64,000 bases of DNA. Origin: Chlorobium chlorochromatii. GTDB taxonomy: Bacteria; Bacteroidota; Chlorobiia; Chlorobiales; Chlorobiaceae. The notes under the pieces are model-generated. The model ran no database searches, was not told the DNA's origin, and worked only from the letters and a program-made list of their open reading frames with translations. Within the stretch, counting starts at the first letter, position 1. Every line of letters starts with the position of its first letter. The position numbers and the translations under genes were made by a program. The stretch is taken from positions 1 through 64,000 of the forward strand of contig DYND01000004.1 in assembly GCA_020721255.1 (NCBI GenBank). Reading direction: 5' to 3'. Below, one piece after another: positions 1 to 64,000 of this stretch.

Positions 1-54
1 ACCCGCAACCTGCTGATTACAAATCAGCTGCTCTACCAATTGAGCTACACCAGC
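1..54 (-). tRNA. tRNA-Thr (anticodon TGT), 3' end truncated by window edge
   Basis: Reverse complement GCTGGTGTAGCTCAATTGGTAGAGCAGCTGATTTGTAATCAGCAGG... has a D-arm and the anticodon arm GCTGA-TTTGTAA-TCAGC. Confidence 0.9.
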
Positions 55-132
55 AATTCACAAAACTCAAAAAACAAGGACGGTAATATAATGAACCGTT
101 TATGAAGTTACAAAACAAAAAACATAATTCCC

Positions 133-912
133 TTATTTCTTTTCCGCTCCAGCAAAAAAGCCTGCTAAACGAACGACCATTTTTCGCGAAAAGAATCGGT
201 GCGAAATCACTAAGCAACGATCAAGCAATGTTGGAAAAACTCGTACCTGTTTTTTTCGTAAGGCTTTAATTGTTTCTTTAATAAACACCTCCGTAGTTGA
301 CAGTGGAAGACGAATTGATTTTATATTATGTCCTGAATGCTCAAAAATAGTTGTTGCTATAAACCCTGGGCAAACAACAAAAGCCCTTACTCCTGTACCT
401 TGTAATTCGATAGCAAGCGCCTCAGTTAAGGTAATCATAAAAGCTTTTGTGGCAGAATAAAGTCCAAGTCCAGGAACACCTTGCAGACCACCCAGAGAGG
501 CAATATTCAGCAGCGTACCTTTTTTTCTAACCACCATATCGGCAACAAAAAGACGAACAAGCTTAGCGGTTGTCATCATATTAACCATCACCAGCTCTTC
601 GATTTTCTGTAAACCAATATCTACAAAAGAACCTGCCCACGATACACCTGCACAATTTACCAGTACATCGATATGGATATTCCGTTTACAACAAAACGCA
701 TATACCGATTCCGCCGCACCATTTTCATTCAAATCCATAACACATACCTCAACCTGAATCCCCCTCTCACGACGTAGCTCTTCGGCAAGTAACTGTAATT
801 TATCAACTGAACGAGCAACAAGTACAAGATTATGACCTTGCACGGCAAATTCATGAACAAAGGCTTCACCAATACCCATTGATGCACCTGTAATCAAGGT
901 AAATGAGGACAT
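133..912 (-). CDS. SDR family NAD(P)-dependent oxidoreductase
   Basis: TGASMGIG cofactor motif, NCAG, and YSATK catalytic motif. Confidence 0.9.
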   Translation of the reverse strand: MSSFTLITGASMGIGEAFVHEFAVQGHNLVLVARSVDKLQLLAEELRRERGIQVEVCVMDLNENGAAESVYAFCCKRNIHIDVLVNCAGVSWAGSFVDIGLQKIEELVMVNMMTTAKLVRLFVADMVVRKKGTLLNIASLGGLQGVPGLGLYSATKAFMITLTEALAIELQGTGVRAFVVCPGFIATTIFEHSGHNIKSIRLPLSTTEVFIKETIKALRKKQVRVFPTLLDRCLVISHRFFSRKMVVRLAGFFAGAEKK

Positions 913-916
913 CGGC

Positions 917-2977
917 TCAGAGCATCATGGGCGGATCTACCCATTTACCATGTTCTTGAACAAGCGCAATCAACCGGTCAACAGCTTCATCTTCAGCAAT
1001 GTTTTCAGCAACACATTCACGACCAACATAGAGGCTGATACAATTCTTCCCTGCTCCTACATAACCAAAATCAGCATCAGCCATTTCACCCGGACCGTTA
1101 ACAATACATCCCATAATACCGATTTTCAACCCTTTGAGATGTGCCATACGCTGCTTTATTGCCGCAGCAGCTTTTTCAAGCTCAAAGTATGTCCTGCCAC
1201 ATCCGGGGCAAGAGATAAACTCGGTTTTTGACATTCTGATTCGGGCACCCTGCAAAATGTTAAAGGCTTGATTAATCTCATCTTCAGTAGAAAGTGCTGT
1301 ATCAAGAGCAATCATATCACCAATACCATCACAAAAAAGCGCGCCTGCCTGAACTGCACTTTCAAGAATATTGGCAAGCCGATCAGCATTAGTCGCTTTA
1401 CATCGCACAACTAAAGGATAATCCAAGGTGCGACGGTTAAACACCTGCACAAGCCTTCGATAAGTAAAGACAACATGCTCAGATAACACAGAAAAAAGAA
1501 GGCGTGGTATCCCCTGCTTGCGCAATTTTTCGGCAAGAACTGCAAGCACCTCTGCTGGAACCGAATCACCCGATTCTTTATGGAGAAAACAGAGTTCTAC
1601 CGCTGCAAGCCTTTCACTGCCTAAAATCTGCAATAGTTCGTTTTCAAAACGCTCACCTTCAAGAATATCAAATCGAACTTTGGTTACTTTATTGAGTAAG
1701 CGCGTAAACAATGCAAAATCATTCGTTGAAGCAACAACAAATCGGGCAGCGTCACCCAACCGCATCAGCAACCCATCGAGAACCTCAAAATCCTCATCAT
1801 TTTCAACACGCACAGACACAAATTCAGAACGAATAGCATCAACCGGCTTTTGTGGAGCAAGTCGCTGCACCAGTTCATTAAATGCGGCATCCCTATCCGC
1901 AAGAGATGCATGCAATTCTGTCTCAACTTTCGGTACACTATCGCCACCAATCATAACACCTGCAAGCGACATCTGGTTAGAAAAACGACGCTTATATTGG
2001 AATTGATTAAATGCAGGCTCTTCATCAGAAGCCTGAATAAACTTAATTTGTTGATTACGACTATCAACAACATGCTTGAGAGGAATATGACCTCGATCAC
2101 CATTAATGAGATGGAAATCGTTATACTTTTTCACAAGCGCAAAACCTACAGGAACTTCATTCACGGGATCTTCAGTCAGAGAGATACGAATAGTATCACC
2201 GAGGCCGTCCTCAAGCAAGGATCCAGTACCCATCGCCGATTTCACACGCCCCTCATCGCCATCTCCAGCTTCCGTAACACCAAGATGCAGTGGATAGGCA
2301 TAACGCAGTTCAGCATCCGCCTGCTTGACAAGCAGACGATACGCCTGAATCATCACTTTAACATTCGATGATTTCATGGAAAAAAGCAGCTCGTAATAGC
2401 CCATCTCCTCACAAATACGTGCAAACTCAATAGCCGCTTCAACCATTCCTTCTGGAGAATTACCATAACGGCTTACAATTCTATCAGATAATGAGCCATG
2501 ATTCGTACCAATACGCATCGAAACGCCAAACTCACGCGCTTTCTCTACAAGAGGAGCAAATTCAAGTCGAACACGTTCAATCTCTTCCTGATATTCAGCA
2601 TCAGAATAATCGTTATGTGAAAACTTCTTTTTATTGGCATAATTGCCAGGATTGATACGGATATTTTCGACAAACTCAACCGCTTTTAAGGCAGCACGTG
2701 CTGAAAAATGGATATCAGCAACCAACGGCGTCATAATCTTATCGCGGCGAAGTTGTTCTCGAATATTTTTTAAATTTTCGGCATCCTTTTCGGTCGGCAC
2801 TGTTAAACGGATAATTTCACAACCCGCTTCATACAACCGTCTGCACTGCGCCACCGTCGCATCTGTATCCGAGGTGTGCGTATTTGTCATGGACTCAACC
2901 CGTATTGGCTGATATCCACCTAAAAACAAGTTTCCAAAAACAACTTCACGAGTTAACCGACGACGATAGTGATACAT
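917..2977 (-). CDS. ispG: 4-hydroxy-3-methylbut-2-enyl diphosphate synthase (long form with internal insert domain)
   Basis: VESMTNTHTSDTDATVAQ, INPGN, and C-terminal CPGCGRTYFEL / GCIVNGPGEMADADFGYVG Fe-S motifs; 686 aa. Confidence 0.95.
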   Translation of the reverse strand: MYHYRRRLTREVVFGNLFLGGYQPIRVESMTNTHTSDTDATVAQCRRLYEAGCEIIRLTVPTEKDAENLKNIREQLRRDKIMTPLVADIHFSARAALKAVEFVENIRINPGNYANKKKFSHNDYSDAEYQEEIERVRLEFAPLVEKAREFGVSMRIGTNHGSLSDRIVSRYGNSPEGMVEAAIEFARICEEMGYYELLFSMKSSNVKVMIQAYRLLVKQADAELRYAYPLHLGVTEAGDGDEGRVKSAMGTGSLLEDGLGDTIRISLTEDPVNEVPVGFALVKKYNDFHLINGDRGHIPLKHVVDSRNQQIKFIQASDEEPAFNQFQYKRRFSNQMSLAGVMIGGDSVPKVETELHASLADRDAAFNELVQRLAPQKPVDAIRSEFVSVRVENDEDFEVLDGLLMRLGDAARFVVASTNDFALFTRLLNKVTKVRFDILEGERFENELLQILGSERLAAVELCFLHKESGDSVPAEVLAVLAEKLRKQGIPRLLFSVLSEHVVFTYRRLVQVFNRRTLDYPLVVRCKATNADRLANILESAVQAGALFCDGIGDMIALDTALSTEDEINQAFNILQGARIRMSKTEFISCPGCGRTYFELEKAAAAIKQRMAHLKGLKIGIMGCIVNGPGEMADADFGYVGAGKNCISLYVGRECVAENIAEDEAVDRLIALVQEHGKWVDPPMML

Positions 2978-3007
2978 GGAATTAGACGAACAGTTTGATA
3001 AATAAAA

Positions 3008-3343
3008 TTACTCACCTTTAATAATAAAGAGCGTCTCACCAGTCTTGCGGAAATTATATCTCTCTCGAGCAGCTTTTTCAATACTGTCAGGCTCTCGGGC
3101 ATGCTGAATCCTCTGCTCGTTATCAAGCATTTTTTGTTGTTCAATATTGTAACGCTCAAGCAATAAACGATATTCTATTTCCATACGCACACGTTTCACA
3201 ATGCCATAATCATCAAAAAGAAACCAAAATAGCAAAAGCAAAGCCGCAACCCTGAAAAGAATTTTTTTCGGGTTTGACTGGAAATACTTAAGAACAGTAT
3301 TGAACTTTATACGTTTGATAATTTTTTTCACACGCCACAACAC
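3008..3343 (-). CDS. FtsB/DivIC-type septum formation initiator family protein
   Basis: Short protein with one TM segment plus coiled coil, ending ...ARERYNFRKTGETLFIIKGE, typical of FtsB/DivIC. Confidence 0.75.
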   Translation of the reverse strand: MLWRVKKIIKRIKFNTVLKYFQSNPKKILFRVAALLLLFWFLFDDYGIVKRVRMEIEYRLLLERYNIEQQKMLDNEQRIQHAREPDSIEKAARERYNFRKTGETLFIIKGE

Positions 3344-3384
3344 AATGGTTCAAAATACTGTAAAAGCATAATAAAGCGTAAAAT

Positions 3385-3419
3385 GACAAAGGAACCCTTA
3401 TTACAAGGGTTCCTTTGTC
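3385..3419. terminator. Stem-loop downstream of eno
   Basis: Perfect 15-bp inverted repeat GACAAAGGAACCCTT-attac-AAGGGTTCCTTTGTC just 3' of eno. Confidence 0.6.
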
Positions 3420-3435
3420 GTCTTTAAAATATAAG

Positions 3436-4761
<1,326 letters not shown>

Positions 4762-4972
4762 TTATGGTTGTTACGTACTTTTCGTGCGCAAGTAAGCTAA
4801 TCAGCAACTGCGCTGTAAAGATACTTGAAAATATATCCTTTTTTCAAGACCATTTCATGATTGGAGCTACCGCAAATCATACTTTTTTTTGTTAATTACT
4901 CTTGGGGTTGTTTTGAGTAAAAATAATCGACAACTCGTTATTTAATATTTGTCACCAAAAAGGAGTCATGCT

Positions 4973-7039
4973 ATGCAAGCCGTACAACCGGATCAACTGC
5001 GAAACATTGTCATTACAGGCCATGCCGGAAGCGGCAAGACCATCCTTGCCGAATCACTTGCCCTTACTATGGGTATCATCAATCGACTCGGCAGTATTGA
5101 AGAGGGAAATACATTGTCTGATTATTCCGCCGATGAAATTGAAAGAAAACACAGTCTCAATACCAGCATCATTAATGGATTTTGGAACGACCGTAAAATA
5201 AATATCATCGACACCCCGGGTTTGATTGATTTTCATGGCGATGTAAAATCAGCCATGAGAATCGCTGACACAGTAATGATTACAGTGAACGCGTCGTCAG
5301 GAGTTGAAGTTGGTACCGATACTATCTGGGAGTACACCAAAGAGTATTACAAACCAACCATGTTCGTGTTAACTAAACTTGATGCTGATCGTTCGGATTT
5401 CAAAACATCTCTTCAAGAACTCCAAGATCATTTTGGTCACCTTGTAACCCCTATACAATTTCCTGTTGATGAAGGACTTGGGCATCACACAATAATTGAT
5501 GTATTATTGATGAAACAATTGGAGTTCAGCCCTGATAAACCAGGGCAGATGATTATTGCTGATATTTCAGATCTCTATTTAAAGCGAGCTGAAGAACTCC
5601 ACCAACAATTAGTTGAAGCTGTTGCTGAAACCGATGAAGTATTAATGAATAAATTTTTTGAGGAGGGTAATCTTGCTGAAGAAGAGCTGAGAGCAGGCAT
5701 AAAATCCGCATTGCTCACAAGAACCTTTTTTCCTCTTTTCTGCACTTCACCACTTCATCTCATTGGAACTGAACGGTTATTGGATACCATAATTAACCTT
5801 TGCCCATCACCAATAGAGCGTGGACCAGAACATGCAATGTCAACTATTAATGAAGCTGACAGTCTTCTCCAGCCAAACCCGGAAGGGCCAACTATCGGTT
5901 TTATTTTTAAAACAATGTCGGAACCACGCGTTGGCGAAATTTCATATCTACGAGTCTATTCTGGTCATATTGAAACGGGGCACGAATTGATTGATGTACA
6001 AACTGGTCAACTCCAAAAACTTGGTCAAGTATATACCATAGTCGGTCAAAAAAGAATGCCTGCGGAAAAACTTCTTGCTGGTGATATTGGCATGGTAGTA
6101 AAACTGAAAGATGCACACACCAACGACACGCTTGCTGATAAAGGAACAAACACCCGAATCAGTCCAATCATTTTTCCAGTCCCAGTACTTGCAACAGCAA
6201 TCGTACCAGTCGCTCAAGGAGACGAAGAAAAAATATCTTCGGGATTACATCATCTCCATGAAGAAGACCCAAGTTTTACCATTGAACATGATGTTGAATT
6301 CAATCAAACAATTCTGAAAACACAAGGCGAAACCCATCTTGATACTATTATCAATCGTCTGCAAAATAAATTCAACGTCACGGTTGACATTGCGCCCATC
6401 AAAATTCCTTATCGCGAAACCATAAGAATAGCATCATCTGCACAAGGAAAATATAAAAAACAATCTGGAGGAAAAGGGCAATACGGTGATGTATGGGTTA
6501 AACTTGAGCCATTGGCGCGCGATTCTGGATTTTCATTTGCCAGTGAAATAGTTGGTGGAGTCGTGCCAACAAGATATTTGCCTGCTGTCGAAAAGGGATT
6601 ACAAGAAACAATTACAACCGGTATTCTCGCGGGATATCCTATTGTTGATGTTAAAGCCATAGCGTATGACGGCTCATACCATCCTGTGGATAGTTCTGAA
6701 TTTGCGTTTAAAATAGCTGCAAGTATGGCCTTAAAAAGCGCTTTTGAAAAGGCAAAACCTTTTCTGCTTGAACCATTTTACGCTTTAGATGTTTATGCGC
6801 CGGAACAATTTACAGGAGAAATTGTTGGTGATATTTCAAGTAAACGTGGTAAAATTCTTGGTATGGATGCTGATGTGAACATGCAGATTATTCATGCTGA
6901 AATACCTCAAGCATCACTAACAACATTTCATCACGCGCTCACCAGACTTACCCAAAGTCGTGCTCGATACTCATATCGTTTCAGCCACTATGAGGAAACG
7001 CCACCTGATATTGCTCAGCAAATTATCGGACAGAAATAA
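4973..7039 (+). CDS. Elongation factor G-like translational GTPase (EF-G paralogue)
   Basis: GHAGSGKT P-loop, IDTPGLIDF, TKLD, and EF-G domain IV/V (KQSGGKGQYGDVWVKLEP, ISSKRGKILGMD). ATG at 4973 follows AGGAG. Confidence 0.9.
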   Translation: MQAVQPDQLRNIVITGHAGSGKTILAESLALTMGIINRLGSIEEGNTLSDYSADEIERKHSLNTSIINGFWNDRKINIIDTPGLIDFHGDVKSAMRIADTVMITVNASSGVEVGTDTIWEYTKEYYKPTMFVLTKLDADRSDFKTSLQELQDHFGHLVTPIQFPVDEGLGHHTIIDVLLMKQLEFSPDKPGQMIIADISDLYLKRAEELHQQLVEAVAETDEVLMNKFFEEGNLAEEELRAGIKSALLTRTFFPLFCTSPLHLIGTERLLDTIINLCPSPIERGPEHAMSTINEADSLLQPNPEGPTIGFIFKTMSEPRVGEISYLRVYSGHIETGHELIDVQTGQLQKLGQVYTIVGQKRMPAEKLLAGDIGMVVKLKDAHTNDTLADKGTNTRISPIIFPVPVLATAIVPVAQGDEEKISSGLHHLHEEDPSFTIEHDVEFNQTILKTQGETHLDTIINRLQNKFNVTVDIAPIKIPYRETIRIASSAQGKYKKQSGGKGQYGDVWVKLEPLARDSGFSFASEIVGGVVPTRYLPAVEKGLQETITTGILAGYPIVDVKAIAYDGSYHPVDSSEFAFKIAASMALKSAFEKAKPFLLEPFYALDVYAPEQFTGEIVGDISSKRGKILGMDADVNMQIIHAEIPQASLTTFHHALTRLTQSRARYSYRFSHYEETPPDIAQQIIGQK

Positions 7040-7055
7040 AAGCAATTAACGTTTT

Positions 7056-7094
7056 AACTCAAGGCATACCATCACGGGTGCCTTGAGTTTTTGG
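7056..7094 (+). terminator. Rho-independent terminator of the EF-G-like gene
   Basis: AACTCAAGGCA...TGCCTTGAGTT followed by TTT. Confidence 0.75.
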
Positions 7095-7098
7095 AGTC

Positions 7099-7872
7099 TT
7101 ATAATTTCCCGAAAAAAGATTTTATTGCCAACCACCAAACAATCCAGATAGCCTCTCGAACATTTTTTTTTGTCATTTTAGATTTACCTACTGACCTGTC
7201 AATAAAAACAATAGGAATTTCTTGAAGAGCAAAACCTTTCTTCCATACCCGAAAATTTATTTCAATCTGGAATGAGTAGCCTTGAGAATTTATTCGATCC
7301 AGATCCAATGCGCGTAAAACATCACGATGGAAACATTTGAACCCACTGGTAGGATCTTCAACGGGCATACCAGTAACAATTCGAGTATAAATACTTGCCA
7401 TTTTAGAGAGTATTAACCGCCCAAGCGGCCAATTAATAACATTAATCGTATTGTTCATATATCGTGAGCCAATAACCAAGTGGGACGTACTTTTTTGCAT
7501 GGTATCAAGAAAACACTGAATTATCACCGGATCATGTGAATAATCTGCATCCATCTCAATCACATACAGGTACTCATGCTGAAGAGCATATTTAAAACCT
7601 GTTATATAGGCTGTCCCGAGCCCCATCTTTCTTTCTCTGGACAAAAGAGAAAGCCCTCGAATTGAAGTCTGCATTGCACGCACAATTTCAGCAGTTCCAT
7701 CAGGAGAGTTATCATCAATAACGAGAATATCGAGAAAGGAGGAATAACGATCAGCAAGCTCCTTAAGTAATTTACCAATACTTGAAGCTTCGTTAAACGT
7801 AGGGATAATAACTAAAGTTTGAATTACAGGTTCAAGGGTCATAAAGGGGGTGACAATCTTTCTCTCCGGCAT
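7099..7872 (-). CDS. Polyprenol monophosphomannose synthase / family 2 glycosyltransferase
   Basis: VIIPTFNEASSIGKLL, DDNSPDGTAE, GLGTAY, EMDADYSHDP, DPTSGFKCF. Start moved from 7905 because that ORF start lies inside a terminator-like hairpin. Confidence 0.88.
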   Translation of the reverse strand: MPERKIVTPFMTLEPVIQTLVIIPTFNEASSIGKLLKELADRYSSFLDILVIDDNSPDGTAEIVRAMQTSIRGLSLLSRERKMGLGTAYITGFKYALQHEYLYVIEMDADYSHDPVIIQCFLDTMQKSTSHLVIGSRYMNNTINVINWPLGRLILSKMASIYTRIVTGMPVEDPTSGFKCFHRDVLRALDLDRINSQGYSFQIEINFRVWKKGFALQEIPIVFIDRSVGKSKMTKKNVREAIWIVWWLAIKSFFGKL

Positions 7873-7893
7873 GAAGAATAAGTAGTTGCTGAA

Positions 7894-7932
7894 ACAACAA
7901 AGCATTGCCTGAAGATGACAATGCTTTGTTGT
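7894..7932 (-). terminator. Terminator-like hairpin downstream of pscB
   Basis: Perfect 14-bp inverted repeat ACAACAAAGCATTG ... CAATGCTTTGTTGT. Confidence 0.6.
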
Positions 7933-7956
7933 GACTCTGGAAATGAAGGCTTATTT

Positions 7957-8688
7957 TTACTGTGACTCTCTGTGAAATCTGTGAAGAAATCGGAGATCAA
8001 AATCGAGCCTGTCAGGTGGTGTGTACTTAAAGTCAAGAATTTCACCATCTGGCAAGATTTCCACAAGTGCTCCACTTGGACATTCATCCGTTGAGAAGCA
8101 GGCAGAACAAGATATACACGCATCTTGATCTATATAACACCTGAAACCACCCTCCTGAACATCACCATAAAATTTGTAGCCAATCGCATTAACTTTTGGT
8201 GGACATTTATCCAGGCATAACCCACAACCAACACATAAATTTTCAATAATAAAGTAATGCGATTTTGCGCGTGGTGTGCTTTTTTTAACTGCAGGTTGGG
8301 GAGCAGATGCAACTGCTACGGCTTTTGGCGCCGGACTTGCTACGGACGACACACCTTTAGCACCGGGAGCCACTGCCTTAGCCGCTGGGGCAACTTTAGC
8401 ATCACCAGCAGGTTTTGCAGCAGGAGCAGGTTTCGGTGTAGCTTTTACCTCTTTTTTCACAGGAAAAGCGGACTCTTGGGGTAAACCAGAACGACCAAGA
8501 TTAATCTTAATTGGCTCCATACGAAGTTTATCACCTTTTTGCGGTGATACTTCTTTTGGCTTAGCCTTTACCTCTTTACCCGCTGGAGCAACAACTTTAG
8601 GTGCACTTTTGGCATCTTTAGGCTTTGCTGGTGGCGTTTTTGCTGCAGGTGCTGGCGATATATCTGGCTTTTGTACAGGATCGGCCAT
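7957..8688 (-). CDS. pscB: Photosystem P840 reaction centre iron-sulfur protein (FA/FB)
   Basis: Ala/Lys/Pro-rich N-terminal extension, two 4Fe-4S motifs (CVGCGLCLDKCPP; CISCSACFSTDECPSG), adjacent to pscA. Confidence 0.95.
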   Translation of the reverse strand: MADPVQKPDISPAPAAKTPPAKPKDAKSAPKVVAPAGKEVKAKPKEVSPQKGDKLRMEPIKINLGRSGLPQESAFPVKKEVKATPKPAPAAKPAGDAKVAPAAKAVAPGAKGVSSVASPAPKAVAVASAPQPAVKKSTPRAKSHYFIIENLCVGCGLCLDKCPPKVNAIGYKFYGDVQEGGFRCYIDQDACISCSACFSTDECPSGALVEILPDGEILDFKYTPPDRLDFDLRFLHRFHRESQ

Positions 8689-8733
8689 AAAAACCCTCCT
8701 CTTTAATTACAGGATAAAACGTTAAAAACAACA

Positions 8734-8766
8734 TTACCGTAGAGGCTATAATAACCTCTACGGTAA
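8734..8766. promoter_or_regulatory. Intercistronic stem-loop between pscA and pscB
   Basis: Perfect 12-bp inverted repeat TTACCGTAGAGG-ctataataa-CCTCTACGGTAA. Confidence 0.6.
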
Positions 8767-8774
8767 AACATTTC

Positions 8775-10970
8775 TTAGGCAATAAGCTTAATCAGATAAT
8801 CAACAACCTGGGTCAACATAACTTGACCCGACACAGATGCATCACCAACCTGTGGAGGTAGCGGAGAATCTGTCTGATAGAAGCCATTACCAATGAATAA
8901 AAAGACCAGCATAAACACACCAGAAAAATACAGGAACGTACCAGCCATCTTTGAATCAGAAATCGTCAATACAGGGAAACGGAAGTTTACATCTCTATTG
9001 AGGAATTTCTTCCCAAACCAACGAATCGTCCTTGTTTGAATATCAGCACCTTCAAGACGTGAACCACGATCTTCAAACCATACTGCGAAACTGATAAACC
9101 ACACAAGGTGACCGATCATAAGAATCGTAGAAAGATGTGAACTCGAGAAAATGGTTACAGTCTCCGTCCAGAAATAATAGAAAATACCTGATGTATAATG
9201 ATGTGCAAGATGAGCCACTGAGTCCCAAGCCTTGGCGTCTGCCGCAGGCACACCATACATCATTGATGCAATCCATGCTCCATCAATGTACCAACAAACA
9301 GCAGAAAGACCTTTGATTCCCCAAAGCATAGCAAACCATAACTGATCCTGAATAGAAACACCGCAAGTACCACCATAAACAGGACCAAGACATGGGAAAG
9401 AGTACGAGTTTTTCTTTAAGCCAAGATCATCCCAGAGTGGCGATGTATGCGAGAAGAATGCGATACGAACCAAGGCAATAAGAGAAAAAAGAGAACCAGC
9501 AACAATAACGTGAACCATAACCCAGTCATTAATACTTGGATCCCTGAACATCCACTCGAACATTGGAAGAGGTTTCAACCAATAGAACGACATCAAAATG
9601 TTCGTACCAAAGAGATTCAGTTCACAAATAGTATTCCATACAATAACAGCATACACAGACAGCATAGTAGCAAAACACAGAGCCATAACTGTACCAAGAA
9701 TCTTCACCTGAACTTCCTGATCACGTCCTTTTGTAATAAAGACTGACTTGATCTGGCTGTAAAGACCATTAAGCTGAATCTTAAGAAGATATTGACCTCC
9801 ATGATAGACACCTGCAAAAACATAAAGAACACCACAAATAATATGGTTGAAAACAATCAGGTTAATAACTGTCCGTGCCATACCGAATGAAGCACCATTC
9901 TTTGGAAGAATTGCAAACGCCTCAAAATCTGCAAATTCTTTAGAGCCAGAAATAATCCGACCGCCTTCTTGAACAAAATCGTAACTAACACGGTTAAACG
10001 GTTCACCGTAAAGATAGAAAACGAGATTATCAAGTTCTTTGTAATAAGCAGCAAATGAAGGCTGCTGGAACGCAACAAATGCGATACAACCAAGAGCGAT
10101 GTTGATATAGCCAATTGCTGTCAAATGAACAGAAAATGCGGCTTTCATATCGTCATTCAAATGGGTCGCTGCATTTGGAGGATTGTTCCACCAGTAAATT
10201 CCAAGAGCAAAGAAAACAACAAAGAAAACAAAAGACATAAATGTCTCAGAATTGATGGTCTGGAAATCAGGAATTGGTGCAAAACCGAGCACAAGCCACA
10301 TCAACATTCCCCAACCAAGAAAGAGTAAAGACATATAAACCGCATGAGGTCCTAATGCTTCTCTGTAACTCTTTGCACTTATCCCGCTGAAAACAACATC
10401 ACCAAATTTACCAAGGAAGCGGAAATCACGGAAATTACCTGTACGACCAGTAAAAGGATTGGTAAGATTGTGAGTCCAATGACGCCACCCACCAAACATT
10501 AGAATCGATCCTGAAACAAGGTGGAAAAGCGCCCAACCAAGAAGATTTGTTGCAGCATACTGCAAATCATCTGTTTTGGTACTGTAAGTATCAATACCAA
10601 GAGAAACCATTCTTGGTTTGATTGTCAAATAAAACCAGTTGTCATGAAACCCAGGTGCGCCCCATGGAAACACCTGAATACCCGACACATAGTAAATTGC
10701 CATAAGAAAACCTAGAACTCCAAGCAATGCAAGGTGTGCACCTACGACCTGCTCATCATCAACCTTGTCAGTATCAAAAATTTGATACCACTTGGTTGAT
10801 CGAGTTTCTGTTCTCTGAAATAAAAAACGCCTCATCTTCGCAGCATCCTGCTCTTTAATAACAGATGATGCAGCCGATGGAACGTTCCCTTTGGGAGAAG
10901 GAGCGTTCCCCTTAGGCGGTGGGACAGTGCCTTTTGGCTTGACTCCTGCCGGATTCACTTGTTCAGCCAT
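8775..10970 (-). CDS. pscA: Photosystem P840 reaction centre core (large) subunit
   Basis: Multi-spanning 731-aa protein with FPCLGPVYGGTCGVSIQDQLWFAMLW, the FX-cluster loop of type I reaction centres; next to pscB. Confidence 0.97.
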   Translation of the reverse strand: MAEQVNPAGVKPKGTVPPPKGNAPSPKGNVPSAASSVIKEQDAAKMRRFLFQRTETRSTKWYQIFDTDKVDDEQVVGAHLALLGVLGFLMAIYYVSGIQVFPWGAPGFHDNWFYLTIKPRMVSLGIDTYSTKTDDLQYAATNLLGWALFHLVSGSILMFGGWRHWTHNLTNPFTGRTGNFRDFRFLGKFGDVVFSGISAKSYREALGPHAVYMSLLFLGWGMLMWLVLGFAPIPDFQTINSETFMSFVFFVVFFALGIYWWNNPPNAATHLNDDMKAAFSVHLTAIGYINIALGCIAFVAFQQPSFAAYYKELDNLVFYLYGEPFNRVSYDFVQEGGRIISGSKEFADFEAFAILPKNGASFGMARTVINLIVFNHIICGVLYVFAGVYHGGQYLLKIQLNGLYSQIKSVFITKGRDQEVQVKILGTVMALCFATMLSVYAVIVWNTICELNLFGTNILMSFYWLKPLPMFEWMFRDPSINDWVMVHVIVAGSLFSLIALVRIAFFSHTSPLWDDLGLKKNSYSFPCLGPVYGGTCGVSIQDQLWFAMLWGIKGLSAVCWYIDGAWIASMMYGVPAADAKAWDSVAHLAHHYTSGIFYYFWTETVTIFSSSHLSTILMIGHLVWFISFAVWFEDRGSRLEGADIQTRTIRWFGKKFLNRDVNFRFPVLTISDSKMAGTFLYFSGVFMLVFLFIGNGFYQTDSPLPPQVGDASVSGQVMLTQVVDYLIKLIA

Positions 10971-11346
10971 TGTATTCTCTCCTTTTTTTGTACATAATTC
11001 AGGTTAAAGAAACCGAAAGAAAAACTGTTGGGTTATGAACAATGCGATACAACCAGACCATCAAAACTTACTCAAAAAAATCTGATAACGTCTTTCCAGT
11101 GGATTGAAACGCATTACTCATCATCACGACATCCGAATCTATAGAAAAACAAAATTACAATCAAGCACAAATAGAACGTTCTGTCAGAAGAAAATCACCT
11201 GACATATCAGTTATCAAAATAAGAAAATTTATTGAATAATAAATTATTTTTAACCTGTGAGTGATGCCATGTGGCTTCATAATACAGCAGAAAAAATCAA
11301 CAAAGAATCTCACATAAAACATAAATTATAAACACGTTACGAAACT

Positions 11347-12153
11347 ATGCAAATACCGTTTACTAAACTTTCTGGGGCTGGAAATGACTTTATCATAATT
11401 GACAACCAAATGCTTACCATAACGCTATCCGCAGCAACGATTAAGGCTCTTTGTACAAGAAGAACAGGAATAGGCGCCGATGGATTGATTCTCATTGAGC
11501 CTTCTCTACTGTACGATTTCAGCATGAAATACCATAATGCTGATGGTTTGCTGGGTTCAATGTGTGGTAATGGTGGTCGATGCGCTGCTTACTTTGCTCG
11601 CTCCATTGGCATTCCTTCGGGAAAAAATAATGAGTACACATTTGAAGCTAATGATAACCGCTATGACGCGTGGATTATACACGATAAAACGGTAAAATTA
11701 CGTATGCTCGCTCCTCAACAGTTTCGGTATGATATTTCGCTTGAGGAGCTTAACTGCCACTCAGTCGATACAGGATCTCCACATGCCGTTATTTATGTAT
11801 CAGATTTAGCTAAGGTAAACGTCAATGAAACTGGTCGTATCATCAGGCATCGGACGGACATTTTTACAGGTGGTACAAATGTTAATTTTATTGAAATTAC
11901 ATCACCAAACTCTCTTGCAATTCGCACTTTTGAACGAGGGGTTGAGGAAGAGACTCTCGCTTGTGGAACTGGCGCTGTAGCAGCAGCCCTGATGAGCCAT
12001 TGTTTAGGAAAAACCAAAAGTAATTGTGTGCAAGTAAAAGTACAAAGCGGTGATATACTCTCTATCGAGTTCAGCGATACTATGGATGAAGTGTTTCTTA
12101 CCGGTCCTGCTAAAATCATTTATGAAGGGAGATTTCAACAAAAAAATCCTTGA
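11347..12153 (+). CDS. dapF: Diaminopimelate epimerase
   Basis: FTKLSGAGNDFIIIDN, MCGNGGRC, ETLACGTGAVA. Confidence 0.96.
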   Translation: MQIPFTKLSGAGNDFIIIDNQMLTITLSAATIKALCTRRTGIGADGLILIEPSLLYDFSMKYHNADGLLGSMCGNGGRCAAYFARSIGIPSGKNNEYTFEANDNRYDAWIIHDKTVKLRMLAPQQFRYDISLEELNCHSVDTGSPHAVIYVSDLAKVNVNETGRIIRHRTDIFTGGTNVNFIEITSPNSLAIRTFERGVEEETLACGTGAVAAALMSHCLGKTKSNCVQVKVQSGDILSIEFSDTMDEVFLTGPAKIIYEGRFQQKNP

Positions 12154-12193
12154 ACCATGCAAAAGTGTTTACTTACATACTACTTTAGGCGCC

Positions 12194-12502
12194 TCAATGT
12201 AACGTTTGCATCCTTGGTAGTTGCATTCTTACCACCTTTATCGATTTGTTAATGATGCGATACCGTGCTGCCCCAAATATTCCGGTGATAACTCCTGTAG
12301 GAATACAGAAAACACCAACTCCCCAGAACCAACCGGTTTGAGCAAAATGCATCATCGAAACGCCTGCAATAACCAGAGAAACTCCCGAACGCAAATAGGC
12401 AAGTAAGGTACGTTCGTTGGCAAGAATTGTGCGATCAATCGCCAGTTCATCCCGAAGGATCAGTTCAGTATTGTCAAATTTTGAATAAGGGGAAACACTC
12501 AT
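12194..12502 (-). CDS. DUF202 domain membrane protein
   Basis: LANERTLLAYLRSGVSLVIAGVSMMHF signature plus TM segments. Confidence 0.85.
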   Translation of the reverse strand: MSVSPYSKFDNTELILRDELAIDRTILANERTLLAYLRSGVSLVIAGVSMMHFAQTGWFWGVGVFCIPTGVITGIFGAARYRIINKSIKVVRMQLPRMQTLH

Positions 12503-12650
12503 CGTCTTGGTAGTGATATTGCTTGGATATTATTTAATTTGCAACTCTCTTCGTGAACGATTCAGCTCTATGTCCTGTTAATAAAAACAAGAACTGTTAC
12601 AGAAGAGTATTTTGGGTGATTTTTCTTATTAACGTCAAAAAAAATAAACT

Positions 12651-12809
12651 ATGGAAAAGTGGGTTTGTGTTCCTTGTGGTTATGTTTACGATCCTGCAAT
12701 TGGTGACCCCGACAACGGTATTGCACCGGGAACTGCATTTGAAAATATTCCTGATGATTGGGTTTGCCCGGTGTGTGGTATGGATAAGACATCTTTTGAA
12801 TTGGAGTAA
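12651..12809 (+). CDS. Rubredoxin (52 aa; below the ORF-track length cutoff)
   Basis: [52 protein letters not shown]; two CxxC motifs. Confidence 0.95.
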
Positions 12810-12833
12810 GCGGACTGTATTTTATATCGTGAA

Positions 12834-12880
12834 CCCGTCAGCTCAACCATAAAAGAGCTGACGGGTTATTGTTTTTTTTC
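12834..12880 (+). terminator. Rho-independent terminator downstream of rubredoxin
   Basis: CCCGTCAGCTC...GAGCTGACGGG followed by TTATTGTTTTTTTT. Confidence 0.85.
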
Positions 12881-12888
12881 ATGAGACA

Positions 12889-13782
12889 CTATTTAATTTC
12901 TACAGGAGCAGACGGAACTTTAGAATTATCTTGCTCTGGCGCACCACTTTTATCCGATTTGCTCGGAATCGTCATTATGCTGTCTGACACAATTGCCTGC
13001 TCCAGCAAATACTCCGGAACGCCAATCACCACAGAATCAATAGCAGTAGTATCAGCCGGAGATTCCATAATTACCTCTTTATAATCTGGAATAACTATAC
13101 CACGTTTGCGCATAATGGAATAAATAATATTAGACCTATTGCGAACATAACGAGATGAACCTGAAGGAGAAAAAATTATAGGGTTTGGAAGAACAGCAGC
13201 TAAACGTGATGCCTGCCTTGCGGATAATTGTGCGGGACTGACGCCATAGTAATGCCGAGAAGCTTGAGCAATACCGAAAATACCATCTCCCCACTCAGCG
13301 ACATTAATATATAACTCAAGAATACGACGTTTAGAGAGTGCTTTTTCAAGCCTCCATGTCAGAATCGCCTCTTTTATTTTACGCACCGGATTTTTTGAAG
13401 GCGAAAGGTAGAGATTCTTGGCTAACTGCTGGCTGATAGTACTTCCACCCATTTTGAACTTTTTTGCAAGAATATTTTTTTCAAGCGCACGTTCAAGAGC
13501 CTTATAATCAAATCCCTCATGCTGCCAGAATTTGTCATCTTCAGCAATCAAAACTGCCTTAATAAGATTCTGGGAAACATGGCGAAGCGGCACCCATTTC
13601 TGTTTAATTTCTTTATCATATAAGCCTTTACCATCCCACTCAGCTTCACGATACTCCATAAACGCTGTTTTTGCAGGATTTTCATCAACAAGCTGTTCAA
13701 CATTGGGATAAAAAAAATATCGCCCCACATCGGCAATGAACAGCAAAACCAGAAGAAGAAACAGTTTTCTGAACAGCTTCAT
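12889..13782 (-). CDS. mtgA: Monofunctional biosynthetic peptidoglycan transglycosylase
   Basis: IAEDDKFWQHEGFDYKALERALEKN, KMGGSTISQQLAKNLYLSPSKNPVRKIKEAILTWRLE (GT51 motifs). Confidence 0.93.
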   Translation of the reverse strand: MKLFRKLFLLLVLLFIADVGRYFFYPNVEQLVDENPAKTAFMEYREAEWDGKGLYDKEIKQKWVPLRHVSQNLIKAVLIAEDDKFWQHEGFDYKALERALEKNILAKKFKMGGSTISQQLAKNLYLSPSKNPVRKIKEAILTWRLEKALSKRRILELYINVAEWGDGIFGIAQASRHYYGVSPAQLSARQASRLAAVLPNPIIFSPSGSSRYVRNRSNIIYSIMRKRGIVIPDYKEVIMESPADTTAIDSVVIGVPEYLLEQAIVSDSIMTIPSKSDKSGAPEQDNSKVPSAPVEIK

Positions 13783-13860
13783 ACGAAATGAATGGTATTG
13801 TTAACGTGCGAGCAAAAAAAGATAAGCATGCTAAGAACAAACTGAGAGTATTGCGAAAGG

Positions 13861-13933
13861 TGCCCTCGGGCAGACTCGAACTGCCGACCCACAGTTTAGG
13901 AAACTGTTGCTCTATCCACTGAGCTACAAGGGC
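13861..13933 (-). tRNA. tRNA-Arg (anticodon CCT)
   Basis: Acceptor GCCCTTG/CGAGGGC, anticodon arm ACAGT-TTCCTAA-ACTGT, T-arm GTTCGAGTC. Confidence 0.93.
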
Positions 13934-14384
13934 GTAGAAAATCTGCAAAATCGCCAAACAACTGTAATGCGAATTGGTATAGAAATTTTACAGAGGGAGT
14001 AAACGTTGCAAAAAACTTAAAAGCAGGACTTTTTGTAATTTAAAGAAACAGCGCAGAAAAGCAAAAAGCAAACAAGTATTGTGAAACCACCACTTCAACT
14101 CATTACATCAGAAGCAACGTTCAGAGTGAGTAATCTCTTTTTACAAAGATTATGCTTATGTTTACTGCAATAAATTTTTAAAAGAAGAACTTTTCCGCCT
14201 TGCACTGTAAACGCTTTATGGGATTAAGTATAAACCTCTCGCCTCTTTTCAAGCATTTCAACAAGAAAAACAGCAAAATAAAGGAGCCACACATGAAAAA
14301 AATGTTAGCAATTGCCTCATTGGCGCTATATCACTACCTGCCGTAGCCAAAGGTGTTGAATTCCAGACACCAGGCGCATTAGGT

Positions 14385-15830
14385 ATGGGAGGCGCTGGTG
14401 TAGCTCGAAATAATGGAGCATTAACCTCGTACTGGAACCCTGCTGGTGCAGCTTTTGGAGACTCTAATTTTGCTCTCAATGCAGGTGCAGGTGCTGGCAT
14501 AAAGGGCAGCGATGGCTTGACAGAAAATATTGACCGCTTTTCAGACATTGATTTTGAAAGCGTAAGAGATTTTAATACATCGAATGCAAGCAGCGTCGGA
14601 GATCTTGTAAAAACGTTATCGATTATGAACGATATTGATGCACGCCAAGGGCATATTGCTCTTAATGTTGTCGTGCCTGTCAGTTTTTCAATAAAAAACA
14701 TCTCATTTGGCATCTATGGAAACATGGAGGGGTATATTCAGCCAAAGGTTGATATGGTAAATATTCTTCCGAAAACAACAGCAGGGGGAACACCTGCTCT
14801 TACTGTTGCAAATCTTGATGATGCTATCCTTGGAGCTACTTCACCTGCAGGATATTTTTCGGCTGCTCAATTAGCTGCATTAACTGCTGCTATAGATACT
14901 TATGATCTGTCGAATACCGTTAATGCAACCAATGTTGCAAATACTATTGACACGCAGTTGAAAGATAGTGGTATTGATCCAGAAATTGCTCTATCTACCG
15001 TAACAAATACTATTCTTCCAACTTTGAACACGGGGTCAACTGGTACTAATACATTAGATTACAATACAACCTCTGTTATGACAAAGGCTGTGCAGTATAT
15101 TGAAATACCAATATCGTATGGTCAGCCAATCAACATTGGCAAAAAAGGTCAATTAGGGCTTGGTGTTACAGGTAAATTCATTTCAGGCACGGTGTACCAG
15201 AATCAGGTATTGTTAGTCAATAGACCAAACGGAGAGAACGTTGATGCGTCAGATTTGATTGACGATATTACAGAAAACAAAAAAACATCGACCGCCATTG
15301 GTATTGATCTTGGGGCATTATACAAATATGACAAATGGTTAAATGTGGGTATTGTGGGTAAAAACCTGAACTCACCAAAACTTGATGCACCTGACTATTT
15401 TACTCCCAAATACAATATAGGAACAGGCAAAGTTGAATTGTCTGAAAGAGTTGCTGGCGGCTCTGTTGAATTGAAACCGCAAGTACGCGCTGGCGTTGCT
15501 GTTGAGCCAGTCGGGTGGGTTTCATTGGCGGCTGACCTTGATTTAACCGAGAATGATACTCTTGCTCCCGGAACAGTTATTGGCAGCACCTCCGTCAAAA
15601 GCAGAAACTTTGGTGGTGGCTTTGAAGTCAAACCGGCTTCATGGTTGAAAGTACGTGGCGGTGCTTACAAAAACCTTGCTATGTCGAACAGTGGAAGTGT
15701 GTTAACGGCTGGATTCAAACTCTTCATGCTTGATGTTGACGGCGCTTTTGCTACAGACACCTTCACCATTGATGGTGATGAATTGCCAAATGAATTTAAA
15801 GTGAATGCTGCGATAAGCTTCTCATTCTAA
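14385..15830 (+). CDS. Outer-membrane beta-barrel protein (TraF/FadL-like); signal peptide at 14293-14330 is in another frame
   Basis: LGMGGAGVARNNGALTSYWNPAG motif and C-terminal aromatic end (AAISFSF). MKKMLAIASLAL at 14293 is out of frame with SLPAVAKGVEFQTPGALGMGG. Confidence 0.7.
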   Translation: MGGAGVARNNGALTSYWNPAGAAFGDSNFALNAGAGAGIKGSDGLTENIDRFSDIDFESVRDFNTSNASSVGDLVKTLSIMNDIDARQGHIALNVVVPVSFSIKNISFGIYGNMEGYIQPKVDMVNILPKTTAGGTPALTVANLDDAILGATSPAGYFSAAQLAALTAAIDTYDLSNTVNATNVANTIDTQLKDSGIDPEIALSTVTNTILPTLNTGSTGTNTLDYNTTSVMTKAVQYIEIPISYGQPINIGKKGQLGLGVTGKFISGTVYQNQVLLVNRPNGENVDASDLIDDITENKKTSTAIGIDLGALYKYDKWLNVGIVGKNLNSPKLDAPDYFTPKYNIGTGKVELSERVAGGSVELKPQVRAGVAVEPVGWVSLAADLDLTENDTLAPGTVIGSTSVKSRNFGGGFEVKPASWLKVRGGAYKNLAMSNSGSVLTAGFKLFMLDVDGAFATDTFTIDGDELPNEFKVNAAISFSF

Positions 15831-15849
15831 ACTTCTCTCACACAACATA

Positions 15850-15885
15850 AAGCCCCTTGTAACCGGTTGCAGGGGCTTTTATTTG
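15850..15885 (+). terminator. Rho-independent terminator of the OMP gene
   Basis: AAAGCCCCT ... AGGGGCTTTT ATTT. Confidence 0.8.
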
Positions 15886-15923
15886 TGCAGTACTCTTCCG
15901 GTTGCAACATCAATCAAAACAAC

Positions 15924-16066
15924 TCATTTTTGCCCAAACATCCGGTCGAGCTGAGTAGAAAGAAGACGCTTGATAATACCCTGTATGCCGTGAGGGACAG
16001 ATATAAGCGACCGCAAAGCATTTACGAAGGTTCTCGTGTAGCAGACAAATTATCGATTACAGAATC
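15924..16066 (-). pseudogene. Remnant of a second mutL 3' end (MutL C-terminal fragment)
   Basis: Frames read VIDNLSATREP and VPHGIQGIIKRLLSTQLDRMFGQK*, versus LIDNLFATREPYTCPHGRPVIIKLSLDQLDRMFGRK* of the intact mutL at 43038-44921; a stop and a frameshift intervene. Confidence 0.85.
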
Positions 16067-16071
16067 ATTCC

Positions 16072-17193
16072 TTAAAGATAATCATCGAGACCTTCTCGCC
16101 GGAGTATATCAACGACTTCACGCACCCTGTGCGACTTACCTTTACGGCACACAAGTAATGCGTCGTCAGTTTCAACAATAATCACATCTTTTAACCCGAT
16201 CGTACACACCAGTTTATCCTTGGGATTCTTAACGAACACATTCTCACAATCAATTTGCACTAAACGCTGGGCAGCATGTTCATCTGCCACAACATGACTG
16301 ATTTCAGCCATTTTAACCACTTCATCCCAGCAACCAAGATCAGTCCAGCCAAACTCCCCTGTCAAAACAAATACATTATCAGACTTCTCCATAATACCAT
16401 AATCAATAGAACGAGGATGAAGCCAGGAATAGACATCAGCAATAACCTTCTGTTCTTGCTCCGTACCAAGCGTCTCATAAATCGTCAGCAAATCCTTATA
16501 CAATTCAGGCATGGATCGCTCAAACTCTTTCTCTATAGCATCAATGTGCCAGATAAATACACCGCTATTCCAATAAAAATCTTGATTTTCAAGAAAAATT
16601 TCGGCTGTAGCGTAGTCTGGCTTTTCAGCAAATGCCTTCACCGTAAAGAGATGAATATCATTTTTTGCTGCAAATGGCTCGGGAAGAGCGAGTTTTTTAG
16701 CGGTCTGAATATATCCATAAGCGGTCTCGGGTCGGTTTGGATGAATTCCTAATGTCACCAATCCACGTTGTTCACGAGCTATAGCAATTCCCGCCTCAAC
16801 AATGGTAATAAACTCTTCATTATCGAGAACAAGATGGTCGGACGGCAAAACAATAGTCACAGCATCAGTATCTCTCTTTTTAATATGAGCTGTGGCAAGC
16901 GCAATACAAGGTGCCGTATTACGGCTTGATGGTTCAACGATAATATGATCCTGCAGGAAATCCGGCATCGTATCAGCAAGGAGAGAGTGACCGTGTTCAC
17001 TTGTAATGATAAAGATATTCTCCTCACGCACCAGACCGGAAATACGACGAACTGTTTTTGCAATCATGCTGCCATCATCAAGTAAATCGATGAACTGTTT
17101 CGGCATTTTTCGACGAGAAACAGGCCAAAGTTTCTTGCCAAAACCACCAGCCATAATCAAAGCATAGACATGATCATCACAAAAAATACTCAT
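16072..17193 (-). CDS. manC: Mannose-1-phosphate guanylyltransferase
   Basis: IMAGGFGKKLWPVSRRKMPKQF, FIITSEHG, VLPSDHL, EKPD, WNSGVFIW. Confidence 0.93.
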   Translation of the reverse strand: MSIFCDDHVYALIMAGGFGKKLWPVSRRKMPKQFIDLLDDGSMIAKTVRRISGLVREENIFIITSEHGHSLLADTMPDFLQDHIIVEPSSRNTAPCIALATAHIKKRDTDAVTIVLPSDHLVLDNEEFITIVEAGIAIAREQRGLVTLGIHPNRPETAYGYIQTAKKLALPEPFAAKNDIHLFTVKAFAEKPDYATAEIFLENQDFYWNSGVFIWHIDAIEKEFERSMPELYKDLLTIYETLGTEQEQKVIADVYSWLHPRSIDYGIMEKSDNVFVLTGEFGWTDLGCWDEVVKMAEISHVVADEHAAQRLVQIDCENVFVKNPKDKLVCTIGLKDVIIVETDDALLVCRKGKSHRVREVVDILRREGLDDYL

Positions 17194-17493
17194 AGCTACT
17201 TTATAATCAATGAGTTATATAGATCTTACTGAACTATATTTAGCCAAAGCGAAATAACTTATGAACACCACGACCGTCCTACGACACAGTCTGGCATACA
17301 TCTGTTCTGTAACAAACCAGAGAACAACTTCAGCGAAATATAAAGAAACAAGCTTTTAATCCTCTATAAAATATTGAGTTATCCTTTATTCATTAACGCA
17401 TGATTATAATCACCACTGTACATCGTAATCGTCCGGAAGATCCAGCCCAGCATATTATCTGATTGCTTGTAAAGCCGATATGGTTGGTGTCGC

Positions 17494-18441
17494 TCAAACG
17501 TGACCGGCGGCTCGCATCAGGCGGTCGCGAATCGCCCTGCCAAGTCCCTCATTTGACGGGAGTTCGCAATAAATAGTTTCAATACCTTCGGTATCGCAGC
17601 GGCGAAAAAAGCTGAAAAGCTCATGCCCATACTCGTCAAGCGTTGTGCATTGTTTGTACAGTGCAACACCTGTTGGCGGTTCCGTAATACCAATAGAGGC
17701 GAAAACTGCCGTTGTTACAGGTACTTCGCCCGGATGGTAAAGAATAATGGTGGCTTTCGGTGCGTAATGCGGGTACTTCAACCCTGGGCTTTTCGGCGCG
17801 GATGCTTGATCTCCTTTCGTTGCAACGGTGATTTCTGGCACAACCTCCTTCAACTGCTCCAACGTAATAGAGCCCGCACGCAGCAAAAGTGGCGTTGAGC
17901 ACGAGCAGTCAACAATCGTCGATTCCAGCCCTATCGCACTTGGTGTACCGCAAAGCACAGCATCGATTTTACCGTTTAAATCTTGATAGACCGCCTCCCA
18001 GTTTGTGGCGCTTGGTAAACCGGAACGATTGGCTGATGGCGCTGCTACCGGATAGTGTGCCAGCCGCAGAAATTCCCGAGCTACAGCATTTGACGGGCAG
18101 CGGATTCCGACGGTTTGCAAGCCTGCTGTTACCGTTTCAGGTACACGAGGGTGTTTGCGCAGCACGAGCGTCAGCGGTCCCGGAAAAAAGCACTCAATCA
18201 ACCGCGCAGCATCTGGAGTAATCTCCGTTACCACATCCTCAAGCTGCTCAACGTTGGCAATATGGACGATCAGTGGATTATCGCTCGGGCGCCCCTTCGC
18301 TCTGAATATTTGATTAATTGCTTCAGGATGGCAGATGCTGGCACCGAGTCCATACACCGTTTCTGTTGGAAAAGCAACAACACCTCCCTCATTGAGAATT
18401 GCGGCAGCTTCGGCGGCTGAAGGAGTAAGAGTGGTCTGCAT
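17494..18441 (-). CDS. tsaC: L-threonylcarbamoyladenylate synthase (Sua5/YwlC family)
   Basis: GGVVAFPTETVYGLGA, KGRPSDNPLIVHI, PSANRSGLPS, ESTIVD, SPGLKYPHYAPK. Confidence 0.92.
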   Translation of the reverse strand: MQTTLTPSAAEAAAILNEGGVVAFPTETVYGLGASICHPEAINQIFRAKGRPSDNPLIVHIANVEQLEDVVTEITPDAARLIECFFPGPLTLVLRKHPRVPETVTAGLQTVGIRCPSNAVAREFLRLAHYPVAAPSANRSGLPSATNWEAVYQDLNGKIDAVLCGTPSAIGLESTIVDCSCSTPLLLRAGSITLEQLKEVVPEITVATKGDQASAPKSPGLKYPHYAPKATIILYHPGEVPVTTAVFASIGITEPPTGVALYKQCTTLDEYGHELFSFFRRCDTEGIETIYCELPSNEGLGRAIRDRLMRAAGHV

Positions 18442-18467
18442 GTTATAAACGTGTTGTGGAAGCTTTG

Positions 18468-19091
18468 TCAAAGCAACAGGAGTGCCGACAGCACACCAAC
18501 GGTTGCGCTGACGAGCGGTATCGAGAGATTATCATCAATTTTAACGTCGCCGATACGTACGAAAAACGCCTCGGCGAGTGTTGCTGTTATGGCCATTAAA
18601 ACGCCAACCAACAGCGGCAAGCCGGGAACAACGTTCACAATCAGTAGAGCAGAGACCAAAAAGGCGACACTGCCCTCAACGCTTTTATGTCCGAAACGAT
18701 GTTTCCCGAAGATTTTGCCAACAATAGCCGCCAATGTGTCGGAAATAGCAACCAGCGTAAACGCTGTAACTGCAATAATTTTAGGGAAAAAGAGCACCAG
18801 CAGCAGCGCCGCAAGAATAATGTTGGTTGCACCATTGAGCGACAGCTTGCTTCCCTCAAGCTCATGCGTTCGCAGCATGGAACCAAACGTTGTGTGATAC
18901 CATGTTGCGACCGGTTTGAAAAAATTCTTCAAGAGATCAATCACAAAAAAACCGCAAAAGAGCGGCACAAGCAGCAACAACGCCAGTTCCCTGCTGATAA
19001 ACCAGTAAAGCACCGGAATCGATAGCGATGAGAGGTGAATCGCTTTCCGCGCGACTTCATAGCGGAGTTCCAGTCGGTCGGTCGCTTCCAT
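18468..19091 (-). CDS. Diacylglycerol/polyprenol kinase family membrane protein (cytidylyltransferase-like)
   Basis: RKAIHLSSLSIPVLYW, AISDTLAAIVGKIFGKHRFGHKSVEGS (SEC59/DGK-like). Confidence 0.75.
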   Translation of the reverse strand: MEATDRLELRYEVARKAIHLSSLSIPVLYWFISRELALLLLVPLFCGFFVIDLLKNFFKPVATWYHTTFGSMLRTHELEGSKLSLNGATNIILAALLLVLFFPKIIAVTAFTLVAISDTLAAIVGKIFGKHRFGHKSVEGSVAFLVSALLIVNVVPGLPLLVGVLMAITATLAEAFFVRIGDVKIDDNLSIPLVSATVGVLSALLLL

Positions 19092-19258
19092 AATATGATA
19101 ATGTGGCGGTGAACAAAAGTAAAAGCGCAATACCGCTGTAATGGCTTCAAAATCTGCTTCAGTATTTAAATATACATCCAAATCTTCGTAACAGGAAAGG
19201 CGCACCTTGAATCGTACGCCTTTCAGCTCTTTATTTCATCTCTGATTGATGTTTTTCA

Positions 19259-19441
19259 TTATTTCGGAAAAGGCAGCTTACGCTCTCCATCAGGCGAAAT
19301 AAACCAGACTTGCCCCGTCTCAATATCCATTTTATAAGCGCACGAATTGCCCGCTCCAACAATCCTGTATTTTTCTCCGCCACCGCATCCCGTTAACGAA
19401 GCCGAGAGTGCCGCAAGTACGGCAATGAACATGAACTTCAT
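19259..19441 (-). CDS. Small putative lipoprotein
   Basis: Signal peptide with lipobox MKFMFIAVLAALSASLTGC. Confidence 0.6.
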   Translation of the reverse strand: MKFMFIAVLAALSASLTGCGGGEKYRIVGAGNSCAYKMDIETGQVWFISPDGERKLPFPK

Positions 19442-19589
19442 AGTTCCTCCTTGGTGTATTTAATGATTGATGTTTGCCTCTATAGCATTTGAACATTGAA
19501 ACTTACGCAAAATCTTGTAAAATCGCTATGGGGTTGAGGTATGGTAATTGGTTTTTAAAACTCCCCACCTCAACTATACTGCGTCAACG

Positions 19590-21680
19590 CTAAGAATACC
19601 GCTTGCTCAGCCCCAGCTTCTCAATCCGTGAATAGAGCGTTTTCGGATGCAACGCAAGCAGCTCAGCAGCTCCGCCGACACCACTGACGCGCCCTTTTGC
19701 ACGGCTGAGTGCGTCGAGAATCAGCTCTCGCTCCATGGCGACAACATCCGCCTCAAAATCACGCATGGTTCTGGCGTGACCGACGGTATGAAGTTCCGAC
19801 GCAGGAGCAGATGGCGAGAGAATGGTTGAAAAATCAAGTGTCGTTCCTTCAGAAACAATAACCGCCTGCTCAATAAGGTGAGCAAGTTCGCGGATATTGC
19901 CCTTCCACTCACGCGCCACAAGCCGTTGCATGTCGATCGCGCGAAAAGCACGAAGCGGCTTACCAAACTCACGTGAACATTTAGCAGCAAAGTGGGTGGC
20001 AAGCATGGCAATATCTTCACGGCGTTCGATGAGCGGTGGAATATCGAGCGGAAAGACGTTGAGCCGAAAAAAGAGATCCTCACGGAACCGTCCTTCGGCA
20101 ACCTCTTTTGCAAGATCGCGATTGGTTGCTGCAATAACACGTACATCCACCTTTATCACCTGCCGTCCGCCAAGGCGCTCAAGCTCGCGCTCCTGAAGCA
20201 CGCGCAGCAGCTTTGCCTGCAACTCCAGCGGCATTTCACCAATTTCATCAAGGAAAATTGTGCCGCCTTCAGCCAACTCGAATTTGCCAATACGCCGTTC
20301 AGTAGCGCCGGTAAAACTCCCCTTTTCGTGGCCAAAAAGCTCGGACTCAATCAGTGGTGCCGGCAAGGTTGCGCAGTTAATCTTGATCAAAGCGCGTTTG
20401 TTGCGGGCTGAAAGATTGTGCAAGGCACGGGCAAAAAGCTCCTTGCCGGTACCGGTTTCGCCCTGAATCAGCACCGTGGCATCAGTTGGCGCAACCTGAC
20501 TGACCCGCCGCAATACCGCCGCAAGCGAGGCGCTGTTGCCGATAATCTCCTCAAAGTTATGAGTGGCCTTGATCTCCTCAATCAGGCAGGTGCGCTCACC
20601 TTCAACCTTACGGCGAAGCTCATCAATCTTTTCAAAGGCGAGATAGTTCTGCAGGGCAAGCGAAAGCTGCGGCACAATCAGGTTAACCGTCGCCTGGTCG
20701 TGCTCATCATAAGAGCCTGAGGTATTGGAGATAAAAAGTCCAGCGCGGCTGCCCGGCGTATCCCAAAGCGCAACCGTAAGCAGGGAACAAACACCAAACG
20801 CCTCCTTGACATAAGCCAGCATACGGTACTCACCGCAAAGTTGACAAAACACTTCACCACTGAAACTACCCGGATGGGTAATCAGCGAAAAACTTTCACG
20901 AGCTATATCTTCAAAATTTTCGATATCAAGCGGCGCGTGGACTTGAGCAAAAACGCCAGCATTGTCACGTCTGAAATTATCGTAAAGACGATAAAAACCA
21001 TCAGCACCCATCACGCGGATGCCAAGAAAGGTGCATGGTACCAGTTTTTCAATCTGCTCACAGACCGCCAAGAGCATCCTATTACGATCTTTGATGGTAA
21101 GCAGGGCATTGTTCACGCCAAGCTGCATGGCGGTCTGTGCTTCACGCTGCCGAAGCTCCTCGTAAGCCAGCGCATTGCTCACGGCAACAGCAACCGGCAA
21201 GGAGAGTGTTGCAAGAAGCTCTTTGTCGCTCTCCAGCCACTCTTTTTCATCCTTCGACACAAAAGAGAGAAACCCAATCACCTTGCCACCGGTGCGCAGC
21301 GGCGAAAGCGCCACCTGCCGCATACCCAGATCGTAGAGCATTTGTGGCAGCAGAACATCGGCGGAATAAAGTTCAAGCGACTTTTCGATACTGATCACAG
21401 AAACCGCAACATCAGCAATATGCGGCTCAATCCATGAGCCGGCAATCGGCCTTTTTTTACGCTCAAAAGTTTCGGGAAGCTGAAAACGGAGCATTTCAAA
21501 AAAAACGTTGCTGTACCGCTTCTCTTTGTCGAACGTGATAATGGCAGCAGAATCAAACTCGAAAACAAGGCGCAGCTTATCGGTAAGCGTTCGGAAAAGC
21601 TCTTGGGGATCGCGAATTGAACCGACTGCATCGCTGATGTACTGCATCAGCTTATGGGTTTCGTGCAGAGATTGTTTCAT
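19590..21680 (-). CDS. Sigma-54-dependent transcriptional activator with N-terminal GAF domains
   Basis: AAA+ motifs GETGTGKELFARALH, ESELFGHEKGSFTGA, GGTIFLDEIGEMPLELQAKLLRVLQE; C-terminal Fis-type HTH. Confidence 0.95.
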   Translation of the reverse strand: MKQSLHETHKLMQYISDAVGSIRDPQELFRTLTDKLRLVFEFDSAAIITFDKEKRYSNVFFEMLRFQLPETFERKKRPIAGSWIEPHIADVAVSVISIEKSLELYSADVLLPQMLYDLGMRQVALSPLRTGGKVIGFLSFVSKDEKEWLESDKELLATLSLPVAVAVSNALAYEELRQREAQTAMQLGVNNALLTIKDRNRMLLAVCEQIEKLVPCTFLGIRVMGADGFYRLYDNFRRDNAGVFAQVHAPLDIENFEDIARESFSLITHPGSFSGEVFCQLCGEYRMLAYVKEAFGVCSLLTVALWDTPGSRAGLFISNTSGSYDEHDQATVNLIVPQLSLALQNYLAFEKIDELRRKVEGERTCLIEEIKATHNFEEIIGNSASLAAVLRRVSQVAPTDATVLIQGETGTGKELFARALHNLSARNKRALIKINCATLPAPLIESELFGHEKGSFTGATERRIGKFELAEGGTIFLDEIGEMPLELQAKLLRVLQERELERLGGRQVIKVDVRVIAATNRDLAKEVAEGRFREDLFFRLNVFPLDIPPLIERREDIAMLATHFAAKCSREFGKPLRAFRAIDMQRLVAREWKGNIRELAHLIEQAVIVSEGTTLDFSTILSPSAPASELHTVGHARTMRDFEADVVAMERELILDALSRAKGRVSGVGGAAELLALHPKTLYSRIEKLGLSKRYS

Positions 21681-21683
21681 AAA

Positions 21684-21733
21684 TTCTGTAAAGTTCAGAA
21701 CATATAGTACAGAAAATTCTGAAATTATCAGAA
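21684..21733. promoter_or_regulatory. Two upstream operator repeats TTCTG-N7-CAGAA
   Basis: TTCTGTAAAGTTCAGAA (21684-21700) and TTCTGAAATTATCAGAA (21717-21733); identical arms and spacing, starts 33 bp apart. Confidence 0.7.
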
Positions 21734-21808
21734 TAACGCAAAGTGAGAGAGATTAAAAAAACCTGATATGGAACGGATTTTATTGATAATCACAACATTT
21801 CAATAATC

Positions 21809-21824
21809 TGGCACACAAATTGCG
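21809..21824 (+). promoter_or_regulatory. Sigma-54 (-24/-12) promoter of the efflux operon
   Basis: TGGCACACAAATTGCG matches TGGCACRN4TTGCW except the last base. Confidence 0.85.
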
Positions 21825-21861
21825 ATATTAATAGCTACGATTGTAATAAAACCATAGCTCC

Positions 21862-23196
21862 ATGATAAACAAGAGTAGAGTAACCAGAACCGTAGCGATT
21901 ACAGCAGTGGCGTTGATGCTTGCGTGGCCATTGCGAAGCAGCGCAACCGAAACACCGGCAGAAACTCCGCTCACCGTTGAACAAGCCATACAGCTTGTGC
22001 GCGAGAACAATCCGGCGCTCAAAGCTGCGGCAGATGAGGTGAAGGCTGCTGACGCTCGAATCACACAACGCCGAAGCGCCTATTTCCCGCAGATCTCCGC
22101 CAGCGCCGGATATACCTGGCTTGACCCAGTCTCCGAGAAGAGTTTCGGAGGAGAAGCTCCAATGCAATTCATGCCGCATGATAATTACGATGCCAAAGTT
22201 ACCGCACAGGCAACGCTGCTCGATTTCGGCAAAAGAGGCAGCAACGTTGCTATTGCGCTGAGCGGCAAAAAAACGGCGGAGCAAGCACTTGAACTGTCGC
22301 GCCGAGAAGCGGCATGGCAAACAGTGCAGCTCTTTTACAGTATTCTGTTTCTCCGCGAAAATCTTCGGGTGGAGGAGAAACAGATTGCCGCACTGAACAA
22401 AGCTTTGGAGTACTCGACCAAACGCTATCAGGCAGGTGCAGCAACTCCGTTTGATCTCTTCTCCACGAAGGTGCGTCTTGCTGATACCCGCAACCGCACA
22501 CTTGATCTTGAGCACGAACTTCGTCGCAGCGAATTAACCCTGCGTCGCCTGACGGGCATTGCCGACAATGCTCCGCTGAAACTTCAGGGCTCATTTGCAG
22601 TGAAGCCGCAAGATGGTCGTGCGGAAACGGGACTTGTAGCCCAGGCATTAGCGCAGCGCCTCGAACTGCAACTCTCCAGAGAGCAAGAAACAGCGGCAAA
22701 ACTGCACCGTTCACTGGCTGGAAAAGAGGGTTTGCCGGTTGTTACCGCAAGCCTCTCTTATGGTGTCAGCAATGGCTATCAGCCTGATATCAATGAAATA
22801 CGCAATAACGTTGCCGCCAACCTGCACCTTGAGATTCCGCTCTTTACCGGTTTCCGCACCAGCGCTGAGCAGCAGGAACGCACTGCTCTGGCACGTGCAG
22901 CAACCCGACGACGGCTTGACGCTGAGCAACTGGCGAAAAGCGACATAGCGGAGACTCTCCATGCACTGCAGACAGCATCGGAGAAGATGAGTACGACGGA
23001 AGTGCAGGTACAACAGGCGGAACTTGCCGCAAAGCACGCACGGGCACGCTACGAAAACGGCATGGCAACTGCGCTCGACCTGCTCGACACCGAAGCCGCT
23101 CTTTCCCAGGCTGAACTTGCCCGCCTGCAAGCCGCTTACGCTTATATGCTGAACACCTATTCACTAAAACGCACAACAGGGGAGATTTTCTGGTAA
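21862..23196 (+). CDS. TolC family outer-membrane efflux protein
   Basis: Signal peptide and paired OEP repeats (VEQAIQLVRENNPALKAAADEVKAADARI; ALDLLDTEAALSQAELARLQAAYAY). Confidence 0.92.
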   Translation: MINKSRVTRTVAITAVALMLAWPLRSSATETPAETPLTVEQAIQLVRENNPALKAAADEVKAADARITQRRSAYFPQISASAGYTWLDPVSEKSFGGEAPMQFMPHDNYDAKVTAQATLLDFGKRGSNVAIALSGKKTAEQALELSRREAAWQTVQLFYSILFLRENLRVEEKQIAALNKALEYSTKRYQAGAATPFDLFSTKVRLADTRNRTLDLEHELRRSELTLRRLTGIADNAPLKLQGSFAVKPQDGRAETGLVAQALAQRLELQLSREQETAAKLHRSLAGKEGLPVVTASLSYGVSNGYQPDINEIRNNVAANLHLEIPLFTGFRTSAEQQERTALARAATRRRLDAEQLAKSDIAETLHALQTASEKMSTTEVQVQQAELAAKHARARYENGMATALDLLDTEAALSQAELARLQAAYAYMLNTYSLKRTTGEIFW

Positions 23197-23197
23197 A

Positions 23198-24238
23198 ATG
23201 GAACAACCTGAATCAACAACAATGGCTGAAAAAAACACTTCTCCACAAGAACCGGCAAAAGCTTCAAATCCTTTGCGCATCGTCATTATCGGCACTCTGC
23301 TTGCCATCGCCCTGATCTGGGGAGGCAGCAAAGTCTATCACTCACTCCTCTATGTAGAGACGGATAACGCACAGATTGAGGGAGATATTTATCCTGTGAT
23401 TTCGCGAGTTCCGGGCAAAGTAGCAGAGGTGCTTGCAAGCGACAACCAGCCAGTCAACAAAGGTGATACACTCATCCTGCTCGATGCGACTGATTACGAA
23501 GTGCGCCGCGACATTGCCGCTGCCGAGCTGCTCAGCGCACAGGCAGAAGTAAAAGCTGTCACGGAGCAGGCACATGCTGCACAAGCCTCCGCAAGCGCCG
23601 CAGAAGCCACAAGCCGCAAACAGCAAGCCGACCTCGCCCGCAACAACAATCTCCGTCAACAGGAGGTCATTTCACAAGCAGAGTTCGACGCCGTCAAAGC
23701 GGGAGCACAAGCAGCATCAGCCCAGTATGCCAGTGCCGGTAATAACTATCAGGCAGCGCTTGCCGAGATACCCCTGAAAATGGCTGAGATAAAAAAGTGT
23801 GAGGCCAAGCTGCGCGAAGCTGAACTGCAATTATCGTACACCTCCATTACAGCTCCAGCCTCTGGTCAAGTGTCAAAAAAAAATGTGCAGACGGGTCAGT
23901 ACGTCTCGCCGGGCCAACAGTTGATTGCGCTGGTCGGCAGCAAAGATCTCTGGATTGTCGCCAACTTCAAGGAAACGCAGCTTGAGAAAATCATTGTCGG
24001 AGAGCCGGTTATTATCAAAGTAGATGCCTATCCTGGCAAAGAGTTCAAAGGCAAAGTTGAATCACTCTCCTCTGGCACCGGCGCAAAATTTGCCATGCTT
24101 CCTCCCGACAACGCCAGCGGAAACTTCATCAAGGTGACACAGCGCATTCCGGTAAAAATTCTCTTTACTGAAAAGCCAGACAAGCACCATCCGCTTGCCG
24201 CAGGGATGAACGTCACCGTTGAAGTGAAGGCAAAATGA
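23198..24238 (+). CDS. HlyD/EmrA family efflux periplasmic adaptor
   Basis: YVETDNAQIEGDIYPVISRVPGKVAEVLASDNQPVNKGDTLILLD; TSITAPASGQVSKKNVQTGQYVSPGQ. Confidence 0.93.
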   Translation: MEQPESTTMAEKNTSPQEPAKASNPLRIVIIGTLLAIALIWGGSKVYHSLLYVETDNAQIEGDIYPVISRVPGKVAEVLASDNQPVNKGDTLILLDATDYEVRRDIAAAELLSAQAEVKAVTEQAHAAQASASAAEATSRKQQADLARNNNLRQQEVISQAEFDAVKAGAQAASAQYASAGNNYQAALAEIPLKMAEIKKCEAKLREAELQLSYTSITAPASGQVSKKNVQTGQYVSPGQQLIALVGSKDLWIVANFKETQLEKIIVGEPVIIKVDAYPGKEFKGKVESLSSGTGAKFAMLPPDNASGNFIKVTQRIPVKILFTEKPDKHHPLAAGMNVTVEVKAK

Positions 24239-24273
24239 GAACAATGGTCATTGAACAGGAATCCATATAACGC

Positions 24274-25893
24274 ATGGCAGAGTCACAACAACAGAATGGC
24301 ACAGCGGTAGCTGCAATGCTGCCAAACCCAGCCCATCATTACGAAACCGGTGCTCGCAAAGTCATCATCACACTGACCGTAATTGTGGCCGCAATGCTGG
24401 AGCTGATCGACACCACTATTGTGAACGTTGCCCTGACCCAGATCAGCGGCAACCTCGGTGCCAGCATTGAGGATGTCGCCTGGGTGGTCACCAGCTACGC
24501 TATCGCCAACGTCATCGTCATTCCGCTCTCCGGCTTTCTCGGTAACTTGCTCGGACGCCGCAACTACTACATCGGCTCGATTCTGCTTTTTACTGCTGCA
24601 TCGCTGCTCTGCGGCATCTCCACCGACATCTGGACACTGGTCTTCTTCCGCTTCCTGCAAGGCATCGGTGGCGGAGCGCTGCTGCCGACATCACAGGCGA
24701 TTCTCTACGAAACATTCAAGCCGGAAGAGCGAGGCACCGCCACCGGCATTTTCTCGATGGGACTTGTGCTCGGCCCAACCTTTGGCCCTCTGCTTGGCGG
24801 TTATCTTGTGGACTATTTCTCATGGGAGTGGTGCTTTTTCGTCAACATACCAGTCGGGCTGCTTGCTTCCTGGTCTGCCTTCACCTTTCTCAAGGAACCG
24901 AAAGTTCAGCACTCTGTCTCAAAAATTGACTGGACGGGGATCGGACTTCTGGCGGTCGGTATCGGTGCATTGCAATTCATTCTTGAAAAGGGAGAGTCAA
25001 AAGACTGGTTTGAAACTCCCTATATCACTTGGTTCACAATCATCGCCGTATTATCGCTCGCAGCCTTTGTCTGGTGGGAACTGCACACCGAAGAGCCTGC
25101 CGTTGATCTGCGCGTGCTGACTCGAAGCCGTAATCTGCCAATTGCCGCTGTACTTACTTTTGTCGTAGGATTTGGTCTCTACGGATCACTCTTTGTCTTT
25201 CCGGTGTTTGTGCAGCGCCTGCTTGGATTTACTGCCGTACTGACCGGACTGGTGCTCTTTCCCAGCGCCATGGTGACAGGCATCATCTCCATGCCGCTCG
25301 GCATGGCGCTTCAGAAAGGCGTTTCACCAAAAAAGCTGATGACCGTTGGTATGATTGCATTCATTACCTTCTGCTGGATGCTTGGTCAACAGACCATGCA
25401 GTCAGGCGCTGAAAATTTCTTCTGGATACTCCTGCTTCGCGGTGTCGCTCTCGGATTTATCTTCATTCCCGTCACCATGCTTGCCGTAGCGGGATTGCAC
25501 GGCAAGGACATTGGGCAGGCGACGGGGCTTAACAACATGGTGCGCCAGCTCGGTGGTTCATTCGGCATAGCCATAACCAACACCCACATTGTCAAACGAG
25601 TTGCGGAACACCGCATTGAGCTGCTCAGCCATCTCTCCCCCTACGATCCGGCAGCAATCGCTCGGCTTGATGCGATAAAGCAGACCGCGACCATGAAAAG
25701 CGGGCTCTCACCTGCTGGCGCAGAGCTTGCCGCGCTGCATTCGCTTGAAGGTACCGTGACCGCCCAAAGCCACCATCTCGCCTACATGGACGCCTTTATG
25801 CTTGTCGCACTGCTGTTTGCCATCGCGTTGCCGCTGCTCTTTTTTATCAAGATTAACAAAGCGGAGAAGGCGGATTTGTCGGGCGCGCATTGA
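24274..25893 (+). CDS. DHA2 family multidrug efflux MFS transporter (EmrB/QacA type)
   Basis: ELIDTTIVNVALTQISGNLG, GRRNYYIGS, QGIGGGALLPTSQAIL; 14-TM size. Confidence 0.94.
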   Translation: MAESQQQNGTAVAAMLPNPAHHYETGARKVIITLTVIVAAMLELIDTTIVNVALTQISGNLGASIEDVAWVVTSYAIANVIVIPLSGFLGNLLGRRNYYIGSILLFTAASLLCGISTDIWTLVFFRFLQGIGGGALLPTSQAILYETFKPEERGTATGIFSMGLVLGPTFGPLLGGYLVDYFSWEWCFFVNIPVGLLASWSAFTFLKEPKVQHSVSKIDWTGIGLLAVGIGALQFILEKGESKDWFETPYITWFTIIAVLSLAAFVWWELHTEEPAVDLRVLTRSRNLPIAAVLTFVVGFGLYGSLFVFPVFVQRLLGFTAVLTGLVLFPSAMVTGIISMPLGMALQKGVSPKKLMTVGMIAFITFCWMLGQQTMQSGAENFFWILLLRGVALGFIFIPVTMLAVAGLHGKDIGQATGLNNMVRQLGGSFGIAITNTHIVKRVAEHRIELLSHLSPYDPAAIARLDAIKQTATMKSGLSPAGAELAALHSLEGTVTAQSHHLAYMDAFMLVALLFAIALPLLFFIKINKAEKADLSGAH

Positions 25894-25957
25894 GTTGGGG
25901 GCGGAGGACAATCAAAAATACAGAGGACATCGATTGCCTCAGCAGAATATTCTATTT

Positions 25958-26176
25958 TCACTTTTTAACATCCGGTGGAGGAAGTTCATTATCAGAACCC
26001 CAGCTACGTAGCCATTCATGTACAGCATCACCTGAGGTAACATTTCCATGTGCAACAGAATCCATAGCTTGCAAGGTTTCCTGCCAACGCTCTTGCTCGG
26101 CACTTAGTCTTTCAATGTATTCTTTAAGTGCTTGATTTATAAGCCAAGCTTTGCTTTTTTGAAGTGAGCTGGTCAT
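25958..26176 (-). CDS. CopG/RHH-type antitoxin-like protein, probably N-terminally truncated
   Basis: SKAWLINQALKEYIERL...WQETLQAMDSVAHGNVTSGDAVHEWLRSWGS resembles RHH antitoxins but lacks the N-terminal beta strand. Confidence 0.55.
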   Translation of the reverse strand: MTSSLQKSKAWLINQALKEYIERLSAEQERWQETLQAMDSVAHGNVTSGDAVHEWLRSWGSDNELPPPDVKK

Positions 26177-26256
26177 CGCCTGCAGACTATAGCTTCAGAC
26201 AGACCTGAGAGAGTTTTACCGATTAAAAAACCAACCCAGATGTTTGTATCTATCAC
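26173..26256 (-). pseudogene. 5' fragment of a PIN-domain toxin gene
   Basis: GTG VIDTNIWVGFLIGKTLSGLSEAIVCRR*; PIN N-terminal motif truncated after 27 residues, directly after an antitoxin-like ORF. Confidence 0.65.
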
Positions 26257-26266
26257 AACCCTTATA

Positions 26267-26491
26267 TTACTTTCTTTTCGCACGATACCTTTTTCCTCTG
26301 ACTGTTTCCACTTCTGCCGTAATCTCTTCTAATGTCAGTTCATCCGTTCTTACTTTACTCAAAAACCGATTAAAACGAAGTGGAAAGGTATCTTTTTCCA
26401 ACATCCGAACAATTTCTGTTTTTTCTTCCATTCCGCACTGAGCTATGAGTGATTTTAACTGATTAAAATCTATCGCCTCATTCTGATTCAT
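26267..26491 (-). CDS. Putative antitoxin partner of the PIN fragment
   Basis: Small charged ORF ending 11 nt before the PIN 5' fragment, the usual order for such pairs. Confidence 0.5.
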   Translation of the reverse strand: MNQNEAIDFNQLKSLIAQCGMEEKTEIVRMLEKDTFPLRFNRFLSKVRTDELTLEEITAEVETVRGKRYRAKRK

Positions 26492-26545
26492 AACAGCTTT
26501 ATCTCAATATTTAAAAGAATATTCACATTTTTCACTTATAGTGTT

Positions 26546-26764
26546 TTACCATTTTTCATGTTCGCGATCAATAAATCCTAAAATTGCATACCGATGTAAA
26601 TATCCCCGAAGACTTTTTTGAGAGATAATATGTTCATACCGGTGTGCAGCAGAACGCACAATAATTTCAACTTGCGGCCAGTACAATTGCTTGGGAAAGC
26701 TATGTTCCGAATAATAAGTTACGCATATTTTAGAGCATACCAATTCATCAATTGTAATTTTCAT
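26546..26764 (-). CDS. Hypothetical protein, 72 aa
   Basis: ORF only; no recognised family. Confidence 0.3.
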   Translation of the reverse strand: MKITIDELVCSKICVTYYSEHSFPKQLYWPQVEIIVRSAAHRYEHIISQKSLRGYLHRYAILGFIDREHEKW

Positions 26765-26960
26765 TCGAGTAGCGCAGGAATGCGCTTACTTTACATCAGC
26801 AAATATGGTTACCACTACAATCACTGTAAATGGCAACTATAGTGGCTACAATTAATGAGATTGTCAAACGAACCGCACGGCGATCTTCTATGGGGCAGAA
26901 CGCCCAAGATTAGGCGTAAATCAGGAGCGCAGCGAGTAATTTATCCGAGTGCAGGCAGGT

Positions 26961-29900
26961 CTAAATCCGCCCACCCACACCTTTAAACTTTTCAACAAAA
27001 GCGGCAATTTTTTGAAAAACACTCTGTTTTTTTGTCAGGTATTGCGGGTTTAACGGGCTCATTTTAGGAAGAATGGTATTGAGCTCAGTGCCATTGTCAC
27101 TGGCAAATTCTCGCTTCAGCGAAGTTGAGATATAACGCTTGGCAGCATCTGTATTCAAGTGCTCAGAGCTGATAAGCGCCTCTGCCTCGCGTTGCTGCTC
27201 GGCTTGCGCAAAGGTGAAAAAGGTATCAATAACAGTGGCTTTATCATTAATTGTGTCAAAATCGGTGTGATTGATAAAATCCACCAAGAGACTCTCCTTC
27301 GCACGGTTGCCAAGGCTGGCACGAATCACCCGACGCACATCTTCAACCAGTGCTCCTTTGTCTTTAACCTTTTTATTGTTCTCAAAAATCAATTCCAGAA
27401 TGTAGTCCAGGTTGATCTCTTGTGATTTGAGCAGATCTATCTCAAAAACCACGTCATCCCAATCAATGGAGGATTTCTCTTTGTCGGAAACTGCTTTTTC
27501 ACGGCGAAGCCAATCGCGAATATCGTTATAGGTTGAGCGGTAATCCTGTATTGTACGTGCAGTTGGCATCTTAATCGCTTGCAGCACTTTAAGCTCTTCG
27601 TCGCTTACATAATGATGGGCTTTGAATGCCTCAACAGCCTCTGCGTCGTCCATATTGATGCTTTGCAAGGTTTTCAGGCTGGCAAATTCATCGTAGTTTT
27701 GCAGCACGTTCTCTACGCGCAAATATTCGCCAAATAATTTTGCGAAGGCCTTTTTATCGGACTCTTTAACAATCTCATCAGGGTTGGGGAAGCGTTGCTG
27801 TAATTCCGTTACCACCTCCCTATAGCCCCGTCGGGCTTCACCGGTGACCACATCGGTAAAACCTTCCATGTATTCCTTATAACTCTTTTCCAGCACCACA
27901 TTTTTGGTGTTGGTATCACCAAATAGCGTAATGGCATCGATGGTGGCTTGTTCTAAATCCCGGAAGGTGACGATATTGCCAAAGGTCTTGGTTGCATCAT
28001 AAATACGATTGGTACGCGAATAGGCCTGCATCAACCCGTGATAGCGCAGGTTTTTATCAACAAACAAGGTGCTCAACGTCGGCGCATCAAAACCGGTTAA
28101 AAACATGCCAACAACAATCAGCAAATCTATTTCCTGGCTTTTGACGCGCTGGGCAAGGTCGCGGTAATAGTTTTGAAAGCCATTGCTATCCAGGCCAAAT
28201 CTGATTTTAAAGGCTGCGTTATAGTCAGCAATAGCCGCGCCTAAAAACTCTTTGGCGCTGCTGTTCATGGCGGATACATCAAAGCTTTCGTCCAGAATCT
28301 CGCCCACGGCATCTTGCTCTTCATTGGCCGCAAACGAGAAGATGGTGGCAACCATCAGTGGCTTATCAGTCTCTTTCTGCAATTGCTTGAACGACTCATA
28401 ATACAGCTTGGCGGCATCCACACTGCTCACCGCAAACATGGCATTAAAGCCTTTGGCACCGGCTTGCAGACGATGGGTTTTCTGCCGGAAGTTATTCAGA
28501 ATGTACTTGGATATTTCCCGGATTCGGTCGGGGTGTAACAAGGCTTGCTTGTTTTCTGCCGCGTTGAGTTTTTTTTCATCCTGTTCAGTTTCAATCGCCT
28601 TAAACTGAGGGCGCACATTGTTATAGTCCACCTTGAACTTCAACACTTTTTCATCGCGAATGGCATCGGTAATCACATAAGAGTGCAATTCACGACCAAA
28701 CACACTGGCAGTGGTCTCAGCCCCCAAAGCGTTTTGCGGAAAGATCGGTGTGCCAGTAAAACCAAACTGATAAAACCTTTTAAATTTTTTCTTCAGGTTT
28801 TTCTGTGCCTCACCAAATTGGCTGCGGTGCGCCTCATCAAAAATAAACACCACTTGCTTGCTGTAAACAGGCAAGTCTCCTTCACTTTTCATCAGGTGGT
28901 TGAGCTTCTGGATGGTGGTGACAATGATTTTGTTGTCGTCCTTATCCAGGTTGCGCTTGAGTCCGGCGGTGCTGTCAGAGCCATTGACGCTATCCGGCGA
29001 AAAGCGCTGGTATTCCTTCATGGTCTGGTAATCCAGATCTTTACGATCCACCACGAAAAATACCTTGTCGATAAACTCCAGCTCAGTCGCCAAACGCGCC
29101 GCTTTAAAGCTGGTTAAGGTTTTACCCGAACCGGTGGTGTGCCAAATGAAGCCGCCACTTTCGGGCTTGCTCCATTTTTTTGATTGATACGAGCTCTTAA
29201 TCTTCCATAAAATGCGCTCGGTAGCAGCAATCTGGTAAGGGCGCATCACCAGTAGCGTGTTGCTGACATCAAATACCGAATAATGCAGCAGCACATTGAG
29301 CAGGGTGTTTTTCTGGAAGAAGGTGGCGGTAAAGTCTTTCAGGTCTTTAATCAGGCTGTTATCGGCTTTCGCCCAATTCATGGTGAAATCAAAACTGTTT
29401 TTGTTGCGCTGAGTGGTGTTGGCAAAATAACGGCTATCGGTGCCATTGGAGATCACAAACAGTTGCAAATATTTATACAGCGACTGTGCACTATTAAGGC
29501 TCTCTTTGCTGTAACGGTGCACCTGATTAAAGGCTTCACGAATGGCCACGCCGCGCTTTTTCAGCTCAATCTGCACCAGCGGCAAACCATTGACCAGCAC
29601 CGTCACATCGTAGCGATTAGCATGCGCTCCGGCTTGTTCAAACTGCTTGATCACCTGCACCTTATTGCGGGCAATGTTCTTTTTGTCTAACAGGTAAATA
29701 TTCTTAATTCGACCATCGTCAAACACAAAATCATGAATATAGTCATCATGAATTTTGCGGGTTTTGTCGACAATGCTATCGCTTGGTTTATCCAGCCAAG
29801 TCTCCACAAATCGCAGCCACTCACCGTCGGAAAACTGCATGTTATTCAGCGATTGCAACTGCTCGCGTGCATTGGCCAGCAGCTTCTCGGGCGAGTTTAA

Positions 29901-30062
29901 ACCTTGGGCATATTCATACCCCTGATTCTGCAAATCCTGAATGAATTCCCGCTCCAAATCATATTCACTTTGGTAGCTTTCATTAACCTGCCATTCCTTG
30001 GTGTATTTATCCAGAACAATAAAGTTGTTCGATTCTGCGATGGACGTGGTGTAGCTAATCAT
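26961..30062 (-). CDS. hsdR: Type I restriction endonuclease subunit R
   Basis: [18 protein letters not shown] Walker [18 protein letters not shown] box, [12 protein letters not shown] at 30062 ([10 protein letters not shown]) overlaps the upstream gene by 8 nt. Confidence 0.95.
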
Positions 30063-30894
30063 TCTTTTTGCCTTTGTTTGATAACTGCAATTGCCTGGCG
30101 TTTTGTGCGCTGACAACCTTTTTACCCGTTTCTGCTTCCAATTTCAGTTTAGCTTCTTTGGCAACACCGCCACCACGTTTTGCCACATCCTCATGTTCTG
30201 CAAACGACTGAGGGTTAACGACTTCTGAAATCTCTTTGGTGGACAACTCTGCCAGCATATTCATCACCAATTCTTTATTGGTCATGTTGTCACGCAGGTT
30301 CTCCTTTTTAAGCCCTTTGTATTGCTTGTATTCTTTGGCGGTTTTTCCTGCCCACGTTTTGTAAATGACATCGGTTAAAAAGGCGAATTCGCCGCCCTCC
30401 TGCAAGCCGTGCTTCTTCCACTCGTCGGTTAATTCTTTGCGGATCTCTATGCTTTTTAGCCGTTGGTTGATCCAGTTGTCTGTGTAACCCAGGCGCTTGT
30501 AATCCAGCATGGCCTGTTCTATGGATAACTCAGGGTCTTGCAGTTGCTCCAAGCGTTGATTTGCCACCTCGGCCAACCACAGTTTAAAAGGCTCTGCTTT
30601 TTTAGAGGGGATAGACTGAATAATCCGGAATAACTGCTGGTTGGTCGCTGCCAGCGTCTTTCTCAATTTGCCCGTGGCAGACTGCATGGCTACCTGGGGA
30701 CAATTTGTCCCTACGTACTCGCCTAATTGTTCGTCCCTTTTGCGCAGCTTCTTTAGATAATCTGTGGGGTTCGCACTGTCTGTGAGCGCAGCAACCACAT
30801 CAACAACAGAAAAAAACCACTCTTCAAGTTCAGCATCCCAATGGCTACGGATGTGCACCGATTCAAACAACTGGAGTTTGGTGTCAGTTTGCAT
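30055..30894 (-). CDS. DinD/BRO-N domain (phage antirepressor-like) protein, copy 1
   Basis: [19 protein letters not shown] core; [34 protein letters not shown] shared with the copy at 32067-32957. Confidence 0.8.
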
Positions 30895-32053
30895 GGGCTT
30901 TCCCCTTAAAGCTCAACAGCAAATTACGGTAGTGCTCGTATTGCTTTTGGCGCAATGCAATTTCGCGGGGCAAGCCTTCGGTGATGGAGTTGGTCAGGGC
31001 ATCGAACTTATCCAGAAGAGAGACGATTCGGGCTTGTTCGGCGTAGGTTGGAAGCGGAATTTCAAACGATCTTAAAGCTTTCAAACCTAAATTTTTAATT
31101 GTCGAACCTGTTTTTTGAGCTTCAAAATATTTTTTAGAAAAATCGGTTTGCAGGAAATAGTATAAGTATCTTGAATAGAGTTCAGATGATTTAATGTTAA
31201 AAAAGGCAACAGATTTACCAAGTATAATTTTTTCATTGTCATAGAATGAAACGCTGCCAATTGTGCCGTTAATTGATAAAAAAACAGTATTTTTAGCCGT
31301 AAAAATAATCCCGTGCTTTTTAAACATCGAATTATTCACTTTTTTTGTTTTGTCATTGAAGACAATATTCCCATTGTCTAAATTATTTCCATTTATAAAA
31401 AAATATTCCCCATTGTCATCATATTTTGGGGTTCCATGTAAACCATCCCCAATTACACATAGATCCCCCAACGTTTTCCATTCGACTTCTCCTTCTTCAA
31501 AACTCAACAACTGGTCACGATAGTAGTTGTATTGTTTTTTGCGGGCGGTAAGCTCGGCGGTAAGCTCGGCGGTAAGCTCGGTGAAGGCGTCCAAAATACG
31601 GACGATTTCGGCTTGAATCTCAAACGATTTTTCTGGGTTTTCTGGGCATGGGATGGGGATTTGAAGTTTTTCAACCACAATAGCATCAAGTGTTGGTATT
31701 CCTGCAACTCGCACCCTTGATCGCAATAATTGTTGATGACCAATTAGAGCGTAATATAAAAATCTATTGTTTAATGAGTCATTATGTTCAATACAGAAAC
31801 AGCCATCCGAAGACCAAAAATCGACTACACTGTAACCCACCGTGCCGGCAGAAGCACCGACATTAATAATCATTACTGTATTGGCAGGTCTGTTACCCTG
31901 TCCGTAATAACCTAACGGGTCTAAGCCACCGTGAAATACGGGAAATTTTTCGCTATCAGATAGTTGATTTTTCGTTAATCTTCTGCCACGTAAAATATTA
32001 GACACCGCTCCCAACGCCTTCCATTCCACTTCAACGCCATCCAGCAGTTTTTC
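30884..32053 (-). CDS. hsdS: Type I restriction specificity subunit S (type IC-like)
   Basis: Two TRD/conserved-region halves, each ending in a (R/L)KKQYNYYRDQLLSF / LRQKQYEHYRNLLLSF motif, with central ELTA repeats. Confidence 0.93.
   Translation of the reverse strand, partial: EKLLDGVEVEWKALGAVSNILRGRRLTKNQLSDSEKFPVFHGGLDPLGYYGQGNRPANTVMIINVGASAGTVGYSVVDFWSSDGCFCIEHNDSLNNRFLYYALIGHQQLLRSRVRVAGIPTLDAIVVEKLQIPIPCPENPEKSFEIQAEIVRILDAFTELTAELTAELTARKKQYNYYRDQLLSFEEGEVEWKTLGDLCVIGDGLHGTPKYDDNGEYFFINGNNLDNGNIVFNDKTKKVNNSMFKKHGIIFTAKNTVFLSINGTIGSVSFYDNEKIILGKSVAFFNIKSSELYSRYLYYFLQTDFSKKYFEAQKTGSTIKNLGLKALRSFEIPLPTYAEQARIVSLLDKFDALTNSITEGLPREIALRQKQYEHYRNLLLSFKGKAHAN
31545..31580. repeat. Three perfect tandem 12-bp repeats in hsdS (GCGGTAAGCTCG x3)
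   Basis: Read directly; encodes ELTA-ELTA-ELTA at the TRD spacer. Confidence 0.97.
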
Positions 32054-32060
32054 CATAAAA
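32039..32060. repeat. 22-bp direct repeat copy 1 (hsdS start)
   Basis: ATCCAGCAGTTTTTCCATAAAA; one mismatch to 32997-33018. Confidence 0.85.
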
Positions 32061-32066
32061 TGCATC

Positions 32067-32957
32067 TCACTCATCGCGGCTGCCTTTTTTCTCAATGGCT
32101 CTGATCGCCTTATCGGAATCGCTTTCCAACTGCTGTGCGGCCAGTTGTTTTGCGTTCAACTTACTGACTACCGGTTTGCCCGTGCTCCTTTCCAATTGCT
32201 GGCGCGCAGCCTTGGCGGTCTTGGCGCCTTCTTTCGCGACTTGCGCGCTTTCAGCAAGACCTTCGGGGTTACGCACTTGCGAAATATCCGTAGTGGCAAC
32301 TTCGGCCAGCATGTTGAGCACCAGTTCGGTGTTGGTCATGTTGTCGCGCAGGTTTTCTTTTTTCAGCCCCTTGTGCTGCTTGTATTCGCGGGTGCTCATG
32401 CCGCTCCATACGCGGCTCATCAGGTCGGTAAGCGCGGCATATTCTTGGCCTTGCTGAACCCCCGCCTTGTCCCATTCGTCGGTCAGTGCCTTGCGCACTT
32501 CGATGGATTTGATGCGCTGGTTGATCCAATTCTCGCTGTAACCCAAGCGACGGTAGCTGTGAATAGCGCGATCAATCGAAAGCTCGGGGTCAACCGTTTC
32601 GTCCAAGCGTTCGCGGCCCACCTGTGCCAGCCACAGTTTGAATGGCTCGGCCTTTGGAGAGGGCACGGATTGGATAATGCGCAGAAGCTGTTCTGTGTCG
32701 GCCACGTCGGTCAGACGCATTTTTCCGTCGTGGGCTTGCATTTTCAACTGACTACAAACTGTAGTCGGTTCAGCCCCCTCTTGTTTTAGGCGTGTTTTCA
32801 TCACGCTCCAATACTTGCGGGCGCGCTCATGGCTGGGTTGGTCACTCAAAATGGCAATAACATCAACGACCGAGAACCACCATTTTTCGGCTTCATCCTC
32901 CCATAATTGGCGCACTTCCCTGTTATCAAACAAGGTTATTTTGTTTTTCGGTTCATT
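32067..32957 (-). CDS. DinD/BRO-N domain (phage antirepressor-like) protein, copy 2
   Basis: [72 protein letters not shown], clearly paralogous to copy 1. Confidence 0.82.
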   Translation of the reverse strand, partial: NEPKNKITLFDNREVRQLWEDEAEKWWFSVVDVIAILSDQPSHERARKYWSVMKTRLKQEGAEPTTVCSQLKMQAHDGKMRLTDVADTEQLLRIIQSVPSPKAEPFKLWLAQVGRERLDETVDPELSIDRAIHSYRRLGYSENWINQRIKSIEVRKALTDEWDKAGVQQGQEYAALTDLMSRVWSGMSTREYKQHKGLKKENLRDNMTNTELVLNMLAEVATTDISQVRNPEGLAESAQVAKEGAKTAKAARQQLERSTGKPVVSKLNAKQLAAQQLESDSDKAIRAIEKKGSRDE

Positions 32958-32996
32958 CATGGTCTTTCTCCCAGTGGATTGCACTGCATAGTGATC

Positions 32997-33018
32997 ATCC
33001 AGTAGTTTTTCCATAAAA
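32997..33018. repeat. 22-bp direct repeat copy 2 (displaced hsdS start remnant)
   Basis: ATCCAGTAGTTTTTCCATAAAA; encodes MEKLLD like the hsdS start. Confidence 0.85.
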
Positions 33019-33245
33019 CTTATCGCGCTCGCCTTCTTTTTGAACTGTCATCTGATGGTTGACAGTTGCTTTCTCATTCAGCTCTTGGTCGTCAAAAATG
33101 GCCTGCGTGTGCTTGCTGATATTTTGCTTGGTGGTTTGAAAAAGCTCGGCAATTTCTGATTGAGATAACCAAACCGTGCCGTTTTCCAGATGTAAATCAA
33201 TTTTGGTCTGCCGTCTTCGGTGGTGTAAATAATGACATCGCTCAT
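33019..33245 (-). pseudogene. Truncated, frameshifted RhuM-family gene fragment
   Basis: MSDVIIYTTEDG then, after a frameshift, KIDLHLENGTVWLSQSEIAELFQTTKQNISKHTQAIFDDQELNEKATVNHQMTVQKEGERDKFY; breaks at the 22-bp repeat. Confidence 0.75.
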
Positions 33246-33248
33246 GGC

Positions 33249-34799
33249 TTAAGCCTCCTCACCTTCAATCTCAGACACAATCGCATCAATCTCCTTGCGC
33301 AACTGGTCAATTTTCGCAACCGTGGTTTTCAGCTCGGCATTGAGCTGAGTAATATCAACCACTTCACGGTTATCTTTAGCTTCCACATAGCTGCTGACCG
33401 ACAGGTTGTAATCATTGGCAGCGATTGCCTCACAACTGACCGATTTGGCAAAATGCTCAACATTCGTTTTGCTGTCGAATGCCTGCATGATGTGTTCGAT
33501 GTGGGTGTCGGTGAGGGTGTTGGTATTGGTTTCCTTTTTAAACAGTGCACTGGCATCAATAAACTGGGTGGTGGTGTCGATTTTGTGTTTGGACAGCACC
33601 AAAATGGTAACCGCGATGGTGGTGCCAAAAAACAGGTTGGGCGCAAGTGAAATCACGGTTTCGACATAATTGTTGTCCACCAGATATTGGCGGATTTTCT
33701 GCTCGGCACCGCCACGGTAAAAAATACCGGGAAAGCAGACAATCGCCGCACGGCCTTTGCCGGACAGGTAACTGAGAGCATGGAGTACAAAAGCCAAGTC
33801 GGCTTTGGATTGAGGTGCTAAAACACCAGCCGCAGCAAAGCGCTCATCATTAATCAGGGTTGGGTCGTCACTGCCTATCCATTTCACCGAATACGGCGGG
33901 TTGGAGACAATAGCATCAAAGGGTTTGTCATCACCAAAATCCGGGTTTCGCAGCGTATCACCCAATTGAATGTTGAACTTGTCGTAATTGATGTTGTGCA
34001 AAAACATGTTCATACGGGCCAGGTTATAGGTGGTGTGGTTGATCTCCTGACCAAAAAAGCCGTCTTCAATAATGTGGGCATCAAAGTGCTTTTTGGATTG
34101 CAGCAGCAGGGAACCGGAACCACACGCAGGGTCATAAATCTTATTGACGCTGGTTTGCTTGTGCATCGCCAGTTGTGCTATCAGCCTGGAAACATGTTGC
34201 GGTGTGAAAAACTCGCCACCGGATTTACCGGCATTAGCGGCGTAGTTAGAGATCAAAAACTCGTAGGCATCGCCAAACAGGTCGATGTGGCTACCTTCAA
34301 AGTCGCCAAAGTCCAGCCTCTCCACCCCTTTGAGTACAGCGGCCAAACGGGTGTTTTTGTCGGCGACGGTGTTACCGAGGCGATTACTGGTGGTATCGAA
34401 ATCGGCAAACAGCCCTTTAATATCCTGCTCCGAGGGGTAGCCGTTGGCGGAGCTTTCGATGGCGGCAAATATGGCGGCCAGGTCGGTATTCAAGCTTTCG
34501 TTGGTGTTGGCTCTGGCGGCAATGCTGGCGAACAGTTGGCTGGGGTAGATGAAGTAGCCCTTGGTTTTAATGGCATCATCTTTGATTTCGGGGGTGATGA
34601 CCTTATCGCCGAGTTGCGCATAGTTGATGCTGTCATCACCGCCGTCAATGTAACTGGCAAAGTTTTCACTGATAAAGCGATAGAACAAGGTGCCAAGTAC
34701 ATATTGCTTGAAATCCCAGCCATCGACTGCGCCTCGTACATCATTGGCAATCTGCCAGATTTGGCGTTGCAGTTCGGCGCGTTGTTGGGTGCTTGTCAT
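33249..34799 (-). CDS. hsdM: Type I restriction-modification methyltransferase subunit M
   Basis: [26 protein letters not shown], and NPPY methyltransferase motifs. Confidence 0.96.
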
Positions 34800-34874
34800 T
34801 ATGCCTTTCTGTTTAAAATAACCATCAGCTCGGAATTGAGCTTGGTATTATACGAGTTAAAGCATTCTACAATG

Positions 34875-34936
34875 CCCTTATGTGTGAATATAGATGTCTC
34901 CCTAGTTGAGGCGACATCTATATTCACACATAAGGG
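34875..34936. repeat. Perfect 24-bp inverted repeat with 14-nt spacer between fic and hsdM
   Basis: CCCTTATGTGTGAATATAGATGTC ... GACATCTATATTCACACATAAGGG. Confidence 0.9.
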
Positions 34937-34953
34937 GTTATTCTGCTACAAGT

Positions 34954-36003
34954 TCAATTATTAATTTCCCAATATCCTGTTTTATCGCTTCCAATGCGTT
35001 CTACTAACCCAAGTTTTTTTAGTTCCTGAATATGTCTTTTAATGGTTGAAATGGAATATCCTGTTTCATTGGCAATTTCAATGTATTTGGCTTTTGGCTT
35101 TTGTTTTAAACGATGTAAGATGTTACTTTTTACAGGGTCATTTACAAGGTCATTTATTGCTTTTACAGGGTCATTTTGTCTATTTGCAAAATCAATATAC
35201 TGAACATGAATTTCGCGGTTTTTTAAGATGTGGTTTTTTCCAAGCAACAAGTTTTCAAAAAAGCGCAATAAAAATTCATTGTTTGCATCAATGTTATTTG
35301 AGTGATTTCTATAATTGGCTCTCACTAATGCATTGCGGAAATACCACGAATTTCGCTCAAACATTTCGTTATTCACTTCAAAACCGAACAAGCGCAGGTA
35401 TTTGATTAAAAATATTGCTGTTGTTCTGGTGTTGCCTTCCCCAAAAACGTGGATTTGCCACAGGAAGGAAATAAAAAGCGCGATGTGTTCAATGGTTTCT
35501 TGTTTGCTCAATCCTTTGTAGCTAAACTTCTTTTCTTGTTCAAAATCGTATTCAAATGTGGCTTTCAAACTCTCTGCACTTGCATACAAAACCGTTTCCC
35601 CATTTAAAACCCACTCTTGTTTAGTGATGTTGTAGTCGCGGATTTTACCTGCATGGTTGTATATACCCTGAAACAACCTGCGATGAATAGTAAGATATTC
35701 AATCGGAGAGAAGGTAAATGTTTGTTCGCTTAAAATTTCTGCAATGCGTGCCGAAACTTTGTCGGCTTCTTCGGTTCGGTTTTCATCGTTTTTTTGGGGG
35801 TGCTGTTGGTAATAGCTGTCAATACGTTGTTTAACTTCTTGAATGGAAATATCACCATCAATATTTTTTTTGGCAGTAGCTATCAAATAGTCAGATGGCT
35901 TTAACCCATCCACTTGTTGCAAACCGATAGCTGTTTTCCAAACTTTAGCTTTTTCTGCTTTGCTTGGTTCACCCTGTCGTATATATTCATCAAAATTTTC
36001 CAT
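34954..36003 (-). CDS. Fic family protein with C-terminal winged HTH
   Basis: LQQVDGLKPSDYL, HRRLFQGIYNHAGKIRDYNITKQEWVLNG; Fic core variant HVFGEGNTRTTAIFLIKYL; wHTH near C-terminus. Confidence 0.9.
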   Translation of the reverse strand: MENFDEYIRQGEPSKAEKAKVWKTAIGLQQVDGLKPSDYLIATAKKNIDGDISIQEVKQRIDSYYQQHPQKNDENRTEEADKVSARIAEILSEQTFTFSPIEYLTIHRRLFQGIYNHAGKIRDYNITKQEWVLNGETVLYASAESLKATFEYDFEQEKKFSYKGLSKQETIEHIALFISFLWQIHVFGEGNTRTTAIFLIKYLRLFGFEVNNEMFERNSWYFRNALVRANYRNHSNNIDANNEFLLRFFENLLLGKNHILKNREIHVQYIDFANRQNDPVKAINDLVNDPVKSNILHRLKQKPKAKYIEIANETGYSISTIKRHIQELKKLGLVERIGSDKTGYWEINN

Positions 36004-36024
36004 ACGTTCAATTCATGTACTTGT

Positions 36025-36103
36025 CTGAATCAGAATTTTTGGGATTAATAAATTTTCTGAATTCATTCGGTTCATTCTTAAATTTTTTTGAATTCTGATT
36101 CAG
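36025..36103. repeat. 13-bp inverted repeat upstream of fic
   Basis: CTGAATCAGAATT ... AATTCTGATTCAG starting 22 bp 5' of the fic start codon. Confidence 0.7.
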
Positions 36104-36282
36104 ATATTTTTGTTGACATTTACCGAACCTTTGAAGCTTAACGTAAAATCACCAATAAAGCAATGATTCTATGTGAATTAATAAGCTCAATGACTATGTT
36201 TTGGCATCGTTCATTCAGACAAGCCCAATAACCATACAATTCACTTCGGCTCTGCTCAGTGAACGATGTCCTGCCACCAACA

Positions 36283-36325
36283 AAAAAAAGACGTTGCCTT
36301 CGACTACGCTCAGGCAACGTCTTTT
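36283..36325 (-). terminator. Rho-independent terminator of bchI-bchD
   Basis: On the minus strand AAAAGACGTTGCC-tgagcgtagtcgaa-GGCAACGTCTTTTTTTT. Confidence 0.8.
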
Positions 36326-36352
36326 AAACGTAGATATGTACCGTCTCGAACG

Positions 36353-38215
36353 TTAAAAACTCAACGCAGCTTCAACAATCTGCTCGGCTTTTGCATTCGG
36401 CAAATAGAAATAACGCCCTCCGAGCTTCTGGGCAAGCTTGGGTGCTTCACCCCTCGAAAGATAGTTCATCTGGGTATCGATAACGATAGCAGCAACACCA
36501 TCAGCCTGGATAGATAGCGATAGTGCCTCAACCTCCTTCTCAAGCTCCTCCTTGGTCGCTTTTTCTGCAGTAGGATCAAAAGTCGATTGCAGGCTGATAT
36601 TACCACGTCCATCAGTAATAAGCACAAACATCACCTGTGTCACCCCTTTGGTTCGAGCCTGTTTAGCAGTCTCCCAACCAAGATAGAGTGCAGAAGCAAG
36701 CGGCGTGCCTCCACCAGTCGGCAGCACATCAAGCTCACGTTTTGCACGGTCAACACTCTGTGATGGCGGAAGCAATACCTGTGCCTGCTTGCCACGGAAC
36801 GAAATAAGAGCAACCTGATCGCGATGCACATAAGCGTTCTGCAAAAGACTTGCTACAGCACCTTTCGCCTGGCGCATACGGTTCAGCGCCATGGAGCCAG
36901 AAGCATCAACCATGAAAATAAAGAGCGTACCCGACTTATCGCGGAATCGCTTGATTTTAACATCGTCCTTCGTGATGAGCAGGGCTGTTTTTGGTCTGCC
37001 AGCCATTTTGCTGTCGCGGCGGCGAGTCTCCTGCCACGGTGCAGCAGAGATAAGTGTTGGGATAAGCGCAACTTTACCACTGCGCATCTCACCCGGCTGC
37101 GACCGCACAAAACGGCCACGCTTGTTGTTGAGCGCTTCACCACGGCTTCCAGTTGTCGCCTTCTTTTTTGAGGCAAGGGAGATATTGAGAATATTATCCG
37201 GCAGTTCCATTTCGACCGCCTCCATCATCAGCTCCTCAATCATATCTGGAGTCTCTTTCTGCTGCTCTTCAGCATCAGAATCTGATGTATCCGCTGGCGC
37301 TTCCTCATCTTCCCCCTCCGGTTCATCCTCCGGTGGTGGCGGGAGCTCCTCTTGCGGGGGTGCTTCATTCGATTCAGCCTCTCTCTCCGGCATACGCGTA
37401 GCACGAGGAATCAGCACCAGCTTAATCGCCTGCTTCATATCCTCATCTTCAACATCACTGCGCTGGGCAAGTGCTGCCGACGCAAGTGCTGCTCGAACGG
37501 TAAAAATATCAACACGATTTCCCTCAACACCCAAACTGATTGCCGTCTGAATCAACGCCTTAATCTGATCGTCAGTAATAGAAACGTGCGGCAACTGCTC
37601 TTTTGCGGCTTTAATAAAACCCGCAAGCATGTTCAGTTCATCCTGAGTGTCCTCAGCATCGCGCGTACCCATTACAATATTGACAATTTTTTTCCGGGCA
37701 CGATAGTCATTCTGCGCCGTAAAAGGCACAATAATGCCAATGCGGTCCAGCAGCCCCATACGAACCTCTCCGTCGGAAGGGTCGTAGGTACCAACGAGCA
37801 TGAACTTCGCGGGATGCACCTCACTAAGCCCCTCACGCTCAACAAGCACCTCACTGCGCGACATCGCATCCATAATGTGCGACACGGCCGAGCTGTCGAG
37901 CAGACTGAGCGAATCAACATAGAGCACACCACCATGGGCTTTAGAGAGCACACCGTGCTGCACCACACGAAGACCAGTAGCAAGAGTTGCCTCAAGATCA
38001 ACGCCACCAATTAAACGATCTTCAGTAACGTTCAAAGGAAGTTCCACAAAAGGGGTGCTTTCGGGAAGAATATCAGCAAACGCCCTGGCAAGTGTCGATT
38101 TTCCCGACCCAACAGCAGAAGGGATAACAACACCGCCAAGTTCTGAATCAACGGCCAGCAGCATAAGCGCCTGCTTGGCCAGATCCATCCCTACAATATC
38201 GGTAAACGCTATCAT
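36353..38215 (-). CDS. bchD: Magnesium chelatase subunit D (BchD)
   Basis: AAA domain, acidic Pro/Glu linker, VWA domain (FIFMVDASGSMALNRM); overlaps bchI. Confidence 0.95.
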   Translation of the reverse strand: MIAFTDIVGMDLAKQALMLLAVDSELGGVVIPSAVGSGKSTLARAFADILPESTPFVELPLNVTEDRLIGGVDLEATLATGLRVVQHGVLSKAHGGVLYVDSLSLLDSSAVSHIMDAMSRSEVLVEREGLSEVHPAKFMLVGTYDPSDGEVRMGLLDRIGIIVPFTAQNDYRARKKIVNIVMGTRDAEDTQDELNMLAGFIKAAKEQLPHVSITDDQIKALIQTAISLGVEGNRVDIFTVRAALASAALAQRSDVEDEDMKQAIKLVLIPRATRMPEREAESNEAPPQEELPPPPEDEPEGEDEEAPADTSDSDAEEQQKETPDMIEELMMEAVEMELPDNILNISLASKKKATTGSRGEALNNKRGRFVRSQPGEMRSGKVALIPTLISAAPWQETRRRDSKMAGRPKTALLITKDDVKIKRFRDKSGTLFIFMVDASGSMALNRMRQAKGAVASLLQNAYVHRDQVALISFRGKQAQVLLPPSQSVDRAKRELDVLPTGGGTPLASALYLGWETAKQARTKGVTQVMFVLITDGRGNISLQSTFDPTAEKATKEELEKEVEALSLSIQADGVAAIVIDTQMNYLSRGEAPKLAQKLGGRYFYLPNAKAEQIVEAALSF

Positions 38216-39402
38216 TATACGGCTTCCACTTCTCCGAGGACTTTAGCAAGTTCACGATCAATTTTTTCACCGGCATCAAGAGTTTCAAGCGGATCTTTGC
38301 GCAGGCGGTGACGCAGGCAAAGCCCTGCAATCTCCTTAACATGCTGCATGGTAACAACGGTTTCGCCCTTATAGGCTGCATGAGCATGCGCTGTACGGGT
38401 AATGGTAAGTTCACCACGGTGACCATCAATACCAAGATTCATACAAAGCTTGGCAATATCAGTCAGCACCTCATCAGTCATGGTAACCTGAGGCAACAAA
38501 TCCTTTGCCGTCTGAATCTTCTGCTGCAAAGCCTGCTGTTCTGCATTATATTTTTCCATAAACGCATCAGGATTCTCATCAAACTCACGGCGAAGCTTAA
38601 CAATAGCAACTCGCTTTTGAATATCAAGAATCGTAATGATACGGGCATGAAGACCGAAACGGTCGAGAAGCTGGGGACGAAGTTCACCCTCTTCCGGGTT
38701 ACCAGAGCCCACAAGCACAAAACGCGCCGGGTGGCGAATACTGATACCTTCACGTTCAACCACGTTTTTACCGCTGGCAGCAACGTCAAGAAGAACGTCA
38801 ACAAGGTGATCGTCAAGCAAGTTCACTTCATCAATATAGAGAAAGCCCCGGTTAGCCTGAGCGAGCAAGCCTGGCTCAAAAGCCTTGACACCACTGGTCA
38901 GTGCCTGTTCGATATCGATGGTACCGCAAACACGGTCTTCAGTAGCACCAAGTGGAAGATCAACAACCGGAACCGGAATTTGCTCAACCTTGAGTGTTGC
39001 AGGGTCAATTGCCTTACCGCCTTTTTTACCATCTTCAGCCTCAAGATACTGTTCAACAGTACGATTATAAGTATCACCTGCAACCCTTTCGATGAAAGGA
39101 AGCACTTCAGCAAGCGCCCTGACGGTGGTACTCTTTCCGGTACCTCTGTGGCCCATCACCAGCACACCTCCAATTCTCGGGTCAATAATATTGAGAATCA
39201 GACTGAGTTTCATCTCCTCCTGACCAACAATTGCGGTAAAAGGAAATGCCAGGCCAGACTTCTTTTTCTTTACTGCTGATTCCGCCTTCGCCTTTGCCGC
39301 AACTGGTTTCTTTGCAGCAGTTTTTTTTGCAACTGGTTCAGTCTGAGTCATAATTGGTCGTTTCGCGTTTGGTTGATACCTTCGCCCTGTGAACTCATTC
39401 AC
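38215..39402 (-). CDS. bchI: Magnesium chelatase ATPase subunit I (BchI)
   Basis: FPFTAIVGQEEMKLSLILNIIDPRIGGVLVMGHRGTGKSTTVRALAEVLP; FLYIDEVNLLDDHLVDVLLD. Confidence 0.97.
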   Translation of the reverse strand: MNEFTGRRYQPNAKRPIMTQTEPVAKKTAAKKPVAAKAKAESAVKKKKSGLAFPFTAIVGQEEMKLSLILNIIDPRIGGVLVMGHRGTGKSTTVRALAEVLPFIERVAGDTYNRTVEQYLEAEDGKKGGKAIDPATLKVEQIPVPVVDLPLGATEDRVCGTIDIEQALTSGVKAFEPGLLAQANRGFLYIDEVNLLDDHLVDVLLDVAASGKNVVEREGISIRHPARFVLVGSGNPEEGELRPQLLDRFGLHARIITILDIQKRVAIVKLRREFDENPDAFMEKYNAEQQALQQKIQTAKDLLPQVTMTDEVLTDIAKLCMNLGIDGHRGELTITRTAHAHAAYKGETVVTMQHVKEIAGLCLRHRLRKDPLETLDAGEKIDRELAKVLGEVEAV

Positions 39403-39476
39403 CGGAAAAGGCTTAATGTTTAGAAGTTAATTTTCAGACTCTGAATTTATACTTTTGGATAGACAATATCAAAAAG

Positions 39477-40892
39477 TCACTTTTGCAGAGCATTTTCTGC
39501 AGCCTCTTTTATACTTTCAGAAAGCGTTGGATGCGCGTGTATCGTAGAAGCAATCTGTTCAGCCGTCAGCTCAAACCGACGGGCAAGTGTCAGTTCGCCA
39601 ATCAGCTCAACGGCTCCATGCCCCAGAACATGCGCGCCCAGCAGGCTATAATCAGCACTGTTAAACACCAGCTTCACCAAACCCTCAAGATTACCGTAGG
39701 CATTCGCTTTGCCCGATGCTGCAAACATGGCACGTCCGACCTTGACCGTATAGCCTCGCGCAATCGCCTGCTCCTCGCTCAGCCCGATACTCGCAACTGA
39801 CGGCTCAGCATAAACACAGCGAGGAATCATACTCTCATCAATGGGTGTAGAGCTTTTTCCGCCGATAGTATCGACCGCAATAACTGCTTCAGCCGAAGCT
39901 TTGTGCGCCAGCAACATACCACCACGAACATCGCCAATTGCGAAAATATTCGTGGCCGTTGTTCTGCATAAGGCATCAGTCACAATAAAACCACGCGCAA
40001 CCTCAACACCGGCACACTCCAGACCAAGCCCGTCACTGTTACCGGTAACACCAACCGCAACAAGGAGATGATCCGCCTGAACCGGCTGTGGCTCAGCACC
40101 CTCAGCAACCAGCATAGCCCGCACCTGCTCACCCTCAACCGTCACATCCTCCAGCTTAGCGCCTGTTACAACAGTTATGCCCGCTTTCTCAAATGAAAGC
40201 TGCAGCGCCTCAGAAATCTCTACATCCTCAAGCGGCAACAAACGCGGCAACAGCTCCACAATAGTCACAGCAGTACCTGCCATGGCATAAAACCAAGCCA
40301 TTTCAACACCGATTGCACCGCCGCCGACCACAATCATTGATGCAGGAAGCTGCTTGAGCGCAAGCGCTTCCCTGCTGGTGATAATGCGTTTTCCGTCAGG
40401 CTCCATACCGGAGAGTTGGCGCGAGCGAGCACCCGAAGCAATAATAATATGGTTGGCCGTCACCGTTTCCACACGAACTCCGTCACGAAAAACATCAAGA
40501 TCGTGAGCACTGTTGAAGAAAGCTTCACCTTGCACAACATCAACACCTGCGCGACGCAGCATAAAGCCGATCCCTTTCGAGAGTTTCAGCGCCACATTAC
40601 GGCTGCGCTTCACTGCTTCCGCCAAATCAATCTCACCCGACGCAACCTTAATTCCATATCGATCGGCTTTTTTCACCAATTCAAAAAGTTCGGCGCTCCT
40701 CAAAAGAGCTTTAGTAGGAATACAACCCCAATTAACACAAACACCGCCCAATGCGGCTTTTTCAATAAGGCAAACCTTCATTCCGGCCTTTGCAGCACGA
40801 AGCGCTGCCTCATAACCACCAGGACCAGACCCTATAACCGTAAGATCAACGGAACGAACAGGAAGCTCAGACGACTGTTGCATGGAAAGCAT
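39477..40892 (-). CDS. lpdA: Dihydrolipoyl dehydrogenase
   Basis: GSGPGGYEAALRAAKAG, GGVCVNWGCIPTKALL redox motif, HAHPTLSE. Confidence 0.95.
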   Translation of the reverse strand: MLSMQQSSELPVRSVDLTVIGSGPGGYEAALRAAKAGMKVCLIEKAALGGVCVNWGCIPTKALLRSAELFELVKKADRYGIKVASGEIDLAEAVKRSRNVALKLSKGIGFMLRRAGVDVVQGEAFFNSAHDLDVFRDGVRVETVTANHIIIASGARSRQLSGMEPDGKRIITSREALALKQLPASMIVVGGGAIGVEMAWFYAMAGTAVTIVELLPRLLPLEDVEISEALQLSFEKAGITVVTGAKLEDVTVEGEQVRAMLVAEGAEPQPVQADHLLVAVGVTGNSDGLGLECAGVEVARGFIVTDALCRTTATNIFAIGDVRGGMLLAHKASAEAVIAVDTIGGKSSTPIDESMIPRCVYAEPSVASIGLSEEQAIARGYTVKVGRAMFAASGKANAYGNLEGLVKLVFNSADYSLLGAHVLGHGAVELIGELTLARRFELTAEQIASTIHAHPTLSESIKEAAENALQK

Positions 40893-40965
40893 AGCAGATA
40901 TGGTATGGTTTTGTTATACTGACTCCGCAAGTGTTCTGGCGGTAGTATTCAAGTTTTGGAAAATG

Positions 40966-42012
40966 CAAAATCAGTTGATAAAAAACGAATCTGAATCGGG
41001 GATAGATGCTGCTCTTGAACCGAAAAAGCTCACCCTTCAGGTCAGCCGCGTACAAACGCCAATGCGGATTGACCAATATCTGACACGCCAGGTGGAAAAC
41101 GCTACACGCAACAAGGTGCAGGAGGCAATTGAGGAGGGACGGGTACTGGTCAATGAAAAAATCGTCAAATCGAACTACCGCATCAAATCGTGCGATGTCA
41201 TTCAGATGACCTTTCTTCGGCCACCCGCACCGGAACTGGCACCGGAAGATATTCCAATTGACATTATCTATGAAGACGATGATCTGATGGTCATCAACAA
41301 ACATCCGGGTATGGTCGTCCATCCGGCATTCGGCAACTGGACAGGCACTTTAGCCAACGCCATTCTCCATCACCTCGGCAGAGATGCTGAAGAACTCGAC
41401 AAGTCCGAACTTCGTCCCGGCATTGTGCACCGACTCGACAAGAACACCTCCGGGCTTATCATTGTCGCAAAAAATCCGGTGGCTCTCCACCGTCTTGCGC
41501 GCCAGTTCGCCGATCGCAAAGTGATAAAGATCTATAAGGCAATGGTATGGGGAGTTCCCAATCCACTGTCGGGCACCATAACAACCAATATCGGACGGTC
41601 GAGAAAAGACCGGAAAGTAATGGCAAATTTCCCCTACGAAGGCAAGGATGGAAAAACTGCCATTACCGACTACAGCGTCACCGAAAACCTCCACTGGTTT
41701 TCACTCCTGTCACTCACGCTGCATACGGGAAGAACTCACCAAATCCGAGCTCACCTGCAACACCTTGGCCACCAGATACTCGGCGACGAAACATACGGAG
41801 GCGCCTCACTGCGTACACTCCCCTTCAGCAAAAGCGAGGGATTCGTCAGAAACCTGCTTGAACTGCTGCCACGCCAGGCATTGCACGCCGAAACACTTTC
41901 GTTTCAGCAACCATCCAGCAGAGATGAACTCTCTTTTACCGCACCACTACCGGAGGATATGCAGCTTGCGCTGGAGAAGATTCGCGGGATAATGAATCAA
42001 CTCACTTCATAA
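40966..42012 (+). CDS. rluD: RluA family pseudouridine synthase (RluD-like)
   Basis: N-terminal S4-like region; HRLDKNTSGLIIVAK catalytic motif; GRTHQIRAHLQHLGHQILGDETYGG. Confidence 0.93.
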   Translation, partial: QNQLIKNESESGIDAALEPKKLTLQVSRVQTPMRIDQYLTRQVENATRNKVQEAIEEGRVLVNEKIVKSNYRIKSCDVIQMTFLRPPAPELAPEDIPIDIIYEDDDLMVINKHPGMVVHPAFGNWTGTLANAILHHLGRDAEELDKSELRPGIVHRLDKNTSGLIIVAKNPVALHRLARQFADRKVIKIYKAMVWGVPNPLSGTITTNIGRSRKDRKVMANFPYEGKDGKTAITDYSVTENLHWFSLLSLTLHTGRTHQIRAHLQHLGHQILGDETYGGASLRTLPFSKSEGFVRNLLELLPRQALHAETLSFQQPSSRDELSFTAPLPEDMQLALEKIRGIMNQLTS

Positions 42013-42049
42013 CCTCATAATAGTATCAGCAACTAAACCGGATCACCCT

Positions 42050-42643
42050 ATGAAAGTCATCGGTATCAACGGCAGCCCTCGCAAAAATGGCAACACAGCA
42101 AAGCTCATAAAAAAAGCATTTGAACCACTCGAAGCGGAAGGTATTGAAACAGAACTCATTCAAATTGGTGGCACTCTCATCAGAGGCTGCCTTTCGTGCT
42201 ACCAATGCGTAAAGCTTAAAGACAAACGTTGCGCAACCAAAAACGACCTTTTTAACGAAGTATTTGAAAAAATACTTGCTGCAGATGCGCTGATTCTTGG
42301 TTCACCAGTGTATTTCGCCGACATCACCCCGGAACTTAAAGCACTGATTGATCGAGCAGGATTTGTTGCCCGTGTCAACGGCCACCTGTTGCGCCACAAG
42401 GTGGGCGCTGGCGTTGTGTCACTACGCAGAGGCGGTGCCATTCATGCGTTCGACTCCATCAATCACCTTTTTCAGATCAGCAGTATGTTCACCGTTGGTT
42501 CAACGTATTGGAACATGGGATTCGGCGGACGAGAAGGCAGCGAAGTAGAAATCGACAAAGAGGGGATGGAAAATATGGCGGATCTTGGTCAATCAATGGC
42601 TTTTCTCCTGAAAAAGCTGCATTGCTGCAATAACGAGCAATAA
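42050..42643 (+). CDS. Flavodoxin family / NADPH-dependent FMN reductase
   Basis: GINGSPRKNGNTAKLI, CLSCYQC, LGSPVYFADITPELKALIDR. Confidence 0.9.
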   Translation: MKVIGINGSPRKNGNTAKLIKKAFEPLEAEGIETELIQIGGTLIRGCLSCYQCVKLKDKRCATKNDLFNEVFEKILAADALILGSPVYFADITPELKALIDRAGFVARVNGHLLRHKVGAGVVSLRRGGAIHAFDSINHLFQISSMFTVGSTYWNMGFGGREGSEVEIDKEGMENMADLGQSMAFLLKKLHCCNNEQ

Positions 42644-42755
42644 CCCGAGAGCTAATTTGACCGGTAAAACTCTCCGTATTCGATTTATGTTTCTATATTC
42701 AGAATAACAGTTTTTCCTGAATAACCTTCATCATCCTTTAAACAAGTAAGCAACT

Positions 42756-42983
42756 ATGGCAAACGAAACCAATGGTGTCTTTTCTGATCTCTTCAATGCG
42801 GTCGGCGCTCTTCTCCAGAATGTAGCTGATACGCTGGTAAGTGGCGTATCATCCGCCAGTTCAGTGGTACAAGCATGCACCGATTTGTGCGGTACCATTC
42901 TTACAAACACAATCAACACTGCTGTTCAAATTATCCAAGGCGTATCAACGGGTATCACCACAGCAATTGCTCCCAAAAAGTAA
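42756..42983 (+). CDS. Chlorosome envelope protein, CsmB/CsmF-like
   Basis: 75-aa hydrophobic repetitive protein in a green sulfur bacterial context, followed by a strong terminator. Confidence 0.55.
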   Translation: MANETNGVFSDLFNAVGALLQNVADTLVSGVSSASSVVQACTDLCGTILTNTINTAVQIIQGVSTGITTAIAPKK

Positions 42984-43002
42984 CTCGCACTACTCACTCA
43001 GT

Positions 43003-43044
43003 AACACCCCAGTTGACAAAATAACATGGGGTGTTATTTATTTT
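43003..43044 (+). terminator. Terminator of the csmB-like gene
   Basis: AACACCCCA...TGGGGTGTT ATTTATTTT. Confidence 0.8.
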
Positions 43045-44921
43045 CTCCCAAACATCCTGTCGAGCTGATCAAGAGAGAGCTTGATAATAACCGGTCTGCC
43101 GTGTGGGCACGTATAAGGCTCACGTGTCGCAAACAAGTTGTCGATCAAGGAGCGCATCTCTTCGAGTGAGAGTTTTTGACCGGTCATAATAGCATTCCTG
43201 CATGAGTATGATTTCGCAAGATTATCACGCTTTTCAAGTTTGAGTCTGGCGGCATTATCCTGATACTCGGAAATCATATCCTGCAAAATAGTCACTTCTG
43301 TGCCGGGCTTTACATCTTGCGGAACACCTTCAATCATAATGGTTTTATGACCAAAAAGACGCAAATTGAACCCAAGACGATATAAATCGTCGCGAATCTC
43401 CTCAAAGACTTCATACTCCCACGCTCGAAACTCAATTTTTTGCGGAAAAAGTAATTGCTGAGAATTTGGCACACTCTGGTTCATCACATCAACAGCACGT
43501 TCATAAAGCACCCGTTCATGCGCGACATGCTGATCAATAATCATCAGACCGGTCTTAATCTGACAAATAAGATACTTGTTATGAAGTTGCCAGATTTTTG
43601 GTTCAGAATCTTTAGGATTTGGAACACCCTCATCTGCATAAACAGGAGAAAGCAGCACTGATGCCAGCTTCTCCTGCTCTTCAAATAAGCTTGGCTCCGG
43701 TGCCATAGCCTCAATTGATGGCAGTGATGGATGAAAAATTTCTTGCTGATGCACAGGATTTGATTTTGACACTGAAGCGTCTTGGCGCGACCCTTCACGA
43801 TAATCTCTATAAAGATTCCCTGTAGTTCCTATTCGATGCGGAATATCAGGAAAATCAAATGTTCTGGACAATGATGGTTGATAATCGCCAGAGAATGGTG
43901 AATGGCGCTCTGTCACCGCTAAATCGGGTGAAAAATCGTGCAACTGGATGGTGCGCTTGATAACCGGATAAAACATATTCCGAACATTACGCTCATCATC
44001 AAACTTAATCTCAAGCTTTGCCGGATGCACGTTCACATCAATACGAGAGGGATCAATCGTAAGAAAAAGCAACACAAATGGCGTTTGTCGATCGACTAAC
44101 AAATCACCATACGCCTGCTGCACCGCCTGCGACAACATCCTGTTCTGGATCAAACGACGATTGATAAAAAAATATTGGTCGAGCTTTTTACGTTTTTGCA
44201 TTGCAGGTTTTCCAAGAAAACCTTTGACAGAGAGGTAATCATTCTCATGTGAAATCTCAATCATGCTATCGGCAAAATCATCGCCATAAAAAACATTGAG
44301 CCGTTCAAAAATATTAGGACTTTTAAGATGAAAAAGCTCGTCATCATCATTGAACATCCGCCACTCAATATCAGGATATGCTAACGCAAACGATTTAATA
44401 ACCTCGTAAATATGCTGATACTCTGTGGCGTTGGATTTCAAAAATTTGCGCCGAGCCGGAACATTGTAAAAGAGGTTTCTGACGCTCATGGTTGTCCCCT
44501 GCTCACCTTGCACGCCTGATTCCTCCGCAAGCACACCGCCCTCATAGCGCAGTTTAAGCCCAAGAGTTGCCGATGCTGTTCGAGTCTTCAGCTCAAAATG
44601 GGAGACCGAAGAAATACTGGCAAGCGCCTCTCCACGAAAACCAAGGCTTTGGAGTGAATCCAGATCATCAACACTGGTAATTTTGCTGGTTGCAAAACGC
44701 TCAACACTCATCAGGGCATCTTCGCGCACCATACCTGCACCATTATCAACAATGCGAATCAGCTCCTTGCCTGCATCTTTAATGGAGAGTGTGATTTTCG
44801 TAGAACCTGCATCGATAGAATTTTCAAGCAGCTCCTTAACAACCGAAGCTGGTCGCTGCACCACCTCACCTGCAGAAATTTTGTTTGCAACGGTATCGGA
44901 TAATCTTGCAATTTTTGCCAT
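43038..44921 (-). CDS. mutL: DNA mismatch repair endonuclease MutL
   Basis: IARLSDTVANKISAGEVVQRPASVVKELLENSIDAG, GFRGEALASISSV; C-terminal CPHGRPVIIKLSLDQLDRMFGRK. Confidence 0.97.
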   Translation of the reverse strand: MAKIARLSDTVANKISAGEVVQRPASVVKELLENSIDAGSTKITLSIKDAGKELIRIVDNGAGMVREDALMSVERFATSKITSVDDLDSLQSLGFRGEALASISSVSHFELKTRTASATLGLKLRYEGGVLAEESGVQGEQGTTMSVRNLFYNVPARRKFLKSNATEYQHIYEVIKSFALAYPDIEWRMFNDDDELFHLKSPNIFERLNVFYGDDFADSMIEISHENDYLSVKGFLGKPAMQKRKKLDQYFFINRRLIQNRMLSQAVQQAYGDLLVDRQTPFVLLFLTIDPSRIDVNVHPAKLEIKFDDERNVRNMFYPVIKRTIQLHDFSPDLAVTERHSPFSGDYQPSLSRTFDFPDIPHRIGTTGNLYRDYREGSRQDASVSKSNPVHQQEIFHPSLPSIEAMAPEPSLFEEQEKLASVLLSPVYADEGVPNPKDSEPKIWQLHNKYLICQIKTGLMIIDQHVAHERVLYERAVDVMNQSVPNSQQLLFPQKIEFRAWEYEVFEEIRDDLYRLGFNLRLFGHKTIMIEGVPQDVKPGTEVTILQDMISEYQDNAARLKLEKRDNLAKSYSCRNAIMTGQKLSLEEMRSLIDNLFATREPYTCPHGRPVIIKLSLDQLDRMFGRK

Positions 44922-45008
44922 GAGCTATGAGAAAAACAACATTCTTTGCTTATGAATTTTCAACATCTTCAAAAGAAGAGCTGAGCGTACAACCTTGTAA
45001 ACCATCCA

Positions 45009-46268
45009 TCAAGAGCAATAACGCAGACATTGCCAAAGCTCACGAAGCGCCGCTTCACCGAATCGGAGCTTATTACGCAAACGGTCGCCCTGCACAACAA
45101 TGGTTTTGCTGATAACCTCCGATGAGTTTTTTTGTGCTATGGCCAAACAGAGCATACCAACCGGTTTTTCTACAGATCCTCCCGAAGGTCCAGCAATGCC
45201 GGTTGTCGAAACAGCAATATCCGCACCACTTTTTTCAAGGCATCCTGTTGCCATTGCTCGCGCAACCTCTTCGCTCACGGCACCATAGGTTTCAAAAAGG
45301 GCTGAAGGAACACCAAGGCTCCGTTGTTTTGCGTCGTTACTGTACACCACAAAACCTTGTAAAAAATAGGCAGATGATCCCGACACATCAGTCAACCGAC
45401 TCGCCACCAGCCCGCCTGTACACGACTCCGCAACCGCAATGCGCAACCCCTTTTCCGCAAGCATTTCACCAATCCTTTCTTCAAGCGTTACGTCGCTGAT
45501 TGCATAAATGAACTCTGATGCCTTTTGCTGAATCGCATCAACAACAAGGTGATTATCACCATCAACCGCTTCACGATCAACGCCAATGCTACTCACCATT
45601 AACGTAACTCCTGCTGCATGAGGAAGATATGCAAGTGTTGTGCTGGAAGGCAAAGCATCCTCAACCGCCACGAGTCTTTCTGCAAGCATCGATTCACCAA
45701 TCCCAACAGTTTTAACCGGTGTATGCAGTATCACCGTATCAGAAAGAGCCGCGAAATAAGGCACAACCGTCAACTCCATCATCGCTTGCATTTCGGATGG
45801 AACACCAGGCATCAGCACAAGCGAATGATTATTATACCTCTCACCACAAGGAATAATCATTCCAGCAGCCGTACCCTTGGTATTGGGAATAACGTGCGAT
45901 CCCTCGATAACCATTGCCTGATCGTGCAGCGCCGGAGAGATTGGTAATCCATATTTTTTAAGACGCGCTTCAAGATTTTGATATGCCTCCTGATTCATCT
46001 CCATACCTCGCCTCAGAAGCTGCTGCACAGCTTTTTTAGTACGGTCATCGCGCGTTGGACCAAGACCACCCGTCACAAGCACAATATCCGCTCGCTCAAG
46101 GGCTTCGCCAAATACAGCTACCATCTCATCTTCACGATCAGCGCAGGCAATAACTCTCCTGACCGCCACGCCAATACCGGCAAGTACACGAGAGATAAAC
46201 GCTGCATTCGTATTCACCCGTTGCCCTTTCAGCAACTCATCACCCACCGAAACAATTTCAGCATGCAT
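45009..46268 (-). CDS. cinA: CinA family competence/damage-inducible protein / nicotinamide-nucleotide amidohydrolase
   Basis: AEIVSVGDELLKGQRVNTNAAFISRVL, VTGGLGPTRDD, VAESCTGGLVASRLTDVSGSSAYF. Confidence 0.95.
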   Translation of the reverse strand: MHAEIVSVGDELLKGQRVNTNAAFISRVLAGIGVAVRRVIACADREDEMVAVFGEALERADIVLVTGGLGPTRDDRTKKAVQQLLRRGMEMNQEAYQNLEARLKKYGLPISPALHDQAMVIEGSHVIPNTKGTAAGMIIPCGERYNNHSLVLMPGVPSEMQAMMELTVVPYFAALSDTVILHTPVKTVGIGESMLAERLVAVEDALPSSTTLAYLPHAAGVTLMVSSIGVDREAVDGDNHLVVDAIQQKASEFIYAISDVTLEERIGEMLAEKGLRIAVAESCTGGLVASRLTDVSGSSAYFLQGFVVYSNDAKQRSLGVPSALFETYGAVSEEVARAMATGCLEKSGADIAVSTTGIAGPSGGSVEKPVGMLCLAIAQKNSSEVISKTIVVQGDRLRNKLRFGEAALRELWQCLRYCS

Positions 46269-46277
46269 ACTTTTTTA

Positions 46278-48749
46278 TCAAACCAGATAACTTGCAATAC
46301 GTAAAATATCAGCAAAGACTCCGCCTGCGGTTACCTCTCCACCTGCGCCCGGTCCGCGAACCACAAGAGGCGTTGCACGATAGCGTTCTGTCGTAAAAAC
46401 CACCATATTTTCAGACCCATTAAGTCCTGCAATCGGGCTGTTGAGTGGAAGGCGTTTAACTCCGATACTTGCAACCCCATCTCTAATCTCGCCGGCGTAG
46501 GCAATCGTCATACCCTCTTTACCTGCATTGTCGATCTCTTGAGCGTACCACGTATCAATGGTTGACAACCGCTCCAGAAACTCTGGAACCGGCATTTCAC
46601 CACGATACTCCGCCGGCACAAGACTTTCGCAAACAACATCACTGTACTCAAGCGTAAAGCCAAGTTCACGACCAAGAATGAGAAACTTACGGGCAAAATC
46701 AGCTCCGGAAAGATCATCTCGCGGATCTGGCTCGGTATAGCCAGCCTCTTGCGCACGACGCACAATTTCACTGAATTTGCCGCCTTTGCGCAATTCATTG
46801 AAAATAAAGCTCAACGTTCCGGAAAGCACACCTTCAATACTGATAATTTTATCACCACTGTTTTTTAAGTCATGCAAGGTATTGATAATCGGTAATCCCG
46901 CACCAACATTTGTTTCATACAGAAAACGCGCATTGCTTTTACGCTGAGCCTCCCGAATGCTCTGATACAATGGCCACGGGGCTGCCATACCGAGCTTATT
47001 TGCTGTAACAACGGAAATATTAGCAAGCAGTAAATCAGGATAACGTGCGGCGACCACGGCACTTGCCGTACAATCCACAAAAATGGTATTGTGGAGGTTC
47101 ATCTCTCGGATAAGCGCAATATATCCCTCAATGCCCTGATGCGTAGCAGATGTTACCAGTGCTTCCTGCCAATGTTCAAGATCAATGCCACAGTCATTCA
47201 GTGCCATAGCTCGCGTATTTGCCATACCACAAACCACAACATCAAGATCATTATCTTTTTGCAAATTAACGCGATGCGCACTGAGTTGACCAATCAGGCT
47301 TTTGGCGATGGTACCGGTACCTGCAATAAAGAGATGAACTTTCCGCTGCGATAAAAAGAATGATTCATGAATACAGTTCAGCGCTTTATCCTCATCATTC
47401 GAGTCAACAACAAGGGAGATATTCATCTCATTGGCACCCTGCGCAACAGCAATAACGTTAATGCCATTTTTGCCGAGTGTCTCAAACAACTGCGCTGAAA
47501 CACCAGGATGACCCGACATATTGTTGCCAACCACCGCAATCATTGCAAGATTACGACGAATCAACAGCGGCTCAATCTGGCGTGCTTCAATTTCACGAGC
47601 GAAAATAGCCTCCAGGATTTTTTTTGCTTTCGCCGCTTGCGAGGGTTTAATGGCGAGAGTTATGGATTGTTCGGATGAGGCTTGCGAAATAAAGATGACA
47701 TTGATACGATACTGGGCAAGGCAACTGAAAAGGCGAGATGCAATGCCCGGCACACCCACCATACCGCTTCCCGACATATTCAGCAGCACAACACTGTTTA
47801 TTGATGTGAGACCCGTCACCGGCAAGGTGCGACTCATCTCGGGTGGTGTCGTCTGCTCAATACGTGTACCCTTTGCGGCGGGATTGAACGAATTTTTAAT
47901 CAGCAAAGGAATACCCGCTTTCATAGCTGGTTGAACCGCAAGTGGATGCAGCACTTTTGCCCCGGCATGGGAGAGTTCCATTGCCTCAGCATACGTGATA
48001 TAAGGCAAAATTCTCGCATCATGAACGCGCTTAGGGTCAGCACTGAAAAAACCGTCAACATCGCTCCAAATCCACACCTCCGAAGCCGAAAGCGCTGCAC
48101 CCAGCAATGACGCTGTATAATCCGATCCGCCACGTCCCAACGTCGTAATGGTACCATCCGGTGCTGCAGCAATAAAACCGGTTACAACAGGAACACCGTC
48201 AAAGTTTGTCAAACGCTTTTGAATCTGCTGCTCAGAAGCTTGAGCATTGACTCGCGCATCAGGATAATTATTATCGGTAACAATCAATTCACGCGCATCA
48301 ACAATGAACGACGATAGCTGTCGTACCTGTAAATAACCACTGACAATCTTTGCTGAGAGGCGTTCACCAAAACTTAAAATATGTGCAAGACTTTTTTCAG
48401 AGAGCTCTTTAAGCAAAAACACTCCTTGCACAATATTATGAAGATCAGCTAAATCAGCACGGATTATCGAAAGAACATCATCACGATGAGCGTCGATGAA
48501 AAGTTCATCAACAATCGAAAAATGGAGATGATCAAGCTCATCAAGAGTTGCCCGGCAACTGCTGTCGCCAACGGATGCCCTGGTGGCAGATTCTAACAAA
48601 AGATCAGTTACACGATGAAGAGCAGATACAACTACTATAATTTTCTCTTCAGCCACCGCAGCAGTAATAATATCCGCAACTTTTTTAATTCGCGAGGCTG
48701 ACCCAAGAGAAGTACCACCAAACTTATATATCCTCATGCTTGCGTTCAT
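46278..48749 (-). CDS. thrA: Bifunctional aspartate kinase / homoserine dehydrogenase I
   Basis: YKFGGTSLGSASRIKKVA, GRGGSDYTASLLGAAL, ACT domains, homoserine dehydrogenase domain. Confidence 0.97.
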   Translation of the reverse strand: MNASMRIYKFGGTSLGSASRIKKVADIITAAVAEEKIIVVVSALHRVTDLLLESATRASVGDSSCRATLDELDHLHFSIVDELFIDAHRDDVLSIIRADLADLHNIVQGVFLLKELSEKSLAHILSFGERLSAKIVSGYLQVRQLSSFIVDARELIVTDNNYPDARVNAQASEQQIQKRLTNFDGVPVVTGFIAAAPDGTITTLGRGGSDYTASLLGAALSASEVWIWSDVDGFFSADPKRVHDARILPYITYAEAMELSHAGAKVLHPLAVQPAMKAGIPLLIKNSFNPAAKGTRIEQTTPPEMSRTLPVTGLTSINSVVLLNMSGSGMVGVPGIASRLFSCLAQYRINVIFISQASSEQSITLAIKPSQAAKAKKILEAIFAREIEARQIEPLLIRRNLAMIAVVGNNMSGHPGVSAQLFETLGKNGINVIAVAQGANEMNISLVVDSNDEDKALNCIHESFFLSQRKVHLFIAGTGTIAKSLIGQLSAHRVNLQKDNDLDVVVCGMANTRAMALNDCGIDLEHWQEALVTSATHQGIEGYIALIREMNLHNTIFVDCTASAVVAARYPDLLLANISVVTANKLGMAAPWPLYQSIREAQRKSNARFLYETNVGAGLPIINTLHDLKNSGDKIISIEGVLSGTLSFIFNELRKGGKFSEIVRRAQEAGYTEPDPRDDLSGADFARKFLILGRELGFTLEYSDVVCESLVPAEYRGEMPVPEFLERLSTIDTWYAQEIDNAGKEGMTIAYAGEIRDGVASIGVKRLPLNSPIAGLNGSENMVVFTTERYRATPLVVRGPGAGGEVTAGGVFADILRIASYLV

Positions 48750-48856
48750 GCTTTCATTGAAATGGAAAAAAGAGTACGCTGTAAAAACTACTTTGCTGAA
48801 TATAAATCATTTCCGGCAGGAGTTGTATAAACGAGTTGGATGTTAACCGAATGACC

Positions 48857-48886
48857 ATAAAAAAAGCGCCCCTGCGGGCGCTTATA
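48857..48886 (-). terminator. Rho-independent terminator downstream of atpG
   Basis: Minus strand TAAGCGCCCGCAGGGGCGCTTTTTTTA. Confidence 0.8.
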
Positions 48887-48910
48887 AAGTACTAAGTATT
48901 TGACGAACTA

Positions 48911-49789
48911 TCAGTTACTCAATGCCTCTGCACCTGCAACAATCTCACTGAGTTCAGTAGTAATTGCCGCCTGACGAGCACGGTTATAGCTGATATTGAG
49001 TCCACGAAGCAGCTCTTTGGCATTTTCAGTAGCCGAATCCATTGCTGACATACGGGCAGCCTGCTCCGCGGCATTAGATTCAAGCATCATTTTCCACACC
49101 TGAGTGTTAAGATGCTTCGGTACAAGCACATCAATAATTGCAGAAGGTGATGGCTCATAAATATAATCGCCACCACTCTCTTTAACGGATGTCGTTTCCG
49201 CTGCAATAGGAAGCAAGACTTCTGCTCTCAAATTTGGCGCAAGCACCGACTTGAACTCATTATAAACAATAACCACACGATCAACCTCCCCTCGGAGATA
49301 CATCCCTGATGCTATTTCAGCCATCTCTTTGGCTGTGTTAAAATCAAGATTCTGGAAAACAGAGGAGTACCCTTTAATAATTTTATACTCTCTTTTCCGG
49401 AAGAAATCGAACCCGCGAGAACCTGCACACATCAAACTAACGTTGCCTTTGCTGTGAAGCGCTGCATAATCTTCATGAATAAGCTTATGCGCAAGCTTTA
49501 CGGCATTGGTATTGAAAGCACCACACAACCCTCTATCGGCTGTGATAAGAATAACAAGAACTTTGTTGACCTCTGAACGACCCGAAAGTAAGGGATTATT
49601 CGAAGTATCGACTTTAAGTGAGAGTGAACCAAGCATCTCCTTAAGCTTCGCCGCATAAGGGCGCGCCATAATAGCGCGCTCTTGTGCTCTTCTCAGCTTT
49701 GCAGCAGCAACCATTTTCATTGCTTTGGTTACCTGCTGCGTCGATTTTACCCCTTTGATTCGTACACGTATATCCTTTAATGTAGCCAT
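48911..49789 (-). CDS. atpG: F1 ATP synthase gamma subunit
   Basis: [65 protein letters not shown]. Confidence 0.97.
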
Positions 49790-49840
49790 GAATTACGGGA
49801 CTGTTAATAAATTGCTTGAAAGCCTGTCAACCTCTCTCTC

Positions 49841-51421
49841 TTACGCTTTGTTCTTTTGCTTGAAGGCATCTACAAATTTGAGCGCAATCTCTTTCATCTG
49901 TGCGGCGAGATCGGCCTCCATACTACCGGTTGCAAGAATTTTCTTCAAGATATCATTGTGCTTGATTTCAAGCAGACTTAGGAACTCCTCTTCAAACTTG
50001 CGAAGGAAACGAACCTCAACAGAGTCAAGCAAGCCTTGTGTGCCGAGGAAAATAATAGCTACCTGCTTTTCAACCGGCATTGGCACATACTGTCCCTGCT
50101 TTAAAATTTCAACAAGTCGTGCTCCACGGTCGAGCTGCGCTTTTGTTGTTTTATCGAGATCAGAACCAAATTTCGAGAAGGCTTCAAGCTCACGGAACTG
50201 AGCAAGATCAAGACGCAGGGTACCTGCAACTTTTTTCATCGCTTTAATCTGTGCAGCACCACCAACACGCGATACCGAAATACCAACGTTAATAGCTGGT
50301 CTCTGTCCAGAGTTAAAGAGGTTTGATTCAAGGAATATCTGACCATCCGTGATGGAAATCACGTTGGTTGGAATGTATGCAGAAACGTCACCAGCCTGCG
50401 TTTCTATAACTGGTAACGCAGTCAGACTGCCACCACCTTTAATTAATGGTTTAAGCGCGTCAGGAAGATCATTCATCTTCTTTGCAACCTCAACATCATC
50501 GGTAATTTTTGCAGCTCTCTCAAGCAGACGGGAGTGCAAATAGAATACATCACCAGGATACGCTTCACGTCCCGGTGGACGACGAAGGAGCAAAGAAACC
50601 TGACGATAAGCAACTGCCTGCTTTGAAAGATCATCATAAACAACCAGTGCATGACGGCCAGTATCACGGAAATACTCACCAAGAGTAGCACCTGCAAATG
50701 GAGCAATAAACTGCAATGGAGCGGGATCGGAGGCTGTAGCTGAAATAACCGTAGTGTAGGAAAGAGCATCGTATTTTTCAAGGGTACTCACAACCTGCGC
50801 AACCGTTGAGCCCTTCAAACCGATGGCGACATAAATACAGAAAACGCCTTTACCTTTCTGATTAATAATGGTATCGATAGCAACTGCTGTTTTACCCGTC
50901 TGACGGTCACCGATAATAAGCTCACGCTGTCCGCGTCCGACAGGAATCATTGAGTCAATTGCCTTGAGACCAGTCTGAAGTGGCTCATGTACTGATTTAC
51001 GATAGATAACACCGGGAGCCCTGCGCTCAAGAGGAAGACGAAGATCAGTATTAATTGCACCCTTACCATCGATGGGCTCACCAAGCGGGTTAATAACCCT
51101 GCCAAGCATAGCTTCACCAACAGGGATGGATGCAAGCATACCAGTTCTTTTAACGGTATCACCCTCTTTTACAAGATTGGATTCACCAAACAATACAGCG
51201 CCGACATTGTCCTCCTCAAGGTTTAAAGCCATACCCATCACTTTGTTGGGGAACTCAAGAAGCTCGCCTGCGGCAACCTTCGATAAACCATAAACACGAG
51301 CAATACCGTCACCAACCTGCAGTACTGTTCCCACATCATAAACTTCCGCTTCTGACTCAAAACCGGCAAGCTGCTTGCGAAGTATGGATGAAACCTCATC
51401 AGGCCTGACTGTTGTAGACAT
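49841..51421 (-). CDS. atpA: F1 ATP synthase alpha subunit
   Basis: [53 protein letters not shown]. Confidence 0.98.
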
Positions 51422-51642
51422 ATCTTATTCCGCTTGGTTATTTGTTAAGAAAAGAGAAAGATTCTGCTTACCTTATTTCTAATAGTTGGAAGTTTTCCAT
51501 TCCAAAAGATAAAACCTGAATTTAATGAAAAGCTTTTAGTTATTCAAATCACTTTCGTCTTATTTGAAACACTGGAGTTGCCACATTTCATTAAATTACC
51601 CATATTATACAGATTGGAATTTTGCTTGAAGAGAACAACAGT

Positions 51643-52605
51643 ATGAAAACTGTCAAAGGATTTGCTTCTGCAACCGTGGGCAACGTTGCCTGTGGTTTTG
51701 ACGTGCTTGGATTTGCCATTACCGCTCCAGGTGATGAGGTAATTTTAACTCTTTGCGACACTATAGAGGCATCATCACCTGTATCCATAAGCTGTATCAC
51801 GGGTGATGGTGGCGCACTTCCCCTCGATCCAAAAAAAAACACATCCAGCTTTGTTGTTCTGAAATTTCTGGAGTATATCCGTGCCCACAAGCAGATTGAT
51901 TTCACTGGTCACATCTCTCTTGAACTCATCAAGCACCTTCCACTCAGCAGTGGTATGGGCAGCAGTGCGGCAAGTGCAGCGGCGGCACTGATTGCCGCTA
52001 ATGAGTTGTTTGATAATCCTTGCACTAAAATGGAGCTTGTGCATTTTGCTGTAGAGGGCGAAAGAGTTGCCTGCGGGTCAGCTCATGCCGATAATGCGGC
52101 TCCAGCCATACTGGGAAATTTCGTACTGATACGAAGCTATACCCCTCTTGATATTATCACCATTCCATCACCCGATAGCCTTTACTGCTCACTGGCTCAC
52201 CCGCATACCGAACTTAGAACAGCGTATGCCCGTTCGGTGCTGCCACAAGAGATTCCCCTGAAAACCGCCATCCAGCAATGGGGAAATGTAGGAGCGTTGA
52301 TTACCGGGTTGCTCACTTCCGATTATGATCTTATAGGGCGATCTCTGGTTGATGTTATCGCCGAACCAAAACGCGCACCACTGATTCCTGGATTTTTTGA
52401 GGTCAAGCAGGCCGCACTGGATTCTGGAGCGCTTGGATGCAGCATTGCCGGTTCAGGTCCGTCAGTGTTTGCATTTTCATCATCTGAAAAAACTGCGTTA
52501 CAAGTAGGCGCTGCCATGAAAGAGGCATTTATGCACTCCAAAGCACACCTTGAGTCGGATGTATGGGTCACCCCAATTTGCAAGCAAGGTGCAAGAATAC
52601 TCTAA
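51643..52605 (+). CDS. thrB: Homoserine kinase
   Basis: FASATVGNVACGFDVLGFA, LPLSSGMGSSAASAAAAL (GHMP kinase). Confidence 0.96.
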   Translation: MKTVKGFASATVGNVACGFDVLGFAITAPGDEVILTLCDTIEASSPVSISCITGDGGALPLDPKKNTSSFVVLKFLEYIRAHKQIDFTGHISLELIKHLPLSSGMGSSAASAAAALIAANELFDNPCTKMELVHFAVEGERVACGSAHADNAAPAILGNFVLIRSYTPLDIITIPSPDSLYCSLAHPHTELRTAYARSVLPQEIPLKTAIQQWGNVGALITGLLTSDYDLIGRSLVDVIAEPKRAPLIPGFFEVKQAALDSGALGCSIAGSGPSVFAFSSSEKTALQVGAAMKEAFMHSKAHLESDVWVTPICKQGARIL

Positions 52606-52642
52606 ATCAACAACTCATTCAAGACAAAGAACAGTTCAACAC

Positions 52643-53959
52643 ATGATCTATTTCAGCACTAATAAATCATCAATACCGGTTTCATTGAAAAAAGCAACAC
52701 TGGAAGGGCTTGCTCCAGATGGCGGATTATATATACCTTCAGAAATTCCGCACTTTTCGCCCGATGAAATAAAACTGCTTGGAGGCGCCAGCTTCAATAA
52801 TATCGCCTTTGCCATTGCAAAAAAATTTATTGGCAACAATATTCCGCCCGATCAGCTCAGCGATATGATCGACGACTGCTACAACTTTGAAACACCTCTG
52901 ATACAACTCGATAACAACACCTTTATCGAAGAGCTTTTCTGCGGTCCAACACTCGCCTTCAAAGATTATGGCGCCCGCTTTCTTGCTCGCCTGACAGGTT
53001 ATTTTGCCGCAGAGGAAAACAAACAAATTACCGTCTTGGTTGCTACTTCCGGCGATACAGGAAGTGCCGTGGCATATGGCTTTCAAGGTATTGCCAATAC
53101 AAGAGTTGTACTGCTCTACCCTTCTGGAAAAGTAAGCCATCTGCAGGAACAGCAGCTTACCACCGCAGGGAATAACGTTCATGCACTCGAAGTACAGGGA
53201 GATTTTGACGATTGCCAGCGCATGGTGAAAGAGGCGTTTGTGGATCCAGCATTGAACAAATCGTTGACGCTCACTTCGGCCAACTCCATTAATATCTCGC
53301 GATTAATTCCACAATCGTTCTATTATGCGTGGGCAAGCCTGAAACTCAATGAGAAATATGGGTTTAATAAATCACTCTTTTGTGTACCCAGTGGTAATTA
53401 TGGAAACCTGACCGCCGGCGTACTCGCAAAGAGAATGGGCTTCCCGATCAGCCACTTTATTGCCGCATCTAATGCTAACGACAGTGTAACACGGTATATT
53501 GATGATGGACGGTACGACCCTCGCCCAACAATCACGACTCTCTCAACAGCCATGGATGTCGGCAATCCAAGCAACTTTGCGCGATTGAGATATCTCTACC
53601 ACAACGATCACCACGCTATGGGTAACGATATTTCAGGAATCTCGGTATCTGATGAAGAGACTACGGCAACCATAAAAGCTGTCTATGAGCGATATGGTTA
53701 TGTTATGGAACCTCATACCGCCGTCGCATTCAGAGCGCTTGAACACTACAGAAGCATGGTTGACCAGGTTGATACGCCAGGTATTGTACTTTCAACAGCA
53801 CATCCTGTAAAATTTCGTGAAGCAATTGAAACGACGCTCAACAAAAAAATTGATATACCTGTTCAACTTCATGAACTGATGGAAAAAAAGAAGTGTGCTA
53901 CCCTGATCAGAGCCGATTATAAAGAGCTCGCATCCTTTCTTAACAGACTCGATCAGTAA
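52643..53959 (+). CDS. thrC: Threonine synthase
   Basis: LFCGPTLAFKDYGARFLARL PLP-lysine region, SGDTGSAVAYGFQ, SANSINISRLIPQSFYY. Confidence 0.96.
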   Translation: MIYFSTNKSSIPVSLKKATLEGLAPDGGLYIPSEIPHFSPDEIKLLGGASFNNIAFAIAKKFIGNNIPPDQLSDMIDDCYNFETPLIQLDNNTFIEELFCGPTLAFKDYGARFLARLTGYFAAEENKQITVLVATSGDTGSAVAYGFQGIANTRVVLLYPSGKVSHLQEQQLTTAGNNVHALEVQGDFDDCQRMVKEAFVDPALNKSLTLTSANSINISRLIPQSFYYAWASLKLNEKYGFNKSLFCVPSGNYGNLTAGVLAKRMGFPISHFIAASNANDSVTRYIDDGRYDPRPTITTLSTAMDVGNPSNFARLRYLYHNDHHAMGNDISGISVSDEETTATIKAVYERYGYVMEPHTAVAFRALEHYRSMVDQVDTPGIVLSTAHPVKFREAIETTLNKKIDIPVQLHELMEKKKCATLIRADYKELASFLNRLDQ

Positions 53960-53979
53960 TTATCGTATGACTATATCGA

Positions 53980-54690
53980 ATGAACTTCAGAACGCTGGTT
54001 TTTCTTTTTATCCTGATACCAATCACCTTTTTCGGGATACTGCTTACACTTATCCTCAACGTTATTGATCGAACTGGCAACAGTTTTCATAAGGTTGCCG
54101 CCTGGTGGGGTCGGTTATGCGCGAAGCTTTTTGGCATATCTATTGAGGTTATTGGTCAGGAGAACTACGATTCCGATCAACACTATCTTGTTATCAGCAA
54201 TCATGCCGGTATGGCTGATATCCCCCTGCTGCTTGGTGTCATGAAATTGAACCTCCGATTTATGGCAAAAGAGGAGCTTGGTAAAATACCACTCTTCGGA
54301 CGTGCACTAAAACAGGCGGGTTATGTGATGATCAAGCGTGGGCAAAACAGAGATGCGCTTCAAAGCCTTTTTGCTGCTATAGAAGTTCTTAAAAAAGGAC
54401 ATTCACTCCATATTTTCCCTGAAGGAACACGCTCACAAACAGGAGAGCTACTGCCATTCAAACGAGGAGCTTTTCGAGTTGCTGAAAAAGGTGGCGCACC
54501 GATACTTCCTGTTACCATCATCGGCAGCCATCTTATAACACCCAAAAAAAGCCTGAAAATTAACAAAGGCAGCATCAAAGTTATCATCGACAAACCATTA
54601 GAGCCATCAGCGTTCAACAATATTGATGATTTGATGGCTGCATGTTCCAAAGTAGTAACCACGAATTTCAATCACTACAGGAATAACTGA
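53980..54690 (+). CDS. plsC: 1-acyl-sn-glycerol-3-phosphate acyltransferase
   Basis: ISNHAGMADIPLL (N-H-x4-D acyltransferase motif), FPEGTRSQTGELLPFKRG. Confidence 0.92.
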   Translation: MNFRTLVFLFILIPITFFGILLTLILNVIDRTGNSFHKVAAWWGRLCAKLFGISIEVIGQENYDSDQHYLVISNHAGMADIPLLLGVMKLNLRFMAKEELGKIPLFGRALKQAGYVMIKRGQNRDALQSLFAAIEVLKKGHSLHIFPEGTRSQTGELLPFKRGAFRVAEKGGAPILPVTIIGSHLITPKKSLKINKGSIKVIIDKPLEPSAFNNIDDLMAACSKVVTTNFNHYRNN

Positions 54691-54777
54691 CCAGTTGCAA
54701 GTGCTGCAACAACATGGATGAAAGCGCCGCCGGTGGTGAGGGCTTGACCGACCGAACAGAACGTTATTGCCATCCTC

Positions 54778-54805
54778 GTAGGGGCGTATTGCAATACGCC
54801 CTTAC
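54778..54805. repeat. Palindromic intergenic repeat
   Basis: GTAG-GGGCGTATTGCAATACGCCC-TTAC with a perfect 20-bp palindrome core (54782-54801). Confidence 0.8.
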
Positions 54806-54955
54806 AAACGCCCGCGTAACACGATAAACGTCATTCACCTCCAGCTTTTTGCAAACATTTTACTATGTTTGAGACAATCCTCGTGATCAAAACTCACCAG
54901 AGAGTCAACCTGCTCACACGGCTCAATAGCATCAACACTTCAACGTATCTGCATA

Positions 54956-55076
54956 ATGGCAAAAACAATGGTATTCATCGACAGTCGGGTCAACGATCTT
55001 GATCAGTTGGTTTCGCAATTTGACGCAGGCACAGAATATCGTGTGCTTGATGCTACTTCTGACGGTTTGCTCCAGC
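54956..55076 (+). pseudogene. N-terminal fragment of a DUF4347-domain (large adhesin-type) gene
   Basis: MVFIDSRVNDLDQLVSQFDAGTEYRVLDATSDGLLQ, the DUF4347 start motif, interrupted by IS-end sequence. Confidence 0.7.
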
Positions 55077-56918
55077 GGAAGTTCCGCCCTCATTTTTCAT
55101 TAACTCCTTATAGGAATTACGGCGAAAAGGTGCGAAAAATGTAGTCACTAATTTATTTGTATATCAAAGGTTTTTTCTTATATTATCAAGGAGTATAGAA
55201 AACCTTGATATAGTCACAATGTATATCGACACCAGCAAAACCACCATCAACGGCAAAACCTACCATCGTTACCTGTTTCGTGAATCGTATCGTGAAGATG
55301 GCAAGGTCAAGAATCGTACTCTGGGCAAGATCTCCAAATGTTCGGAAGCCGAAGTTGCCGCAATTAAACTTGCTCTGAAATACAAAAACAACTTGTCAGT
55401 ACTGCTGAATATCGAGGATGTTGAACTCCATGAAGGGCTTCGTGTTGGTGTGGTATATGCGCTGAAAACGCTTGCCGAGAGGCTCGGCATCAGTAAAGCG
55501 CTTGGCAGTAGCCGCCAGGGGAAGCTTGCGTTGTGGCAGATCATAGCACGATTGATCGGACAAGGTTCACGCCTCGGTGCGGTCAGGATAGCAGCAAGTT
55601 ATGGTGCCTGCGATGTGCTTGAATTAGAGAGTTTTACAGAGGATGACCTCTATGAAAACTTGGCGTGGCTGACAGAAAATCAGGAGCATATTGAAATGCA
55701 GTTATTCAAGCACCATTCGGCGGGAGCTATTCCGGAATTATTGCTGTATGATGTTACCTCATCATATCTTGAAGGGATGGAGAATGTTCTTGCTGCCTTT
55801 GGTTACAATCGTGATGGCAAAAAAGGAAAGAAACAGATCGTCATTGGCTTGTTGTGTACAGCAGATGGCGATCCGGTAGCGGTGAGGGTATTTGCAGGTA
55901 ATACCTGCGACAAGTCAACAGTTGCAGAGCAGATTCGTACTGTTGCTAAGACATTTGGAATTGAAGAGATAACGATGGTTGGCGACAAGGGGATGATCAA
56001 AACACCGCAGGCCAAAGAGTTGACCGACGCAGGATTCCATTACATTACCTCACTTTCAAAACCAGAAATAAGAACACTCCTGAAGGCAGAGGTACTGCAA
56101 ATGGATTTTTTTGATACAGAGCTGTATGAGGTTGAAAATAAAACAGATGGCGTTCGATATGTGCTGAGAAAAAATCCTGTTCGAGAGGTGGAGATGGCAA
56201 AGAATCGTCAAGAACGGGTCAAAAAAATCCAGCGTTCTGTTGAGGAGAAAAATAGTTACTTGGCTGGTTCTGTCAAGCGTAACAAAGATGTTGCCTTAAG
56301 GGTTCTTCAGAAAAAGATTAACCAGTACAAGTTGAACGATGTCCTGGAACTGACCAATCAGGATCGGGTGTTCAAGGTAACGGTCAATGAAGAAATGCTG
56401 AAGGGAACAGCTCTTCTGGACGGATGTTATGTCATCAAAACTGATGTGAAGAAAGAGATTCTTTCGACCAAGGCAGTTCACGATCGGTACAAAGATCTGG
56501 CCAAAGTTGAGCATGCTTTCCGGACATTTAAACAAAGTCATCTTGAAATCAGACCGGTTCATGTGCGAACCGAAGCCAGCACTCGTGGCCATGTTTTTGC
56601 TGTCATGCTTGACTATAAAATTGAGCGACTGTTGTCGGAACTGTGGAAAAAATGTGAATGCACGGTGCCGGAAGGAATTGATGAACTTGGTGCAATACGC
56701 AGCACAATCGTTACGCTCAAGGGGGTTAGCTGCCAGAAAATTCCTCACTCGAAAGGACTTGCCGCTGAGTTACTTGTCGCTGCAGGGATGACACTTCCCT
56801 CAATCATTCAAGCCAAAAATGTCGATGTAGTCACAAGAAAAAAGCTCGCCGTTAAGCGTAACTAATACCTTAACAACGCTTTATAGGGATTCCTTGTTCT
56901 TTTATTTCTGGAACTTCC
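55077..56918. mobile_element. IS1634-like insertion sequence (tentative boundaries)
   Basis: Contains the transposase ORF; candidate 9-bp terminal inverted repeats GGAAGTTCC (55077-55085) and GGAACTTCC (56910-56918); both flanking genes truncated. Confidence 0.65.
55219..56865 (+). CDS. IS1634 family transposase
   Basis: YHRYLFRESYREDGKVKNRTLGKIS start; LLYDVTSSYLEG catalytic D; VGDKGMI; TDVKKEILSTKAVHDRYKDLAKVEHAFRTFKQSHLEIRPVHV. Confidence 0.9.
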   Translation: MYIDTSKTTINGKTYHRYLFRESYREDGKVKNRTLGKISKCSEAEVAAIKLALKYKNNLSVLLNIEDVELHEGLRVGVVYALKTLAERLGISKALGSSRQGKLALWQIIARLIGQGSRLGAVRIAASYGACDVLELESFTEDDLYENLAWLTENQEHIEMQLFKHHSAGAIPELLLYDVTSSYLEGMENVLAAFGYNRDGKKGKKQIVIGLLCTADGDPVAVRVFAGNTCDKSTVAEQIRTVAKTFGIEEITMVGDKGMIKTPQAKELTDAGFHYITSLSKPEIRTLLKAEVLQMDFFDTELYEVENKTDGVRYVLRKNPVREVEMAKNRQERVKKIQRSVEEKNSYLAGSVKRNKDVALRVLQKKINQYKLNDVLELTNQDRVFKVTVNEEMLKGTALLDGCYVIKTDVKKEILSTKAVHDRYKDLAKVEHAFRTFKQSHLEIRPVHVRTEASTRGHVFAVMLDYKIERLLSELWKKCECTVPEGIDELGAIRSTIVTLKGVSCQKIPHSKGLAAELLVAAGMTLPSIIQAKNVDVVTRKKLAVKRN

Positions 56919-57662
56919 GTTCCAGAAGCCGAAGTAAGCAACCGTGTTGTTGACAAGTTAGTGCGGGTAGAACTCTTGCAAGGAACAGAGACGTGGCTGT
57001 ATATTCACATAGAAGTTCAGAGCACAAAGCAATCTGACTTTGCCAAGCGAATGTTCGTTTACAATTACCGTATTTTTGACAAGTACGATAAACCAGTAGC
57101 AAGCTTTGCGATTCTTGCTGACAGGCACCGACATTGGCGACCAAATTCCTGGGGCTTTGCATTTGCAGGCAGCAAACATACCTTGGAATTTTCAATTGTC
57201 AAGCTGATTGATTATGAACCAAAAACAGATGAGCTTCTCACTTTGGATAATGCGTTTGGATTGATTACAGCGGCACATTTACTCACCCAGCAAACCCGCA
57301 GGAAAAATGAAGATCGCTATGATGCCAAACTCCGTTTGATAAGGCTGTTGTATGAGCGCCAGTGGGAGCGAAAGCGCATTGTGGAACTTTTGCGGGTTAT
57401 TGACTGGTTTTTAGAATTACCAAAAGAGTTACGACAAAAATTAAAAACTGAAATCTGTCAGATAGAGGAGCAACAAAAGATGAAATACGTTACCAGTTTT
57501 GAGCGGGATGCTCTGGAAGAGGGCTTTGTGCAAGGCAAAGAACTTGGTGTTGCTGAGGGATTATTACAAGGCAGGACTGAGGTGGCACGCAAGCTTATGG
57601 CAAGTGGGTTTAGTGCGGAACAGGCTGCAAGTATTGCTGAAGTGCCTGTGGATTCACTGTAA
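56919..57662 (+). pseudogene. Rpn/PD-(D/E)XK nuclease family protein, N-terminus lost at the IS junction
   Basis: In-frame ...VPEAEVSNRVVDKLVRVELLQGTETWLYIHIEVQSTKQSDFAKRMFVYNYRIFDKYDKPVASFAILAD; no proper start upstream. Confidence 0.75.
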
Positions 57663-57789
57663 TGGTCTTGAACCATGATTCTCTCGTGGTGGATTGCGTA
57701 GCAATATGGAGGTTCATAGCTTGTTCAATCCAAATCCTTTAGATAACAGGTTAGATGCATATAATCAAATAAATTACGAAAAGAAAACC

Positions 57790-58177
57790 ATGAGCCTGCG
57801 TTCACCTCGAAAATTAATCACCTTTGACTGGGCAATGAAGCGATTACTGCGCAGCAAAGCCAACTTTGAGATACTTGAAGGTTTTTTAAGCGAGCTGTTG
57901 GGCGAAGACATTTTCATTCTTGAAATTCTGGAGAGTGAAAGCAAAAGAGTCCTTTTCACTACTGAGCATGTCCGACGAAGAACTTCGTGCCTACAACCGT
58001 TACCAGGATTCCTTGCGCGATGAAGCAAGTTATGTTGAAACAAACTATTATTTCGCCAAGATGGAAGGCAAGGAGGAAGGAAAACTTGAAGTTGCTGAAA
58101 AAATGGTAGCAAAGGGAATGAGTGCCGAAGAGGTCGCTGAGGTTGCAGGAATAGATGTACAGTTGCTAAGCCAATAA
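57790..58177 (+). pseudogene. Second Rpn/PD-(D/E)XK family gene with internal deletion and frameshift
   Basis: N-terminal MSLRSPRKLITFDWAMKRLLRSKANFEILEGFLSELLGEDIFILEILESESK joins directly to C-terminal SMSDEELRAYNRYQDSLRDEASYVETNYYFAKMEGKEEGKLEVAEKMVAKGMSAEEVAEVAG in another frame. Confidence 0.8.
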
Positions 58178-58291
58178 AGAACCCCGCCGCAAGCAGCAGG
58201 GTATTTTGAAGATAAATCTATCATACTTTACGCCTCAAAAGGCGGGGAATATGACCCATAGAGATTCAAGCACCGTCCGATAGCAATATAC

Positions 58292-58759
58292 CTAAATCTG
58301 CCGATAGAGGTTTACCATTTCAATAGCCGTCATAGCCGCATCAAAACCCTTGTTACCTGCTTTCGTGCCTGCTCGCTCAATTGCCTGTTCAAGATTTTCT
58401 GTAGTAAGCACACCAAATGCAATGGGCACCATAGTTTCAAGTGATGCCTGCGCAATGCCTTTGGTTGCTTCGGCAGCAATAACATCAAAATGAGGTGTTG
58501 AACCGCGGATAATAACTCCAAGCGTTATAATCGCATCATACTTGCCACTCAACGCCACTTTTTTTGCTACCATCGGCAGCTCAAAAGCGCCAGGACAACG
58601 ATAAATGGTAACGTTCTCTTCTGCACCACCATGACGACGAATACAATCAACAGCGCCCTCAACCAGCTTTTGACCAATAAAATCGTTAAAGCGCGACACA
58701 ACAAGCGCAAATCGCATCTCCTGCGCACCAAGCCCACCTTCAATCTGCGTAATCTGCAT
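58292..58759 (-). CDS. ribH: 6,7-dimethyl-8-ribityllumazine synthase
   Basis: FALVVSRFNDFIGQKLVEGA, CPGAFELPMVAKK, LGVIIRGSTPHFD, FGVLTTENLEQAIERAGTKAGNKG. Confidence 0.97.
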   Translation of the reverse strand: MQITQIEGGLGAQEMRFALVVSRFNDFIGQKLVEGAVDCIRRHGGAEENVTIYRCPGAFELPMVAKKVALSGKYDAIITLGVIIRGSTPHFDVIAAEATKGIAQASLETMVPIAFGVLTTENLEQAIERAGTKAGNKGFDAAMTAIEMVNLYRQI

Positions 58760-58777
58760 AAAAATTATAATTTGGAG

Positions 58778-59389
58778 TTATTTCTGCGGATGATAATACC
58801 CCAGCATCCGTTCAACAAGATCAATAAGTACATGCCCGATCGAGATATGACACTCCTGAATACGATCGGCAGAACCTGCATGTGGAACAATAATTTCAAG
58901 ATCAGCCTTACCTTTCAAGAAACCTCCATCACCACCAAGCAGAGCACAGGTTTTCAGTCCCTGCGTTTTTGCACCAGTAAGTGCATTAACCACACTCATG
59001 CTGTTACCGCTGGTAGATAGCCCGACAAAAATATCGCCTTGACGACCATACGCCTCAACAAGACGAGCAAAAACTGCATCATAGCCAAGGTCATTAGCGC
59101 CTGCCGTCAAAGCCGATGTGTCAGTAGAGAGTGCAATGGCAGGAAGCGCCGGACGCTCAACGCTGCTCCTATAACGAATGGTCAACTCAGTTGCAAGATG
59201 CTGCGCATCGGCGGCACTGCCACCATTGCCACAAAACAGCACTTTTCCACCCGACTCAAAAGTCTCCGCCATCATGCGTGCCATCGCTACAATAACGGCG
59301 CTGTTCTGACGCGCCACCGTCTCTTTAAGACGCGCACTGTACAGCATAATATCAAGCACCAGCTCTTCATACGGGGTACGATCCGTCAT
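58778..59389 (-). CDS. gmhA: Phosphoheptose isomerase (SIS domain)
   Basis: [34 protein letters not shown]; start at MTDRTPYEE. Confidence 0.9.
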
Positions 59390-59475
59390 TCCACAAGCGC
59401 ACCTGTATTGCTTTCCCATAACAATGAAATTAACATGGATTCATTACAATAAAATAAACCACCGTCACCACATCA

Positions 59476-60393
59476 TCACAACGGCAACATAGTGCCAATC
59501 CCGAGCAAATCGGCGATATTGGCCCGAGGATCAATCACTGGCTTAAGAAGTGGTGAAGCACAAGTCATCAGTGTGGTAACACCTGGTCCGTGACCAGCTT
59601 CAAGACAGTCGCTATGAATAACAATACCAATGGTCATGGCGCCTTTGCGGTATGCCCTTCCATAACGATTGTCGTGATCGAGCAGAGCAACAAAATCTCC
59701 GAGACGAATGTTGTCGATACCGTACTCTTTGACGGTTTCGGAGTCGCTGGTCATGATATCGTAGTCCCCCTTGGCAACATGCGCGGAACCGATGCCTGAG
59801 CCCATACAGACTGCGGGCACTATGGTGGTAACTGGTACTTCAAGCACGCCACCAGCAAGTTCGCGAATCTTCATGGCATGAAGCAGAGTCGGATCGAGAT
59901 TAAAAAGGGCAATATCGGGATAATCAATAAGCTTCAACCCTTGACCTTTACCTCTAATGATAATGGTATCACTGTAAAGCAACTTCTCTTTCGCCTCGCG
60001 TTCAAAATCGACAATCACATGCTCAGATCCGCCGTGGTGACCGAGAACACGCCCCACCGCGCCTTTAGCTTCACCGGTTGCAACAGTTGCCGTATTGCCC
60101 GAACATGAAAATATTTGCAAACCAACATTGGGATGCTCATAAGGTTTCATGGTATCGGCAGTACAACTAACGCCTGGCTCAATATGGTCGCCCTGCCAGC
60201 CAAACGCAGGATCACCAACCTGAACGTTAAGCGTAATACCTCCAATAGCGGGAAGAAGAAACGGTGTTCCGTGATGGTCAACCTCCCAAGTACCTCTGGT
60301 ACGTGGTTGCCCGGGTTGACATTGCAACAGAAACTCGACAAGCTTTAGTTCATTAGTCTTCAGCATAACATCATAAAAAATTGTGTTGATCAT
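59476..60393 (-). CDS. DUF4438 domain-containing protein
   Basis: Gly-rich [26 protein letters not shown] and [13 protein letters not shown] pattern recalled for this family. Confidence 0.75.
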
Positions 60394-60407
60394 CCAGGAT
60401 AAACGCT

Positions 60408-60442
60408 AAAACAACAAAAGGCGCATTGTGGTGCGCCCTTTG
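60408..60442 (-). terminator. Rho-independent terminator downstream of csp
   Basis: Minus strand AAAGGGCGCACCACAATGCGCCTTTTGTTGTTTT. Confidence 0.7.
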
Positions 60443-60496
60443 CTTGTGTTGAATCATACTTACCGTCCGCCAGTTACGCTGACAAAACGAAAATAA

Positions 60497-60706
60497 TTAA
60501 AGAGGAGTTACATCTTCAGCCTGCAAACCTTTTGCTCCCTGAGTTACTTCCATCATTACTTTCTGGCCTTCAACAAGTGTTTTACGTCCAGTACCATTGA
60601 TAGCACTATGATGCACAAACACATCTTTCCCACCTTTCTGTTCGATGAAGCCGTAACCTTTCTCTTCGTTGAACCACTTAACGGTTCCCTCAACCTGAGT
60701 ACCCAT
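60497..60706 (-). CDS. Cold shock protein
   Basis: [39 protein letters not shown]1/RNP2 motifs. Confidence 0.97.
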
Positions 60707-60923
60707 ATCTACCTCTTTTTTATTTTTGCCAGTTAAACTTGGCGTTACAATGAGCAAACTCCGACATGAAGCGCTCAAAAACGAATCAATTTTTCGTAAG
60801 ACTAATTTACTTACTTTATGCTAATTCAAAAAGGAAGTTCTTTGCTTTATGCTACTTTTTTTGTTAGACAAAAAAGAGCGAATAATAGCAAAAAAACCAA
60901 ATAACTCTTTATAAAAAAATATC

Positions 60924-61874
60924 CTATCTTATAGCCCAGAATTTAATCTTCCTGTCATCACTTCCGCTGACAATCATTTTACCATCAGGAGAAACATCGA
61001 CGGACTGCACTTCGAGCACATGACCACGATAAAGATGAAGTTCCTTGCCTGAAGATATATCCCACAATCTGACCGTTTCATCGTTCGCAGCACTCACCAC
61101 TTTAGAGCCATCAGGGGTGAAACAGACACTACGGACGGCGTCGCCATGACCTGCAAGAACTTTGATAATATCTCCACTTGAAGCATCAAGAATTTTAACC
61201 TGTGCATCACGACCACAAAAAGCAATCAACTTATCATCAGGGCTGAACGCCAACGAATGAGAGAGCCTGTCATCCGTTTTGTAGTTGGCAATATTTTTGC
61301 CTGTTGCAACATCCCAGATTTTTATAACGGTCTCTTCTCCGCAACTTGCAATTCTTTTTCCGTCATGGCTATAGGCAAGGCATTCAATATACGATTTGTG
61401 ACCGAGAAACTGCGATAGCTCTTTTCCGGTCTGAACATCCCAGAGGCGGATTGTGGTATCGCGTGAACAGCTTGCCACAACTTTGCAATCCGGGCTAAAG
61501 GCAACCATCCGCACCGCGGTATCGTGCCCTTTGCAGACGTGCAGACACTGACCGGTTGCGGCATCCCATATTCTAACGGTGCTGTCAGTGCTGCCACTGG
61601 CAAGTCGTTTTCCGTCACGGCTGTAATCGATGCACTCTACCCAAGTTTCATGCCCTTTCATGGTGAACAGACTTTTGCCGGACTCCACATCCCACAACAT
61701 CACTGTTTCATCAAAACTGCCACTTACAAGCTTCTTGCCATCGGTGCTGAATTTTACCCCCAGCACCCGATCAAGATGACCTTCCATCGTCTTAATGAGA
61801 TTAACATCTTCAACAACTTTCGGAAGTGTGAGTTCTACTTCCTTTTTTCCGAATATTTTAGATAAGAAACCCAT
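60924..61874 (-). CDS. WD40 repeat protein
   Basis: Seven GH...(W/L)D repeats (e.g. LASGSTDSTVRIWDAATGQCLHVCKGHDTAV). Confidence 0.95.
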   Translation of the reverse strand: MGFLSKIFGKKEVELTLPKVVEDVNLIKTMEGHLDRVLGVKFSTDGKKLVSGSFDETVMLWDVESGKSLFTMKGHETWVECIDYSRDGKRLASGSTDSTVRIWDAATGQCLHVCKGHDTAVRMVAFSPDCKVVASCSRDTTIRLWDVQTGKELSQFLGHKSYIECLAYSHDGKRIASCGEETVIKIWDVATGKNIANYKTDDRLSHSLAFSPDDKLIAFCGRDAQVKILDASSGDIIKVLAGHGDAVRSVCFTPDGSKVVSAANDETVRLWDISSGKELHLYRGHVLEVQSVDVSPDGKMIVSGSDDRKIKFWAIR

Positions 61875-62005
61875 ACGCCTTGCTCATGTTTTGAATTGAT
61901 ACTCATTGAAACTTTATTTCCGGCACAACATCACAAAGAGCACTATGCCGATTTTTATCGTCCAATTTAAAAAAAATTATCACCTTCCGCGAATTATCAC
62001 CGTTA

Positions 62006-63145
62006 TCACGAAAAATTGTAGCTCCGCCCTTTCCATTGGGAGCCTTTGCCAAATTTGATACTATAAAATGAATTGCAGGCAATAGCAAACAGCACAATCT
62101 CGGAGAAAAGGTGTAACAACACAACCTGAAGCGGCTGACGGAACGCAAAAGCAATTAGAAGCCTGGTGAAAAGCACAACCACAATCTGTGCAAGTGGAAG
62201 CCAGAAATACGAAATGCTGAATTTCACAGCAAACAGCGCATGGAAAAAAAACGCATAAGGCGCAATATAGAAAAGGAGCGTCATGGCAATCATCGCAAAA
62301 AGAGCGATAGAGTTATAGCCAAGACCGGCAAAAAGGTTTTTTGAAAACCCATCCCAAACCTCGCGGAAATTGCGATACATTCGGCAACTGACCGTATCGG
62401 TGCCATTAAAAGCAACAACGGTGCCGCCGGCTTTCTTCACCGCCATGCAAAGCCATACATCTTCAACAATATTATTTTTTACGGCGACATGCCCATTGAT
62501 GCGCTCATACATCGCCTTGCGAAAGAGAATAAACTGACCGTTTGCAAAACTGAATGCTGGATTTTTGCTTGTCCGCACAAGCCGGAGTGGCAAATAACAC
62601 ATCAAAATAAAATAGACCATCGGCACTACAAGCTTTTCCCAGAATGAGCCCAGCTCCTGATAGGGTGTCATGGAGAGCATATCCGCGTCAGAAGCTTTCA
62701 GTGCGCCAACTGCGCGACGCAAGGAATCCGGCTCATGTTTGGTATCCGCATCGGTAAAAAGCAGCAGCTCCCCTTTTGCCTGCTGCCCGAGCTGATGACA
62801 TGCCCACGTTTTTCCATGCCACCCATCGGGAAGTGATTCCCCTGCGAAAATACGCAAACGCCCACCCGACTCATGAGCAAGAGTATGCAACAATTCTGGT
62901 GTGGTATCGGTTGAACCATCGTCCAGCACAAGTATCTCAAATGCTGCATAATCCTGCTGCAACAGTGAGCGCACACACCGCTCGATGTTCAACGCTTCGT
63001 TCCGTGCCGGTATCAACACAGAAACGAATCTGCCGTTGTCAGACGCATGTAAAGGCATAGCTGGCAGATCAATCAGGTTTCTCAGCACAATTCCAAGAAA
63101 AAACAGCAATGACAGCAACACCAGTATCTGATAAAAAAATAACAT
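62006..63145 (-). CDS. Family 2 glycosyltransferase, membrane-anchored (possibly carotenoid-related, CruC-like)
   Basis: VSVLIPARNEALNIERCVRSLLQQDY, LDDGSTDTTPELL, FTDADTKHEPDSL, C-terminal TM segments. Confidence 0.85.
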   Translation of the reverse strand: MLFFYQILVLLSLLFFLGIVLRNLIDLPAMPLHASDNGRFVSVLIPARNEALNIERCVRSLLQQDYAAFEILVLDDGSTDTTPELLHTLAHESGGRLRIFAGESLPDGWHGKTWACHQLGQQAKGELLLFTDADTKHEPDSLRRAVGALKASDADMLSMTPYQELGSFWEKLVVPMVYFILMCYLPLRLVRTSKNPAFSFANGQFILFRKAMYERINGHVAVKNNIVEDVWLCMAVKKAGGTVVAFNGTDTVSCRMYRNFREVWDGFSKNLFAGLGYNSIALFAMIAMTLLFYIAPYAFFFHALFAVKFSISYFWLPLAQIVVVLFTRLLIAFAFRQPLQVVLLHLFSEIVLFAIACNSFYSIKFGKGSQWKGRSYNFS

Positions 63146-63153
63146 AACAGCGA

Positions 63154-63184
63154 TAAAAAAAGGCTACCCTTACGGGCAGCCTGT
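63154..63184 (-). terminator. Rho-independent terminator downstream of hisG
   Basis: Minus strand CAGGCTGCCCGTAAGGGTAGCCTTTTTTT. Confidence 0.8.
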
Positions 63185-63208
63185 GGTTCATGAGTATGGC
63201 AAACTCAT

Positions 63209-64000
63209 TCAGTCGATCAGTTTATTGATGTTGTACTCAAAAATACCTTCCGCACCAGCTCTTTTCAGCTCAGGAATCAATTTACGTACAATTTTTTCGG
63301 TCACAATCACCTCAAGCGCCACCCATTGCTCTCCGGCAAGACTCGATATGGTCGGCTGACGCAATGCGGGAATAATAGCCATAATCTTGTCAATCGAAGA
63401 TTTCGGAGCGTTCATCTTCAGACCAACTTTGCCCTGCGCATTAATTGCGCCAAGCAGTAGCATGGCCATATTCTCAATCTTCTCGCGTTTCCAAGGATCA
63501 TTCCATGAATTTTTGTTGGCAATCAGCTTTGTGTTAGACTCCAGAATGGTATCGATAATGCGTAGCTTATTGGCCCTTAGCGACGAGCCGGTCTCCGTCA
63601 CCTCCACGATGGCATCAGCAAGATCGGGCGGTTTGACCTCTGTCGCCCCCCAACTGAACTCCACCGAAGCGTTGACACCGTGTTTAGCAAGATATTTCTT
63701 TGTAATATTCACCACTTCGGTCGCAATATGCTTGCCTTCAAGCTCTTTGACCGAGGTTATGGGCGAGCTTTCAGGCACACACAATACCCAGCGCACCGGT
63801 CTCATGGAGGCTTTTGAGTAAACCAGATCGGCAACCTCAACCACCTCGGCATCAGTCTCAATAATCCAGTCCTTACCGGTCAGACCTACATCAAAAGCGC
63901 CAAGTTCAACATAATGCGCCATCTCCTGAGCACGAATAAGAATAGCTTCCAGCTCATCATCATCTATCGAAGGAAAATAGGAGCGGCTCTGAACCGAAAA
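63209..64000 (-). CDS. hisG: ATP phosphoribosyltransferase (long form), N-terminus beyond window
   Basis: [53 protein letters not shown]-terminal HisG_C-like region; frame open to the window edge. Confidence 0.95.

Follow-up and report, generated by a model that had tools for sequence, protein, structure and literature searches.

A probable sigma-54 switch between a GAF-AAA+ activator and a tolC-emrA-emrB export operon in green sulfur bacteria

Multidrug pumps are usually described under the control of local repressors or general regulators. The emrAB genes of E. coli are under the MarR-type repressor EmrR, not sigma-54. NorR is a one-component GAF sensor with several short dyads located 5' of a -24/-12 element in a divergent arrangement, a layout like that of the locus described here. 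The formate hydrogenlyase activator FhlA has the domain order GAF-GAF-AAA+-Fis, as does the activator of this locus, and an operator unlike the one reported below. In the titles and abstracts of the open-licence literature on sigma-54 control of efflux or EmrAB, sigma-54 in Chlorobi, and FhlA-type efflux activators, we found no description of the system presented here.

We analyzed a 64-kb stretch of DNA from Chlorobium chlorochromatii (hereafter, the window), in which an intergenic region at 21681-21861 is flanked by a leftward gene for a 696-aa activator on one side and by rightward tolC-emrA-emrB on the other. The sequence-only reading had proposed a sigma-54 switch between the divergent GAF-AAA+ activator and the pump genes, a proposal that is now supported by evidence that is comparative and sequence-based throughout. 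We consider it very probable that this region constitutes a dedicated sigma-54 switch, in which a GAF-sensing activator, a paired operator, and a -24/-12 element would drive tolC-emrA-emrB.

The activator gene (19590-21680, minus strand) encodes GAF1, a GAF2-like region, an AAA+ domain, and a Fis-type helix-turn-helix (HTH), in that order. Pfam matches were obtained for Sigma54_activat (PF00158, 1.3e-73), GAF (PF01590, 3e-11), and the C-terminal HTH (HTH_8, 3e-5; 24.1 bits, above the cut-off of 22). The Sigma54_activat AAA+ domain carries a GAFTGA-type loop, as in bacterial enhancer-binding proteins of the NtrC class. This loop reads GSFTGA (residues 454-459; 20304-20321, minus strand) and is invariant among 15 aligned orthologues; according to two regulon papers, the variant is compatible with activation (PMC4641369, PMC6615313).

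GAF1 spans residues 24-167 (21180-21611, minus strand) and was matched by fold search to PDB 3K2N, a sigma-54-dependent transcriptional regulator domain from C. tepidum TLS, with 62% identity and a TM-score of 0.91 on the target. A role for the 3K2N domain was not found in the literature searched. The AlphaFold model of the whole activator, whose AAA+ part is of low confidence, shows a second GAF-like fold at approximately residues 199-345, and the tandem GAF arrangement of the model resembles phosphodiesterase and phytochrome structures carrying GAF domains. We assign GAF2 tentatively from this predicted fold, its support by sequence being weak.

The operator, or upstream activating sequence (UAS), occupies 21684-21733 and adjoins the activator start codon at 21680. 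It contains two exact TTCTG-N7-CAGAA dyads, dyad A (TTCTGTAAAGTTCAGAA, 21684-21700) and dyad B (TTCTGAAATTATCAGAA, 21717-21733). The sequence-only reading had placed two identical-arm dyads 33 bp apart and roughly 90-125 bp before the -24 box. Their coordinates proved exact; measured to the -24 GG, the distances from their starts are 126 and 93 bp. The exact pattern occurs nowhere else in the window. Two identical-arm 5+5 inverted repeats arose in only 25 of 3000 simulated intergenic regions of the same dinucleotide make-up. The arrangement as a whole, which recurs in Chlorobiaceae, is not due to chance.

A fifth arm, CAGAA at 21710-21714, had been overlooked previously. It pairs with the left arm of dyad B to form an inner palindrome, CAGAA-AA-TTCTG (21710-21721); a partner at the dyad spacing would instead coincide with the right arm of dyad A. 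Across 58 loci, the near-invariant operator positions are TTC 1-3 and GAA 15-17, the outer triplets of dyad A, together with GAA 29-31, TTC 34-36, and GAA 48-50. The inner-arm GAA (21712-21714) varies no more than the other four arms do, with its three positions kept in 57, 58, and 57 of the 58 loci. No indels were found in the operator among these loci, and its length is 50 bp throughout 18 aligned genomes. In this alignment, mean column identity is 81% for the operator and 85% for the -24/-12 element, compared with 50% for the spacer between them. A candidate sigma-A promoter for the activator was weighed by eye within the operator of some relatives; outer lineages lack it, and we do not claim it.

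The sigma-54 -24/-12 element, TGGCACACAAATTGC (21809-21823, plus strand), was recognized by sequence match. Within TGGCACACAAATTGCG (21809-21824), the GG at 21810-21811 and the GC at 21822-21823 are separated by 10 bp. The element reads TGGCAC-N5-TTGC, has the spacing of -24/-12 elements, and is conserved among relatives. From -24/-12 promoter geometry, transcription is predicted to start at 21835 (plus strand), 12 bp 3' of the -12 GC. G015, G007, and C. ferrooxidans (L012, L013, and L102) have a leader from the -12 to tolC that exceeds the usual length by about 100 nt. The sigma-54 gene rpoN was found in 29 of the 31 genomes searched but not in the assembly that contains the window, whose completeness is 66%.

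The operator and the promoter are separated by a putative looping spacer of 75 bp (21734-21808); relatives differ in its length by close to whole helical turns. Spacer lengths from the operator to the -24 fall into classes of 42/43, 52, 65, 72-76, and 83-88 bp, with no lengths between the clusters, and of the periods tried, 10.5-11 bp gave the best fit. Five changes of length class map to the activator tree, each of approximately whole helical turns, as expected of face-dependent looping. The summed deviation from whole turns over these five changes gives P = 0.0065 (P = 0.014 if the two short forms are counted once, and P = 0.003 with the second family described below added as a sixth event), and because the count rests on few events, a quick tree, and deviations read off by hand, the phasing argues well for face-dependent contact without being conclusive.

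Downstream lie the genes for a TolC-like outer-membrane channel (21862-23196), an EmrA-like periplasmic adaptor (23198-24238), and an EmrB-type DHA2-family MFS exporter (24274-25893), all on the plus strand. EmrB scores 414 bits with TIGR00711, well above the cut-off of 230.2, which identifies it as a DHA2/EmrB permease. TIGR00998 is the best family for the adaptor (6.2e-74), but its 248.9 bits fall below the curated cut-off of 390.8, and we term it EmrA-like. The channel matches PF02321 (6.7e-61) and scores 145.8 bits with TIGR01844, below the cut-off of 225.15. Beyond the 3' end of the pump operon, the minus strand carries an HsdR gene (type I restriction; 26961-30116).

Only 1 bp separates tolC from emrA in the window (23196-23198). 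In most relatives, including the nearest one (L072), a universal stress protein gene (usp; approximately 142 aa, Pfam Usp 6.6e-29) sits between them. The activator tree needs about five changes in the presence of usp. The ancestral operon order is tolC-usp-emrA-emrB, and usp was lost in about five lineages, that of the window among them; other Usp proteins in the genome of the window share only 28-39% identity. In G006 (L039, L080), the emrB match is split into two pieces that overlap, which suggests a frameshift; L093, with an identical activator, shows a single full emrB match.

The locus is widely conserved in Chlorobiaceae. Of 18 congeners drawn, 17 have an orthologue of the activator, with 58-86% identity, and one scan of named genomes recovered 63 Chlorobiaceae loci, including those of Chlorobium ferrooxidans and Chlorobaculum thiosulfatiphilum. 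The genes tolC, emrA, and emrB follow in nearly all loci with enough flanking sequence, and the operator and -24/-12 layout is found at nearly every orthologous locus. The exceptions to pump synteny are divergent paralogous activators that face a usp gene, some of them with tolC: L118 and L128 have tolC and usp, with emrA and emrB not found, and in L129, L130, and L133 the activator faces usp and the pump was not found.

The activator is also present in 29 of 81 genomes of a second family of the same phylum (f27). At each of the 25 second-family loci that were read, tolC is divergent from the activator and a TGGCAY element is present, in most cases as TGGCAC-N5-TTNGG or a close variant, with GG or GT at the -12 compared with GC in the window. 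By a regular-expression scan, about half of these loci have two dyads at a distance of 31-33 bp, with one dyad in nearly all of the remainder, and none in L221; the scan undercounts, since a second, imperfect dyad is visible by eye in G100, for which it returned one. The half-site beside these orthologous activators is similar (TTCCT/TTCTG), the operator-to-promoter gap is 107-109 bp where measured, and tolC-usp-emrA-emrB is the operon of the three genomes that were read out completely. Each element of the predicted switch has the support of phylogenetic footprinting, with the activator, the -24/-12, the paired operator, and the pump kept together in Chlorobiaceae and the second family. The little-changed layout suggests a long-standing regulatory module.

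More distant homologues of the activator occur in two further families, where they face other exporters that are likewise accompanied by an adaptor and a TolC-like channel: an AcrB-type RND pump in G175 (L168) and an ABC-2 exporter in G021 (L053). A bolder reading, which we hold to be a substantial possibility though somewhat less likely than not, is that these proteins form a GAF-GAF sigma-54 activator family not described before, which would serve tripartite exporters of the MFS, RND, and ABC classes and sense the exported compounds, with a rigid five-arm operator and a helically phased loop conserved across families of the phylum.

With respect to the scope of regulation, most members of the genus have a single exact match to the operator pattern in their genome, namely at this locus. 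A search of the window's own genome for further TTCTG-N7-CAGAA sites, as had been suggested, returned three further exact sites, all of which lack a sigma-54 element in the approximately 300 bp around them. Exact UAS-like sites at L179, L188, and L198 were rejected, a sigma-54 element not being found nearby. Given the single occurrence in most of the genus and the lack of a sigma-54 element at the other dyads in this genome, the activator looks to be a local regulator.

The sequences themselves show the parts, their conservation, and the phased spacer. In the mechanism that we propose from them, the GAF-GAF-AAA+-Fis protein would bind the 50-bp operator as dimers, and its GAF sensors would respond to a signal that is probably a small molecule, either toxic or related to stress. 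Assembly of the AAA+ domains would follow, and the DNA would loop between operator and promoter. This would allow the GSFTGA loop to contact sigma-54 on the polymerase waiting at the -24/-12, and ATP hydrolysis would open the promoter. The predicted output is transcription of the tolC-emrA-emrB export pump, together with the universal stress protein in most relatives. As the operator lies directly upstream of the activator gene, the activator may also regulate its own expression.

The same position, with the operator abutting the activator start codon, could point to autoregulation only, for example through an autorepressor site, with tolC-emrAB transcribed from a sigma-70 promoter and the -24/-12 match being incidental. 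A sigma-70-like site for tolC does exist at 21763-21790, matching 9 of 12 positions; it is not supported as the tolC promoter. It falls within the poorly conserved spacer, whereas the -24/-12 element is conserved like the operator, and L076 and L077 have lost or lack 31-33 bp of the spacer that holds it. Moreover, the region contains six promoter-like matches against 3.1 (sd 1.8) expected from shuffles, a number near expectation, and a phased spacer would be unexpected if operator and promoter did not interact. We regard this explanation as highly improbable. Still less probable is that the conserved arms are bound by another protein, such as a nucleoid protein or another regulator, and not by the adjacent activator. 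The inner arm has no explained function and binding of the activator to the operator is predicted from sequence, which would leave room for such a protein, but the recurrence of the half-site beside orthologous activators in the second family, and the restriction of the exact pattern to this locus in most congeners, both argue for the activator.

The dedicated sigma-54 switch is our preferred reading. Points against it are that rpoN was not found in the incomplete assembly of the window, that the -12 of the second family departs from GC, that the spacer changes are few, and that the AAA+ model and the sequence support for GAF2 are weak. A further alternative is compatible with this reading, as it concerns only the physiological label. 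Here, the switch would be real but its signal would be general stress or redox state, and the exported compound a native metabolite, making "drug efflux" a misnomer. The membership of usp in the ancestral operon, the paralogous activators that face usp in L129, L130, and L133, and the scores of EmrA and TolC below the NCBIfam cut-offs are in line with this possibility. On the other side, EmrB exceeds the cut-off for DHA2 efflux permeases, and the distant homologues beside AcrB-type and ABC tripartite exporters are consistent with a response to exported compounds. We consider the stress-related label a substantial possibility, though not the favored one.

The pump described here appears to be under a tightly off, ATP-dependent sigma-54 switch whose conservation extends through the green sulfur bacteria to the second family. 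The locus links a universal stress protein with efflux, and its spacer, changing by near-whole turns, offers a natural test case for face-of-helix looping. Among known structures, PDB 3K2N matches GAF1 but was solved as an isolated domain, which here gains a likely role. Among known regulators, FhlA is the best NCBIfam match of the activator and similar in size (692 model positions compared with 696 aa), yet the score of 402.8 bits, against a cut-off of 830 for NF011958, indicates that the activator is not FhlA; its neighbors here are pump genes, not hydrogenlyase genes. The score with the NorR model NF003451, 365.8 bits, is likewise below the cut-off (476), and the locus differs from that system in its TTCTG/CAGAA arms, its two dyads with an inner arm, and its rigid 50-bp block. 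The operon resembles EmrAB-TolC in combining an MFS permease above the EmrB cut-off with an adaptor and an outer-membrane channel, and differs from that of E. coli in the usp gene of its ancestral form.
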